Shown here: positions 1 to 64,000 of the stretch, one piece after another
Numbering within the stretch: the stretch's first letter is position 1
How the letters are laid out: each line of letters opens with the position of its first letter
Assembly (NCBI RefSeq): GCF_005081185.1
Contig: NZ_CP034870.1
Span: forward strand, 277,896 to 341,895
Source of the DNA: Buchnera aphidicola (Lipaphis pseudobrassicae)
Lineage (GTDB): Bacteria; Pseudomonadota; Gammaproteobacteria; Enterobacterales; Enterobacteriaceae
DNA: 64,000 nt
Direction of reading: 5' to 3'
Made by a program: the position numbers and the translations under genes
Notes under the pieces: generated by a model
Database searches by the model: none
Seen by the model: only the letters and a program-made list of their open reading frames with translations
Told to the model about the DNA's origin: nothing

Positions 1-732
1 ATGATTAATAAAAAAAGAATAATTGTATTAGACACTGAAACTACAGGAATCAATTCTTTTAGTTTACCTCATATTAACCATAGAATTATAGAAATTGGTG
101 CTGTAGAAATCATCAATCGTCGTTTCACAGGAAATAATTTTCATTCGTATATTCAACCTAATAGATTAATAGATCCTGAAGCATACAAAATACATGGAAT
201 TAGTAATAATTTTTTGGAAAACAAACCTATTTTTAAAGATATTGTTAATAATTTTTTAAATTATATTAATAATTCTCAATTAGTTATTCACAACGCTTCA
301 TTTGATATAGGTTTTATAAATCAGGAACTAGATATATTAAATAATAAAAATATAAAAACAATTAATAATTTTTGTTCTATAGTGGATACATTGAAAATAG
401 CACGAAAATTATTTCCTGGAAAAAAAAATACATTGGATGCTTTATGTACGAGATATAAAATAAATATATCTCGAAGAAATTTACATAGTGCAATTATAGA
501 CGCTCAACTTTTAGGTAAATTGTATCTTTTAATGACTGGAGGTCAAGATTCTATATGTTTTAATAAAATAAATAATAAAACATCTTATCAAAAAAAAAAA
601 TATATTGTTAAAAACAAATCTTTACTAAAAATAAACGCTACAAAAAAAGAGATACAATTACATCAAGATTATCTTAGATATATGAAAAAAAATAATATAT
701 GTTTATGGGATAAATTTTTTCATAAATCTTAA
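1..732 (+). CDS. dnaQ: DNA polymerase III epsilon subunit (3'-5' proofreading exonuclease)
   Basis: Proofreading subunit of the replicative DNA polymerase III core, acting with the alpha and theta subunits. The 243 residues equal the E. coli length. Exo I is seen as LDTETTG (about residues 10-16), Exo II as HNASFDIGF (about 97-105) and Exo III epsilon as HSAIIDA (about 162-168), so all DEDDh metal ligands are present. The C-terminal tail that contacts the alpha subunit is also kept, ending near CLWDKFF. The window opens exactly on the ATG, so upstream context is unseen. A tract of 11 adenines (590-600) lies in frame in the linker after the nuclease domain. tRNA-Asp follows, as in E. coli. Confidence 0.96.
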   Translation: MINKKRIIVLDTETTGINSFSLPHINHRIIEIGAVEIINRRFTGNNFHSYIQPNRLIDPEAYKIHGISNNFLENKPIFKDIVNNFLNYINNSQLVIHNASFDIGFINQELDILNNKNIKTINNFCSIVDTLKIARKLFPGKKNTLDALCTRYKINISRRNLHSAIIDAQLLGKLYLLMTGGQDSICFNKINNKTSYQKKKYIVKNKSLLKINATKKEIQLHQDYLRYMKKNNICLWDKFFHKS

Positions 733-740
733 AAAGATTA

Positions 741-768
741 TTGACTGCATTTTTAAAATATGTAAAAT
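741..768 (+). promoter_or_regulatory. candidate sigma-70 promoter for tRNA-Asp
   Basis: TTGACT at 741-746 and TAAAAT at 763-768 are separated by 16 bases, and the -10 box ends 20 bases before the tRNA. This is a better -35 match than most of this AT-rich sequence offers, and it starts just after the dnaQ stop codon. Inferred from sequence only. Confidence 0.5.
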
Positions 769-787
769 AGTATTATACAAAAAATAA

Positions 788-861
788 GGTGCGGTAGTTC
801 AGTTGGTTAGAATATCGGCCTGTCACGCCGGAGGTCACGGGTTCGAGCCCCGTCCGCACCG
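788..861 (+). tRNA. tRNA-Asp (anticodon GTC)
   Basis: A 74-nt cloverleaf can be folded by eye. The 7-bp acceptor stem GGTGCGG pairs with CCGCACC, and the discriminator base is G. The anticodon stem TCGGC/GCCGG holds loop CTGTCAC with anticodon GTC at 822-824. The T arm is ACGGG-TTCGAGC-CCCGT. The CCA end is not encoded (GAA follows), so it must be added after transcription. Its GC content stands out sharply from the surroundings. It follows dnaQ, as aspV does in E. coli. Confidence 0.97.
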
Positions 862-930
862 AAAAGTATTTCTGACAAAATAAAAAAATAATAAAATTAT
901 ATTTTTTTGAAAAATAAGATATTTTCAATT

Positions 931-1515
931 ATGTATAGAAAAATAATTTCTTCAGAATTAAACATTGCATCAAAAGTACTGCAAAAATTTTTGCAAGATA
1001 AAAATCAAATAGATAATATTCAAAAATCTGCTATTTTAATTTCAGAATCATTGAAAAAAGGAAAAAAAGTAATTTCGTGTGGAAATGGAGGATCTCATTG
1101 CGATGCAGCACATTTTGCAGAAGAACTAACAAGTCTTTATCGAGAAAAAAGATGCGGATATGCCGCAATATCTATTTCTGAAAGTAGCTATATCTCTTCA
1201 GTAAGCAATGATTTTGGATACGATCAAGTGTTTTCTCGGTTTATTGAAAGTATAGGATGTTCAGGAGATGCAGTTTTAGCTATTTCTACTTCTGGAAATT
1301 CCTTAAATATTATAAAAGCACTAAAAAAATCAAAAGAAAAAAATATAAAAACAATATCTTTAACAGGAAATAACGGAGGAAAAATTACAGGATTATCTGA
1401 TATAGAAATATGTGTTCCCTATTTTGGATATTCAGATCGAATACAAGAAATGCATATTAAAATTATTCATATATTAATATTAATTATTGAAAAAGAAATG
1501 AAAAAATTAGTATAA
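931..1515 (+). CDS. gmhA: sedoheptulose 7-phosphate isomerase
   Basis: Converts sedoheptulose 7-phosphate to D-glycero-manno-heptose 7-phosphate, the first step to the ADP-heptose of the LPS inner core. It is a cytoplasmic SIS-fold enzyme. The 194 residues match the family length (E. coli 192). Visible motifs are [10 protein letters not shown] (phosphosugar loop), HFAEELT, TSGNS and the C-terminal [12 protein letters not shown] with its catalytic His. I start at ATG 931 because the E. coli protein begins at MYQDLI and this one reads MYRKII; an upstream TTG would add eight unrelated residues. No other LPS gene is in this window, so its purpose here is unclear. Confidence 0.93.
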
Positions 1516-1620
1516 ATTAGATATTCAATGTTTTTTAAAAAATTAAAATCCTATAATAAATATAACAACTTATTTCCACTTTTTTATAAATACTATTTTA
1601 TAGTTTCGGAATTTCTTTTT

Positions 1621-2106
1621 ATGAGTGAGAAATACATTGTTACTTGGGATATGCTTCAAATTCATACTAGAAAATTAGCTAATCGATTATTACTTAAGAT
1701 AAAATCTTACAATGGAATTATTGCGGTAAGTCGAGGGGGTCTTGTTCCATCTGCTTTATTAGCAAGAGAACTAGGAATTCGATGTGTAGATACTGTTTGC
1801 ATTTCAAGTTATAATTATAATTATTTAAAAAAAAATAGAAAAATTATAAAAAAAGCAGAAGGAAATGGAGATAAAATTATCGTAATAGATGATCTAGTAG
1901 ATACAGGTGGAACTGCAAAAATTATTAGAAAATTATATCCGAAAGCATATTTTGTAACTATTTTTGCAAAACCTATGGGTCGTTTACTAGTTGATGATTA
2001 TGTTATAGATATTCCTCAAAATGTATGGATTGAACAACCATGGGATATGTCCATTTCTTATATTCCTCCTCTAGTTCAAAACTATAAAATTCAAAAAACA
2101 TCTTAA
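1621..2106 (+). CDS. gpt: xanthine-guanine phosphoribosyltransferase
   Basis: Purine salvage enzyme that joins guanine or xanthine to PRPP to make GMP or XMP. It is a type I phosphoribosyltransferase, membrane-associated in E. coli. The PRPP loop [12 protein letters not shown] and the opening [12 protein letters not shown] match the E. coli protein almost exactly. The ATG at 1621 was chosen on that basis; an open frame from 1528 would add an unrelated hydrophobic extension. The protein is 161 residues (E. coli 152), the extra residues being at the C-terminus. It is on the same strand as gmhA, with about 105 bases between them. Confidence 0.95.
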
Positions 2107-2208
2107 AATAAAAAATAAAAAAAATTTTAAAAAAATTAAAAATAAAAAAATAAAATTGAAAAATGTTTTATTTCATAAAATAAACACATATTAAAAAGAG
2201 ATATGTTT

Positions 2209-2754
2209 ATGATAAGTAAAGAAGAAACAACAGTAGAAAATATTAAACATAAAAAATTAAATAATGAAAAAAATAATTTAATTGAAATTTTAGAAAATAA
2301 ATTACAAGAAAATAAAAATAAAATATTAGAAAAAAAACTGCTTGCCAAACAAGAAGTTGAAATGGTTTTAAACCGATCAAATAAAGAAATTAATATATCT
2401 AAAAAATTTTCCTTGGAAAAACTAATTATAAATTTTCTTCCTATTTTTGATAATATTGAACGTACTTTAAATTCAATAGAAAACAATCAATTAAATAAAA
2501 TATTATTAGAAATAAAAAATAAAATAGAATTTATATCTGAGTTATTAAATAAATCTTTTAAATTATTTAATATAAAGAAAATACAAGAGAAAAATGTATC
2601 ATTTGATCCATCTATTCATGAAGCCATGTCTATTCATTACACAAATGAGGTAGAATCCAATAAAATTGTTACAGTTATGCAACCTGGTTACATTTTACAT
2701 GAATCTCGTTTATTACGTCCAGCTATGGTAGTAGTTTCTAAGAAAAAAATATAA
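2209..2754 (+). CDS. grpE: GrpE nucleotide exchange factor for DnaK
   Basis: Co-chaperone that exchanges ADP for ATP on DnaK. The layout is typical: a Lys/Glu/Asn-rich N-terminal half forming the long dimer coiled coil, then the compact beta domain with FDPSIHEAMS and the ending PGYILHESRLLRPAMVVV. I place the start at ATG 2209, eight bases after an AAGAG ribosome site (2196-2200). ATG 2203 would add two residues but lies too close to that site. The protein is 181 residues (E. coli 197). No convincing heat-shock promoter was found upstream. Buchnera genomes are known to carry two grpE copies; only one is seen here. Confidence 0.93.
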   Translation: MISKEETTVENIKHKKLNNEKNNLIEILENKLQENKNKILEKKLLAKQEVEMVLNRSNKEINISKKFSLEKLIINFLPIFDNIERTLNSIENNQLNKILLEIKNKIEFISELLNKSFKLFNIKKIQEKNVSFDPSIHEAMSIHYTNEVESNKIVTVMQPGYILHESRLLRPAMVVVSKKKI

Positions 2755-2764
2755 ATACAGTTTT

Positions 2765-2815
2765 TTTTAGATTTAATAATATTATAAACATTAATAATTT
2801 TTATTAAATCTAAAA
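2765..2815. terminator. inverted repeat between convergent grpE and rnfH
   Basis: A perfect 15-bp inverted repeat: TTTTAGATTTAATAA at 2765-2779 pairs with TTATTAAATCTAAAA at 2801-2815, leaving a 21-base loop. It sits between the 3' ends of two convergent genes. A T-rich run follows on the plus strand and precedes it at 2760-2768. It is plausibly a shared terminator. Confidence 0.55.
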
Positions 2816-2840
2816 TTATTTTTTATTTTAAATTGTATTT

Positions 2841-3116
2841 TTAAATAGTTAATTTTTTTCTTCTTCTTTCTTTTGGATCAACAATTAAATTCCTATAGAT
2901 TTCAATTCTATCTCCATTTTTTATTTTTGAGTTTAAACGTACTACTTTATTATAAATTCCAACTTTTAAATTATATAATGAAAGACTATTTATTAACTGT
3001 AACACATTTGATTTCAAGATTGTATCTTTTACAGTAGCTCCTTTTTTCATATTTACTTCAAAAGAATATTGAATATTTGGTAGAGCATATATAACTGTAA
3101 CTTTAAAATTACTCAT
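2841..3116 (-). CDS. rnfH: RnfH family protein (UPF0125, ubiquitin-like fold)
   Basis: A small (91 residues) orthologue of E. coli RnfH/YfjF, whose function is not settled. It belongs to the UPF0125 family with a beta-grasp fold. Conserved stretches are [14 protein letters not shown] near the N-terminus, [10 protein letters not shown] in the middle and [19 protein letters not shown] near the end. The start at MSNF fits the family; five further residues are possible from 3131. It is convergent with grpE and divergent from smpB, as in enterobacteria, where grpE, rnfH and smpB cluster. No partner genes (rnf complex) are seen here. Confidence 0.9.
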
Positions 3117-3201
3117 ATTTTTTATTTTCAATATTTATTCATTTCTGTTGTTTTCTTATATTATTACATATTATAAATTATTATTTGGAATAAACTTAAT
3201 T

Positions 3202-4159
<958 letters not shown>

Positions 4160-4181
4160 TATTATATTGATTATTTTTATA

Positions 4182-4562
4182 TTAAGATTCTAAAATAACT
4201 AAAGCATATGCATATAACTTTTGATCAGATATACTAACATGTATGGATTTACATTTGATTTTTTTTGATCTTTTTAAAGCATATGTTAAAAAACGTAGTT
4301 TTGGCTTACCTAAAGTATCATGGTACAATTCTAATTGATTAAATTTTATTTTAGAACTTATTCCTGTCCCTAAAGCTTTAGATGCTGCTTCTTTAGCAGC
4401 AAACTTTTTTGCAAGAAAATTAACTTTATGATTACTTAAAACATATTTTTCCCATTCATTTATAGATAAAATTTTTTTAGCAAACTGATGTTTATAATTA
4501 AAAAAAATTTTTTTAATACGTAATATTTCTATGACATCAACCCCTAAACCTACAATTGACAT
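4182..4562 (-). CDS. acpS: holo-[acyl carrier protein] synthase
   Basis: Transfers 4'-phosphopantetheine from CoA to the serine of apo-ACP, activating it for fatty acid synthesis. The length is 126 residues, equal to E. coli. The N-terminal GLGVDVIEI carries the Mg-binding Asp, and FAAKEAASKALGTGI carries the second metal ligand Glu and the basic CoA-binding surface. The start at MSIVGLG matches the family; three further codons are possible from 4571. It lies downstream of era on the same strand. In E. coli the order is rnc-era-recO-pdxJ-acpS, so recO and pdxJ have been lost between era and acpS. Confidence 0.95.
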   Translation of the reverse strand: MSIVGLGVDVIEILRIKKIFFNYKHQFAKKILSINEWEKYVLSNHKVNFLAKKFAAKEAASKALGTGISSKIKFNQLELYHDTLGKPKLRFLTYALKRSKKIKCKSIHVSISDQKLYAYALVILES

Positions 4563-4606
4563 TGTAAACAAATACCTTTTATTTTAATTTATCTTTACGA
4601 TAATCA

Positions 4607-4653
4607 TTTTTTTAAAATTAGTTAAATATTAACATTAATTAATTTTAAAAAAA
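4607..4653. terminator. 19-bp inverted repeat in the era-acpS spacer
   Basis: The arms are 4607-4625 and 4635-4653. They pair over 19 bp with one mismatch around a 9-base loop; each arm contains seven T or A at its outer end. The position is downstream of era and upstream of acpS on the minus strand. It could terminate or process the era transcript. AT-rich palindromes arise easily here, so the call is tentative. Confidence 0.4.
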
Positions 4654-4696
4654 TCAGTGATTTTTGAAAATGTTTTTTAAAAAAGTGTTGTTTCTT

Positions 4697-5524
4697 TTAA
4701 AGATTTACTTTAACCCATAAAATAAGATGAGTTTTTTGGGCGAATTCTTTTTCTATACCAAATCTTGATCTGATACTAATTTTTTTTATTTTTTCACCAT
4801 TTGTACCAATAATAATTTTTTTTTGTCTTATATTTTTAACTAAAATAATAGCTCTTATATATAATTGTTTATTTCCTCTTATTTGAAAACGTTCAATCTT
4901 TACTTTTAACATTGAAGGTAATTCATCTCTTAAAAATAATATTAATGTTTCTCTAATAATTTCAGAGACAGTAAAAAAATGAGAGTTTTCTGTAATGTAA
5001 TCTTTAGGATATATATGAGGATTTTTTGGTAAATAAGATTGAATTATCTTATTTAATTCAATAGCACTTTTAGTGTTTTTTGCAGAAATAGGTATAATTT
5101 CTGTAGTAATATTTTTTTTTTTTAAAAAATTAATAAAAGGTAGTAGTGCCTCTTTGTTTTTAATTTTATCAATTTTATTAATTACTATAATAATAGGAAT
5201 ACTATTTTTTTTGATTCTATTTAAAATATTTTCATCATCTTTTGTCCAAAATAATCTATCTACAACAAAAATTATCAATGTTAAATTTTTTATAGTTTTA
5301 TGAAAAAAAAATTTTTTCTCTGAAATAACACCAGGTGTATCTATATAAATACTTTGATAATATTTTTGTGTTTTAATACCTATGATATTACTTTGTGTTG
5401 TATTTTTTTTTCTTGATACAATAGAAATCTTTTTTTCAATTATTTGGTTAATTAACGTTGACTTACCAACGTTTACTTTTCCAATAATAGCTATATTTCC
5501 GCAATATGTTTGTTTTGTATTCAC
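4697..5524 (-). CDS. era: GTPase Era (16S rRNA maturation / 30S assembly)
   Basis: Essential GTPase that binds the 3' end of 16S rRNA during small-subunit assembly. G1 reads GKVNVGKST (usual family form GRPNVGKST), followed by DTPG (G3), NKID (G4) and SAK (G5). The C-terminal KH RNA-binding domain has [14 protein letters not shown]. The protein has 275 residues against 301 in E. coli; much of the loss is a shortened region after DTPG (switch II), with a few residues trimmed elsewhere. It starts with GTG, overlapping the rnc stop (GTGA), so the two are translationally coupled as in E. coli. Confidence 0.95.
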
Positions 5525-6201
5525 TCGACACCTAATTTAATTAATGCTTTTTTTGCGGCATCTTGTTCAGCTTTTCTTCTGCTAGAACCAGTTCCAATTA
5601 AATATTCAGATAAAATAGTGATTTGACAATGTATCGTAAATAATTGATTATGAGCCTCTCCATATATTTTAACTATAGAATACGTAGGTAAAGATAAATG
5701 TTTTGATTGCAAATATTCTTGTAATCTTGTTTTAGGATCTTTTTGTGTATCTCCAGGACTTATTGTTTCTAAACGTTTTTCATACCATTTTAATATTAGC
5801 TCTTCTACTGTTTTAATATTACTATCTAAATAAATACTTCCAATCAAAGCTTCTACAGTATTTGCCAAAATAGATTCACGACGAAATCCGCCACTTTTAA
5901 GTTCACCTTGTCCTAATTTTAAATATTCTCCTAAATCGAATTCATATGCTATTTCAGCTAGTGTATTACCACGTACTAAAGTTGCTCTCATACGACTCAT
6001 ATCACCTTCATTAATGTATGGAAAATGTTGATATAAAGCATTGGCAATAACAAAACTTAAAATAGAATCTCCTAAAAATTCTAATCTTTCATTATGTTTA
6101 CTACTTGCACTTCTATGTGTCAATGCTTGTCTCAAAAGATCTTTATGAGTAAAAGTATATCCTAGCACTTTTTGTATTTTTTTTGTTACGATATAGTTCA
6201 T
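5521..6201 (-). CDS. rnc: ribonuclease III
   Basis: Double-strand-specific endoribonuclease that processes rRNA precursors and some mRNAs. The 226 residues equal the E. coli length. The catalytic signature [12 protein letters not shown] is at about 38-49, [11 protein letters not shown] carries the second acidic cluster, and a C-terminal dsRNA-binding domain ends in [18 protein letters not shown]. It is the first gene of an rnc-era unit and overlaps era by four bases. About 125 bases separate it from lepB upstream on the same strand, so all five genes from lepA to acpS point the same way. Confidence 0.97.
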
Positions 6202-6326
6202 GTTATACCAGTTTTAATGATATTTTAATTAAATATATATGTAATAAGAAAAACAGAAAAATCTAATAAATGTGGAGTACATATATAATAATATGTAATT
6301 TAATATAAATATGAAATAAGTAATAT

Positions 6327-7259
6327 TCAATATATATTTCCAATTCTATTTATACGTATACCAGTAGGCCATTCATTTTCATTTTTTTTAAAACTCATCC
6401 ATATTTTAATAGCTTTTCCTACTAAGTTTTTTTCAGGAACGAACCCCCAATAACGACTATCTAAACTATTATCTCGATTGTCTCCCATCATAAAATATTC
6501 TCCTTCAGGTACAATCCAGTTTAATCGTTTCATATTTTTTTGTTGATAATAATCTTTTTTAGAATTTTTTATATTCTTTAGGAAAAGTATATTATGTTTC
6601 ACATGATTAATGTTTTCTTCAACTAGTTCAAAATTTAATATTTTTTCTGTTGTTAACAATTTTTTTTCATCAATAAAATATATTTTTTGGGTAAATTCAC
6701 TTGATTTAGCATTAGAATATTTAATCAATAATTTTTCTTGACAATTGTTTTTAATTAAATAATTTTTACAAATTTTTATGTGCTTAGTATTTAGATCATA
6801 TTCGATTTTATCTCCAGGTAGCCCTATAACACGTTTAATATAATCTGTGTTGTAATCAATAGGATGTTTAAAAACAACAACATCGCCACGTTTAGGAAGG
6901 TTTGTTTGTATTAACATTGTATGTGTAATAGGATCTTTAATACCGTAAGAAAATTTTTCTACTAAAATAAAATCTCCAACTAAGAGAGTAGGCATCATTG
7001 AACCTGAAGGAATTTGAAAAGGTTCATAAATAAATGAACGTATAGTAAATATTATAAAAAAAATTGGAAAAAATGATGATAAAGATTTAAAAAAATATTT
7101 TTCATTTTCTATTTTTTCCACATATTTTATATCTAAATTCTCTTTAATTCGTTTCTTTCTTAAATAAAAATTTTTAATTTTTTTCAAATTATATTGAAAC
7201 CAAAAAAAACCAGTCACTAATGTACTAATAAGTAAAAATACAGTTAATATATTAGCCAT
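6327..7259 (-). CDS. lepB: signal peptidase I
   Basis: Inner-membrane protease that removes signal peptides from secreted proteins. There are two N-terminal membrane segments (about residues 2-20 and 62-78), then the catalytic box IPSGSMMPTL with the nucleophile Ser (about 87), the Lys general base in DYIKRVIGLPGDKI, and the C-terminal box GDNRDNSLDSRYWG. The chosen ATG at 7259 is preceded by AGGA at a good distance and gives MANILTVF, as in E. coli (MANMFAL); the ATG two codons upstream abuts the AGGA. The length is 310 residues (E. coli 324). It lies directly downstream of lepA. Confidence 0.95.
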   Translation of the reverse strand: MANILTVFLLISTLVTGFFWFQYNLKKIKNFYLRKKRIKENLDIKYVEKIENEKYFFKSLSSFFPIFFIIFTIRSFIYEPFQIPSGSMMPTLLVGDFILVEKFSYGIKDPITHTMLIQTNLPKRGDVVVFKHPIDYNTDYIKRVIGLPGDKIEYDLNTKHIKICKNYLIKNNCQEKLLIKYSNAKSSEFTQKIYFIDEKKLLTTEKILNFELVEENINHVKHNILFLKNIKNSKKDYYQQKNMKRLNWIVPEGEYFMMGDNRDNSLDSRYWGFVPEKNLVGKAIKIWMSFKKNENEWPTGIRINRIGNIY

Positions 7260-7273
7260 TTTCATTCCTTATT

Positions 7274-9067
7274 TTATTTTTTGCTAATATTTAAAATTTC
7301 AAGAAAAGCCCTTTTTGGCATGTTAACATTTCCTATTTTTTTCATTTTTCTTTTTCCATCTTTTTGTTTTTGTAACAATTTCTTTTTTCTGCTAATATCA
7401 CCACCATAACATTTTGATAACACATTTTTTCTCAATTGCTTGATAGTTGATCGTGCTATAATACTATTGTTAATACTAGCTTGAATTGCAATATCAAATT
7501 GATGTCGAGGTATTAATTTTTTCATTTTATCAACTATTTCCCTTGCGAAACGTTGTGAATTTTTTTGATGCGATAAAATGGTTAATGCATCTATTTTTTC
7601 TGAGTTAATCAGTATATCAATACGTACCATATTAGTGGATTTAAAATATTTAAAATCATATTCTAACGATGCATATCCACTAGAAATAGATTTTAATTCA
7701 TCAAAAAAATTTAACACGACTTCATTCATAGGTATATGATATTTTAATAAAACTTGATGAGTATGATAGATCATATTAGTTTGATAACCTCTTTTTTCTA
7801 TACATAATTTTATAATTGCACCAAGATATTGTGGTGGAGATAAAATATTGCATTCAACTATAGGTTCTCGAATATCTTTGATAGTACTCATAACGGGAAA
7901 ATTAGAAGGTGTATCTAGATAAAGTATTTTTCCATTATTTAATTCTATTTCATAAACTACTGTTGGTGCTGTTGAAATTAAATCAAGTGAATATTCTCTT
8001 TCTAAACGTTCTTGAACTATTTCCATATGCAACAAACCTAAAAATCCACATCTAAAACCAAATCCAAGAGCACTAGAGCTTTCTGGTTCATAAAACAATG
8101 AAGAATCGTTCAAACTTAGCTTTCCCAAAGCATCTCTAAATGTTTCATATTGATCAGAGGAAGTAGGAAAAAGTCCAGCGTATATTTGTGGTTTAACTTT
8201 TTTAAAACCAGTCAATTTATTTTTTGACGGATTTATAGTAGTTGTTAATGTATCACCAACTAAAGCGGCATTAATATTTTTTATTCCGCAAACAATCCAT
8301 CCTACTTCTCCACATTTTAATTGTTTCTTCCTCAGTTTTTTGGGAGTAAAAATACCTATTTGTTCAACAAGGTAATTCTTTCCTGTACTCATAACTTGAA
8401 TTTTATCTTTTTCAAACAAAATTCCATTTTTAATTCTAATTAAAGATACGACACCTAGATAATTGTCAAACCATGAATCAATGATTAGAGCCTGAAGAGG
8501 TTTTTCTATTGAACCATTAGGAGAAGGAATTTTTTCGATAATACATTCTACAAGCTCTTCTATTCCTTGTCCTGTTTTGGCTGAGCATTGAATTGCATTA
8601 GACGAAGATATTCCTATAATATCTTCAATTTCTTTACAAACTTTATCTGGATTAGCATTAGGTAAATCTATTTTATTTAGTACTGGAATAATTTTTAAAT
8701 TCATATCTAATGCAGTATAACAATTAGATAATGTTTGCGCTTCTACTCCTTGTGTGGAGTCAACTATCAGTAGCGCACCCTCGCATGCTGATAATGATCG
8801 AGAAACTTCATATGAAAAATTTACATGACCTGGTGTATCAATAAAATTTAAATTAAAAATATTACCTTTTTTATTTTTAAAATTAATCATAACACTTTGT
8901 GCTTTAATAGTAATTCCTCGTTCTCTTTCTAAATCCATTGAATCCAATACTTGATTAAACATTTCTCTTTTAGACAATCCATTGCATATTTGTATTAATC
9001 GATCAGATAAAGTGGATTTTCCATGATCAATATGAGCTATGATAGAAAAATTTCTTATATTTTTCAT
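7274..9067 (-). CDS. lepA: elongation factor 4 (LepA), ribosome-associated GTPase
   Basis: Translation-factor GTPase linked to ribosome back-translocation and initiation or 30S assembly. The 597 residues match E. coli (599). The GTP-binding motifs are [17 protein letters not shown] and NKIDLP, and the effector region has [10 protein letters not shown]. The LepA-specific C-terminal domain ends with [18 protein letters not shown]. It forms a lepA-lepB pair with a short spacer, the conserved enterobacterial arrangement. It is divergent from mnmA across roughly 190 AT-rich bases. Confidence 0.97.
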
Positions 9068-9260
9068 GTTTGATATTATACCATTTGATTTTTTATATAT
9101 TTTAACATGTGCTAAAAATATTTTTTATTATTTTTTAAATATTTCATTAAAATTATATTAATAATTATTAAGATTTTTAAATATAATTTATTTATTATTT
9201 TTTATGATATATAATATATTTTCTAATATAAAAAATTATATCAAAAAAACACTATAATCA

Positions 9261-10376
9261 ATGTTATTTATGAATTTAAATAAAAATAAAAAAGTAATTG
9301 TTGCTATGTCTGGAGGTGTAGATTCATCAGTTTCTGCTTGGATTTTAAAACAAAAAAAATATCAAGTAGAAGGTTTATTTATGAAAAATTGGGAGGAAAA
9401 TGATAAGGGAAAATATTGTAATTCTGCTCAAGATTTATTCGATGCTGAAAGTGTATGTAAACAATTAAACATATACCTTCATAAAATCAATTTTTCTCTA
9501 GAATTTTGGGACAATGTTTTCAAACATTTCTTGAATGAATATAAAAACGGTAAAACACCTAATCCTGACGTATTATGTAATAAAGAAATTAAATTTAATC
9601 TTTTTTTAAAATATTCTATTACGAATCTTAAGGCAGATTATATCGCAACAGGTCATTACGCACGTATAAAGAAAATGTCTGGAAAACATGTTCTTTTAAA
9701 AGGTGTAGATCTTAATAAAGATCAAACTTATTTTTTATATACTTTAAATAATTCTCAACTTAAAAAAATTTTATTTCCGATTGGATCTTTAAATAAAAAT
9801 AAAGTTAGAGATATTGCTAAAAAACTAAATTTGACAGTAGCTGAAAAAAAAGATTCTACAGGTATTTGTTTTATAGGAGCTAAAAAATTAAAAAATTTTC
9901 TTAATCAATATATTTCTGAAAAACAAGGTGATATAATTACAATTGATGGAAAAAAAATTGGAAAACATTATGGTGCTTTTTATTATACTTTAGGTCAAAG
10001 AAAGGGACTAGGAATTGGTGGAATAAAAGGAGAGTATAATATACCATGGTATGTTGTAGATAAAAATATAAAAAAAAATATATTAATTGTTGCTCAAGGT
10101 TCTTATAATAAACATCTAATGTCTATAGGTTTAATTGCCAAAGACATTCATTGGATAAACGATATAGATTTTTCTTTTCCATTTTTATGCATGGTAAAAA
10201 CAAGATATCGTCAAAAAAATATCAATTGCAATATTCAATATATAAATCAAAATAATATAAAAATTTTATTTGAATTTCCAGTTGCAGCAGTAACACCTGG
10301 ACAATCAGTAGTATTATATCTATCAGATGTATGTATAGGCGGTGGAATTATAAAGTCTAGATTGCCATTATTATAA
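9261..10376 (+). CDS. mnmA: tRNA-specific 2-thiouridylase MnmA
   Basis: Puts sulfur on wobble U34 of the Lys, Glu and Gln tRNAs, with sulfur relayed by TusE or IscS. The PP-loop ATP site is SGGVDSS. The catalytic cysteines lie in NPDVLCNKEIKF and DSTGICFIG. TGHYAR, TLGQRKGLGIGG and the ending GGGIIKSRLPL are all family hallmarks. The length is 371 residues from the first ATG, or 368 (exactly as E. coli) from the ATG at 9270; neither has a clear ribosome site. It heads the conserved mnmA-hflD-purB unit. Confidence 0.96.
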   Translation: MLFMNLNKNKKVIVAMSGGVDSSVSAWILKQKKYQVEGLFMKNWEENDKGKYCNSAQDLFDAESVCKQLNIYLHKINFSLEFWDNVFKHFLNEYKNGKTPNPDVLCNKEIKFNLFLKYSITNLKADYIATGHYARIKKMSGKHVLLKGVDLNKDQTYFLYTLNNSQLKKILFPIGSLNKNKVRDIAKKLNLTVAEKKDSTGICFIGAKKLKNFLNQYISEKQGDIITIDGKKIGKHYGAFYYTLGQRKGLGIGGIKGEYNIPWYVVDKNIKKNILIVAQGSYNKHLMSIGLIAKDIHWINDIDFSFPFLCMVKTRYRQKNINCNIQYINQNNIKILFEFPVAAVTPGQSVVLYLSDVCIGGGIIKSRLPLL

Positions 10377-10396
10377 TTTTAAAGTAGGAGATAATT

Positions 10397-11020
10397 GTGA
10401 TTAAAAAAATTAATTCAATTACATTATCACTTGCAGGTATATGTCAATCAGTATATTTAGTACAAAGTTTAGCTTATTCAGGAAAATGTGATAATCATTC
10501 ATTTAAAATATGTTTAGAAAGTATTTTACAAACAAATCCAACTTCTGTTATTTCAATATATGGCAATAATAAAAAAAATCTTATTATAGGATTACAAACT
10601 TTAATATCTATTCTAGGTTTTTCTAATTTTTCTTATTCATACATTGAATTTATGAAATATATTTTTGGCATGATAATTCTTGAAAAAAAATTACAACTTA
10701 ATAATATTAATAAATATTCATTAAAAAAAAAATTATCTACTACATTAGAAAAATATAGTATTAATTATGATATTAATGTTTTAGTAAACGAATTAGCTAA
10801 TATATATGTTGAAATTATTAGCTCTCTAGGTTCTAGAATTTCTATAAAGGGAATAAGAATATTTCTACAGAACCTTGAAATACAAAAAAAAATTCGATGT
10901 TTATTATTAGCTGGTATTCGTTCTATAGTATTATGGAAACAATTTGGTGGTAATGAACTTAAGTTAATATTTTTTAGATATGATATTATTAAAAAAGCAA
11001 AAAAAATGTTATGTACTTAA
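10397..11020 (+). CDS. hflD: HflD family protein (high-frequency lysogenization regulator homologue)
   Basis: Orthologue of E. coli HflD (YcfC), a peripheral membrane protein named for its effect on lambda CII. Its everyday role is unknown. The 207 residues (E. coli 213) are mostly helical, with the conserved start SITLSLAGICQSVYLVQSLA and the ending RSIVLWKQFGG. It starts with GTG behind a good TAGGAG ribosome site. It sits between mnmA and purB exactly as in E. coli. Retention in a genome without phages argues for a housekeeping role, which is inference. Confidence 0.92.
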   Translation: MIKKINSITLSLAGICQSVYLVQSLAYSGKCDNHSFKICLESILQTNPTSVISIYGNNKKNLIIGLQTLISILGFSNFSYSYIEFMKYIFGMIILEKKLQLNNINKYSLKKKLSTTLEKYSINYDINVLVNELANIYVEIISSLGSRISIKGIRIFLQNLEIQKKIRCLLLAGIRSIVLWKQFGGNELKLIFFRYDIIKKAKKMLCT

Positions 11021-11066
11021 AAAAATATAATTTCAACTTTTAAAAAAATTTTAGGATGCTTAAGAT

Positions 11067-12437
11067 ATGAAGTTAACTCCATTGACAGCTGTATCACCTA
11101 TTGATGGTAGATATAATCATTTTACTTGTATACTGAGAAGTATATTTAGCGAATTTGGTTTTTTAAGATATCGACTTAATGTAGAAGTTCAGTGGTTTAA
11201 AAAAATAATAAGTATGTCTGAAATCCTAAAAATCAATAATATTAATTATAAAGAAGTGTTTTTACTTGATAATATCATCAATGACTTTGATGAAAAAGAT
11301 GCAGTTTATGTTAAAAGTATAGAAAAAAAAACGAATCATGATATTAAAGCATTAGAATATTTTTTAAAAGAAAAAGTTTCTAAATTAAAGAATTTTTCAT
11401 CAATTTTAGAGTTTATACATTTTGGTTGTACTTCAGAAGATATTAACAATATAGCTTATGGATTAATGTTAAAAGATGCTCGTGATACAATAATTTTACC
11501 TTTATGGTTTAAAATAATTACAATTTTAAAAAAAATGGTTTTTAAATATAAAAACATTGCTTTATTATCTTTAACTCATGGACAACCAGCTACTCCATCA
11601 ACTATGGGAAAAGAAATTGCTAATTTTTATTATCGCATGAAAAGTTGTTACGCAAAAATTAAAAATATAAAAATATTAGGAAAAATGAATGGAACAACTG
11701 GTAATTATAATGCACATTTAGCTGCATATCCTGAAGTTAATTGGCATGAAATTAGCAAAAATTTTGTAACTTCATTAGGAATTTCTTGGAATCCATATAC
11801 TACACAAATCGAACCTCATGATTATATTGCAGAATTTTTTAGTTATATATCATTATTTAATACAATACTAATTAATTTTAATCGTGATATTTGGGGATAT
11901 ATTTCTCTTAACTATTTTAAACAAAAATCAGTAGAACATGAAATAGGATCTTCAATTATGCCACATAAAATTAATCCAATTGATTTTGAAAACTCTGAGG
12001 GAAATCTAGGTTTATCAAATGCTTTAATGAATCATATGATAAATAAACTACCTATTTCTCGATGGCAACGTGATCTAAGTGATTCTACAGTACTACGTAA
12101 TTTAGGTGTAGCCATAGCTTATTCTATCATTGCATATAATTCTGTTTTATTAGGAATTAACAAATTAGAAATTAATAAATCACAAATGTTAAAAAATTTA
12201 AATGAAAATTGGTCTATTTTATCTGAACCTATACAAACTGTTATGCGTCGTTATGGAATTACAAACGCATATGAAAAATTAAAAGAACTAACACGTGGAA
12301 AAAAAATAAATAGATATATTATACATAAATTTATTTCTAACTTAGACATACCAGAAGAAGAAAAAAATCGATTAAAAGAAATAACACCTTATAATTATAT
12401 TGGAAAAGCCAGTGAGATAGTTAATGAATTAAAATAA
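11067..12437 (+). CDS. purB: adenylosuccinate lyase
   Basis: Acts twice in purine synthesis: it splits SAICAR to AICAR and adenylosuccinate to AMP, releasing fumarate each time. The 456 residues equal E. coli. The catalytic loop is GSSIMPHKINPIDFENSEGN (about 293-312). The conserved His regions THGQPATPSTMG and FGCTSEDINN are present. An AGGA ribosome site precedes the ATG. It is the last gene of the mnmA-hflD-purB group. As AICAR is also a by-product of histidine synthesis, PurB links the two pathways through AMP. Confidence 0.97.
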   Translation: MKLTPLTAVSPIDGRYNHFTCILRSIFSEFGFLRYRLNVEVQWFKKIISMSEILKINNINYKEVFLLDNIINDFDEKDAVYVKSIEKKTNHDIKALEYFLKEKVSKLKNFSSILEFIHFGCTSEDINNIAYGLMLKDARDTIILPLWFKIITILKKMVFKYKNIALLSLTHGQPATPSTMGKEIANFYYRMKSCYAKIKNIKILGKMNGTTGNYNAHLAAYPEVNWHEISKNFVTSLGISWNPYTTQIEPHDYIAEFFSYISLFNTILINFNRDIWGYISLNYFKQKSVEHEIGSSIMPHKINPIDFENSEGNLGLSNALMNHMINKLPISRWQRDLSDSTVLRNLGVAIAYSIIAYNSVLLGINKLEINKSQMLKNLNENWSILSEPIQTVMRRYGITNAYEKLKELTRGKKINRYIIHKFISNLDIPEEEKNRLKEITPYNYIGKASEIVNELK

Positions 12438-12511
12438 ATCATTTTTTTATGTTAAAATAATTTTAAAAAATTTTAAGCAATTTAATAAAAAATATGCAGG
12501 AAATATTTCTT

Positions 12512-13099
12512 ATGACATCGATAATATTAATTATTTCCATGATTTTTTTAACTGGATATAGTTTTGTTAATATTGAAAGATACTCTAAAATACATTATGT
12601 TTTAAATAAACATATTATAGAAAAGAGTATACATTATTGGAATAATTTTATAAACGATTCCGCACGCAAATATAATATTGAAAATAAATTAATTAAATCT
12701 ATTATTTATGCTGAATCTTCTGGTAATCCTTATGCTAAAAGTAATTCTAATGCAATTGGATTAATGCAAATAAAACCATCTTCTGCGGGTGTTGAAATAT
12801 ATCGTTTAAATGGTAAAAAAGGTCAGCCATCTATTCAAGAATTATATAATCCAAAAATAAATATTGATATGGGCACTGCTTATATTCGTTTATTGCAAAA
12901 AAAACTGTTTGGTATAAGAAACAAAGATGTAATGAAATATGCTATGATTGTATCATATGTTAATGGCGTAAGTGCTTTGCTTAAAATATTTTCTAAAAAT
13001 AGACAGGAAGCAATATCTATAATAAATACTATGACGACAAAAACTTTTTCTGAATATGTAAAAAAAAACATCCAGCAAAACAGGCCTCTCATTACTTAA
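12512..13099 (+). CDS. emtA: membrane-bound lytic transglycosylase EmtA (MltE), lipobox cysteine lost
   Basis: Endo-type murein lytic transglycosylase with an SLT domain. The catalytic Glu lies in YAESSGNPYAKS, followed by NAIGLMQIKPSSAG, YNPKINIDMGTAYI and VSYVNGVSALL. ATG 12512 is chosen because AGGA lies about ten bases upstream and because MTSIILIISMIFLTGY then aligns residue for residue with the E. coli lipoprotein signal ending LLAGC. The lipobox Cys16 is Tyr here (codon TAT), so it cannot be lipidated and is probably anchored by the uncleaved hydrophobic segment. The C-terminus is about 13 residues shorter than in E. coli. A longer start at 12494 is possible. Confidence 0.9.
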   Translation: MTSIILIISMIFLTGYSFVNIERYSKIHYVLNKHIIEKSIHYWNNFINDSARKYNIENKLIKSIIYAESSGNPYAKSNSNAIGLMQIKPSSAGVEIYRLNGKKGQPSIQELYNPKINIDMGTAYIRLLQKKLFGIRNKDVMKYAMIVSYVNGVSALLKIFSKNRQEAISIINTMTTKTFSEYVKKNIQQNRPLIT

Positions 13100-13214
13100 C
13101 AAAAGTTATAATGATTTATAATTTACTTTAAAACTTTTACAGAGATATTTTATAATAAAAAAATCTATTAAATTAGAAATAATATAACATAATATCTTTT
13201 GTCGAGATTTAAAA

Positions 13215-13988
13215 ATGGAATTGTTAAAGAACAAAAAAATTTTAATAACTGGAATATTTAATAAAAAATCAATTGCTTTTGATATAGCAAAATCTATGTA
13301 TAGTCAAAAAGCAAGATTAGCTTTTGTATGTCAAAATGAAAAAATTACTAGTAGAGTAAAAAAATTAGCAGAATCATTTAAATCTAATATTGTACTATCA
13401 TGTGATTTCAGTAATGATGTAAATATAAAGAATATGTGTTTGAATTTATCAAAAATATGGAAAAAATTTGATGGATTAGTACATTCTGTTGCTTATTGCC
13501 CTAAAAAATTTTTTGATGGAGATTTTATCGATAATATTACTAGAGACGGATTCAATATTTCTCATGAAATTAGTTGCTATAGTTTTTTAGGATTAGTCAA
13601 AGAATGTAGAAAAATGTTAAATAATCATTCTTCTTTATTAACATTATCTTATTTAGGTTCGAAACGTGTTGTACCTAATTACAATGTTATGGGATTAGCA
13701 AAAGCTTCTTTAGAAGCAAATGTTCGATATATGGCTTATACATTAGGTAAACATAATATTCGAGTTAATGCAATTTCACCTGGTCCAATTAAAACTATTT
13801 CTTCATATAGTATTAAAAATTTTAATAAAATACAAAAACATCATCGTTCATCTGCATTGATAAAAAATTCTATCACTGGAGAAAATATAGGTAATGTTGC
13901 ATCTTTTTTGTTATCTAACTTATCTATTGGAATTACTGGTTCAGTTATTTATGTTGATAATGGTTTTAATGTTAGTTCTATAAGATAA
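13215..13988 (+). CDS. fabI: enoyl-[acyl-carrier-protein] reductase (NADH)
   Basis: Catalyses the last, reducing step of each fatty acid elongation cycle. It is a short-chain dehydrogenase-type protein of 257 residues (E. coli 262). The active-site string is SYLGSKRVVPNYNVMGLAKA, with the two Tyr and the Lys in FabI spacing (Y-x6-K at its end). The N-terminal ITGIFNKKSIAFDIAKS binds NADH. The region SPGPIKT and the C-terminal TGSVIYVDNG are conserved. It is a stand-alone gene with short AT-rich spacers on both sides. Confidence 0.96.
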   Translation: MELLKNKKILITGIFNKKSIAFDIAKSMYSQKARLAFVCQNEKITSRVKKLAESFKSNIVLSCDFSNDVNIKNMCLNLSKIWKKFDGLVHSVAYCPKKFFDGDFIDNITRDGFNISHEISCYSFLGLVKECRKMLNNHSSLLTLSYLGSKRVVPNYNVMGLAKASLEANVRYMAYTLGKHNIRVNAISPGPIKTISSYSIKNFNKIQKHHRSSALIKNSITGENIGNVASFLLSNLSIGITGSVIYVDNGFNVSSIR

Positions 13989-14191
13989 ATATATCATATT
14001 TTTTTAATTAAAAATTAATTTTATTTAAAATACAAAATAAATTTCTTTAAACAAAAATTAAAAATTAAATGTTTTGATAAGTTTTTTTCAAACAATATTT
14101 ATGCTGTTTTATAAAAAAGCTACATATTTAAATAAATTGTTAAGCTTATAAAATTATTGATTTTTTACTATGACAATTAGGTTTTATCATT

Positions 14192-16129
14192 ATGTTCCAA
14201 AACCATCCATTACTTGCACAGTTGAAGAAAAATCTACATGCTAAAACACCACGTGTTGAAGGCATAGTAAAAAGTACTGAAAGAGGATTTGGATTTTTAG
14301 AAATTGATGCTCAAAAAAGTTATTTTATACCTCCTAAAAACATGAAAAAAGTCATGCATGGAGATAAAATAATCGCATTATTAAAAATAGAAAAAGATAG
14401 AGAAATAATTGAGCCTGAAAAATTAATTGAACCTTTTTTAAATAAGTTTGTAGGAAAAATAGAAAAAAGAGATCATAAATTATTTATTATACCTGATTAT
14501 CCAATGTTAAAAGATCTTATAATATGTCAAAATGATACAAATTATATAAATACCCTGCAAAATGGTGATTGGGTTGTAGCAAGATTAACAAAACATAAAC
14601 TTAATGGAAATAACTTTTTTTATGCTGAATTAATTGAAAAAATTATAAAAAAAGATGATCCTTTAACACCATGGTGGGTTACTTTAGCACGTCATAATCT
14701 TGCTAGAAAAGAACCATTAGCAAATAAAGATGATTTTATATTAAAAGAAAATTACTATAGACAAGATTTAACTAATTTAGATTTTATTACTATAGATAAC
14801 AGTCATACAAAAGATATTGATGATGCTCTTTTTATTAATCAAACTTCCGATGAAGGATTTTCTCTAATTGTAGCAATTGCTGATCCGACTGCTTATATAA
14901 AAAATGATAGTAAACTAGATCTTATTGCATATCAAAGAAGTTTTACTAATTATTTACCTGGATTTAATATTCCTATGTTGCCTAGAGTTTTATCAGAAGA
15001 TATATGTTCTTTGAATCCAAATGTACGTCGTCCAGTACTAGCATGTCATATTAATATTTTAAAGGATGGAAACATATCCAATACAACTAAATTTTTCTTA
15101 GCATGGATAAAATCTAAAGCAAAATTATCTTATGAACATGTTTCAGATTGGATTGAAAAATCCGGTATATGGAAACCTCCTAATAAAACTATAGAAAATC
15201 AAATATTATATTTACATCGTTTATGTTTATTACGTATACAATGGCGTTTAAAAAATGCTGTATTATTTAAAGATAATCTAGAATACCGATTTCATTTTTC
15301 TGAAAACGGAAAAATTGTAGACATTTTTGCTGAAAAAAGACGTATTGCTCATAAAATCGTTGAAGAAGCTATGATAGTTGCAAATATATCTGCAGCTAAT
15401 TTTTTATCTAAAAATCTTGGATTTGGGATATATAATATACATTCTGGATTTGATTATTCCAATGCCGAAAATGTAGTAGCTTTCTTAAAGAATTATAATT
15501 TAAATTTCACTGTTCAAGAAATTATTACCTTAAAAGGTTTTTGTAAACTTAGACGTGTTCTAAATGTTTTATCTAATAACTACATTGATAGTAGAATTCG
15601 TCGTTTTCAATCTTTTGGTGATTTTAGTACTGTTCCTGCACCTCATTTTGCTCTTGGTTTTTCAGAATATGCAACTTGGACTTCTCCTATTCGAAAATAT
15701 AGTGATATGATTAATCATCGTTTATTAAAATCTATTATTAATAAAGAAAAATCAATTAAACCTAGCGAAGAAATTAAATTAAAAATCAGTGAGCAAAGAA
15801 GAAGAAATAGAATTGCTGAAAGAGAGATTTCAGATTGGCTTTATACTATATTTTTACAAAAAAAAGAACAAAGAAATAAAAAATTTAAAGCAGAAATAAT
15901 TGATATCGTAAGAAATGGAATAAGAGCTCGTTTGATAGAGAATGGTGCTAATGTTTTTATTCCTGGCGTATTTTTACATAAAATCAGAGAAGAATTAACG
16001 TTTGATCAAGAAATGGGGAAAGTTTTTATTAATGGTATTATGTATTATAAAGTATCTGATTTCATTTATGTTACCTTATCGGAAATTCGATTGGAAACTC
16101 GTAGTATTATTGCTAAACCTGAAGATTAA
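14192..16129 (+). CDS. rnb: exoribonuclease II
   Basis: 3'-5' processive hydrolytic exoribonuclease of the RNB family. The 645 residues equal the E. coli length. It begins with an OB/cold-shock region (VKSTERGFGFLEID), then the RNB catalytic centre DNSHTKDIDDALFI with its clustered Asp ligands and YATWTSPIRKYSDMINHR, and ends with an S1 domain (IRARLIENGANVFIPG). About 200 bases of AT-rich spacer precede it, with no recognisable element. It follows fabI, as in E. coli. Confidence 0.96.
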   Translation: MFQNHPLLAQLKKNLHAKTPRVEGIVKSTERGFGFLEIDAQKSYFIPPKNMKKVMHGDKIIALLKIEKDREIIEPEKLIEPFLNKFVGKIEKRDHKLFIIPDYPMLKDLIICQNDTNYINTLQNGDWVVARLTKHKLNGNNFFYAELIEKIIKKDDPLTPWWVTLARHNLARKEPLANKDDFILKENYYRQDLTNLDFITIDNSHTKDIDDALFINQTSDEGFSLIVAIADPTAYIKNDSKLDLIAYQRSFTNYLPGFNIPMLPRVLSEDICSLNPNVRRPVLACHINILKDGNISNTTKFFLAWIKSKAKLSYEHVSDWIEKSGIWKPPNKTIENQILYLHRLCLLRIQWRLKNAVLFKDNLEYRFHFSENGKIVDIFAEKRRIAHKIVEEAMIVANISAANFLSKNLGFGIYNIHSGFDYSNAENVVAFLKNYNLNFTVQEIITLKGFCKLRRVLNVLSNNYIDSRIRRFQSFGDFSTVPAPHFALGFSEYATWTSPIRKYSDMINHRLLKSIINKEKSIKPSEEIKLKISEQRRRNRIAEREISDWLYTIFLQKKEQRNKKFKAEIIDIVRNGIRARLIENGANVFIPGVFLHKIREELTFDQEMGKVFINGIMYYKVSDFIYVTLSEIRLETRSIIAKPED

Positions 16130-16233
16130 CTTTAATAATAAAGTATTATATACGTATAAAAATGTTTTAAATAACATAAAATGTTTTTAAAGAAATTATA
16201 AAAATTCAACATATATTAGGAGAAATATAATAT

Positions 16234-16881
16234 ATGAATATTTCAATTTTTGATCTATCTATATATATAAAATTTTTTATAGGATTGTGCGCTTTAGTCA
16301 ACCCCATTGGAATGATTCCTATTTTTACTACTATGACTCATGGTCAATCTACTTTAGAAAGAAAAAAAACAAATTTAATAGCTAACTTTTCAGCATCATT
16401 AATATTAATTATGTCACTATTTTTTGGTAGTAACATTTTAAGTGCATTTGGTATATCTATTAGTTCTTTTCGTATTGCTGGAGGAGTTCTTATTATTAGT
16501 ATAGCTTTTTCAATGATTAGTGGAGAATTTATAAACAAAATAAAAAAAGTAAAAGAAAAAAAAGAAAATCAAACATCAGACAATATAAGCGTCGTTCCTT
16601 TAGCAATGCCTTTAATTGCAGGACCTGGTGCAATAAGTTCAACCATTGTATGGAGTACTTATTATTCTACTTGGATGAACTTATTAGGATGTAGTTTAGT
16701 TATTCTTTTATTTTCATTTATATGTTGGTTATGTTTTCAAGTTGCTCCTTGTGTAGTAAACATTTTAGGAAAAACAGGAATTAATATTGTCACTCGTATG
16801 ATGGGATTATTATTAATGTCTCTTGGAATAGAATTTATTACTATCGGAATTAGTACTGTTTTTCCTGGATTATTAAATTAA
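16234..16881 (+). CDS. ychE: MarC family inner-membrane protein YchE
   Basis: A predicted six-segment membrane protein of the MarC/UPF0056 family. The length is 215 residues, the same as E. coli YchE. Family landmarks are the opening GLCALVNPIGMIPIF, the RIAGGVLIISIAFSMI segment, the PLAMPLIAGPGAISS motif after the hydrophilic loop, and TRMMGLLLMSLGIEF near the end. The function is not known. A strong AGGAGA ribosome site precedes the start. It is retained while many membrane proteins are lost, which hints at a transport role, but this is inference. Confidence 0.9.
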   Translation: MNISIFDLSIYIKFFIGLCALVNPIGMIPIFTTMTHGQSTLERKKTNLIANFSASLILIMSLFFGSNILSAFGISISSFRIAGGVLIISIAFSMISGEFINKIKKVKEKKENQTSDNISVVPLAMPLIAGPGAISSTIVWSTYYSTWMNLLGCSLVILLFSFICWLCFQVAPCVVNILGKTGINIVTRMMGLLLMSLGIEFITIGISTVFPGLLN

Positions 16882-16901
16882 TAATTTTTTATATAAAATT
16901 T

Positions 16902-17549
16902 ATGAATCAGATTGTACAAAATAAAATTATTTTTTTTCGGGATTTAGGAATTGAACATTGGTCAAATACGTTTGAAAAAATGAATAATTTTACAATATCT
17001 CGTAATTTTTATACATTAGATGAAATATGGTTTGTAGAACATTATCCAATATTCACCCAGGGACAATTGAATCAAAAACCAAATTTAAAATATATAAAAA
17101 ATATACCTATAGTGAATGTAAATAGAGGTGGTCAAATTACATATCATGGACCTGGACAGCAGATATTATATTTTTTAATTGATCTCAAACGTCGAAAATT
17201 AAATATTCGTCAACTAATAGATATCATGGAAAAAACCATAATAACTACTTTGAATGAGCTTTCTATAAAAAAAGCATATACAAAAATAAAATCACCAGGA
17301 GTGTATATACATAAAAAAAAAATATGCTCTTTAGGTTTAAGAGTAAAAAAATATTTAACTCTTCATGGTTTAGCTATTAATGTTAATATGGATTTGACAC
17401 CTTTTAGTTATATTTGTCCTTGTGGAGATATAAATATAAGAATGACACAAATAAAAGAATTTAAAAAAGATATTACTTTAGAACATTTAAGAAATATTTT
17501 AGTTAAAATACTATCTAATTTTTTTTGTGTCATGATGGTAAAAAAATAG
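16902..17549 (+). CDS. lipB: lipoyl(octanoyl) transferase
   Basis: Moves the octanoyl group from octanoyl-ACP to the lipoyl domains of E2 subunits and GcvH. The protein has 215 residues (E. coli 213). RGGQITYHGPGQ is the substrate-binding signature. KICSLGLRVKKYLTLHGLAINVN carries the catalytic Lys region and CPCG carries the nucleophilic Cys. An A10 tract lies in frame at 17323-17332. lipA follows within 80 bases; in E. coli a regulator gene lies between the two, lost here. Its client in this window is SucB. Confidence 0.95.
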   Translation: MNQIVQNKIIFFRDLGIEHWSNTFEKMNNFTISRNFYTLDEIWFVEHYPIFTQGQLNQKPNLKYIKNIPIVNVNRGGQITYHGPGQQILYFLIDLKRRKLNIRQLIDIMEKTIITTLNELSIKKAYTKIKSPGVYIHKKKICSLGLRVKKYLTLHGLAINVNMDLTPFSYICPCGDINIRMTQIKEFKKDITLEHLRNILVKILSNFFCVMMVKK

Positions 17550-17627
17550 TTATAAATCAATTTTTTTTAAAAAATATTAACAATATTAAATATAATTTTT
17601 TAGAAAAAATTTTTACATTATTATATA

Positions 17628-18626
17628 ATGTATATTTTAATGCCCGTAGTTGAGAAAATGAATTCCATGAAGATGAATAAAGATATTTTATTAAAAAATA
17701 ATATATCAAAAAAATTAAATATAATTCCAACTAAAAAAGTGTGTAATTTACAAATAAAATTAAAAAAACCTGATTGGATAAAAATTAAGACACCTATTAA
17801 TACATCTCGTATACACAAAATAAAGAGTGCTTTACGTAAAAATAATTTATATTCTGTTTGTGAAGAAGCACATTGTCCTAATTTATCTGAATGTTTTAAT
17901 AAAGGAACTGCAACATTTATGATACTAGGACCAATATGTACAAGAAATTGTCCATTTTGCGCAGTTTCTCATGGTATACCAAATCCTGTGAACACTAAAG
18001 AACCTGAAAAATTATCTAATGCTATATTTGATATGAATATTAATTATGTAGTAATTACATCAGTAGTACGAGATGATTTATATGATGGAGGAGCTCAACA
18101 TTTTGTTAATTGTATTCAATCTATTAGAAATAAAAATCAAGTAAAAATAGAAATATTAGTTCCTGATTTTCGAGGAAGAGTAGATTTAGTTCTAAAAATA
18201 TTTAATCAATCATTACCTGATGTTTTTAATCATAACATAGAAAGCATTCCTAGGATGTATAAAATTATTCGTCCTGGTGCAAATTATAAAAAATCATTAA
18301 CTTTATTGGAATCATTTAAGAAAAAATATGTTAATATTCCTACAAAATCAGGTTTAATGTTAGGACTTGGTGAAACAGAAAAAGAAATCATTCAAGTAAT
18401 GCAAGATCTTTATTCAAGTGGAGTAACTTTACTTACAGTGGGGCAATATCTTCAGCCTAGTATTCATCATTTTCCAGTACAACGTTATATACCACCTAAC
18501 GAATTTAAAAGGATAAGAAAAGAAGCTTTATCTATTGGTTTCTCTAATGCTTTTTGTGGTCCCTTTGTTCGTTCATCATATCATGCTAGTTTTCAATCTT
18601 TTTTATCTTTTAAGAAATCAAATTGA
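17628..18626 (+). CDS. lipA: lipoyl synthase (radical SAM)
   Basis: Inserts two sulfurs into octanoyl-lysine, completing the lipoyl cofactor. The auxiliary cluster motif [12 protein letters not shown] (CX4CX5C) and the radical-SAM motif CTRNCPFC are intact, as is the C-terminal RSSYHA with the cluster-ligating Ser. Two positions differ from the E. coli consensus: the Asp after the CxxxCxxC motif is Ala (FCAVSHG), and TSVDRDDL reads TSVVRDDL. The start is uncertain: ATG at 17628, 17640 and 17658 are all in frame before the conserved part. At 332 residues from 17628 it is a little longer than E. coli (321). Confidence 0.94.
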
Positions 18627-18751
18627 TGTTATTTTAAGATGAATTTTTATAAATATTTTTATACATCGTATACCTAACAAGTTATGGATAAAAATTTATA
18701 GAAAAACAATATTTTTTATTGTTGTATATTATTTATATTAGAGGTTATATA

Positions 18752-19462
18752 GTGTTAAATCCTATTTCTTTCAATATTCCTAAAATTATCATTGCATTAG
18801 ATTTTTCTGATAAAAAATCTGCTATGAAGCTAATTGATCTTTTAAATCCATCTATTTTTTATTTAAAAATTGGTAAAGAAATGTTTACAATTTTAGGTTC
18901 TAAATTTATAAAAGAATTACATCAACTGGGATTCAACATATTTCTTGATTTAAAATTCCATGATATTCCTAATACTGTTTTTAATGCTACAAAAGCTGCT
19001 GCAGATTTAGGAATATGGATGTTAAGTGTTCATGCAGCAGGAGGAAAAAAAATGTTAACTTCTGCAAAAAACGCTTTAAAATCTTTTAAAAAAGCACCTT
19101 TATTAATAGCTATTACAGCATTAACGAGTTTAAGAGAAGAGGAATTACAAGAAATTGGAGTAAAAAGTTCATTAACAGAATATATTTTAACATTATCAAA
19201 ATTATCTAATGATTGTGGTTTAGATGGTGTTGTTTGTCCAGGAAGAGAAGCAAAAAAAATTAAATTTTTATTTGGAAATCAATATAAAATTATTACACCA
19301 GGAATTAGATGTTCTAAAGATTTATTATATGATCAAAATAACATTATTACTCCTAAAGAAGCTAAAAAGTATAAAATAGATTATATAGTAGTAGGACGTT
19401 CTATTACAAAATCAAAAAATCCAATTAAAAAATTGGATTTAATAATAAAATCTATGCAATAA
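18752..19462 (+). CDS. pyrF: orotidine 5'-phosphate decarboxylase
   Basis: Final step of UMP synthesis. The catalytic Lys-Asp network lies in FLDLKFHDIPNT, and phosphate-binding elements are seen in VTPGIR-like ITPGIRCSKD and VVGRSITKS. I choose the GTG at 18752, which follows an AGAGG site at proper spacing and gives 236 residues (E. coli 245). A TTG further upstream at 18719 keeps the frame open but adds an unrelated stretch. It lies on the plus strand between lipA and ribA. Confidence 0.95.
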   Translation: MLNPISFNIPKIIIALDFSDKKSAMKLIDLLNPSIFYLKIGKEMFTILGSKFIKELHQLGFNIFLDLKFHDIPNTVFNATKAAADLGIWMLSVHAAGGKKMLTSAKNALKSFKKAPLLIAITALTSLREEELQEIGVKSSLTEYILTLSKLSNDCGLDGVVCPGREAKKIKFLFGNQYKIITPGIRCSKDLLYDQNNIITPKEAKKYKIDYIVVGRSITKSKNPIKKLDLIIKSMQ

Positions 19463-19494
19463 AATAAATCTATAATTTTCAATTAGGAAGTTTT

Positions 19495-20085
19495 ATGCAA
19501 TTAATAAAAACAGAAAAAGCTATATTACCTACTCCTTGGGGTAATTTTTTTATTTTTGGTTTTGAAGAAAAGGACAATGGAAAAAATCATATTGCTCTTG
19601 TGTATGGAAATATTAAAAAAAACACCCCAATTCTCTCTAGAATACATTCAGAATGTCTTACAGGTGATGCACTTTTTAGTTTAAGATGTGATTGTGGTAT
19701 TCAATTAGAAATGGCTATGAAAATCATTTCTAAAGCGGGAAATGGTGTGTTAATTTATCATCGTCAAGAAGGAAGAAACATTGGTTTATTGAATAAAATA
19801 AAAGCATATGCTTTGCAAGATCAAGGATTTGATACTGTAGAAGCAAATGAAAAATTAGGTTTTTCTGCAGATGAAAGAGATTTTTCATTATGTGCTGATA
19901 TATTTAAAATATTAAAAATTAAAAAAATACGATTATTAACAAATAATCCATTCAAAGTACAAATGCTTAGTAAAGCTGGAATAAACATCGTAGAACGTAT
20001 CCCTATTATATCAGAAACTAATCCTAAAAATTCTTTTTATTTAAAAACTAAAGCTAAAAAAATGGGTCATTTATTATATGAATAA
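19495..20085 (+). CDS. ribA: GTP cyclohydrolase II
   Basis: First step of riboflavin synthesis: opens the imidazole ring of GTP with loss of formate and pyrophosphate. The 196 residues equal E. coli. The zinc site is [15 protein letters not shown] (C-x10-C-x-C). [10 protein letters not shown] and LTNNPFKV are the substrate-binding motifs. A clear AGGAAG ribosome site precedes the ATG. Riboflavin is a vitamin that Buchnera may provide to its aphid. The gene is convergent with cls. Confidence 0.96.
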
Positions 20086-20145
20086 ATTTTTTATATAAAT
20101 TTTAAAAAAATTATGAAGTTTAATTCATAATAAAAAATATTAATA

Positions 20146-20211
20146 TTTTTTATACAAGTATTACTCGTATAAAAAAATAAAGTTTTTTTTAAAATGATTT
20201 AAACTTTTTTT
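20146..20211. terminator. hairpins between convergent ribA and cls
   Basis: A 10-bp stem pairs 20146-20155 with 20167-20176 around an 11-base loop that itself can pair three more bases. A second 7-bp stem, AAAGTTT at 20179-20185 with AAACTTT at 20201-20207, is followed by more T. Both lie in the 133-base gap between two 3' ends, so they are probably terminators for one or both genes. Confidence 0.4.
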
Positions 20212-20218
20212 AAATTAA

Positions 20219-21679
20219 TTATAATAAAGGACTTAAAAAATAAAATATATTTTCTAATATTCTAGTCCAATATGCTCTCATAGACCAAACTTTTTTATCT
20301 AATAAAACAGAATCAGAAATATATTGCTTTTGTATAAAAAATAAATTTTTTCCAAAATGACTATCGTCAATTACCAATGTAATTTCGAAATTTAGCCAAA
20401 GACTTCTCATGTCTAAATTAACAGTACCAATTAAACTCAATTGTTGATCTACTAAAATACTTTTACTATGTAGTAAACCTTCTTTAAATTGATAAATTTT
20501 TACACCTGCTTCTAGTAATTCAGTAAAAAAAACTCTACTTGCCCATTTTACTAAAATGGAATCATGATATAAAGGTATAATAATACTAACTTTAACACCT
20601 CGTTGAGCAGCAGTGCAAATTGCATATAGTAAATCTTCACTAGGTACTAGATAAGGTGTAGTTATAATCAATTCATTCTTAGCCGAATAAATGGCAGTTA
20701 GTAAGGCTTGATGAATCATATTTTCAGGAAATCCTGGTCCTGAAGCAATAACTTGTATACTAGAATTTTTATTAGACTCACTTTTTAATATTGTTTTATT
20801 TGGTAATTGAGGTAAAATTTTTAAACCAGTTTCGATTTCCCAGTCACAAGAATAAATAATTCCTATTATTGCAGCTATAGGTCCTTCTATTCTAGTCATC
20901 AAGTCAATCCATTGACCAATTCCAGAAGATTTTTTAAATAAACAAGGATCAACAAGATTCATGCTACCTGAATAAACAATATAATTATCGATTAATATAA
21001 TTTTTCTATGTTGTCTGACATCTAATCGTCTTAGAAAAATTTTTAATAAACTAACTTTTAAAGATTCCACTACTTGAATTCCAGATTTCCTCATAATGTC
21101 AACCCATGGGCTTCTAAAAAAAGCTATACTTCCAGCAGAATCTAGCATTAATCTACAATGTATTCCCCGTTTTGCAGATTCAATTAAAGCTCTTGCTACG
21201 TCATCTGCTATTCCACCGGGTTTCCAAATATAAAACACCATTTCAATATTTTTACGTGCCAATGAAATATCGCGTATTAAAGTTTCTATAGTTTTATTAG
21301 TATTAGTTAACAGTTTTAATTTATTGCTTTTGATTCCATAAATTCCTTGCCTATGTTTACATAATTGAAATAAAGAAGTAGCTACCTCACTATTTTTTAA
21401 TTGAAAAATATATGTGCAAGATTTTAATTCATTTAACCATTTATTAGAAACAGACCAAATTCTATTTGCTATTTTTTTTTGTCTTTTCCCTAAATATAGT
21501 TCACCAAAAAAAAACCAAACAGAAATTCCAATAAACGGAATAATATAGACAGTTAACAACCAAGACATAGAAGAAGGTATACTACGTCTTTTTTTAATTA
21601 AAACACGAAAAGTAATATTTGCAATTAATAACCAATATATTAGAAATATCAAATATTGTATTAAAAAAAAAATATTCAT
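20219..21679 (-). CDS. cls: cardiolipin synthase A
   Basis: Condenses two phosphatidylglycerol molecules into cardiolipin at the inner membrane. The 486 residues equal E. coli ClsA. Two N-terminal membrane segments are followed by two phospholipase-D HKD motifs: [18 protein letters not shown] and [18 protein letters not shown]. Both are complete. About 250 bases of noncoding sequence separate it from yciA upstream; in E. coli kch, yciI and tonB lie there and appear deleted. It is convergent with ribA. Confidence 0.95.
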
Positions 21680-21931
21680 CCATTGAAAGGCCTATTTATA
21701 CTTGTTAAAAAAAGTTTTTATTTTAAATTCAATTATTTATTTTAAATAAATTATATATAATGATTTTTATTTAATATACTTAAGTAGTGGTAAACTTTTA
21801 TAGATATATTTTTGCAATAAATATTTAAAACCAATGCAAATATATTTTTTTAAAATATGTATTTAGTTTTTAATCATTTTAAATAATCAATACATAACAA
21901 CGTATTTTAATTTTTTTAGTATATGTTTTAG

Positions 21932-22339
21932 TTAAATGATACTCATTGGCAATAATTCACATGGTCTTCCTGACTTATCAATTGCAACATAAATAAATTG
22001 AGATTCTACGGCGCAATAATATTGCCCTAATGGTTTTGAATAAATTTTTTTAATCCACGTTTCTACATCAATTTTCATAGAGCTTTTTCCAACTTTAATA
22101 CATTTTGCATAACAAATTACAATATCTCCTACTGATACAGATTTTAAAAAAGTAATATTATTAACTTTTACAGTAACAACTTTTCTTCCTGAAATTTCTT
22201 TTGCCAATATTGCTCCACCCATATCCATTTGAGACATGATCCAACCACCAAATATATCACCATTAGCATTGGTATTTTTAGGCATTGCAAGTGTTTTTAA
22301 CACTATTATTCCCTTTGGTAAGATTTTTTTTTCTGACAT
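21932..22339 (-). CDS. yciA: acyl-CoA thioester hydrolase YciA
   Basis: Hot-dog fold thioesterase acting on a range of acyl-CoAs. The protein has 135 residues (E. coli 132). The family signature NANGDIFGGWIMSQMDMGGA carries the catalytic Asp. VTVKVNNITFLKSV and VGDIVICYAKC follow as in E. coli. The ATG at 22339 gives the family-like N-terminus; a GTG at 22354 would add five residues. It heads a yciA-yciB-yciC group on the minus strand, whose order and closeness match E. coli. Confidence 0.93.
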   Translation of the reverse strand: MSEKKILPKGIIVLKTLAMPKNTNANGDIFGGWIMSQMDMGGAILAKEISGRKVVTVKVNNITFLKSVSVGDIVICYAKCIKVGKSSMKIDVETWIKKIYSKPLGQYYCAVESQFIYVAIDKSGRPCELLPMSII

Positions 22340-22369
22340 TACTAAAATATTCACTCTATTATAATAAAA

Positions 22370-22903
22370 TTATTTTTCTTTTAATATTTTATAATTTATA
22401 TAAACACCAGTTATTAAAACTAAAATGAATGTTAAAAATGTAAATCCAAAAACTTTAAAAATAACCCAAGTTTGTTCTGAAAACCAAAATGCTATATAAA
22501 TATTTAAAATACTACAAAATAAAAAAAATAAAGACCATATTAAATTAATTTTACGCCAATAGACACTAGATATATTTATATCTCTTTCTAAAAATCTTTG
22601 TATTATTGGTTTATTTGTAAAAAATTGACTAATTAATAAAATCATAGAAAAAACAATATAAATTATTGTAATTTTCCATTTAATAAATTGACTATTATGA
22701 AAAAATATTGTAAGTAAACCAAAAAAAGTAATCATAAAAAAACTAAATAGATTAATTTTATCTATTTCGTTATAAAAAATCCAATAAAACAGACATATCG
22801 TTCCAGACATAACAATTAAAGATCCGGAAGCTATAAAAATATCATAAAGATTATAAAAAATAAAAAAGACAATCATTGGTATAATATTTAATATTTGTTT
22901 CAT
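22370..22903 (-). CDS. yciB: inner-membrane protein YciB (IspZ family, septation/envelope)
   Basis: A polytopic inner-membrane protein of 177 residues (E. coli 179) with about five hydrophobic segments. In E. coli it interacts with cell-elongation and division proteins and affects envelope integrity. Conserved strings include FFIFYNLYDIFIASG near the start, FHNSQFIKWKITIIY, KPIIQRFLERDI and NIYIAFWFSEQTWVIFKVFG. It lies nine bases downstream of yciC. The gene is short of charged residues, as expected for a membrane protein. Confidence 0.92.
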   Translation of the reverse strand: MKQILNIIPMIVFFIFYNLYDIFIASGSLIVMSGTICLFYWIFYNEIDKINLFSFFMITFFGLLTIFFHNSQFIKWKITIIYIVFSMILLISQFFTNKPIIQRFLERDINISSVYWRKINLIWSLFFLFCSILNIYIAFWFSEQTWVIFKVFGFTFLTFILVLITGVYINYKILKEK

Positions 22904-22912
22904 AATTTAAAC

Positions 22913-23674
22913 CTAAATAACATTTGAATTTTGAGAACGTAAAAAAATCATATAAAATCGAAATAAATATATAATTAAAAGCGAATATAATACATTTATA
23001 CTCATATGTAATATTAAAAAAATAAGATTCCTATTAAGAAAATCAATACTAGAGAGCATTGTTGTGATAATAAACTTGCTAAACATCCAAAATAAAACAC
23101 CTGATCCTATTATTTTTATATGTTTCCAAGAAACACGCATACTAAAACGAATAGATTCTATTAAATTATGTTGTTTAAAAGAAAAAATTATTGGTGCTAA
23201 AGATAACAATATTGATAACAATATACCTAGAATAATAAAAAACATAAAAGCTAATTGAACAAGAAAAGTTACAAGAAAATTTAATAAAAATAAATTAGGA
23301 AAGGATGTAAATAAAGAAAATGCTGAAGATATAATTGATTCTTTTTTATTATTGGATAAATTAGAAATTAAAACAATCATACTTCCTAATAATAATGTTT
23401 TGCTTAATAATAATTCAACAATTTTAAAAATAGAATATTTCAATAGTTGGTTTTTTTCTTCTAAATTCATTTTATTAATTAAATCTAGAAATGAATGCAC
23501 ATGAATAAGTTGATTGTTTTCTATGATAGAAACAACATTCATGTCTGGTTTAACAAACATATCGGTTAATATGCTAACAAATGTAACAAAAATAGATATT
23601 AAAAAAATTTTTCCTATTTGTTTAGAAAAAAAATGATATGTATCATTACGTATTTCACTAGCTGTAATAATCAT
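22913..23674 (-). CDS. yciC: YciC family inner-membrane protein
   Basis: A 253-residue membrane protein of the UPF0259/YciC family (E. coli 247) with about six hydrophobic segments. Similarity to E. coli is seen at the start (ITASEIRNDTYHFFSKQIG), in the middle (LSLAPIIFSFKQHNLIESIRFSMR) and at the end (YSLLIIYLFRFYMIF). Its role is not established; genetic links in E. coli are to envelope and cell-shape genes through yciB. It is next to trpA, as in E. coli after loss of ompW and yciEFG. Confidence 0.88.
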   Translation of the reverse strand: MIITASEIRNDTYHFFSKQIGKIFLISIFVTFVSILTDMFVKPDMNVVSIIENNQLIHVHSFLDLINKMNLEEKNQLLKYSIFKIVELLLSKTLLLGSMIVLISNLSNNKKESIISSAFSLFTSFPNLFLLNFLVTFLVQLAFMFFIILGILLSILLSLAPIIFSFKQHNLIESIRFSMRVSWKHIKIIGSGVLFWMFSKFIITTMLSSIDFLNRNLIFLILHMSINVLYSLLIIYLFRFYMIFLRSQNSNVI

Positions 23675-23754
23675 ATGTATATTCCTTATAAATATTATAT
23701 CCTAAAGATTATACATATTATTTTGGAGAAAAATATTTTTTATATAAAAAATAT

Positions 23755-24564
23755 CTATTCTATTTTAGTAGCAATTTTTAATTTTTTAACCATATTTCTT
23801 ATTTTAAGAAGCATTATATCTTCTTCATTTAAGTATTTCTCAATAATATTTATTATTGCAGAACCACATATTACACCAGATAATCCTGATGACATAGCTT
23901 CTTTTATTTGAAAAATATTAGAAATACCAAAACCTTGTAATAAAGGTATAGAATTATATTTTTTTATTCTTTTTATGAAATCTTTAGATATTAATAAATT
24001 TTTGTTTTCAATTCCAGTTACTCCAGATCGAGATAATACATAAATATATCCTTGTGCATATAAGGAAATTTTATATAATAAATTATTGTCTGCTTCAGGT
24101 GGGCATATAAAGATAGAATTAATTTGATATTTATTTGCAGTTTCATAAAAAATTTTTGATTCTTCGATAGGAACATCTGCTATTAATACTGAATCTACAC
24201 CAGAATTATGGCATTGAGCATAAAAATTATCAATACCTTGATTATATATAAGATTGGCATATATTAAAATACCAATAGGTATATATATATTATTTTTTCG
24301 TATATTTTTTAATGTTTTAAAATATTGAAAAAAGTTATTTTTATTAGATAGTGCTCGTAAGTTTGCTTTTTGAATAGTAGGCCCATCAGCTAATGGATCT
24401 GAAAATGGTATTCCTATTTCTAAAGCGTTTGCTCCATTTTTTATTAAAACCTCAATTATTTTTATTGATTGTTCTAAATAGGGATCACCTAACACTATAA
24501 ATGGAACAAAACATCCTTCTTTTGTTTTATATAATTGATCAAAAACTTTTTGATATCGGTTCAC
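23755..24564 (-). CDS. trpA: tryptophan synthase alpha chain
   Basis: Cleaves indole-3-glycerol phosphate to indole, which is channelled to TrpB. It is a TIM barrel of 269 residues (E. coli 268). The catalytic residues lie in [16 protein letters not shown] (Glu49- and Asp60-equivalents), and the mobile loop has SRSGVTG. The start is GTG and shares one base with the trpB stop codon (TAGTG), so it is translationally coupled. It is the last gene of trpD-trpC-trpB-trpA. Confidence 0.97.
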
Positions 24565-25754
24565 TATTTTTTTTCCTTTTTATTTAAAATATCATAAACT
24601 GTAAAAATATCTTTATCTCCTCGTCCAGAAAGATTAACAATAAAAATTTGTTCTTTTTTTGGATACATATTCATTAACTTTAATGCGTATGCTAATGCAT
24701 GAGAAGACTCTAAAGCAGGTATTATACCTTCTTTTTTACATAATATTTGAAATGCATCAAGTGCTTCTTTATCTGTAATAGATACATATTTAGCACGATT
24801 AATACTATTCAACCAAGCATGTTCTGGACCAACAGATGGAAAATCTAATCCGGCTGAAATTGACCAAGATTCTTGAATTTGACCTTCATTATTTTGCATT
24901 AAATGAGATTTCATTCCAAAAAAAATACCAGTTCTACCATGTTGTAAAGGAGCTCCATGTTTTCCTGTATTTATACCTTTACCACCTGGTTCAACTCCTA
25001 TTAGGTTAACTTTTTTTTCATCAATAAATTCTGAAAAAATACCGATGGCATTAGAACCACCTCCAACACAAGCAATAATTGAATCTGGTAATCTATTTTC
25101 TTGTTCTAAAATTTGTTTTTTAGTTTCTTCTCCAATGATTTTTTGAAATTCTCGAACAATGATAGGATAAGGATGGGGTCCTGCCGCAGTTCCAATCATG
25201 TAATGAGAATTTTTATAACTATAGGACCAATCACGTAGTGCTTCATTGCAAGCATCTTTCAAAGTTCCTGATCCGTTTTTTACTGATATAACTTCTGCAC
25301 CCATTAATTTCATGCGAAAAACATTTGGATGTTGTCTTTTAACATCCTTGATTCCCATATAAATTCTACATTTTAAATTTAATAATGCACAAACAATTGC
25401 AGTAGCTACACCATGTTGACCTGCACCAGTTTCAGCAATAATTTCTTTTTTTTTCATTTTTATTGCTAACATAGCTTGTCCTAATACTTGATTAGTTTTA
25501 TGAGCACCACCATGTAATAAATCTTCTCTTTTAAGATAAATACGAGTTTTTGTATTTTTAGTTAAATTATTACATAAAGTTAATGGTGTAGGTCTACCTG
25601 CATAATTTTTTAGTAAATTAAATAATGTTTTATGAAAATTAATGTCTTTTTGAGAATCAAAAAAATTTTTTTCTAATTCTAATAAAGCTGGCATTAATAT
25701 TTGAGGAACATACATTCCACCAAATTCACCAAAATAAGGATTTAGTAAAGTCAT
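24564..25754 (-). CDS. trpB: tryptophan synthase beta chain
   Basis: PLP enzyme that condenses indole with serine to form tryptophan in the alpha2-beta2 complex. The 396 residues match E. coli (397). The PLP lysine is in [17 protein letters not shown], and the phosphate-binding GGGSNAIG is present. [19 protein letters not shown] and LSGRGDKD are also conserved. It overlaps trpA by one base, and about 30 bases separate it from trpC. Tryptophan is a nutrient aphids need from Buchnera. Confidence 0.98.
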
Positions 25755-25786
25755 AAAATAATTTCCTATTTTTTTATTGAAAATTG

Positions 25787-27151
25787 TTAATAATATCTTA
25801 ATTTTTGAAAAACTGATTTTATTTTTTTATGATCTTTTATACCAGGAGAAATTTCTACACCAGAGTTTAAATCCAATCCTGAAAAACGTAATTCTGATGC
25901 TTTAACACAATTATCAGGATTAATTCCTCCAGCTAAAAGTACATTTTCAAAATAATGGTTTTTTAATATAGACCAATCAAAAGATACATTACTTCCTCCA
26001 CAATAAGAATCAAATATATACATATTTACATTTTTCCAGTTTAAATCAGGTAGTTCTTTTGAATTAATAGAAAATGCTTTCCAAATTGCAATATTTTTAG
26101 GAAGTATTTTTCTAAGTGTATTTATATATATTAAATTTTCTTTTCCATGTAATTGAATTGCATATAAAGAAAGTGTTTCAGCAATATTTACAATGATATT
26201 AATATCTTCGTTTTGGAAAACACCTACATATCTTAATAGATTGTTTATAACTATTTTTTTTGATATTTTTTCATTAATATTTCTAAGAGAATTCTTTACA
26301 AAAATTAATCCTCCATAAACAGCACCTTCTTTTCCGATAATTTCTGCATCATAACTTCTAGTCAATCCACAAACTTTGTTTTTACCAAAAATCAAAGACC
26401 GTATACTTATATCTAAATTTTCTTTAGACATTAAGTGTGATCCAATCAAAAATCCATTTACAAATTTACTTAATTCTCTAACTTGACTGTATTTTTTTAT
26501 ACCAGATTCACTAATAATTGTCATGTTTTTAGGAAGCAAAGAAGATAATTTTCGGGTACGATTTAAATCAATTGATAAATCATGTAAATTACGATTATTA
26601 ATTCCAACAATATCAGCGTTTAATTGAATAGCTCTTTTTAATTCTACAATATTATTTATTTCAGTTAATACTCCCATGTTTAGTTTTTTCGCAATTTTAG
26701 ATAATGTTTCGTATTGCGAATCATTTAAAACAGATAACATTAATAAAATTGCGTCTGCTTTATAGTATCTTGCTAAATATATTTGATATGGATCAATAAA
26801 GAAATCTTTGCATAAAATTGGTTGTGATGTATGTTTTCGTACTACAGGTATAAATTCGAATTTTCCATCAAAATATTTTTCGTCTGTGAGAACTGATATA
26901 GATGAAGCATATTTTTTATAGATCTTAGAAATTTGAATTAAATCAAAATTATTTCTAATAACTCCTAAAGAAGGAGATTGTTTTTTACATTCTAATATAA
27001 AAACAGGATTTTTTTCTTTTAAAGAACTATAAAAATCACGTGTTTCTTTATTAATATTATTTTTAAAAGTAATAAATGGTTGTTTATTTTTTCTAAATTT
27101 AATCCAATCTTTTTTATCTTTTATAATTTTTTCAAGTATTGTCTCTTTCAT
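25787..27151 (-). CDS. trpC: bifunctional indole-3-glycerol phosphate synthase / phosphoribosylanthranilate isomerase
   Basis: A fused enzyme performing two successive steps of tryptophan synthesis. The N-terminal IGPS barrel has [25 protein letters not shown] and ISESGI. The C-terminal PRAI barrel has [19 protein letters not shown]-like AIQLHGKE and the ending [11 protein letters not shown] and GLDLNSGVE. The length is 454 residues from ATG 27151 (E. coli 452), or two more from 27157. The start lies inside the 3' end of trpD, a 20-base overlap that suggests coupled translation. Confidence 0.97.
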
Positions 27152-28160
27152 ATTCATCTTCTTTTAACATATTAGAAATATCAATTATGTGCTTATATAC
27201 ATCTCCACTCCGAATTTTATTTAATGCTAATTTAGTATTTTCTTTTAAATCTTCATAACCAAATATTTTTAATAAAATAGCTACATTCACTGCTATTAAT
27301 TCTTCATTTAATCTATCACCTTTTCCTCTCATAATTTCCCGAATTATTTGATAATTTTCTTCTGGTGATTTTTCTATAAATATTTTTTTATGATGCATAT
27401 TTAATCCAAAATCTTTTGGTTGTAATTCATATGATAAAATTTTTTCATTATATAATTCAGAAACATATGTAGTACCATGTAATGTTACTTCATCAGTATC
27501 ATTACCATGTAAAACTATAGCACGTTGATATTTTAAACTTTTTAAAATTTTAACTAAAGAATGTAGTAAATTTTTGTTATATACACCAATTACTGAAAGA
27601 AGTGGTCTTGCAGGATTGAGAAAAGGTCCTAATAAATTAAAAATAGTTCTAATTTTTAAAGTTTTACGAACATTGTTAGAATATTTAAAACTATCATGAT
27701 ATTTAGGAGCAAATAAAAAACAAATATTTAGTTTATCTAGAGTTTTTCGAGATTGTTCTGGAGATGCATGTAAATTGATATGAAATTTTTTTAACAAATC
27801 AGAAGATCCTGATTTACTAGACACACCTTGATTGCAATGTTTAATTATTTTCAAACCACAGCTAGAAGCAACAAAGGCACTTGCAGTAGAGATATTAATA
27901 GTATTTTTAACATCTCCACCTGTTCCTACTATATCGGCAAAAACATAATCTGGTCTTGGAAAAAACTTTATATTTTCTGAAAATGCGCGTATTGCTCCTA
28001 TTATTTCTTCTTCTGATTCACCTCGTATTTTCATTGCTGTTAATATAGATGCTAATTGTATATCTGTCATATTTCCACAACTAATTAATTTAAATAATTG
28101 ATAACTTTCTTTTTTATTTAAATATTTTGAGTCATAAATTTTATTCAAAATATTTTGCAT
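27132..28160 (-). CDS. trpD: anthranilate phosphoribosyltransferase
   Basis: Joins anthranilate to PRPP. The 342 residues correspond to the TrpD half only. In E. coli this domain is fused behind the TrpG glutaminase, but here it starts directly at its own ATG with no glutaminase domain. The PRPP site reads DIVGTGGDVKNTINIST, and the anthranilate site has KHCNQGVSSKSGSSDLL. It is the first gene of the cluster. trpE and trpG are absent, which fits the plasmid-borne trpEG known in Buchnera of many aphids (not visible here). Confidence 0.97.
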   Translation of the reverse strand: MQNILNKIYDSKYLNKKESYQLFKLISCGNMTDIQLASILTAMKIRGESEEEIIGAIRAFSENIKFFPRPDYVFADIVGTGGDVKNTINISTASAFVASSCGLKIIKHCNQGVSSKSGSSDLLKKFHINLHASPEQSRKTLDKLNICFLFAPKYHDSFKYSNNVRKTLKIRTIFNLLGPFLNPARPLLSVIGVYNKNLLHSLVKILKSLKYQRAIVLHGNDTDEVTLHGTTYVSELYNEKILSYELQPKDFGLNMHHKKIFIEKSPEENYQIIREIMRGKGDRLNEELIAVNVAILLKIFGYEDLKENTKLALNKIRSGDVYKHIIDISNMLKEDEYERDNT

Positions 28161-28373
28161 TATTTACCTTTTTGTTTTCTCTATTATATATAAAATATTT
28201 TGATATTTATTTTTTTTTAATTTTTACAATAATCTATTGATATAAACAATTCAATTTAAATTTCAAAAACTTTTAATAAAATTTTTTTTAAAATATATAT
28301 GAAATGAAAAATAATATGAAAATACTATTTTAATACATTATATACTATAACTTTACTTTTGAGACTTTTAACA

Positions 28374-29270
28374 ATGAATAAATTAATAGTGTTATTATTG
28401 TTTTCTTTAGTATCTATTACTTGGGGAACAACCTGGATCGCAATGAAAATTGCAACAGAAACAATACCCCCTTTTTTTGCTACTGGAATACGTTTTTTAG
28501 TAGCTTCTCCTATATTAATTATGCTTGCATATTATACAAAAACACCTCTTTTATTTCCGCCTGGTCAGAGATGGTTTCAATTTGTGATTGCAATTTTTTA
28601 TTTTTCTATACCATTTACATTAATGTTATATGGAGGTATTTACGTTAGTTCTTCTATAGCTTCTATTATATTTTCAAATATGCCAGTTGCTGTATTAGTG
28701 ATATCTTTTTTTTATTTAAAAAAAAGATTACTTTTAACTCAAAAAATTGGATTAATAATTTCTTTAATTACATTATTAATTGTTTTACTTATAGAATTAG
28801 AATCAAAATGTTTTATACAATGGAAAGCTATTTTAGCTTTACTTACAGCGTTATTTAGTCATGCAATGATTTATGCAGAATGTCAAAAAAAATGTTGCAG
28901 TGTATCTGTCATAACTTTTAATGCTTTGCCATCATTAATATCTGGAATATTATTATCTGCTACTTCTTGGTTTTTAGAAGAGCCTCATATTACTAATTTT
29001 TCTAATAAATCTATTTTAGCTGTATTTTATTTAGGAGATTTTTCTGGAATTTTTGGGATTTTATCATATTTTTATTTGCAACAAAAAGTAAGTGCTTTTT
29101 ACGCTTCTACTGTTTTTTTGATTTTTCCAGTAATTTCTGGAGTTTTAGAAAGTTATATTTATAAAAATACAATGGTATCATGCGAAATATGGTTTATTGT
29201 TCCGTTATTAATAGGAATATTATTAACTTTAATACCAGTTGATATATTTAAAATAAAAAACAAAATGTAA
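28374..29270 (+). CDS. yedA: DMT superfamily (EamA) transporter, YedA-like
   Basis: A ten-segment inner-membrane transporter of the drug/metabolite family, with two EamA repeats. The opening has [31 protein letters not shown] and later [19 protein letters not shown] in the first repeat. The second half has [22 protein letters not shown]. The length is 298 residues from ATG 28374 (a TTG at 28359 is less likely). Related proteins export amino acids and metabolites; the substrate here is unknown. It is divergent from trpD over a 213-base spacer and lies where trpE and its neighbours are in E. coli. The assignment to yedA rather than another EamA paralogue is moderate. Confidence 0.82.
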
Positions 29271-29309
29271 TTTTTAATTGATTTTTAAAATTTTTAAGGA
29301 TCTTTACAA

Positions 29310-30056
29310 ATGAACGAGAAAATACAAAAAATTTTATCTGGTCTCGGACATGGTTCTCGTCGAAAAATTGAAAATATGATCTACTCTGGAAGTATATTAA
29401 TTAATGGTAAAAAAGCATTTATTGGACAACGTTTAGATAAAACAAACTCTCATAAAATAACAATTAATGAAAAAACAATGACGATTAAAAAAAAAGAATT
29501 TAATACTAAAATCTTAATTTACAATAAACCTGAAGGAGAAATTTGCACTCGAAATGATCCGAAAAAACGTCCAACAGTATTTGATAAATTACCTTCTATA
29601 AATCTTCAAAGATGGATTAGTATTGGACGATTAGATCTTAATACTAGCGGATTATTATTATTTACAAATAATGGAGATCTAGCTAATGAACTTATGCATC
29701 CTAGAAATCAAATAGAACGAGAATATTATATTCGTGTTTTTGGAAAAATTAATAAAAATACGATGAATATTTTAAAAAATGGAGTTAGAATTAAAGATGG
29801 ATATGCTTCATTCAAAGAAATTCAATCTATTCAACCTAAAAAATTACTAAAAAATAAATGGTTTAAAGGTGTAATATGTGAAGGCAGAAATCGTGAAATT
29901 AGGTTAATGTGGAATAAAATGAAATGTCAAGTGAGTCGATTAATTAGAATACGATACGGAAATATTATTTTACCTAAAACTTTAAAGTTAGGAAATTTTT
30001 TACAATTAAGTTCTATTTCAATTAAAACGTTACATCAATTAATTTATAAGAAATAA
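29310..30056 (+). CDS. rluB: 23S rRNA pseudouridine synthase (RluB/RsuA family)
   Basis: Makes pseudouridine 2605 in 23S rRNA if orthologous to E. coli RluB. An N-terminal S4 RNA-binding domain (KIQKILSGLGHGSRRKIENMI) precedes the catalytic domain, which has GRLDLNTSGLLLFTN with the catalytic Asp. NREIRLMW and VSRLIRIRYGNI follow. The 248 residues are shorter than E. coli (291) because the basic C-terminal tail is missing. It is followed by sohB and topA, as in E. coli minus deleted genes, which supports RluB over RluE or RsuA. Confidence 0.91.
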   Translation: MNEKIQKILSGLGHGSRRKIENMIYSGSILINGKKAFIGQRLDKTNSHKITINEKTMTIKKKEFNTKILIYNKPEGEICTRNDPKKRPTVFDKLPSINLQRWISIGRLDLNTSGLLLFTNNGDLANELMHPRNQIEREYYIRVFGKINKNTMNILKNGVRIKDGYASFKEIQSIQPKKLLKNKWFKGVICEGRNREIRLMWNKMKCQVSRLIRIRYGNIILPKTLKLGNFLQLSSISIKTLHQLIYKK

Positions 30057-30096
30057 TTATATAAATTATTTTTTTTATTTCAAAGGAGATAACTTC

Positions 30097-31146
30097 ATGA
30101 ATCTACTTATTGAGTATGGATTATTTTTAGCCAAAATCCTTACTTTTATTATTGTGAGTGTAGGTGCTACTATGCTTTTTATATTAATAGTAAAAAGAAA
30201 AAAAAATACTAGAAATAAATTGAAAATCACTTTACTAGAAAAAGATTATAAAAATGTAAAAAACAATGTTTTATTAGCAAAAATGAATACCTTTGAAAAA
30301 AAGGAATGGATGAATAAAGAAAAAATAAAAAATAAAGAAAAAAATAAACAGAAAAAAAAACAAATATTAGATAATAAAAAAGGATGTTTTAAAAATCAAA
30401 AGAAAACATTATATGTATTAGATTTTAATGGTGGTGTTTACGCAAATGAAGTAGTAGGTCTCAGAGAAGAAATATCAGCTATACTTTCAGTTGCAAAAAA
30501 AAATGACGAAGTTTTATTGCGTTTAGAAAGTTCAGGAGGTGTTATTCATGGATATGGATTGGCAGCTTCTCAATTAAATAGATTACGAGAAAGAGGAATA
30601 CGATTAACCATTTCTGTAGATAAAATAGCTGCTAGTGGGGGTTACATGATGGCATGTGTTGCAGATTATATTGTTTCAGCACCATTTGCTATAATAGGTT
30701 CTATTGGTGTAGTAGGACAAATACCTAATTTTAACAAACTATTAAAAAAATGTAATATAGATATTGAACTCCATACCGCTGGAGATTACAAACGTACTTT
30801 AACAATGTTAGGTCATAATACAGATTCAACACGTAAAAAGTTCTGTGAAGAATTAAATACAATACATAATCTTTTTAAAAATTTTATTAAAAAAATGAGA
30901 CCTTGTTTAGATGTTGAAAGCGTCTCTAATGGAGAACATTGGTTTGGAACTATGGCTTTAGAAAAAAAATTAGTAGATGAAATTAGTACAAGTGATGATT
31001 TTTTAATGTCTAAAATGGAAGAATATACTTTATTAAATATTCAATATGTTTATAGTAAAAAAATATTAGAACGTTTTACTTCTTCTCTAATAGATAGTAT
31101 TAGTAAAGTTTTACTTAAATTATTTTTTTATAAAAATTATTTTTAA
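30097..31146 (+). CDS. sohB: SohB, S49 family membrane protease
   Basis: An inner-membrane serine protease related to signal peptide peptidase SppA. The 349 residues equal E. coli. An N-terminal membrane segment (about residues 8-30) and a highly charged Lys-rich linker lead into the S49 domain. The nucleophile is the Ser of AASGGYMMACVAD, and the Lys partner lies in AGDYKRTLT. RLESSGGVIHGYG is also conserved. An AAAGGAGAT ribosome site precedes the ATG. In E. coli extra copies suppress degP mutants. Its role here is presumably membrane protein turnover. Confidence 0.95.
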   Translation: MNLLIEYGLFLAKILTFIIVSVGATMLFILIVKRKKNTRNKLKITLLEKDYKNVKNNVLLAKMNTFEKKEWMNKEKIKNKEKNKQKKKQILDNKKGCFKNQKKTLYVLDFNGGVYANEVVGLREEISAILSVAKKNDEVLLRLESSGGVIHGYGLAASQLNRLRERGIRLTISVDKIAASGGYMMACVADYIVSAPFAIIGSIGVVGQIPNFNKLLKKCNIDIELHTAGDYKRTLTMLGHNTDSTRKKFCEELNTIHNLFKNFIKKMRPCLDVESVSNGEHWFGTMALEKKLVDEISTSDDFLMSKMEEYTLLNIQYVYSKKILERFTSSLIDSISKVLLKLFFYKNYF

Positions 31147-31225
31147 TGTATAAAATAAAGATTATTTAAATAATTTTTTAATTGAATAAGTTAGTATAAC
31201 TTAATATGTTCTACTGGATAAAAAT

Positions 31226-33790
31226 ATGCAAAAATCTCTTGTTATTGTTGAATCGCCAACAAAAGCAAAAACTATAAATCAATATTTAGGATGTAAATAT
31301 ATAGTTAAATCTAGTATAGGACACGTACGAGATTTACTTGTTAGAAAATTTAATAAAAAATATAAAACAAAACAGTCTATTTCACAGTCTAGTGAAAAAG
31401 ATGACTTAATGTATCAGATAGGAATCAATCCTTATAATAATTGGAAAGCTGAATATCATATTTTACCTGGTAAAGAAAAAATTGTTTCTGAATTAAAAAA
31501 TATTGCTGATACAGTAGATCATATATATTTAGCTACGGATTTAGATCGAGAAGGAGAAGCTATAGCCTGGCACTTAAAAGAGGTTATTGGAGGAGATCCT
31601 TCTAAATTTAAACGTGTAGTATTTAATGAAATTACAAAAAATGCTATAAAAAAAGCATTTAACAATGTAAGTCATATAAATATGTATCGAGTAAATGCTC
31701 AGCAAACACGTAGATTTATGGATCGTATTGTAGGCTATATGATATCACCTTTATTATGGAAAAAAGTTTCTAGAGGTGTCTCTGCAGGACGAGTTCAATC
31801 AGTAGCAGTTCGCATAATATCAGAACGTGAACATGTTATAAAAAATTTCGTACCAGAAGAATACTGGAAATTAAGCATATCTCTTTTTTTTCAAGAAAAG
31901 AAAAGTATTATTTTAGATGTTACTCATTATCAAAATAAAATATTTCGTCCAATGAATAAAGAGGAATTAGATTTATATATACAGATAATTAAAAAATCTA
32001 ATTTTACCGTGAAACATCGTGAAGATAAAATATTTTTTAAAGAACCACCAGCTCCTTTTATAACTTCTACATTGCAACAATCATGTAGTATTGATTTAGG
32101 TTTTAGTGTAAAAAAAACAATGTTTTTAGCACAAAAATTATATGAAGAAGGCTATATAACTTATATTCGTACTGATTCCACTTATATCAATGAGAATGCT
32201 GTTAAAACAGTTAGAACATACATAAAACAACATTATGGTGATAGATATATACCTATAGAACCTAATACTTATTGCAATATACAATATTCTCAAGAAGCCC
32301 ATGAAGCTATCCGACCATCTAACATTAAAACAACCAATATAAACAATAGTAATTTAAATTTAGATGCTCAAAAATTATATACACTTATTTGGAGTCGATT
32401 TGTAGCTTCTCAAATGTCACCAATGAAATATCAATCTAGTACAGTTGTAATTATAGCAAATGAATTTAAATTAAAAAAAATTGAAAAAATAATAGTTTTT
32501 AAAGGTTGGATGAAAATTTTAAAAGAAGAAAAAAATATAGTATCTGAAATTTCTTCGCTAAAAATAGGAAATTTATTATTTTTTAATAAAGCTACATCTG
32601 TACAAAAATTTACTAAACCTTTACCTCGTTTTAATGAAGCTTCTTTAGTTCGTGAATTAGAAAAAAAGGGTATTGGAAGACCTTCTACTTATTCTACAAT
32701 TACATCGAAAATACAAGAAAAGGGGTATGTAAAAATAAAAAAAAATCAATTATATGCAGAAAAAATGGGTGAAATTATTACCATTCGATTGAAAAAAAAT
32801 TTTAGCAATCTACTCGACTATAATTTTACTGCTCGTATGGAAAAAAATCTTGATAAAATAGCTGAAAATAAAATTGAATGGAAGAAAGTTCTTAATTCTT
32901 TCTTTAAAGATTTTTCTAAAAGATTAGAACAAGCTAAAAAAAAACCAGAAGAAGGAGGTATGGAACCAAATACTATTGTTATGACATCAATTAAATGTCC
33001 TATATGTTATAAAAAAATGGGAATAAAAAATGCAATTACTGGTGTTTTTTTAAGTTGTTCGGGATATGATGCTGATCCTAAAAAACGTTGTAAAAAGACT
33101 ATAAATTTAACTTCATTAAATGAATTTAAAAATAACAAAAAACAGCAATTAATAGAAAAAATTCATCGTTGTAAAGAATGTAAAATGACTATGGATAGTT
33201 ATTTTATTAATAATGAAATGAAAATACATATTTGTATTAATAATCCTAGTTGTTTTGGTTATACATTAGAAAAAGGAGTTTTTAATAGTCCTATTTATTT
33301 ATCTGAGGTAATTCAATGTGAAAAATGTTATAATGATATGATATTGAAAACTAGTAGATTTGGAAAATTTTTTCTCTGCATTAAAAAAGATTGTAAAAAT
33401 ACAAGAAAAGTTTTAGCTAATGGTGAAATATCAGATCCAAAACTAGAACCTATTCCTTTTCCGGAATTATTATGTACAACATCGAATGCATCATTTGTTT
33501 TAAGAGAAGGAACATCTGGTATTTTTTTTGCTGCCAATACTTTTCCTAAATCTCGTGAAACTAGATCTCCTTTCGTAGAAGAACTTGCTAGATTTCAAAA
33601 TTTACTACCAGAAAAAATACGATATTTAGCCAGTGCTCCTATAACTGATAACAAAGAAAATAAAACTATAGTGTGTTTTAATAGAAAAACAAAACAATAC
33701 TATATTGGTTCTAAGAAAGAAGGAAAATTTACAGATTGGTTAGCTATATTTGTTGATAATAAATGGCTTGTTATTAATAAAAAAAAGTAA
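31226..33790 (+). CDS. topA: DNA topoisomerase I (type IA)
   Basis: Relaxes negative supercoils and limits R-loops. The 854 residues match E. coli (865). The TOPRIM domain opens with VIVESPTKAKTI and has TDLDREGEAIAWHL. The active-site Tyr is in YITYIRTDSTYI. TRRFMDRIVGYMISPLLWKKV is conserved. Three C-terminal four-Cys zinc modules are still intact (CPICYKKM…C…C, CKECKMTM…C…C, CEKCYNDM…C…C), followed by the DNA-binding tail. The stop is two bases from the end of convergent suhB; in E. coli cysB follows instead. Confidence 0.97.
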   Translation: MQKSLVIVESPTKAKTINQYLGCKYIVKSSIGHVRDLLVRKFNKKYKTKQSISQSSEKDDLMYQIGINPYNNWKAEYHILPGKEKIVSELKNIADTVDHIYLATDLDREGEAIAWHLKEVIGGDPSKFKRVVFNEITKNAIKKAFNNVSHINMYRVNAQQTRRFMDRIVGYMISPLLWKKVSRGVSAGRVQSVAVRIISEREHVIKNFVPEEYWKLSISLFFQEKKSIILDVTHYQNKIFRPMNKEELDLYIQIIKKSNFTVKHREDKIFFKEPPAPFITSTLQQSCSIDLGFSVKKTMFLAQKLYEEGYITYIRTDSTYINENAVKTVRTYIKQHYGDRYIPIEPNTYCNIQYSQEAHEAIRPSNIKTTNINNSNLNLDAQKLYTLIWSRFVASQMSPMKYQSSTVVIIANEFKLKKIEKIIVFKGWMKILKEEKNIVSEISSLKIGNLLFFNKATSVQKFTKPLPRFNEASLVRELEKKGIGRPSTYSTITSKIQEKGYVKIKKNQLYAEKMGEIITIRLKKNFSNLLDYNFTARMEKNLDKIAENKIEWKKVLNSFFKDFSKRLEQAKKKPEEGGMEPNTIVMTSIKCPICYKKMGIKNAITGVFLSCSGYDADPKKRCKKTINLTSLNEFKNNKKQQLIEKIHRCKECKMTMDSYFINNEMKIHICINNPSCFGYTLEKGVFNSPIYLSEVIQCEKCYNDMILKTSRFGKFFLCIKKDCKNTRKVLANGEISDPKLEPIPFPELLCTTSNASFVLREGTSGIFFAANTFPKSRETRSPFVEELARFQNLLPEKIRYLASAPITDNKENKTIVCFNRKTKQYYIGSKKEGKFTDWLAIFVDNKWLVINKKK

Positions 33791-33792
33791 AT

Positions 33793-34596
33793 TTATATTG
33801 ATTTAATATAGCAGTTTCGTATTTTTTCAGTAATTAATCTAATAACTTTTGGGCTGCTAGTTAGATTACCAGAATGACAATTATTATTTTCATGTCCTCC
33901 TGTAAAATCACTAATTAAGCAACCCGCTTCTCTTACTTGTAATTTTCCTGCAATAAAGTTACTAGGATCTAGATTAAAATCAAATAAGCAATCTATTTTT
34001 CCAGCAGCAACATAAGCTAAATCAAGAACTGTTGAACCTGTTGATCTAAAAGAAATTCCACATAAAATTAATTTTTTATATATTTCGAAATAAGAAAATG
34101 ATTGATTAGCTAAATAGTCAGGTAAATTGACAGCAACTGTAGTATATTTTAAACTATTAATATTACTGCATCTTGTTCTATATCCATTTAGTTGAGATCC
34201 TTGTCCTTTTACAGCTGTAAATAAATCGTTTCTTATAGGATCATATATTACGGAAATTTCTGTCTTATTTTTTACGATAACTGCAATAGAAATACAAAAA
34301 TGTGGAAAATTTTTGATAAAGTTTTTTTTACCATCTAATTCATTAATAATCCAAATTGTAGCTTTTTCATTTTTTTTAAAAACAATATTGTGATTTTTAT
34401 TTAAAATAATATGTCTAGGATAAGATTTATAAATAATTTCACTAATAGTGTTATAGGTTCTATACATAATGTTTTTTATAAATAATTTATTTTTTTCTGT
34501 ATCTTCTTTTATAAATTTTTGTGTATCATAGTTTTGAATAATGATATTTCCTCCTTTACGTACTGCACGAATTGCAATATTTAACATGGGATGCAT
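33793..34596 (-). CDS. suhB: SuhB, inositol monophosphatase family, active-site residues lost
   Basis: Orthologue of E. coli SuhB by 267-residue length and near-identical regions: MHPMLNIAIRAVRK, FIKNFPHFCISIAV, YDPIRNDLFTAVKGQG and LDLAYVAAGKID. The metal site is not kept. WVIDPLDGTTNF reads WIINELDGKKNF (Asp84 to Asn, Pro to Glu, Thr-Thr to Lys-Lys). TEESG reads NKNHN (Glu67 lost). The Asp of RPWDF is Asn in DPSNF, and the Asp of TNVD is Met. Only the Asp of LDG remains. It is probably without phosphatase activity. E. coli SuhB also works with Nus factors in rRNA antitermination, a non-catalytic role that could explain retention. Confidence 0.92.
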   Translation of the reverse strand: MHPMLNIAIRAVRKGGNIIIQNYDTQKFIKEDTEKNKLFIKNIMYRTYNTISEIIYKSYPRHIILNKNHNIVFKKNEKATIWIINELDGKKNFIKNFPHFCISIAVIVKNKTEISVIYDPIRNDLFTAVKGQGSQLNGYRTRCSNINSLKYTTVAVNLPDYLANQSFSYFEIYKKLILCGISFRSTGSTVLDLAYVAAGKIDCLFDFNLDPSNFIAGKLQVREAGCLISDFTGGHENNNCHSGNLTSSPKVIRLITEKIRNCYIKSI

Positions 34597-34773
34597 TAAA
34601 TTCTCCTATATTTTTAATTTTATTAAAATAATATCATAATTTAAACCTCTTTAATATTTTAATCATTAAAAAATTTTTTGTAATAAAATTATTAAAAATT
34701 GACTTATTCAGTTTAATAATTATATTCAATAAACAGTAAAATGCTTTTTATTAAATTTATTTGGAATTTATAC

Positions 34774-35868
34774 ATGAAAAGTAATTTAAATACATCAAAA
34801 ACTTTAAATAATAAAATTAATTTATTAGATTTAAATCCTAAAAATTTATATTTTTTTCTTAATTCTTTAGGAGAAAAAAATTTTTCTTCAAAACAAATCA
34901 TGAATTGGATTTATAAACATAATTGCAATGATGTCAATAAAATGCTTAATATAAGTATTAAAACAAGAAAAAAATTAAATGAAAAATCTTATATTTTTGC
35001 ATCTGAGTTTATAGAAGAAAAAATTTCTTCAGATGGAACTATAAAATGGATCACATCTATTGATAATCAAAAAATTGAAACGGTATATATTCCAGAAAAA
35101 AAACGTTCTACACTTTGTGTTTCCTCACAAATAGGTTGCGCTCTAAAATGTCGTTTTTGTGCTACTGGACAACAAGGTTTTAATAGAAATTTAAAAGTCT
35201 CTGAAATTATTGCACAAATTTGGCAAGCAAATAAAATTCTTAAACAAAAAAATATTAATAATCATATTAGTAATATAGTTTTTATGGGAATGGGTGAACC
35301 ATTATTAAATTTAAATAATGTTGTTTCTGCTATAAAAATAATATTAGATCAATATGGTTTTTCTTTGTCGAAACGTCGTATTACTTTATCTACTTCTGGA
35401 ATAGCACCAGCTTTAAAAAAAATGAAAAATATGATTGATGTTTCTTTAGCTATTTCGCTTCATGCTCCTAATGATTCTATCCGTGATATAATTATGCCAA
35501 TCAATAAAAAGTATAATATTCAATCAATTCTAAGTTCAACATTAAAATATTTAAAATATTCAAAAGCAAATTATGGTGGTGTAACAATAGAATATGTAAT
35601 GTTAAATGGAATTAATGATTCGAATAAAAATGCACATGAATTAAGTCTTTTATTGAATAATATACCTAGTAAAATTAATCTTATACCTTGGAATCCCTTT
35701 TTAGGTTCATCTTTTTTATCTAGTAATTTAAATAGAATTAATATTTTTGCAAATATTTTAAGAAGTAAAGGATTTACGACAATAATTCGAAAAAATAGAG
35801 GACAGGATATAAACGCTGCATGTGGTCAGTTAACTGGAAATATAATCAATCGTTTTCAAAGATTATAA
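34774..35868 (+). CDS. rlmN: dual-specificity 23S rRNA/tRNA methyltransferase RlmN (radical SAM)
   Basis: Methylates C2 of A2503 in 23S rRNA and A37 in some tRNAs. The radical-SAM motif is CRFCATGQQGFNRN. The methyl-carrying Cys is in NAACGQL near the C-terminus, and GMGEPLLNLNNV and SISLHA-like AISLHAPND are present. ATG 34774 gives 364 residues starting close to the E. coli pattern (…KINLLDLN…); the frame is open from 34741. The spacer on to ispG is about 150 bases with nothing recognisable. It needs reducing electrons, in E. coli from flavodoxin. Confidence 0.95.
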   Translation: MKSNLNTSKTLNNKINLLDLNPKNLYFFLNSLGEKNFSSKQIMNWIYKHNCNDVNKMLNISIKTRKKLNEKSYIFASEFIEEKISSDGTIKWITSIDNQKIETVYIPEKKRSTLCVSSQIGCALKCRFCATGQQGFNRNLKVSEIIAQIWQANKILKQKNINNHISNIVFMGMGEPLLNLNNVVSAIKIILDQYGFSLSKRRITLSTSGIAPALKKMKNMIDVSLAISLHAPNDSIRDIIMPINKKYNIQSILSSTLKYLKYSKANYGGVTIEYVMLNGINDSNKNAHELSLLLNNIPSKINLIPWNPFLGSSFLSSNLNRINIFANILRSKGFTTIIRKNRGQDINAACGQLTGNIINRFQRL

Positions 35869-36017
35869 TATTTTTATATTAAAAAAAGTATATTGAAAGA
35901 ATCTACATATATTTTAGGTGATATGAATCTTTTATTATTTAACGTTTAAGTTATTTGTTGTTATTTAAAAAAATATATTTTCTATTATATTCATTATAAA
36001 AAAAATCAAAAAATCAT

Positions 36018-37094
36018 ATGAAACCATGCAAAATTATTACTCGTAGAAAATCTAATCGCATTTATGTTGGAAAAGTTCCTATTGGAGATAATGCGCCCAT
36101 TTCGGTTCAATCAATGACAAATACTAAAACTGAAAATTTTTTAGAAACTATTAAACAAATTTTAGATTTAAAAAAAGTAGGAGTTGACATTGTTCGTGTT
36201 TCTATACCTAATTTAGAATCAGTTGAATCATTTAAAAAAATTAGAAAAGAAACAAATATTCCATTAATTGCAGATATACATTTTGATTATAGATTAGCTT
36301 TAAAAGCCATGGAATATGGAGCAGATTGTTTAAGAATTAATCCTGGTAATATTGGGAATCAAAAAAGGATATCAGAAATTATCAATGTTGCAAAGGATAA
36401 AAACATACCAATTCGAATAGGTGTAAATTCAGGATCTTTAGAAAAAGATATATTAAATAAATATAGAACTCCTACTCCAGACGCTTTAGTTGAATCAGCT
36501 ATAAGACATATTGAATACTTTGATAGTTTAAATTTTGATAAATTTAAAGTTAGTGTTAAAGCATCTAACGTTTTTTTAGCTATTGAATCTTATGAAAAGC
36601 TAGCACAAAAAATTACACAACCTTTACATATTGGAATAACAGAAGCTGGTGGATTAAGAAGTGGTACAGTAAAATCTTCTATTGGTATTTCTTACTTGTT
36701 GTTGAAGGGTATTGGCGATACAATACGTATTTCATTAGCAGCGAATCCAATTGAAGAAGTAAAAGTAGCGTATGATATTCTAAAAACTTTATCTATACGA
36801 TCTAGAGGAATTAATTTCATTGCATGTCCTACTTGTTCTAGACAAGAATTTGATGTAATCAATACGGTTAATCAATTAGAAAAAAAACTAGAAGATATCT
36901 CTACTCCTATAGATGTATCAATTATTGGATGTATTGTTAATGGAATAGGAGAAGCCAAACTTGCAACCTTAGGATTAACAGGAGGATATAAAAAAAGTAC
37001 TTTATATAAAAATGGAATACGTCAAAAAAATAAAATAAAGAATGACGAAATTATTGAACAAATGGAAATTCAAATTAGAAAGCTGATAAAATAA
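36018..37094 (+). CDS. ispG: 4-hydroxy-3-methylbut-2-en-1-yl diphosphate synthase (flavodoxin)
   Basis: Penultimate step of the MEP isoprenoid pathway: reduces MEcPP to HMBPP using a [4Fe-4S] cluster and flavodoxin. The protein has 358 residues (E. coli 372). The TIM-barrel start is [23 protein letters not shown] and RINPGNIG follow. The cluster ligands lie in [10 protein letters not shown] and [11 protein letters not shown] (Cys-Cys, Cys and Glu). rlmN-ispG-hisS is the enterobacterial order with pilW and rodZ lost. fldA in this window encodes its probable electron donor. Confidence 0.96.
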
Positions 37095-37165
37095 GTGATA
37101 AATTTTTTAAAAAAAATAATTTTTAATTAAAAAAATAAAATTTTTTTAATTTATAAGAGAATATA

Positions 37166-38467
37166 GTGAAAAATAAAGAAATTACCTCTATTAGAGGTGT
37201 GCATGATTACTTTCCAACAGAATTAAAATTATGGAATTATATAGAGAATATTTTAAGAGAGGTGTTAACTAGTTATTGCTATTTAGAAGTTAGATTACCT
37301 ATTTTAGAGAAAACTGAAATTTACAAAAGAGCTATTGGAAATGTTACTGATGTAGTAGAAAAAGAAATGTACTCTTTTGAAGATAAAAAAGGAAATAGTA
37401 TAACTTTGCGTCCAGAAGGAACTGTAGGTTGTGTAAGAGCTATAATACAAAACCGTTTATTACAACAAAAAAAAACCAATCATAAATTTTGGTATCTCGG
37501 TCCAATGTTTCGATATGAAAGGCCTCAAATGGGAAGATATCGACAATTTTATCAATTAGGAGCTGAGGTATTCGGATTAGATACAGAAGATATTGATTTA
37601 GAAATAATTTTACTAACTAATCGTTTATGGAAAAAAATTGGTGTTGATAGAGATGTAACATTAGAAATTAATTCTATTGGTTCTCGAATTGATCGATTTC
37701 AATATAAAAAAGAATTAGTATCTTATTTAAAAAAATATGAGCACATTTTAGATGAAGATTGCAAAAGAAGATTATATACTAATCCCTTAAGAATTTTAGA
37801 TTCTAAAAATCAAGAAGTTCAAAAAATACTGCAAGAAGCTCCATTATTAAGTCAATATATTAATAAATCTTCAAATATTTATTTTAAAAATTTATGTGAA
37901 ATGATAGCTTCTTATGGAATAAAATATATATATAATCCAAAATTAGTAAGAGGATTAGATTACTATAACGATACTGTTTTTGAATGGAAAAGTGATAAAT
38001 TAGGTTCTCAAAACACTATTTGTGCTGGTGGTCGATATGACTCTTTAGTACAAGATATGGGAGGTGAAAATACATCTGCTATAGGATTTGCTATAGGTAT
38101 AGAACGTTTAGTTTTATTAGTAAAATCAATTAATAATATTTCTAATATTGAAGAAGAAATTAATATTTATATTATTTTTTCAAGAGAAGATGAGAAAAAT
38201 TCTGCGATAAAACTATCTGAAGAAATAAGAAATATCTATCCAACATTAAAAATATTTATTAATTTTTTTAGTCAAAGTGTTAGAAAAAAAATAAAAAACG
38301 CTAAAAACATTTCAGCAAGAATAGTGATTATAATTAATAAAAAAGAAACCAAAAAAAGATATTTTTTAATAAAAGACCTAAAGAAAAAACAAGAATATTA
38401 TCTCATTAAAGATGATCTAATGTTAAAAATTAAAGACTTTTTTAAAATAAAAAACGTATCTATTTAG
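37166..38467 (+). CDS. hisS: histidyl-tRNA synthetase
   Basis: Class II aminoacyl-tRNA synthetase charging tRNA-His. The length is 433 residues (E. coli 424). Motif 1 lies near [16 protein letters not shown], motif 2 is [20 protein letters not shown], and motif 3 has [11 protein letters not shown]. The His-specific boxes [15 protein letters not shown] and CAGGRYDSL are present, followed by the anticodon-binding domain. It starts with GTG behind AAGAGA. It lies between ispG and glyA. Confidence 0.97.
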
Positions 38468-38499
38468 TTTTTTTAATAAAATTCATATTGAGAGAAAAC

Positions 38500-39756
38500 A
38501 TGCTTAAAAATAAAATAATGCTTTCAAAATATGATCCAGAATTATGGTATGCAATAGAAAAAGAAAAAGAAAGACAAGAAAATCATATTGAATTAATTGC
38601 ATCAGAAAATTATACTAGTAACTATGTTATGAAAGTACAAGGATCACAATTAACTAATAAATATGCAGAAGGATATCCAGGAAAACGCTATTATGGTGGT
38701 TGTGAACATGTAGATATAATTGAACAGTTAGCTATTAATCGAGCAAAAAAATTATTTGATGCTGACTATGCTAATGTTCAACCGCATTCTGGTTCGCAAG
38801 CTAATTTTGCAGTTTATACAGCGCTACTAAATCCTGGTGATACAATATTAGGAATGGAATTATCACATGGAGGTCATTTGACTCATGGATCACATGTAAA
38901 TTTTTCAGGAAAAATGTATCATGTAGTTCCATATGGAATTAACGAACATGGTGATATTGATTATGAAAAACTATTACATTTGACTAAAAAATATAAACCG
39001 AAAATGATTATTGGTGGATTTTCAGCATATTCTGGAATTTGCAATTGGAAAAAAATACGTGAAATTGCAGATGAAGTAAATGCTTATTTTGTTGTAGATA
39101 TGGCCCATGTTGCTGGTTTAGTTGCATCAGGAATTTATCCAAATCCAATATATTATGCTCATGTAGTTACAAGTACTACTCATAAAACTTTAGCAGGACC
39201 TCGTGGAGGATTAATTTTATCAAAAAACGGAAATGATAATTTGTATCAAAAATTGAATTTATCTGTTTTTCCTGGAGCACAAGGAGGACCACTGATGCAC
39301 GTAATTGCTGGAAAAGCTATAGCATTTAAAGAAGCATCAGAACCAAAATTTAAAATATATCAAAAACAAATAATAAAAAATGCTAAAATTATGTCTAATA
39401 TTTTTCTAGAAGAAGGATATAAAATAGTATCTGGTGGTACTCATAATCATTTATTTTTAATTGATTTAAGTGATAAAAAATTAACAGGTAAAGACGCTGA
39501 TATTGCTTTAGGAAAAGCTAATATAACTGTAAATAAAAACACTATCCCAAATGACTTAAAAAGTCCTTTTATTACCTCAGGAATACGCATTGGAACACCA
39601 GCTGTGACTAGAAGAGGATTTAAAGAAAAGGAAATGTATCAAATATCTCATTGGATAATTAGTATTTTAAATAACATTCACGATTATGATAATATTATTA
39701 AAATTAAAAACAAAGTGTTACAACTTTGTTTGAAGTATCCTGTTTACATCAACTAA
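38500..39756 (+). CDS. glyA: serine hydroxymethyltransferase
   Basis: PLP enzyme interconverting serine and glycine while charging tetrahydrofolate with a one-carbon unit. The 418 residues compare with 417 in E. coli. The PLP Lys is in [13 protein letters not shown]. Also present are [29 protein letters not shown] and [14 protein letters not shown] 38500 follows a GAGAG site and matches the E. coli start (MLK); a TTG at 38488 is not needed. It is on the same strand as hisS, about 30 bases downstream. Confidence 0.97.
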
Positions 39757-39833
39757 TATATTAAAATATCCATCTTTTTAAAAATTATATTAAAAACTAA
39801 AAAAATAATATTTTTTATACATATTTTTTCAAT

Positions 39834-40508
39834 TTATTCTGGCAATATAATTTTAATTTTTTTAAAGTTTATTTGATTCTTTTTTTGTAAGTAAGGAACA
39901 GTTCCTAAGAATGGAGAATTCATATATTTTTGCAAAGTTTGGATGTAATATAAATTATATTTATCTTCAGGAATAGTATGATTAGCAATCCAACCTCTAC
40001 ATTCTAGTTTTTCAGAAAGAATAGCTTTTTCAGTTAAAATAGCATGATTAATACATCCTAATTTAATTCCAATAACAATGATAACAATTAATTTTTCTTT
40101 CTTAACCCAATCTGAAAAAGTATCTTGATAAGATATAGGAGTATACCATCCACCAGCACCCTCTATTAATATCCAATTGCTCTTTTTAACAATTTTTTTT
40201 AAACCTAAAGAAAGATTTTTCATCTTGATATTTCGATTGTAAATTTTACTTAAAAAATGAGGAGGAGCATTTTCAAAAAATAAGATTGGATTTACTTCTT
40301 GATAATCTAATATCACAGAACTATTTTCTCTTAAAATAATTGCATCATGATTAAAAAAACCCAATGGTGTTTTTTTACAACCAGAAGCAACTGGTTTATA
40401 TCCAGCTGTATTATATCCAATTTGAGATGCTTTTCTTAATAAAATTTTACTTACAAATGTTTTACCTACATTTGTATCAGTTCCAGTAATAAAAAATTTT
40501 TTAATCAT
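39834..40508 (-). CDS. bioD: dethiobiotin synthetase
   Basis: ATP-dependent carboxylation of DAPA to dethiobiotin, the third of four late biotin steps. The protein has 224 residues (E. coli 225). The P-loop is FITGTDTNVGKTFVSK, followed by YKPVASGC and the ILIEGAGGWYTPI motif. It lies downstream of bioB on the minus strand but is separated from it by 274 noncoding bases. In E. coli bioF and bioC lie between them. The enzyme would receive its substrate from BioA and hand it to BioB. Confidence 0.95.
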   Translation of the reverse strand: MIKKFFITGTDTNVGKTFVSKILLRKASQIGYNTAGYKPVASGCKKTPLGFFNHDAIILRENSSVILDYQEVNPILFFENAPPHFLSKIYNRNIKMKNLSLGLKKIVKKSNWILIEGAGGWYTPISYQDTFSDWVKKEKLIVIIVIGIKLGCINHAILTEKAILSEKLECRGWIANHTIPEDKYNLYYIQTLQKYMNSPFLGTVPYLQKKNQINFKKIKIILPE

Positions 40509-40599
40509 AAGATCCTATTGTTTTAAAAATGTTAATATTAAGAAAAAATAAACGTTTTCTTAAAAATAACATACAAAATATTGGAATATTATTTTAACT

Positions 40600-40670
40600 A
40601 AGTAACTCAATATATAGCTAACTTTATATATCTAATATAAAGAAGAGATAACTATAATATTGAGTTACTT
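40600..40670. repeat. long inverted repeat in the bioB-bioD spacer
   Basis: A perfect 14-bp pair, AAGTAACTCAATAT at 40600-40613 with ATATTGAGTTACTT at 40657-40670, encloses a 43-base loop. Within the loop, CTTTATA at 40622-40628 can pair with TATAAAG at 40636-40642. A T run follows on the plus strand (to 40674). It lies in the 274-base gap (40509-40782) that replaces bioF and bioC. It could be a transcript stabiliser or terminator for bioB. The rest of the gap shows nothing I recognise. Confidence 0.55.
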
Positions 40671-40782
40671 TTTTGTGAATGAAAAACTATATAGTTTTAA
40701 TGTATTAAAATAATTAATTACTTCAAAAAAATTTACACATATATTTTATAAAAAAATTAATAACTTTATATTTGTAATAATA

Positions 40783-41811
40783 TTATGTTGCTGCATTATA
40801 ATATTGATTTTTTTTGATTTTAGACATTTGATTTATTGAATAATTCTCATTTTTTTTATCTATTATTTCATGCTTATATTCAGGATACAAATTTAATTGT
40901 TTTAATAATTTTAAATCATTTTTTTCTTCTGGATTATCTGCAGTAAGTAGTTTACAACCATAAAAAATAGAATTAGCTCCAGCCATAAAACACATAGCTT
41001 GAGTTTGATCATTCATGTTTTTACGCCCTGCTGATAATCTAATATAAGATTTGGGCATCATAATACGAGCAGCCGCAATAATACGAATGAAATCAAATGG
41101 TTCTATATTTTTATTGTTTTCCATTGGTGTTCCTGGGATTTTAACTAGCATATTGATAGGAACACTTTCTGGATGAATAGATAAATTAGATAGTTCCATT
41201 AATAATTCCATACGATCTTCTATTTTTTCTCCTAAACCTATAATTCCACCAGAGCAAATTTTCATACCAGAATTGCGAACTATATCTAATGTTTTTAATC
41301 TTTCTTGATATGTACGAGTAGTAATGATATGACTATAAAATCTAGAAGATGTATCTAAATTATGATTGTAAAAATCTAAACCTGCAGAAGATAATTTTTT
41401 TGCTTGAGAAGCATTTAAAGTTCCTAAAGTCATGCAAGTTTCCATTCCCATTGATTTTACTTCTTTAATAATTTTTTCTAAATACGGCATATCTTTTTCT
41501 TTTGGATTTTTCCATGCGGCACCCATACAAAATCTACTAGAACCTGAAGATTTTGCTTTTTTTGCTGCATCAAGAATAGTTTCTATTTTTAATAAAGGCT
41601 CTTTTTTTAATCCTGTCTTATATCTAGAACTTTGTGGACAATATTTACAATCCTCTGGACAAGATCCTGTTTTTATTGAAAGCAACGTACTTATTTGTAT
41701 AGTGTTTGGGTTAAAATTTTTTCTATGTTCTTTTTGAGCTTGAAAAATAAGATCAAAAAATGGTTTATTAAAAAGTTTTTTTGTAGCTTCTAGAGTCCAT
41801 TTTTTTTTCAT
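40783..41811 (-). CDS. bioB: biotin synthase (radical SAM)
   Basis: Inserts sulfur into dethiobiotin to make biotin. The 342 residues are close to E. coli (346). The radical-SAM cluster motif is [36 protein letters not shown] [13 protein letters not shown] and RLSAGRKNM are present, the last near the auxiliary 2Fe-2S site. It is divergent from bioA with 84 bases between the starts. Biotin is another possible contribution to the host. Without bioF, bioC or bioH here, the precursor KAPA would have to come from elsewhere. Confidence 0.96.
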
Positions 41812-41895
41812 TTTATCTCCAAAAAAATTATGATTTATTTAATCAAAGGTTTATAATATTATTAAACAATATTTTTTTATATAGATAAATAAAAA

Positions 41896-43182
41896 ATGAA
41901 TCAATCTGATATAATGTTTGATTATAAACATATTTGGCATCCTTATTCATCTATGACTAACCCACTTCCTTGCTATTCGGTTATATCTGCTAAAGGAGTG
42001 TATTTAAAATTAAATAACGGGAAAAAGATAATAGATGGTATGTCTTCATGGTGGTCTGCAATACATGGTTATAATCATCCTATTTTAAATAAAGCTTTAA
42101 AAAAACAGATAAAAAAAATGTCTCATGTTATGTTTGGTAGTATCACACATCCTGCCGCAGTTGCTCTTGCTAGAAAACTAATTGATTTAACACCAAAAGA
42201 GTTAGATTGTGTTTTTTTTTCTGATTCTGGTTCAGTTGCTATTGAGGTAGCAATGAAAATGCTAATACAATATTGGTATTCATTAGGTCAAAGAAGAAAA
42301 TTTTTTTTAACTATTCGTCATGGATATCATGGTGATACTTTTGCTGCAATGTCAATTTCTGATCCTAAAAATTCTATACATAAAATATATAACAACTTTT
42401 TACCAAAACACTTTTTTTCTGACCCACCAATGTCTTCTTTTCATGATAAATGGAATGAAAACGATCTTATATCTTTTCAAGAAATAATAGAAAAAAATTC
42501 ATTAAAAATAGCTGGTGTAATATTAGAACCTATAGTGCAAGGCGTAGGAGGAATGAAATTTTATCACCCTATATATTTAAAAAAAATAAAATGTCTATGT
42601 GATTATTATTCTATTCCTTTGATTTTTGATGAAATTGCTACTGGATTTGGACGTACTGGAAAATTATTTGCTTTCGAACATGCTAATGTAGTGCCCGATA
42701 TATTATGTTTAGGAAAAGCTATTACAGGAGGCACAATAACACTAGCAGCAACAATATCTTCTAGTCATATTGCAAAAACTATTAGTAATAGTAAAATTGG
42801 TTGTTTTATGCACGGTCCAACCTATATGGGAAATCCATTAGCATGTGCTGCTGCCAATGCTAATATTAAAATATTGCAAAAAAATAAATGGAAAATACAA
42901 GTTTCTAATATTGAACAACAATTATGTAAAGATTTATTACCGCTGATTAATCATCATAATGTAAATAACGTACGAATATTAGGAGCTATTGGTGTAGTAG
43001 AATGTATGCGCTTGATTAATATAGCTTTAATACAAAAATTTTTTGTAAATAATGGAGTATGGATTAGACCTTTTAAAAAATTAATTTATATTGTCCCACC
43101 TTATATTATTGATACTAAACAATTAAGTGTTTTGACTAACTCTATTAAAAAAGCTTTAGATAATGCTTCATTTTTTTTATAA
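41896..43182 (+). CDS. bioA: adenosylmethionine-8-amino-7-oxononanoate aminotransferase
   Basis: PLP aminotransferase that converts KAPA to DAPA with SAM as amino donor. The protein has 428 residues (E. coli 429). HIWHPYSSMTNPLPC is the typical start. DGMSSWWSAIHGYNHP, FFSDSGSVAIEVAMKM, FDEIATGFGRTG and the PLP Lys in LCLGKAITGGT are all conserved. It is divergent from bioB, as in E. coli, where a shared BirA operator lies between. I do not see that operator here. Confidence 0.96.
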   Translation: MNQSDIMFDYKHIWHPYSSMTNPLPCYSVISAKGVYLKLNNGKKIIDGMSSWWSAIHGYNHPILNKALKKQIKKMSHVMFGSITHPAAVALARKLIDLTPKELDCVFFSDSGSVAIEVAMKMLIQYWYSLGQRRKFFLTIRHGYHGDTFAAMSISDPKNSIHKIYNNFLPKHFFSDPPMSSFHDKWNENDLISFQEIIEKNSLKIAGVILEPIVQGVGGMKFYHPIYLKKIKCLCDYYSIPLIFDEIATGFGRTGKLFAFEHANVVPDILCLGKAITGGTITLAATISSSHIAKTISNSKIGCFMHGPTYMGNPLACAAANANIKILQKNKWKIQVSNIEQQLCKDLLPLINHHNVNNVRILGAIGVVECMRLINIALIQKFFVNNGVWIRPFKKLIYIVPPYIIDTKQLSVLTNSIKKALDNASFFL

Positions 43183-43194
43183 ATTATATAATCA

Positions 43195-44211
43195 TTAAAA
43201 ATTATAATTTAACTGATGGATAAGTATCCAAACGGGTCTATTTCCAGTGCTATATGTATTTAATTTTTTTAGTTCTCCAGTACCTTTCAAAATATTATAT
43301 ATGGTAAATATATTATTTTTTTCACTAGCAACTATTAAATACGAATTTGTTTTATCGATATAAAATGATCTAGGCTGTTCTTCTGTATTATAACTTTGAA
43401 AAAATATGATTTTATTATTTTTATTAATATGAAATAAAGAAATCGTATTAAATAATCGATCGGAAACATATAAAAAACGTCCACATGATGTTATCTGAAT
43501 ATCAGAAGACCAATAAACTTTTGCAAAATGATTATTTTGATTGAATATATTAATATTTTGTATATTTTTTATATGTATGATATTATTTGTTTTATTTATT
43601 TTCCATACATCTATAGTTCCATTTAGTTCATTTATAGTATAAACAAAATCTTGATTGGGATGAAAAACAATATGACGTGGTCCAGATTTATTTTGAGTTT
43701 TAAGAAATTTTTGTTCTGTGTTTTTTAATATACCAAAATTTTTTAAATAATATAAATAAATACGATCTTCTTTAAGAGACATAACAAATAATATATTATA
43801 TTTATAATTTACTCGGGCAGCATGACATCCTTGAATATCATAAATAATTTGAATTGGTTTTTCCGGTATACCATTTTTATTTAATGGACTTACACTTAAA
43901 CAATTTGAATGATATGAACTACAAAAGAGAAAATCATTAGTTTTATTAAATGAAATATAATTAGGTGTTCCTGGTATAAAACTTTCATATTTTTTTTCAA
44001 GACAACCATTTTTTTTTATAATATAAGTAATAATTTTATTATTAGGACGAATTCCAGCATATAAAAAATTTTTATTTTTAACAATTCTCATAGGCTGAAT
44101 TTGACCATTTGTTGAAACTTGTTGAAGTAAATTCATATCTCCATTTTGACATAAACTCCATACTTCTATATTTTCACTTGTTCCGTTTGCGATATAAACG
44201 ATTTGCTTCAT
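43195..44211 (-). CDS. pgl: 6-phosphogluconolactonase
   Basis: Hydrolyses 6-phosphogluconolactone in the oxidative pentose phosphate pathway. It belongs to the seven-bladed beta-propeller YbhE family; the 338 residues compare with 331 in E. coli. Recurrent propeller elements are visible, for example GTPNYISFNKTNDFLFCSSY, SGPRHIVFHPNQDFVYTINE and the ending TGNRPVWILI. The Arg-His pair of GPRHIVFHP is conserved. It is convergent with bioA, 12 bases apart; in E. coli pgl and bioA are also near neighbours. Confidence 0.93.
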   Translation of the reverse strand: MKQIVYIANGTSENIEVWSLCQNGDMNLLQQVSTNGQIQPMRIVKNKNFLYAGIRPNNKIITYIIKKNGCLEKKYESFIPGTPNYISFNKTNDFLFCSSYHSNCLSVSPLNKNGIPEKPIQIIYDIQGCHAARVNYKYNILFVMSLKEDRIYLYYLKNFGILKNTEQKFLKTQNKSGPRHIVFHPNQDFVYTINELNGTIDVWKINKTNNIIHIKNIQNINIFNQNNHFAKVYWSSDIQITSCGRFLYVSDRLFNTISLFHINKNNKIIFFQSYNTEEQPRSFYIDKTNSYLIVASEKNNIFTIYNILKGTGELKKLNTYSTGNRPVWILIHQLNYNF

Positions 44212-44323
44212 ACAACTACCTCAATATTTTTTCTTAAAACTATTTTTATATCATAAAAAATAATTATTATTTTATCATATATAGAAAAAGACTTAATATA
44301 TATTAATTTTCAAAAATAATATT

Positions 44324-46777
44324 TCACTGATTTTTTGTTAAAACAGAATCTTTTTTTTTGAGATTCTTTAATAAATTTAACATCCATGAAAGACGTAAAT
44401 CATCATCTGCTGCATTATATAAAAATCTTAATTTAGTTGAACTTTCCATTTTCCAAATATCTGGTTGCGTCTTAAAAATACTTAATAAATATTCAGTATT
44501 AACTAAGTTTTTTTTGTTAAATTCTATAATACCGATATCTTTATTAAATTTAATTAATTTAATGCCAATTTTATATGCTATTAGTCGAATTTTAGCAATA
44601 GAAATTAAATTATTAGAAAATACAGGTAATTTACCAAAATTATTAATTAATTCGTCTTGAATAAATTCTATTTCTTTTTCATTTTTAGCACTTGCGATTT
44701 TTTTATAAAAAAACAATCTTGTATTAACGTTAGAAATATAATTTTCTGGCAATAAAGATGAAACATATAATTTAATTTCTATTGGATTTTTAGATAATCG
44801 TTTAAAAGATACATTTTTTCCATTTTTTAATAAATCGACAGCATTCTTTAAAAGTTTCATATATAAAGAAAATCCTATACTTTTTACATGTCCGCTTTGT
44901 TCTTTTCCTAATAATTCACCTATTCCTCTGATTTCAAGATCTTGATTAGATAAAGAAAAACCTCCTCCAAAATTATTAATTGATGCAATTGCTTCTAATC
45001 TTTTTTTTGCATCTGCAGTAATTTTTTTAAAACTCTTAACAAGAAATAAGGCGTATGCTTGATGATTAGATCTACCAATACGTCCACGTAATTGATGAAG
45101 TTGAGATAATCCGAAATGATCAGAATTTTCAATAATAATTGTATTTGCCCTTGGTATATCAATTCCACTTTCAATAATAGTAGTACAAATTAAAACATTA
45201 AATTCATTATTATAAAATTCATTCATAACCTTTTTTAAATCGACATTATTCATTTGTCCATGACTTATTTTGATACTAGCTTCAGGGATTAATTTTGATA
45301 ATCTTTCAGCAATATTAATGATGTTTTGTACTTTATTATATATATAATAAACTTGTCCACCTCTTGAAATTTCTCGTAATACTGTGTTTCTTATTAACAA
45401 AGGATTATATTCTTTAATAAAAGTTTTAATAGCTAATCTTTGAGCTGGTGGTTTTTTTATAATAGACAAGTCTTTTATACCAATCATAGTCATATTTAAA
45501 GTACGTGGTATAGGTGTAGCTGTTAAAGTTAATATATCAATATTGGAATATCTTTTTTTGAACTCTTCCTTATGATTAACACCAAATCTATGTTCTTCAT
45601 CAATAATTAACAAACCTAAGTTACACCATTCGATTTTTTTTAATAGAAGTTTATGCGTACCTATTAAAATATTAATTTGTCCATTTTTAGTATTTTTAAA
45701 AATTAAATTTTGTTTTGTTTGGTTTTGAAATCTAGATAGTATTTCAATTTTAAAATTCCAGTTAGAAAAACGTTTTTTAAAATTCTCATAATGTTGGTTC
45801 GCTAGCAAAGTAGTAGGAACTAAGATAGCTACTTGTTTGCTGTTAGAAACAGATAGAAAAGCTGCTCTCATAGCAACTTCTGTTTTTCCAAAACCTACAT
45901 CTCCACAAATTAAACGATCCATAGGAATAGAATTACACATATCCATTAAGACAGATTTAATGACTTTTTTTTGATCTAATGTTATTTCGAATAAACAATC
46001 TTTACAAAAAATTTGATAATTTTTTTCATTTTTTTTAAATGAAAATCCTTTCTGAGATTTTCTATTAGCATAAATATTTAATAATTGAGCAGCATGATCA
46101 TATATAATTTTGTTTATCTTTTGCTTAGTCTTATTCCATTCTTCACCTCCTAATTTATGGAGAGGTGCATTTTCTGCGGATGTTGCGGTATAAGGAGAGA
46201 TAAGATGCAAATAAGCAACAGGTACATATAATTTATCTCCTTGTGCGTATGTAATAACTAAATACTCAGATTGAATACTAGCAGTTTTAATGGTAGTTAA
46301 TCCTTGATAACGACCAACTCCATGTTCAATATGTATAATTGGAGAACCTACAATTAATTCAGGAAAACGATTATCTTTAAGATGAGAATAATTACATCTA
46401 ACATTAGAAATTTTTTTATTATCAATTATTTGTAATAAATCTTTTGTATAAACAAACAAAAGATTATTTTTGTTATCTATAAATTCTTTTTCATATTCTG
46501 TAGTCGTATAAAAATAATTAATATTTTCATTAATATCGAGAATATTTTTTATATATTTTGGAATAATATTATGACTCATTAAAAAATTTAAAATCTTTTT
46601 TGAATTTTCTCCATGATTGAGAGAGAAAAGTATTTTACCCGAGAATTCCCGTAAAAAAGATAATAATTCATTAATATTTGTTTTATTATTAATATGATCA
46701 AATAAACTCGGTGATTTTTTATATTCATAATTAATATTTTTTTTATGTTTTAAAATTTGATTTTTTATAATTTTCAT
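44324..46777 (-). CDS. mfd: transcription-repair coupling factor Mfd, N-terminally shortened
   Basis: A DNA translocase that pushes stalled RNA polymerase off DNA. The protein has 817 residues against 1148 in E. coli. The first part corresponds only to the D3 region, so the UvrB-like D1/D2 module that recruits UvrA is gone. From about residue 140 it is collinear: the RNA-polymerase-binding domain (IVGSPIIHIEHGVGRYQG), Walker A GDVGFGKTE (about 292-300), DEEHRFG, LTATPIPRTLN, the TRG region and the C-terminal D7 domain. It therefore seems able to act on RNA polymerase but not to couple to UvrABC. Confidence 0.95.
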   Translation of the reverse strand: MKIIKNQILKHKKNINYEYKKSPSLFDHINNKTNINELLSFLREFSGKILFSLNHGENSKKILNFLMSHNIIPKYIKNILDINENINYFYTTTEYEKEFIDNKNNLLFVYTKDLLQIIDNKKISNVRCNYSHLKDNRFPELIVGSPIIHIEHGVGRYQGLTTIKTASIQSEYLVITYAQGDKLYVPVAYLHLISPYTATSAENAPLHKLGGEEWNKTKQKINKIIYDHAAQLLNIYANRKSQKGFSFKKNEKNYQIFCKDCLFEITLDQKKVIKSVLMDMCNSIPMDRLICGDVGFGKTEVAMRAAFLSVSNSKQVAILVPTTLLANQHYENFKKRFSNWNFKIEILSRFQNQTKQNLIFKNTKNGQINILIGTHKLLLKKIEWCNLGLLIIDEEHRFGVNHKEEFKKRYSNIDILTLTATPIPRTLNMTMIGIKDLSIIKKPPAQRLAIKTFIKEYNPLLIRNTVLREISRGGQVYYIYNKVQNIINIAERLSKLIPEASIKISHGQMNNVDLKKVMNEFYNNEFNVLICTTIIESGIDIPRANTIIIENSDHFGLSQLHQLRGRIGRSNHQAYALFLVKSFKKITADAKKRLEAIASINNFGGGFSLSNQDLEIRGIGELLGKEQSGHVKSIGFSLYMKLLKNAVDLLKNGKNVSFKRLSKNPIEIKLYVSSLLPENYISNVNTRLFFYKKIASAKNEKEIEFIQDELINNFGKLPVFSNNLISIAKIRLIAYKIGIKLIKFNKDIGIIEFNKKNLVNTEYLLSIFKTQPDIWKMESSTKLRFLYNAADDDLRLSWMLNLLKNLKKKDSVLTKNQ

Positions 46778-47353
46778 TGGAACAAATTTTGTTTTTAAAG
46801 GGAATTAATAAGACTTCATTTTATATAATTTTTTTCTATTTCTAGAATAGAATTCTTATTCTAATTAATAAATTCAATTTATTTATGTAAAACATTCATT
46901 AAACTAATAGTAATTTATTTAATAGATAATAAAATATTTTTACAATAAACAACTACTACTTAATATATAGAAAATAATAATTAATGCTAATTATTATTTT
47001 TTATAATTTTAGAATTAAAAATTTTTTCTAATAAAATTAGCATTTATTGTAATTTTTTAAAGTATTTTACTTTTAAAACTAAAATAAAATAAATAATTGG
47101 TTTGTTAAAACATACATGCTACTTATCACTATGGGTAATATATGTATTGATATTTAAAACACTTAAAAACACATAATATAATTTATTTAAAATAATACTT
47201 ATTAAAAATCTTTTGATAAATTTACTGTATATATTATGATAGTATATATTTAACATTTATATGAACTCAATTTATCTATTTTTTTAAACTTTTAAAATTT
47301 AATAGATATTAAATATTGTATGAAAAATATTTTTATGTCTAAGAACAAAATTT
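46778..47353. other. 576-base noncoding spacer between divergent mfd and lolC
   Basis: Very AT-rich, with no open frame of note. It holds the starts of both flanking genes. A 21-base near-palindrome lies at 46843-46863 (TAGAATA…TATTCTA around GAATTCT). A promoter-like pair lies at 47213-47240 (separate entry). In E. coli ycfT lies between mfd and lolC, so this is probably the eroded site of that gene. No trace of its protein can be read. Confidence 0.6.
47213..47240 (+). promoter_or_regulatory. possible sigma-70 promoter upstream of lolC
   Basis: TTGATA at 47213-47218 and TATGAT at 47235-47240 with a 16-base spacer, about 114 bases before the lolC start. The match is decent, but chance hits are frequent at this base composition. 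Confidence 0.3.
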
Positions 47354-48553
47354 ATGTATAAACCTATATATTTATTTATTGGTTTACGTTATTTGTGGAA
47401 TTTTCATTTACCAAAGTTTAAAAAATTAATCACAATATTATCGATTATAGCTATTGGTATTAGCACAGCTTCACTTATTATTATAATATCTGTAATTAAT
47501 GGTTTTGAAGATAATCTTAAAAAAAATACTTTATCTTTTGTTCCACATTTGATAGTTACTAATAAAAAAAAATGTGTTAACACATTAGATTTTCCTAAAA
47601 AAATTTTATATCTACATGATTTTAAAAAAGTTTCTGACTTTATCAGCCGAAAAGTCATCTTAAGAAGCAAGAGTGATATTTCTATGGGAGAAATAATTGG
47701 AATTGATAATAGTAATAAAGAAAACATTAAAAATTACAATATCAAAAACATTTCAAATATACTTAAACCTAAACAAAAAAATGCAATTCTAGGAATAGAA
47801 TTAGCAAAAAAATTACATGTAAATATCGGTGATGAAATTAAATTAATTCTTCTGACTAATCAGAAAAAATTATTTTTTAAAGAAATATTTAACGAACAGA
47901 CATTTAAAATTATAGATTTTTTTTCTACTAAGAATGAAGTAGATTACTATCATATAGTAATTAATAAGGAAGATTGTTTAAATCTTTTACATTTACCTAA
48001 GGGTTATATTACTGGTTGGCGTGTATGGGTTAAAGAACCACTATCCTTAAACCTTCAACGAATGAAAAAGTCAATTGATTCCTTTATTCTATTAGATTGG
48101 AAATTAGAAAAAGGTGAAATATTTAAAAAAATAATATTTGAAAAATACATCATGTTACTTGTATTTTGTTTGATTTTAATAGTAGCAATTTTAAATATAT
48201 TTATTATGCTTACTGTCTATACAATAGAAAAAGAAAATAGTATAGCAATTTTACAATCCCAAGGATTAACAAATTGGAAAATTATATTAATATTTGTTAT
48301 ACTTAGTTTAAGTATAGCTATTATTGGAAATATATTTGGAACAGTAATGAGTATGTTTTTAATAATAGAAAAAAATTTCTTAAAATATCTGATTAGATTT
48401 TTTTTTGACGAGATAGATGTATCTATTATTATAGTACCTCATCAAATTTTTTTAATTAATATCATATCTATATTTATTACAACTATATCTACATTATACC
48501 CAGCTTATAACGCTACAAAAATACAATCAGCTCAAATTTTATCTCATGAATAA
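47354..48553 (+). CDS. lolC: lipoprotein-releasing ABC transporter permease LolC
   Basis: One of two membrane subunits of LolCDE, which extracts outer-membrane lipoproteins from the inner membrane. The 399 residues equal E. coli. There is an N-terminal membrane segment after RYLWNFHLPKFKKLI, a large periplasmic domain, then three C-terminal segments of the FtsX type with NATKIQSAQIL at the end. It is the first gene of lolC-lolD-lolE. The stop overlaps the lolD start by eight bases. Confidence 0.94.
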   Translation: MYKPIYLFIGLRYLWNFHLPKFKKLITILSIIAIGISTASLIIIISVINGFEDNLKKNTLSFVPHLIVTNKKKCVNTLDFPKKILYLHDFKKVSDFISRKVILRSKSDISMGEIIGIDNSNKENIKNYNIKNISNILKPKQKNAILGIELAKKLHVNIGDEIKLILLTNQKKLFFKEIFNEQTFKIIDFFSTKNEVDYYHIVINKEDCLNLLHLPKGYITGWRVWVKEPLSLNLQRMKKSIDSFILLDWKLEKGEIFKKIIFEKYIMLLVFCLILIVAILNIFIMLTVYTIEKENSIAILQSQGLTNWKIILIFVILSLSIAIIGNIFGTVMSMFLIIEKNFLKYLIRFFFDEIDVSIIIVPHQIFLINIISIFITTISTLYPAYNATKIQSAQILSHE

Positions 48554-49229
48554 TATTATAAAATGTATAAAATTAAATAAATTTTATCAAGATGGCGATC
48601 TTGTTTTAAATGTCTTAAAAAACATATCATTTAAATTAAATATTGGAGATATAGCTGGTATTATTGGAAAATCTGGTTCAGGTAAAACTACATTACTACA
48701 TTTACTTGCTGGTTTAGATGTTCCTAATTCTGGAGACATATTATTTAATGGAAAATCAATAAGTTCTATGTCATCTAATCAAATAGCAAATTTTAGAAAT
48801 AAACAATTAGGTTTTATTTATCAATTTCATCATCTAATGTTAGATTTTAATATATTAGAAAACGTTGCGATGCCTCTTTTAATCAGTAATAAAAGTAAAA
48901 AAGAATCTCAAGAAATAGCATATGAAATACTAAAAAAAGTTAATTTAGAAACAAAAATAAAAAAGTATCCATCTGAAATTTCTGGAGGTGAAAGACAACG
49001 TGTTGCTATTGCTCGAGCATTTGTAAATAAACCTTCTTTAATAATAGCGGATGAACCTACTGGTAATTTAGATCAATATAACGCAAATCTTATTTTAGAT
49101 TTAATATTGCAGTTTAATTGCTCTTATAATACTTCTTTTTTAATTGTTACACACGATATTAACTTAATAAAAAAAATACCTGTTTTATTCCAAATAAAAA
49201 ACGGTTTATTATATAATTATCACAATTAA
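48546..49229 (+). CDS. lolD: lipoprotein-releasing ABC transporter ATPase LolD
   Basis: ATPase that powers the LolCDE complex. The protein has 227 residues (E. coli 233). Walker A is GKSGSGKTT, the LolD-type Q-loop region [12 protein letters not shown] is present, the signature is [13 protein letters not shown], Walker B is [12 protein letters not shown], and the switch His is in VTHD. The start overlaps lolC. Eighteen bases separate it from lolE. All catalytic parts look intact, which makes the lolE frame break next door notable. Confidence 0.96.
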
Positions 49230-49246
49230 TAAAAAAGACATTATCA

Positions 49247-50466
49247 ATGAATTTATTACCTTTTTTAATTGCAAAACGATTGTATCTTAACGAGAATAAA
49301 AAAAATAAAGTATTTATCATTTCCTTTTTATCTAAAATTGGAATATCTATTTCTGTTTTTTCTCTCATCATAAGTTTAAGCGCTTTAAATGGATTTAATA
49401 TTTTACTAAATACAACAATTTTATCCAGTTTTCCCCATGGAATCATTCAATTAATTGATCAATCTTCACTAAAATGGAAAGATGTAATTACAAAATTAAA
49501 ACTTTCTCCAGGAGTTCTTTATTCTGAGCCATATATTATCACTAATGGATTATTAACTAAGCGAGATATAGTTAAAATAATTGAAATTAAAAGTTTTAAA
49601 GATATAAAATATTTTGAAAATAATATTTTTAAATATAAAAAAATCAATTTTTTAAAAAAAAAAATAATATTATTATTTCATCAAGTTTAGCTCAAAAATT
49701 ATCGATTAAAAAAGGTGATTTTATCAATCTAATTTTTTTAAAAAAAAATTTTTTTAAATCTAATCTAAAGTCTTTCTCTTTAAAAGTTATAGGAATATTT
49801 GAAGATAATGGTATTTTAAATTCAAATATGGGATATGTACCATTTGAATTTTTTAAAAAATTTCTTATTAAAGAAAATATTATCGATAAAATTGAATTGC
49901 ATATGTCTGATCCATTTAATGCAAATAAAATTATAATAAATGCAGCAAAAAAACTTAATACACCTCTATTATTATACACTTGGATTAATGATTATAAGTA
50001 TATATATCATGAAATTAATATGATAAAAGCAATTATATACCTATCTTTATTATTTCTGATAATTATTTCGTGTTTTAGCATTACATCTATCTCTTTAATG
50101 ACTATTTCTAAAAAAACAAAAGATATCGCTATACTACGTAGTATAGGAGCGAATGATTTCCTTATTCAAAAAATTTTTTTATACTATGGTATGAGGTCTA
50201 TTATTATTTCTACTATAATGGGTTTATCTTTAGGTATAATAACAATCTTGAATTTTAAAAAAATCATATTTTGTTTAAATACATGCTTTAAAGATAATAT
50301 ATTATTAGATAATATTTATTATAAAAATTTTTTTTTGTTAGAATTAAAATTACTAGATGTTTTAATTATATTTATTGGTACATTAATAATAGGTATGATA
50401 ACAAACTGGTATCCAGCGTATTATGCTTCACATCTTAATCCTAGTGAGACATTAAAAGAATATTAA
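49247..50466 (+). pseudogene. lolE: LolE lipoprotein-releasing permease, frame broken at an A11 tract
   Basis: Second permease of LolCDE (E. coli 414 residues). The gene is complete end to end, but the frame breaks at 11 adenines (49654-49664). The first part (from ATG 49247) stops at 49688-49690 after 147 residues. The rest, in the next frame, reads …NNIIISSSLAQKLSIKKGDF… to the stop at 50466, with the FtsX-type membrane segments and the ending NWYPAYYASHLNPSETLKEY. One added A gives a protein of about 406 residues with no other defect. The rest of the gene shows no decay, so slippage rescue or a recent shift is likely. A sequencing error cannot be excluded. Confidence 0.88.
49654..49664 (+). 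repeat. lolE: A11 tract at the lolE frame break
   Basis: A run of seven T (49647-49653, with C before) runs straight into eleven A, then T. Upstream codons are in frame 2 and downstream codons in frame 1 (position modulo 3), and both are open across the tract. Such tracts are known slippage sites for RNA polymerase in Buchnera. Confidence 0.9.
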
Positions 50467-50515
50467 AACAATAATTCTTAAAAAATAAATATTTATATAA
50501 TAAAATGGTGAAAAA

Positions 50516-51514
50516 ATGACTATTAAAGTTGGTATTAATGGATTTGGTCGTATTGGACGTGTAATATTTCGACTTGCTCAAAAACATGAAAATATCGAAA
50601 TTGTAGCTATTAACGATTTATTAAGTCCTGATTATATAGCTTATATGTTGAAATATGATTCTACTCATGGACCTTTTAAAAAAATTATTGAAGTTAATAA
50701 AGAAAGTATCATAATCAATGGAAAAAAAATTCGCATTACTTCAATAAAAGATCCTGAAAAACTGAACTGGAGTGATTTATCAATTGATGTAGTTATCGAA
50801 TCAACTGGACTTTTTTTAACTAAAAATACAGCTTATAAGCATATTTTAGCAGGAGCAAAAAAAGTAGTTATTACAGGTCCTTCAAAAGATGATATACCAA
50901 TGTTTGTAAGAGGAGCCAATTTTGATAAATATAAAGGAGAAGATATTGTATCAAATGCATCTTGTACTACCAATTGTTTAGCACCTTTATCAAAAGTCAT
51001 AGATAATACACTAGGAATTATTGAAGGTTTAATGACAACAGTACATGCAAGCACAGCTACCCAAAAAGTTGTTGATGGAGCTTCTTCTAAAGATTGGAGA
51101 GGAGGAAGAAGTGTATTACAAAATATTATCCCATCTTCTACTGGAGCAGCTATTGCCGTAGGAAAAGTTTTACCGAATTTAAATGGTAAATTAACAGGTA
51201 TAGCATTTCGAGTTCCTGTTTCAAATATATCTGTTGTAGATTTAACAGTGCGTTATAAAAAATCAGCTACATATAGTGAAATATGTGAAATAATTAAAGA
51301 ATCTTCTCAAAAAGAAATGCAAGGAATTATAGGATATACCGAAGAAGAAGTTGTTTCTACAGATTTTAATGGATCAGAATTAACTTCTATATTTGATGCA
51401 AAAGCAGGTTTATCTTTAAATAAAAATTTTGTTAAATTAATTTCATGGTATGATAATGAAACGGGTTATTCTAGTAAGGTACTTGACTTAGTTTGTTTAG
51501 TATCTAAAACATAA
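50516..51514 (+). CDS. gapA: glyceraldehyde-3-phosphate dehydrogenase
   Basis: Glycolytic enzyme of 332 residues (E. coli 331). The NAD site is [11 protein letters not shown]. The catalytic Cys is in [13 protein letters not shown], and the partner His is in [17 protein letters not shown] and [13 protein letters not shown] complete the pattern. It lies about 50 bases after lolE, with a clear terminator hairpin downstream at 51629-51662. With pfkA, tpiA and gpmA also present, this window holds four glycolysis genes. Confidence 0.97.
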
Positions 51515-51628
51515 TTTTTTAAAATTTTTAACGAAATTAAAAAATAGTGTATTTTTTTATATTGCTAATCATTTTTATATTTTATTATATCAAAATAATA
51601 GTCATATTTTTTTTTATCTAAAATATAT

Positions 51629-51662
51629 AAGCAGTATTAAGTTATAATACTTAATACTGCTT
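51629..51662 (+). terminator. terminator hairpin after gapA
   Basis: A perfect 14-bp stem, 51629-51642 with 51649-51662 (GCAGTATTAAGT core), encloses a 6-base loop and is followed by TT. It lies between convergent gapA and queF and may serve both. Confidence 0.75.
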
Positions 51663-51704
51663 TTAACAGTAAAAATTTAAATATTTTAAATTAATATAAA
51701 TTTT

Positions 51705-52490
51705 TTATTGTCTACACATTCGGACAAGACAAGGTGAAAAAAGTGTATTAGTACGCCATGGATTAATATCAATTCCACCTCTTCGTGTATATCTAGCATA
51801 TACAGTAAGCTCGTGAGGTTTGCAATTATTTTCAATATCATTGAAAATTCTTTCAACACATTCTTCATGAAATTCATTATGATTACGAAAAGAAATTAAA
51901 TAAGCAAGTAATGCAGAATGATCAATTTCTTGTCCAACATATATTATTTGTATTGATGCCCAATCAGGTTGTTGAGTTATTGGACAATTTGATTTAAACA
52001 AATTACTATATAAAGACTCTTTTAAAATTTTTTTAGAAGAATTAATAAGTAGAAATGGATTATACTGATAAGATGTAATCTCAATATTTTGATCATCTAT
52101 ACAACAACCATAAAATTCTGATATATTCTCATTTTTAATTTGATTTAAATTAAATAATTTTATAGACACTACTCCACATACACATTTAGTTAGATCAAAT
52201 TGTATGGTTTCAAGCAGCTGTATATGATTGTTAAATTTAGTTTGATGAAAACTATTAATATATATTTTTAAACTTTTAGATTCGATGATATTCGCACTAG
52301 TTATGTTAATTTCTATTTTAGCGACAGCAACTTGAGGTATACCATTTTTATTCAACCAAGATAATTCATATAATGTCCAAATATCTTTTCCCATAAAAGG
52401 AAGATTAGAATTATCTAATTTTAGATTATCACGGTGTTTTTTTCGAGGTATGCTTTTTAATAAACTAAAATGATTTATTTTTAAACTCAT
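51705..52490 (-). CDS. queF: NADPH-dependent 7-cyano-7-deazaguanine reductase
   Basis: Reduces preQ0 to preQ1 in queuosine synthesis. This is the long, two-domain (YqcD) form, 261 residues against 282 in E. coli. The catalytic Cys is in SNCPITQQPDWA, NADPH-binding residues are in ESKSLKIYINSF, and FHEECVERIF follows. The C-terminus ends RMCRQ, near the E. coli ending RLPRQ. It is convergent with gapA; fldA lies about 95 bases upstream on the same strand. Confidence 0.94.
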   Translation of the reverse strand: MSLKINHFSLLKSIPRKKHRDNLKLDNSNLPFMGKDIWTLYELSWLNKNGIPQVAVAKIEINITSANIIESKSLKIYINSFHQTKFNNHIQLLETIQFDLTKCVCGVVSIKLFNLNQIKNENISEFYGCCIDDQNIEITSYQYNPFLLINSSKKILKESLYSNLFKSNCPITQQPDWASIQIIYVGQEIDHSALLAYLISFRNHNEFHEECVERIFNDIENNCKPHELTVYARYTRRGGIDINPWRTNTLFSPCLVRMCRQ

Positions 52491-52585
52491 ATTTTTTCTT
52501 TTTATTAAATTTTTAAAAATAAAACTATTGTTTTATTTTAACATATTGTAATTAGATAAAATTTGTTGATTTTTTTAAAAAAATT

Positions 52586-53113
52586 TTATGTTATTTTTAT
52601 CTTTTTTTCAAATTGAGGCATAATTTTTTTTAACCATGTTACAACTCGTTCATTAGTTTTTTCTCCTTGTCTATCTTCGTCTAAAATCAATCCCATAAAA
52701 TACTCTTGATTTAGTAAAGCTTTAGAATTTTCAAAATTATATTCTTTTGTTGACCATTTTCCAATGATATGAGCATTATTTTTTTTAACAATTTTATATA
52801 TTATACCTACTGCATCACAAAAATATTCACCATAATCTTCTTGGTCACCACATCCAAATAATGCTATAGTTTTATTTGATAAATCAATTTTTTTTAAAGT
52901 AGGTAGAAAATCATCCCAATCACATTGAACCTCACCATAATACCAAGTAGGAACTCCTAATATTAAATATTTAAAATCTTGAATATCTTTTTTAGTAGCA
53001 TTGCTAATATCATGTAATATAGAAATATTTTCACCTATATATTTTTGAATTAATTTTGCTATTTTCTCTGTATTTCCAGTATCACTTCCAAAAAAAATAC
53101 CTATTTTTTCCAT
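52586..53113 (-). CDS. fldA: flavodoxin I
   Basis: FMN electron carrier. The protein has 175 residues (E. coli 176). The phosphate loop is [14 protein letters not shown]. The FMN-flanking loops [14 protein letters not shown] and [16 protein letters not shown] carry the aromatic stacking residues. ATG 53113 follows AGGTG at good spacing; a GTG three codons upstream overlaps that site. It is the probable electron donor for IspG and for the radical-SAM enzymes LipA, BioB and RlmN in this window. Confidence 0.96.
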
Positions 53114-53553
53114 TTTTAACACCTATAATAAAATAAATTTATTGAAAATTGACATTATATTAATTTATATACTTTATTAAATCATCATTTGTTATTAAAA
53201 GTATTTTTTTTGTAAAGTAAAAGATATAAAAATCATTATTAATGTATATTATTCAAAATAATATCAAGTATACTTCTTATATAGATATTTTATTGTTTTA
53301 ATTCTAAAATATTGATATATTTTAAAAATAAAAGTTTTTCTATAGTTAAATTTTATTTAATAAAAATATTTTTAATTTCTTTTTTTATATGTGTTATATT
53401 GATTAAATTTTTTAATTCTGCTTTCTATCAAAAATATAAATACATATTTAGAGAAATTTAAAAAATATTGATAACTATATTAAATATTTTTATATATTTA
53501 TAATACAAATATATTTTTCATAAAATATTGTTATAATTTAAAATATTAAGACT
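53114..53553. other. 440-base noncoding spacer between divergent fldA and phrB
   Basis: Extremely AT-rich, with no credible open frame, RNA or hairpin of note. A TATAAT at 53532-53537, 16 bases before the phrB start, could be a -10 box, and the fldA ribosome site lies at its left end. Otherwise I see nothing in it. fldA and phrB are not neighbours in E. coli, so this marks a rearrangement or a large deletion joint. Confidence 0.6.
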
Positions 53554-54987
53554 ATGCAAAAAAATTTAATTTGGTTTCGTAATGATCTTAGACTACACGA
53601 TAATATGGCTTTACATGAAGCATGTAAATTTAATACAGATCAAGTTATAGCTTTATTTATTTCTACACCTAAACAATGGTTTCATTATTGTATCTCTGAA
53701 AAAAAAATATCTTTCATATATCATCATATAATTTCTTTAAAACAAGAATTGTTGAATTTAAATATTATTTTGCATCATCATGAATCTACTGATTTTTCAA
53801 CTTCAATACAATATTTAATATATTTTTGTGAGAAACATAAAATTAATAATTTATTTTATAATTATCAATATGAAATAGATGAACGTAATCGAGACTATTT
53901 GACAAAAAAAATATTATCTGAAAAAGGTATATCTGTAAAAGGTTTTCATAGTAATATTTTAGTTCCTCATCAATACATCAAAAATGAAAAAAACGAAACA
54001 TTTAAAGTATATTCTTTTTTTAAAAAAAAAATAATAAATAATTTATATAAAAGTATACCGAAATGTATTCCTATACCATTGAAAAGAATACCTAATAAAA
54101 ATTGCTTTTCAAATGATTTTTCTTTTAAAGACTTAACTTGCAACTTTAATAAAAATATTTTTCCAATTGGCGAAAACGAAGCTATTAATAAATTAAAAAA
54201 ATTTTTATCTAATAAAATTGAAAACTATTTATTAAAAAGAAATTTTCCTTTTTTAAATAGTACTAGTATGTTATCTCCATATTTATCTTTAGGAATAATA
54301 TCATCTCGATATTGTCTTATGATGCTTTTAAAAAGAAAAAGAGATCTTCCTTTAGATATTATTTTTAATTGTTCTTGGTTTAATCAAATATTATGGCGTG
54401 AGTTTTATTATCATTTATTAATTGGTTTTCCAAATCTTAGCAAACATGAATCGTTAGTAAAATGGGAAAAAAATATTAATTGGAGTAGTAATAAAAAACA
54501 CTTTCAGAATTGGAAAGAAGGAAATACAGGATATCCTATAGTAGATGCTGGAATGCGACAATTAAATAAATTAGGTTGGATGCATAATCGATTAAGAATG
54601 ATTACATCAAGTTTTTTAGTAAAAAATCTTTTAATAAATTGGAGAAAGGGAGAAAAATATTTTATATCTCATTTAATTGACGGGGATTTAGCATTAAATA
54701 ATGGAGGGTGGCAGTGGTCAGCATCTACTGGATGTGATGCTGTTCCTTATATACGAATTTTTAATCCATATAATCAATCAAAAAATTTTGATCCATCTGG
54801 AGATTTTATAAGAAAATTTATTCCAGAATTAAAAATGGTACCAAATAATTATATTCATCAACCATATGAATGGTCTAAAAAAAATAAATACAAGTTAAAT
54901 TATCCCGATCCGATTATAAACTATAATGATAGTAGAAAAGAATCGCTTATTATGTTTAATAAAGCACGATTATATCTAAAAAAATAG
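53554..54987 (+). CDS. phrB: deoxyribodipyrimidine photolyase
   Basis: Light-driven repair of cyclobutane pyrimidine dimers, using FAD and an antenna folate. The protein has 477 residues (E. coli 472). The N-terminal Rossmann part starts LIWFRNDLRLHDN. The FAD domain has GNTGYPIVDAGMRQLNKLGWMHNRLRM and DGDLALNNGGWQWSASTGCD, including the Trp electron-transfer region. An A10 tract (54022-54031) is in frame. ybgI follows after 13 bases; ybgH, between them in E. coli, is gone. Retention in a shielded endosymbiont is curious. Confidence 0.95.
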   Translation: MQKNLIWFRNDLRLHDNMALHEACKFNTDQVIALFISTPKQWFHYCISEKKISFIYHHIISLKQELLNLNIILHHHESTDFSTSIQYLIYFCEKHKINNLFYNYQYEIDERNRDYLTKKILSEKGISVKGFHSNILVPHQYIKNEKNETFKVYSFFKKKIINNLYKSIPKCIPIPLKRIPNKNCFSNDFSFKDLTCNFNKNIFPIGENEAINKLKKFLSNKIENYLLKRNFPFLNSTSMLSPYLSLGIISSRYCLMMLLKRKRDLPLDIIFNCSWFNQILWREFYYHLLIGFPNLSKHESLVKWEKNINWSSNKKHFQNWKEGNTGYPIVDAGMRQLNKLGWMHNRLRMITSSFLVKNLLINWRKGEKYFISHLIDGDLALNNGGWQWSASTGCDAVPYIRIFNPYNQSKNFDPSGDFIRKFIPELKMVPNNYIHQPYEWSKKNKYKLNYPDPIINYNDSRKESLIMFNKARLYLKK

Positions 54988-55000
54988 GTTTTAAAAAATT

Positions 55001-55741
55001 ATGAATAATTTTTTTTTAGAAAGTATTCTTAACAAGAAATTACTTTCTCATCAATATAATGATATCGTTCCTAATGGATTACAAATTCAAGGATCAAAAA
55101 TTGTAAAAAAAATTATTACAGGAGTTACTGCATGTCAAAAACTATTAGATGAATCATTATCTCGTAATGCTGATACTATAATAGTACATCATGGTTATTT
55201 TTGGAAAAATGAATCGCGATATATACATAATATGCAAAGAAAAAGATTAAAAACAATACTGTCAAATAACATTAACTTATATAGTTGGCATTTACCTTTA
55301 GATATTCATCCTCAATTAGGAAATAATGCACAAATTGCTAAAAAATTAAATATTAATATTCAAGGTACTATTTTACCTCACGTATTTTGGGGGGTTTTAG
55401 AAAAAGTAACTGCTTTTGAATTTGCTAAAAAAATAGAAAAAATATATAAAAAATCTCCTATACATTTACATGAAAATACTTCACGTTATATTCATCGTAT
55501 TGCTTGGTGTAGTGGTAAAGGACAAGGATTTATTAAACAAGCATACAATTTTGGAGTAGATACTTTTTTAACCGGAGAAATTTCAGAAGAAACCATTCAT
55601 ATTTCTAGAGAATTAGGGATTAATTTTTTTGCCTTGGGGCATCATGAAACAGAAAAAGATGGTATTCGTTCTCTAGGAGAATGGTTAAATAAAAAATATA
55701 ATTTAGATGTTACTTTTGTTGATATTTATAATCCGGCATAG
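55001..55741 (+). CDS. ybgI: NIF3 family (YbgI) metal-binding protein
   Basis: Orthologue of E. coli YbgI (DUF34/NIF3), a widespread di-metal protein that has been proposed to be a GTP cyclohydrolase-like hydrolase or a metal chaperone. The function is not settled. The protein has 246 residues (E. coli 247). Metal ligands are visible in IIVHHGYFW, YSWHLPLDIHPQLGNNAQIAK, TGEISE and the C-terminal GHHETEKDG. It sits between phrB and sucA, close to both, and is likely cotranscribed with phrB. Confidence 0.92.
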   Translation: MNNFFLESILNKKLLSHQYNDIVPNGLQIQGSKIVKKIITGVTACQKLLDESLSRNADTIIVHHGYFWKNESRYIHNMQRKRLKTILSNNINLYSWHLPLDIHPQLGNNAQIAKKLNINIQGTILPHVFWGVLEKVTAFEFAKKIEKIYKKSPIHLHENTSRYIHRIAWCSGKGQGFIKQAYNFGVDTFLTGEISEETIHISRELGINFFALGHHETEKDGIRSLGEWLNKKYNLDVTFVDIYNPA

Positions 55742-55786
55742 TTTTAAAAACTTAAAAGTTTTAAAACATTTCATATTAAGAAAATC

Positions 55787-58513
55787 ATGAACAAAAAAAA
55801 ATTGAAATATTGGTTAAATTCGTCTTGGTTATCTGGAGCTAATCAAAATTATATAGAAAATCTATACCAAAAATTTTTAACTGATCCTCAATCTGTTGAT
55901 ATTATTTGGTATAATGCTTTTGTAAAAATTTTTCAAGATCAATATTATTTAAATGAAAACAATGAAAAAGAAAATTTAAGTTTACTTATTAACAAGGCAT
56001 ATCAAATAATTCATTCATTTCGTTTACAAGGTTATAAACATTCTATAATTGATCCTCTTCAACTAAAAATTAAAAAAACAGTTCAAGATTTAAAACTTGA
56101 ATTTTATAATTTTACAAAAAAAGAATTAACAAAAAATATAGAAATAAATTTTAATAATATTTCTTGTTTTAAAACCAATATTTTAAATTTATATGAAATA
56201 TTATTAAAAAAATATTCAAACTCTATTGGTTTTGAATATATGTACATAGATAACTTACTTGAAAAGCAATCAATCACTAATTATATTGAATCTTTTTTTA
56301 AAGAAGATATTTTTAATACAAGAGAAAAAATAGATTTTTTAAAAAAAATTACTTATGCCGAATCTTTAGAAAAATATCTTGGAAAAAAGTTTCCTGGTTC
56401 TAAAAGATTTTCTTTAGAAGGAGCTGAAACGTTAATTCCAATGCTTCATGAAGTAATTAAGTATTCAAAAAAACATAATATATCTAAAATATTTTTAGGA
56501 ATGGCTCATAGAGGTCGATTAAATGTACTAGTAAATGTGTTAAATAAAAATCCCAAAGTTTTATTTGATGAATTTTCTAATCTCAATGTTTTTAAACAAA
56601 ACAGTGGAGATGTTAAATATCATATGGGAGGAATTGCAGAAATAAAACACGAAAAAAAAATTATGCTAAAAATGGCATGTAATCCATCTCATTTAGAAAT
56701 TATCAATCCAGTCATTACAGGAATGGCTAGAGCGTCAATTGATCAATTAAAAAATTACAGTCAAATATTACCTATTAATATTCATGGAGATGCCGCTGTA
56801 ATTGGTCAAGGTGTAGTTCAAGAAACATTAAATATGTCTCAGACAGATGGATACAGCGTAGGAGGGACAGTTCATATAGTTATTAATAATCAAATTGGAT
56901 TTACTGCTTCTAATCCTAGACATCTTCGTTCAAGTGAACATTGTACTGACATTGCCAAGATGATCCAGGCTCCAATATTTCATGTAAATGCAGATGATGT
57001 AGAAGCTTCTATTTTTACTATTCAACTAGCTCTTGATTTTAGATCGAAATTTAAAAAAGATGTATTTATAGATTTAGTTTGTTATAGACGTCATGGACAT
57101 AACGAAGTTGATGAACCTTCTGTTACACAACCTGTTATGTATAAAAAAATAAAAAACCATCCTACAGTAAGAGAAATATATTCTAATCTATTAATTTCAA
57201 AAGGAATAGTCACAACTCAAGAAAAAAAAGAAATTATTGATCAATACTATGATAAATTAAATACAGGAGAAAATATATTTTCAGAAAAAACACAAATAAA
57301 TTTTAAATATGAAAAAAGTGATTTTACATTTAAAAAAGAAAAAAATAGAAATATTATTACAAATATTACAAACCTTAAAAAATTATCTTTTTTAATTAAT
57401 AAAATTCCTGATTCTATTAATATACATGATAGAGTTAAAAAAATTTATAAAGAAAGATTGGAAATGTCTAAAGAATTGAAATTATTCGATTGGAGTGCAG
57501 CGGAAACTTTAGCATATGCTACTATTCTTAACGAAGGTATTTCTTGTCGTATTTCTGGAGAAGATGTAAGCAGAGGTACGTTTTTTCATCGTCATGCTAT
57601 TATTCATGATCAAAATGATGGTTCCGTTTACATTCCACTCAATTGTTTCAAAAAAAAACAAGGATATTTTCATATTTGGGATTCTGTTTTATCAGAAGAA
57701 GCTGTATTGGCCTTTGAATATGGATATTCTTTATTTCCATCGAAAACACTGACTATTTGGGAAGCTCAATTTGGTGATTTTGTTAATGGTGCACAAATAG
57801 TTATTGATCAATTTATAGCTTCTGGAGAACAAAAATGGAATCAAAGATGTAATTTAACTCTTTTTTTACCACATGGTTATGAGGGACAAGGACCTGAACA
57901 TTCATCTGCTAGAATCGAAAGATTTTTACAACTTTGCGCAAATAAAAACATAAGAATATGTATTCCTAGTGTATCTTCGCAGATATTTCATCTTTTAAGA
58001 CAACAAGTATTTAATAATATTTATAAACCATTAATTGTATTTACACCAAAATCACTTTTAAGAAACACAGTAGCTAGCTGTTCTCTAAATGCTTTAGCTA
58101 ATGAACAGTTTAAAAAAATTATAGATGAAGTAGATGACACTATAAAAAAAGCGATACGTCTTATTTTTTGTTCTGGTAAAATTTATTACGATTTGTTGGA
58201 ACAACGTAGTAAAAATAATATAAAAAATATTGCTTTAATCCGAATTGAACAATTATACCCATTTCCTAAAAATGAAATTTTAAATATACTAAAAAATTAT
58301 TTTGACATAAAAGATTTTATCTGGTGTCAAGAAGAACCCTATAATCAAGGTGCATGGCTATATATAAAAAATTGTTTACGTGAACTGCTTCCATTGAATT
58401 CTTCACTGAAATATATTGGTCGTTTAGCTTCGTCTTCACCTGCAGTTGGTCATATCTCTATTCATATAAAACAACAAGAAAAAATACTTTATGATGCATT
58501 AAATATCAATTAA
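55787..58513 (+). CDS. sucA: 2-oxoglutarate dehydrogenase E1 component
   Basis: Thiamine diphosphate enzyme that decarboxylates 2-oxoglutarate and passes the succinyl group to lipoyl-SucB. The protein has 908 residues (E. coli 933). The N-terminal E2-binding helix has [16 protein letters not shown]. The ThDP motif starts at [14 protein letters not shown] and ends at VINNQIGFT. Active-site regions [20 protein letters not shown] and [14 protein letters not shown] are intact. It is followed by sucB after 15 bases, as an operon. Confidence 0.97.
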
Positions 58514-58528
58514 AAAACAGGATAAATA

Positions 58529-59764
58529 ATGAAGAAAATAAATGTTCTTGTTCCAGATTTACCAGAATCAGTTAATGATGCAACAATTGTAAAATGGCAT
58601 AAAAAAATAGGAGATGTAGTTAATTCTGATGATAACATAGTAGATATTGAAACAGATAAAGTAATGTTAGAAATATCATCACCTTGTAATGGAAAATTAA
58701 ATTTAATTTTAGAAGAAGAAGGAAAAATAGTAAAATCTAAACAAATTATTGGCGAGATAAAACAATACGATTTTGTTAAAAATGAAACATCTAACAATCT
58801 TGTTATAGAAACAAAAAATAGTTTGTTAGAAGCAAAAAAAATGACTTCTAAAAACGAAATATCAGAAATTTTTTTTAAAGAAAGAAAAAAATATTTTACA
58901 CCGTCTATAAGACGATTGATAAGAATCAATAAAAAAAATAATATTTCTTCTGAATATATTAAGAATGAAACTAAACCAAATAAATTAAACAATATAGAAG
59001 AAATTCAAAAAAAATGTGATCAAATAATATTACAGAAACAAAATGTAAATGAAGAAGAAAATAATCTATTTGAAAAACGAGTAAAAATAAGTCGATTACG
59101 ACAAAAAATTGCTGAAAGATTATTATATAGTAAAAATAATACAGCAATGTTAACAACATTCAATGAAGTAAATATGAAACCAATAATACTTTTACGTAAA
59201 AAATATGGCGAAATTTTTGAAAAAAAATATGGTATTCGAATTGGTTTTATGTCTTTTTTTGTAAAAGCAGTAGTTGAAGCATTAAAACAATTTCCAGAAA
59301 TAAATGCATCAATAGATGGAAAAGATATCATTTATTATAAACATTGTAATATTAGTATAGCTATAGCTACGCCAAGAGGATTAATAACACCAGTATTAAG
59401 AAATGCAGAAATTATGACAATACCAGAAATAGAAAAAAAAATAAAAGAATTTTCTATAAAAGGATGCCAAAATAAAATTAAAATAAGCGAATTAACAGGA
59501 GGTAATTTTACAATTACTAACGGTGGTGTTTTCGGTTCACTAATGTCTACACCTATTATTAATCCTCCGCAAACAGCTATATTAGGAATGCATAAAATTC
59601 AAGATAGGACTATGGTAGTTAATGGAAAAATTAAAATTCTGCCAATGATGTATTTAGCTTTATCTTATGATCATTGTTTAATAGATGGAAAAGAATCAGT
59701 AGGTTTTTTAATGACTGTAAAAAATATAATAGAAGATGTTAATCGTATTTTAATCAACATATAG
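58529..59764 (+). CDS. sucB: 2-oxoglutarate dehydrogenase E2 (dihydrolipoyl succinyltransferase)
   Basis: Transfers succinyl from lipoamide to CoA. The protein has 411 residues (E. coli 405). The lipoyl domain carries Lys44 in [12 protein letters not shown]. The catalytic domain ends with [15 protein letters not shown], where the His and Asp are kept but the usual Arg after His is Cys. The E3-binding domain (about 123-160) keeps its first helix ([10 protein letters not shown]), but the glycine loop GTGVGGRLTREDV of E. coli is replaced by [14 protein letters not shown] with no glycine. How well it docks lipoamide dehydrogenase is uncertain. Confidence 0.95.
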
Positions 59765-59783
59765 ATAATTTTATTTGTACTTT

Positions 59784-59822
59784 AAAAGTACAGTGAAATT
59801 ATCACTAAAAAACTGTACTTTT
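59784..59822 (+). terminator. terminator hairpin after sucB
   Basis: An 11-bp stem, AAAAGTACAGT at 59784-59794 with ACTGTACTTTT at 59812-59822, encloses a 17-base loop that starts with a further small inverted repeat (GTGA…TCAC). A T-rich stretch follows. It lies 20 bases after the sucB stop. Confidence 0.7.
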
Positions 59823-60008
59823 ATTATCAATAAAAAAAATAAGATGTTTATCTTTTTAGATAATTTTTTGTAAAAAAATGATATAATCTACAATATTTCA
59901 ATTTTTATTAGATCATAATTACATTAGCATAACAATATTATTTTTATGATAATTCATATTAAATTTTAAAAATACTTATTTTTAACATAATCATCTCAGA
60001 GAAAAATA

Positions 60009-60704
60009 ATGACAATTAATAAAATAGTATTATTGAGACATGGTCAAAGTGAATGGAATGAACTAAATAAATTTACTGGATGGCATGATGCAAAATTAAG
60101 TAAAAAAGGAAAAAATGAAGCTAAGAATGCTGCTTTATTACTAAAAAAAAAGAAATTTTCTTTTGATTATGCTTATACATCTGTATTAAAAAGAGCAATA
60201 CATACCTTAGGATATATTTTAGATAAATTAGATCAAAATTGGTTGCCAGTAAAAAAATCGTGGCGCTTAAATGAAAGACATTATGGAGCATTAGAAGGAT
60301 TAAATAAAAATGAAGTTATCGAAAAATATGGAGAAAAAAAAGTTATGTTATGGAGAAGAAGTTTTAATATTACTCCTCCTATAATTAATATACAAGATTT
60401 ACGTTTTCCAGGAAATGATATACGATATTCTAATTTAAATATAAAAAAAATACCATTAGGTGAAAGTTTAGAAACAACTGCAAAAAGAGTAATTCCTTAT
60501 TGGGAAAAAACTATTTATCCTGAGTTAAAAAAAAATAAAAAAATACTTATTGTTGCTCATGGAAATTCTTTACGAGCATTAATACAATATTTGTATAAAA
60601 TAGATAATAACAAGATATTAAGTTTAGATATTCCAACTGCAACACCTATTATTTTTGATTTTGACGAGAATCATATTCCTATAAACTGGTACTATTTAAC
60701 ATAA
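60009..60704 (+). CDS. gpmA: 2,3-bisphosphoglycerate-dependent phosphoglycerate mutase
   Basis: Interconverts 3- and 2-phosphoglycerate. The phospho-His is in [18 protein letters not shown] (Arg), [14 protein letters not shown] (Glu) and [10 protein letters not shown] (second His) complete the site. The protein has 231 residues against 250 in E. coli; the missing part is the mobile C-terminal tail, as the protein stops at NWYYLT. About 240 noncoding bases precede it, holding the sucB terminator. Confidence 0.95.
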
Positions 60705-60900
60705 AATTTACTAAAAATATATTTTGAAATTCTAGCAACTTCCATTCCAACAGATATATTTAAAATTAGGTCTATATCATACAATATAAATATATTTTTT
60801 CAATGTTTTCACGTCTTACAAAATATTTATTAAAAGTAAAATTAACTTTAATAATTCATATATAAATCATTTTTTACAGAAGTTGAAAAAAGAGGTTCTA

Positions 60901-61863
60901 ATGGTTAAAAGAATTGGAGTCTTGACTAGTGGTGGAGATGCTCCAGGTATGAATGCTGCAATTAGAGGAGTTGTAAGAACAGCACTTAGTAAAAAATTAG
61001 AAGTTTTTGGAATTTATGATGGTTACTTAGGTTTATATGAAAACCGTATGATAAATCTAGATAGATATAGTGTATCTGATATGATTAATAAAGGTGGAAC
61101 ATTTCTAGGTTCAGCCAGATTTTCTAATTTTTATCAAAAAGAAGTACGTACTATTGCAATTAAAAATCTTAAAAATAGAAATATAGATGGTCTTGTTGTT
61201 ATTGGTGGAGATGGATCTTATATAGGAGCAATGAAATTAACAGAAATGGGTATTCCATGTATTGGAATTCCAGGAACTATAGATAATGATGTTGCAGGTA
61301 CTGATTATACAATAGGTTATTTTACAGCTTTACAAACAGTTGTAGAAGCTATTGATCGATTAAGAGATACTTCGTCTTCTCATCAACGTATTTCTATTGT
61401 AGAAGTAATGGGTCGATATTGTGGTGATTTAACATTAGCGGCAGCTATTGCTGGAGGCTGCGAATTTATTGTACTTCCAGAAATTTGCTATACACAAGAA
61501 GAACTACTTATTGAAATAAAAGCTGGTATTAAAAAGGGGAAAAAACATGCCATTGTGGCAATAACGGAATATATTTGCGATGTAGAACAATTAGCTAGAT
61601 ATATTGAAAAGCAAACTAATCGAGAAACTAGAGCAACAATTCTAGGACATATCCAAAGAGGAGGCGCACCAGTTGCATATGATCGTATTTTAGCATCAAG
61701 AATGGGGGCATATGCAGTTGAATTATTAGAAAATGGACATTTTGGTAAATGTGTTGGAGTGCAAAATGAAAAAATGATATTTAATGATATAACAGATGCA
61801 CTAAAAAATATGAAACGTATTTTTAAGAAAGATTGGTTAGTTACTGCTAAAAAATTATACTAA
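60901..61863 (+). CDS. pfkA: ATP-dependent 6-phosphofructokinase
   Basis: Committing step of glycolysis. The 320 residues equal E. coli PfkA. The ATP loop is [18 protein letters not shown], followed by [10 protein letters not shown], the catalytic [12 protein letters not shown], and [17 protein letters not shown] 60901 is preceded by AGAGG; a TTG at 60883 would add six residues. A GC-rich terminator follows. About 200 noncoding bases separate it from gpmA, so it likely has its own promoter, not identified. Confidence 0.97.
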
Positions 61864-61872
61864 CGTAAAATT

Positions 61873-61903
61873 AGTGCCGGTGTTTCCGGCGCTCTAACTT
61901 TTT
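61873..61903 (+). terminator. GC-rich rho-independent terminator after pfkA
   Basis: AGTGCCGG at 61873-61880 pairs with CCGGCGCT at 61886-61893 (one G-T pair) around loop TGTTT, followed by CTAACTTTTT. It is a compact GC stem that contrasts strongly with the local base composition. It lies nine bases after the pfkA stop. Confidence 0.85.
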
Positions 61904-61947
61904 AATATTATCTATTTTTTTAGATAAGATTTTACAGGTCTTTTAAA

Positions 61948-62751
61948 ATGAATTGTTACAAGAAAAAAACTATCATAAAACAATGCATTGTTGAATTTTT
62001 TGGAACAGGTTTAATAATATTTTTTGGAACAGGTTGTCTAGCAGCTTCAAAATTAACTAATATTAACTTTGATCAATTTGAAATCAGTTGTATTTGGGGA
62101 TTAGGGGTATCTATATCAATTTATTTTAGTTCTGCAATATCTGGAGCACACTTAAATCCTGCCATTACTATTTTTTTTTGGTTATCTTCTAGATTTAATA
62201 AAAAAAAAGTAATTCCATATATTATATCTCAAATTTTAGGTGCTTTTTTTTTTACGATGTTAATATATTGCCTTTATTATAATTTATTAATTTCGTTTGA
62301 AAAAAAGAATAATATCATAAGAGGTACTCAAGCAAGTATTAATTTAGCTTCTATTTTTTGCACTTATCCTAACTATAATAATAGTTTTATTCAAAATTTT
62401 ATAACAGAAATATTTACGACAGCTCTTTTTATGATAATTTTATTACAGTTTAATCAAAAGAAAAATAATTATTTTTTTAAATGTAATTCTATAACTCCCA
62501 TGCTTATAGGAATACTAGTATTTATGATTAATATTACTATGAGTCCTTTGAATAATATTAGTTTAAATCCAGCTCGAGATTTGGGTCCTAAAATTTTCTT
62601 AAGTATTACTGGATGGGGAGTTTTTTCTTTTACTGGAGGTAATAACTGTTTGCATTTTTTAATTCCTACTGTCGGTCCAATTTTAGGCATAAATTTAGGT
62701 GGTTGGATATATACGATATTGATTGATAATTATTCTTTGAATAAAAAATAA
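61948..62751 (+). CDS. glpF: glycerol facilitator / aquaglyceroporin
   Basis: Inner-membrane channel for glycerol and small polyols. The protein has 267 residues (E. coli 281), with six membrane segments and the two pore NPA boxes SGAHLNPAIT and SLNPARDLGPK. The second box has the Asp and Arg of the glycerol-permeable subgroup. No glycerol kinase gene is near, so it may simply pass polyols or water between host and symbiont; this is inference. It is convergent with tpiA, ten bases apart. Confidence 0.94.
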   Translation: MNCYKKKTIIKQCIVEFFGTGLIIFFGTGCLAASKLTNINFDQFEISCIWGLGVSISIYFSSAISGAHLNPAITIFFWLSSRFNKKKVIPYIISQILGAFFFTMLIYCLYYNLLISFEKKNNIIRGTQASINLASIFCTYPNYNNSFIQNFITEIFTTALFMIILLQFNQKKNNYFFKCNSITPMLIGILVFMINITMSPLNNISLNPARDLGPKIFLSITGWGVFSFTGGNNCLHFLIPTVGPILGINLGGWIYTILIDNYSLNKK

Positions 62752-62761
62752 TTTTTACTAA

Positions 62762-63523
62762 TTAATCAATATTCAATGAAGTATCTATGATTTTTAAAAA
62801 ATTTTTAGCATTTAAAGAAGCACTTCCAATTAGTAAACCATCTATATCTGGTTGGTTAACGAAATCTTTTGCATTTGAAGAATTAACAGAACCACCATAT
62901 TGAATTATGATATTTTTACTCATTATATCATGTTTTTGAATATAACATTTTATAAATTTATGTATTGTTTGCACATATTCTGGGTCAGAAGCTATACCTG
63001 TTCCAATTGCCCAAATAGGCTCATATGCAATCACTGTATTTCTAAATGCTGATGGACCTGAAATTCTAAATATAGAATTCAATTGTTCTTCAATAACTTT
63101 TTTTGTTTGTCCATTCTTTTTTTCTACTTCAGTTTCTCCTATACATAAAATTGGTATTGTATTATGATTTTTAATTAAATCAAACTTTTTTGCTATATAA
63201 TCATTTTTTTCATTATGAAACAAACGTCTTTCAGAATGTCCAATAATGATATATCTTATACCTATATCTTTTAACATTAAAATAGAAATTTCACCAGTAA
63301 ATGCTCCCTTTAAGTTAATATCTACATTTTGCGCTGCAAGAAAAATGTTCAAATGTCTTAAATCTTCGTACATTCTTTCTAAATATATAGCAGGAGGTGA
63401 AATTATAATAATATTGTTTTTAAATTCGTTTAGTAAATTATTTTTTAAATAATTTAAATAATTAGAAACCATCTCAATACTTCCATTTAATTTCCAATTT
63501 GCTACAATTATTTTTGTTTTCAT
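62762..63523 (-). CDS. tpiA: triosephosphate isomerase
   Basis: Interconverts dihydroxyacetone phosphate and glyceraldehyde 3-phosphate. The protein has 253 residues (E. coli 255). The catalytic Lys is in VANWKLNGS, the His in IIGHSERR and the Glu in AYEPIWAIGTG. The phosphate-binding QYGGSVN and LIGSASL are present. It is convergent with glpF and downstream of ihfB on the minus strand, separated from it by a strong inverted repeat. Confidence 0.97.
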   Translation of the reverse strand: MKTKIIVANWKLNGSIEMVSNYLNYLKNNLLNEFKNNIIIISPPAIYLERMYEDLRHLNIFLAAQNVDINLKGAFTGEISILMLKDIGIRYIIIGHSERRLFHNEKNDYIAKKFDLIKNHNTIPILCIGETEVEKKNGQTKKVIEEQLNSIFRISGPSAFRNTVIAYEPIWAIGTGIASDPEYVQTIHKFIKCYIQKHDIMSKNIIIQYGGSVNSSNAKDFVNQPDIDGLLIGSASLNAKNFLKIIDTSLNID

Positions 63524-63553
63524 TTTTATAACCTTTGATTTTATTTTAACTAA

Positions 63554-63598
63554 TAGAAACTAAGTTTTTTATAAAAATGTATATAAACTTAGTTTCTA
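63554..63598 (-). terminator. inverted repeat downstream of ihfB
   Basis: A perfect 14-bp pair, TAGAAACTAAGTTT at 63554-63567 with AAACTTAGTTTCTA at 63585-63598, encloses a 17-base loop. It lies 16 bases after the ihfB stop on the minus strand and before tpiA. The tail is TA-rich rather than a pure T run. Confidence 0.6.
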
Positions 63599-63614
63599 AA
63601 AGTATTAAAATACA

Positions 63615-63899
63615 TTATTTATATATATTCGCTTTGTTACGTAATTTTTTACCTGGCTTAAAATAAGGTATATATTTTTCATTTAATTTTACTATTTTCC
63701 CAGTTTTAGGGTTTCTACCTAAACGAGAACAACGATAATGTAAAGAAAAAGTACCAAAACCTCTAATTTCAATTCTTTTTCCTTGTGCTAAAGATATTGT
63801 CATATGTTCTAATATTTCTTTTATGGCACGTCTTATAATCTTATTTGAAATATAAATTTTTTTTTTAGAAATTCTTTCAAATAATTCTGACTTCGTCAT
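63615..63899 (-). CDS. ihfB: integration host factor beta subunit
   Basis: DNA-bending nucleoid protein that works as a heterodimer with IhfA. The 94 residues equal E. coli. It starts [10 protein letters not shown], and the arm region [12 protein letters not shown] includes the intercalating Pro. [13 protein letters not shown] and [15 protein letters not shown] complete the family pattern. It lies about 70 bases downstream of rpsA, the same arrangement as in E. coli. Its partner ihfA is not in this window. Confidence 0.96.
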
Positions 63900-63971
63900 A
63901 AATCCTCGATATTTGTAGATCTAAAAATGCTGAGTATATTAAAAATAATATTTTTTATTATATTAGAATAA

Positions 63972-64000
63972 TTACTCTGTATTTTTAGCTGCCTTGAAAG
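63972..64000 (-). CDS. rpsA: 30S ribosomal protein S1, last codons (cut by window end)
   Basis: Read on the minus strand, the final bases give FKAAKNTE and a TAA (63972-63974). This matches the C-terminus of E. coli S1 (…AFKAAKGE), and rpsA is the expected gene just upstream of ihfB. Only eight residues and the stop are visible, so the call rests mainly on position and this short match. Confidence 0.75.

Follow-up and report, generated by a model that had tools for sequence, protein, structure and literature searches.

SuhB of Buchnera and other reduced-genome symbionts has lost its predicted catalytic residues and is probably kept as a Nus factor

The window analyzed here is a stretch of 64,000 nucleotides from Buchnera aphidicola (Lipaphis pseudobrassicae), spanning positions 277,896 to 341,895 of contig NZ_CP034870.1, and it carries a suhB gene (Table 1). 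The best PDB match of the encoded protein was E. coli SuhB (2qfl), aligned over residues 1 to 260 with an E value of 2.4e-68, and the Pfam Inositol_P profile (PF00459) matched residues 2 to 244 with an E value of 2.9e-37. The top NCBIfam model was PRK10757, at 261.8 bits and under its curated cutoff of 332; we take this model, titled inositol-1-monophosphatase, to be the SuhB model. Overall, the PDB and NCBIfam matches place the protein nearest to SuhB and not to CysQ, HisN, or other inositol monophosphatases, and CysQ was found in 33 of the 36 Buchnera genomes as a separate, weak second match. The gene at positions 31226 to 33790, presumably topA from its sequence, is convergent with suhB, and the ends of the two genes lie two bases apart (33790 and 33793).

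Residues were numbered, and changes were scored, against SuhB of E. coli MG1655. As seen in this comparison, three of the four metal ligands are gone from the window protein (E67K, D84N, and D212N) and D87 is kept. The active site is also changed at D44M, the Asp of the TNVD motif, and at T89-T90, now Lys-Lys; T89 is presumably the threonine with a part in activating the nucleophilic water of inositol monophosphatases. Further changes were E68N, P85E, R184S, and L254T. All the active-site replacements listed in a preliminary description of this single gene (Glu67, Asp84, Asp212, the TNVD Asp, and the Thr-Thr pair) were recovered; the retained D87 and the changes at E68, P85, R184, and L254 lie outside that list. 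The predicted metal-dependent inositol-phosphatase site is lost, and we infer that the phosphatase activity of SuhB has been lost as well.

Table 1. Position of suhB in the window and of the codons for its altered or retained active-site residues
Feature	Position	Strand	Observation
suhB CDS, 267 aa, intact ORF	33793..34596	minus	ORF and homology
Codon of M44, replaces active-site Asp44 (TNVD)	34465..34467	minus	D kept in 0/36 Buchnera
Codon of K67, replaces metal ligand Glu67	34396..34398	minus	36 Buchnera: E in 0, K in 31
Codon of N85 (E. coli D84), metal ligand gone	34342..34344	minus	N in 34/36 Buchnera
Codon of D88 (E. coli D87), sole metal ligand still present	34333..34335	minus	D in 35/36 Buchnera
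Codon of K90 (E. coli T89)	34327..34329	minus	K in 33/36 Buchnera
Codon of N213 (E. coli D212), metal ligand gone	33958..33960	minus	36 Buchnera: N in 31, D in 2

The comparison was extended to suhB from 36 genomes of the genus Buchnera, to 73 reduced genomes (about 0.3 to 1.4 Mb) from a family sample of 246, and to 98 free-living-type genes. The last set combines 77 genes from a scan of named organisms (among the matches listed, at least 80 loci, none titled Buchnera) with 21 from the family sample, and some of its rows are host associated by title, for example, Gilliamella and Symbiopectobacterium. All four ligands (E67, D84, D87, and D212) were present in 93 of the 98 free-living-type SuhBs (among the matches listed), in contrast to none of the 36 from Buchnera and none of 64 from other reduced genomes; the counts were the same when D44 and T89 were added to make six residues. 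The five free-living-type exceptions (L230, L233, L235, L236, and L238) are all titled Colwellia and have Asn at position 212 and no change at the other five catalytic positions. Within Buchnera, D87 was the only ligand kept in 34 proteins, D212 was the only one in 1, and both were kept in 1. The other 64 reduced-genome SuhBs kept three ligands in 2 cases, two in 13, one in 34, and none in 15. The preliminary description had called for such an alignment of Buchnera and free-living SuhBs and had named an intact site in other Buchnera strains as evidence against a pseudoenzyme; we looked for one in all 36 genomes and found none, and the loss first noticed in one gene recurs across reduced-genome symbionts.

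Ten complete suhB genes came from genomes of 1.4 to 3.3 Mb, which we take, by size, as likely host restricted. All four ligands were kept in two of them, one of which lacks D44, and the site was broken in eight; predicted site loss is part-way in genomes of this size. Two of the ten (L338 and L343) have motifs as in Steffania and Gillettellia and probably come from the same genomes. The named host-restricted symbionts examined, Serratia symbiotica, Steffania, and Gillettellia, all had broken sites among the matches listed, with E67, D87, and D212 gone in Serratia symbiotica. Left out of the counts were two disrupted suhB copies (L347 and L348), two loci resembling cysQ in genomes that have no suhB (L128 and L129), and two short extra matches in G048. 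Among the 73 reduced genomes, nine had no suhB: seven gave no match at all, and two gave only other family members, such as CysQ. In one of the latter two, the 1.2-Mb genome G129, suhB is reduced to a short remnant. Table 2 of a published study, within the part of that paper available to us, places suhB under "Gene lost" for the Buchnera of Calaphidinae and Phyllaphidinae (PMC11188193).

The number of separate inactivations was estimated on a NusA tree of 104 rows, in which 9 of 30 Buchnera NusA loci were used and G136, G231, and G245 were left out. Counting by the Dollo rule, under which a lost ligand is never regained, gave a minimum of 18 inactivations on the resolved tree, 12 when forks under an SH-aLRT of 80 were collapsed, and 3 when those under 95 were collapsed. 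Unordered parsimony, which gave 4 changes, permits a dead site to be regained, and the Dollo count was therefore used in its place. The tree was built quickly, many of its forks are weak, and the composition of some of the symbionts is skewed, so that we claim recurrence and not a number. By their residues, the SuhB sites of reduced-genome symbionts have been broken independently and recurrently, with a count that depends on which forks are trusted.

The suhB gene itself is under strong purifying selection in Buchnera. Its reading frame runs from ATG to stop without internal stops in 36 of 36 genomes (256 to 269 codons), and dN/dS, estimated by maximum likelihood, was 0.03 to 0.11 in all 16 independent close Buchnera pairs. 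Each of these values was far below 1 by likelihood ratio, with dS near saturation in the most distant pairs. In addition, dN was lower for suhB than for cysQ in 12 of the 13 pairs having cysQ. Relaxed selection over the whole gene, the other finding that the preliminary description had set against its proposal, is the opposite of what these values indicate. Among other symbionts, 17 suhB pairs (two of which share a genome) all had dN/dS values below 1, with dS above 3 in eight. Where dS was no higher than about 1, four pairs gave 0.05 to 0.21, leaving aside the pair G104-G225 (genomes of 3.3 and 2.1 Mb), which showed the weakest constraint, 0.37. Serratia symbiotica suhB gave 0.08 to 0.10 against two other Serratia, which gave 0.05 against each other.

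The paralogue CysQ, which has the same catalytic layout, served as an internal control. Unlike SuhB, CysQ had the full set of six catalytic residues in each copy examined, 33 of 33 from Buchnera and 18 of 18 from other symbionts; the count leaves out G001, G018, and G020, the Buchnera genomes without a CysQ match, and the second matches of G256 and G237. Because this site is intact in the same genomes and in every copy examined, general AT-driven decay was rejected as an explanation for the loss in SuhB. Among the sites conserved in free-living SuhB, those least retained were D44, E67, G70, T89, D84, E68, T41, G74, and D38, which belong to the active site and its loops, and also R184. D87 is the exception among the active-site positions in being retained. 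Nearly everywhere kept were Y59, W81, N91, N136, R139, R141, L190, Y194, and E222. In a rank test over the 105 sites whose conservation in free-living SuhB is 95% or more, five catalytic sites were retained less than the others (P = 0.011 in Buchnera and P = 0.0009 in other symbionts); D212, whose conservation falls just under 95%, was excluded. Conserved acidic sites outside the active site (E48, E123, E205, and E217) were also changed in all Buchnera, and the Buchnera contrast is therefore not limited to catalytic residues. R184, which is 99% conserved in free-living-type SuhB, is replaced by Cys, Tyr, Ser, or Leu in 36 of 36 Buchnera and is kept in 12% of other symbionts.

SuhB acts as a Nus factor in E. 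coli, where it binds the AR2 domain of NusA and the boxA-boxC linker and boxC of the rRNA leader, helps NusB and NusE to join, and counteracts termination, as described in the accessible portions of two studies (PMC6614801; PMC4807359). According to the same portion of the former, phosphatase activity is not needed to relieve the effects of a suhB mutant (PMC6614801). The AR2 sequence of NusA was found in 36 of 36 Buchnera, the NusA match reaching residue 492 to 494 in 35 of them, and its core is conserved, with 59% identity to E. coli across the 30 of 36 loci that were aligned. In one genome, a frame change ahead of AR2 splits NusA (G026:C1:420436-421913), leaving residues 1 to 420 and 421 to 493 in separate frames; this may reflect slippage, a fault in the assembly, or an AR2 that is really separate. 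NusB was present in the three Buchnera genomes tested of the 36 (G000, G001, and G024). A NusB model was matched in 74 of 76 genomes searched, above the cutoff in 71. Seven of the nine reduced genomes lacking suhB had a match to this model, three of these being below the cutoff and one probably the related RsmB. That one, in G129, is sub-cutoff, lies inside a 456-aa frame, and is the only match in its genome, where suhB and nusB may have been lost together.

In Buchnera, the rRNA leaders were inspected at 20 of the 35 detected 16S loci and at 20 of the 36 detected 23S loci. Every one of them has the boxA core GCTCTTTAA, both the 20 leaders of 16S and the 20 of 23S, which is located separately, and the boxC core was exact in 19 of the 20 16S leaders. 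From boxA to boxC, the Buchnera 16S leader is close to that of E. coli rrnB. A boxA match of 10 of 12 positions or better arose by chance in 40 of 4000 base-shuffled 170-base 16S leaders, versus 20 of 20 real ones. The 23S leaders (L433 to L452) have a GGAAAACAAG stretch after boxA, resembling GGATCAAGC of E. coli rrnB, and a conserved tRNA-like stretch upstream of GGAAAACAAG, where E. coli has tRNA-Glu.

Taken together, Buchnera SuhB is very probably a pseudoenzyme that has lost its site and is kept under purifying selection for its part, as a Nus factor, in the transcription and folding of rRNA. By analogy with E. coli, a SuhB dimer within the Nus factor complex would bind both NusA AR2 and the part of the rRNA leader that lies between boxA and boxC, would help to load NusB-NusE so that RNA polymerase stays processive, and would, in the complex, chaperone the folding of rRNA. 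Genome reduction would lead to loss of the site again and again because the enzyme is no longer selected for and the transcription role still is. Several observations fit this explanation less well: Thr at the AR2-contact position 254 in most Buchnera, the loss of R184 and of acidic residues outside the active site in all of them, a NusA without AR2 in eight symbionts that have SuhB, and the absence of suhB from nine reduced genomes, most of which still match the NusB model, and, as listed in PMC11188193, from the Buchnera of Calaphidinae and Phyllaphidinae. The suggestion in the preliminary description that the gene may have been kept only for its role with NusA in antitermination gains support, by the same analogy, from the retained AR2, from NusB in the three Buchnera genomes, and from the boxA and boxC leaders.

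A dead SuhB might instead be kept for another moonlighting role, related to the ribosome, RNA, or RNA polymerase but not to rRNA antitermination, and a reason to consider it is that 8 of the 64 SuhB-bearing symbionts have a NusA without AR2, so that the AR2 contact cannot explain SuhB retention in those. The AR2-contact position 251 of SuhB, which is Lys or Arg in 36 of 36 Buchnera, shows no significant dependence on AR2 status in the other symbionts (Lys or Arg in 4 of 8 without AR2 versus 45 of 56 with it, P = 0.08, and in 15 of 23 AR2-bearing ones of similar divergence). L254 is also changed in Buchnera, with Thr at this contact position in 27 of 36; in E. coli, AR2 binding was lost in a variant with K251 and L254 mutated together, in the accessible text of PMC6614801. 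We nevertheless regard another moonlighting role as unlikely. The boxA before 16S and 23S is conserved, and the SuhB-binding linker and boxC of 16S are kept, together with boxA, within an otherwise diverged leader. Moreover, AR2 is dispensable for SuhB recruitment in E. coli when the RNA element is present, as stated in the part of PMC6614801 available. Finally, losses of suhB and of AR2 tend to go together, which is suggestive: AR2 is missing in 5 of 8 genomes without suhB versus 8 of 64 with it (P = 0.004), or 3 of 6 versus 6 of 40 by genera (P = 0.08), both uncorrected for kinship. NusA ends before AR2 in G165, G221, G198, G087, G216, G126, G157, G259, G094, G219, G136, G245, and G231, with open frames of 335 to 453 aa versus 495 aa in E. 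coli. In two 0.3-Mb genomes (G136:C1:225966-226976 and G245:C1:103097-104110), nusA has three in-frame TGA codons each and is otherwise open, and TGA might be read there as an amino acid.

The replaced motif of Buchnera SuhB is nearly fixed (N84 in 34, E85 in 35, D87 in 35, and K89 in 33 of 36), beyond what neutral drift alone would give, and it could be read as a new active site, in which the conserved N-E-L-D-G-K motif and K67 make up a repurposed pocket, metal independent or differently liganded, for catalysis or ligand binding. Such a pocket is very improbable, since the replacements differ in other symbiont lineages and the active-site loops are among the most variable parts of Buchnera SuhB (positions 38, 70, 209, and 211). 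Replacement of Asp by Asn and of Glu by Lys takes, in addition, single G-to-A steps, as expected under AT-biased mutation, and these dominate, with Lys in 54 of 92 changed E67 and Asn in 81 of 91 changed D84. The simplest reading is that AT-biased mutation gave the first changes once catalysis ceased to matter and that the core turn then remained under structural constraint. Ordinary decay of suhB caught in progress was rejected as extremely improbable. It would fit the absence of suhB from nine reduced genomes, the broken copies in two larger genomes (3.1 and 5.1 Mb), and the weak constraint on the pair G104-G225; it is contradicted by the frames open in every Buchnera, by the strong purifying selection, by a protein divergence usually below that of CysQ, whose site is intact, and by the fixation of the active-site loss across the genus. 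The preliminary description had likewise argued from the sparing of the rest of the gene that this was not random decay, and the conserved replacement motif bears this out.

Buchnera SuhB resembles E. coli SuhB (2qfl, 6ib7/6ib8, and 6tqn/6tqo) in nearly full-length homology and in the conserved residues of structural motifs, and the two share their context, that is, NusA with AR2, NusB, boxA leaders, and boxC before 16S. E. coli SuhB, however, has all metal ligands and a phosphatase activity reported in the available portions of PMC4807359 and PMC6614801, whereas the Buchnera protein lacks E67, D84, D212, D44, and T89. The family profile (PF00459) and the DG-x-x-NF motif frame are common to Buchnera SuhB and the inositol monophosphatase family, including CysQ. 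Pseudoenzymes kept for noncatalytic roles form a general class. Like these, SuhB here has lost catalytic residues with the rest under purifying selection; unlike in the general case, the site of one enzyme is lost in several lineages, with an intact-site paralogue as an internal control. That SuhB phosphatase activity is dispensable in E. coli is already known, from what could be consulted of PMC6614801. In our literature search, which covered part of the result lists and lay outside subscription papers and curated databases, no listing or passage reported that symbionts have lost the active site of SuhB, recurrently or otherwise.

We consider it likely that SuhB of enterobacterial insect symbionts has become a pure transcription factor through genome reduction, repeatedly and independently, and that the dead site of Buchnera has been refixed under a new structural constraint. 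This natural separation of function would show that the Nus role alone explains the retention of the gene. To the old question of whether SuhB phosphatase matters in cells, the E. coli mutants gave a laboratory answer; several lineages, with CysQ as the control, give an evolutionary one. Symbiont annotations and models that assign inositol-phosphatase reactions to suhB may be mistaken on this point. An inositol pathway in Blochmannia was built on a gene of the inositol monophosphatase family, either suhB or cysQ (PMC1360075), and a metabolic model of Buchnera dropped suhB as not connected (PMC2649895), both as given in the accessible parts of these papers. The results also suggest that the boxA-Nus-SuhB system of rRNA is under selection even where the 16S and 23S genes lie far apart.
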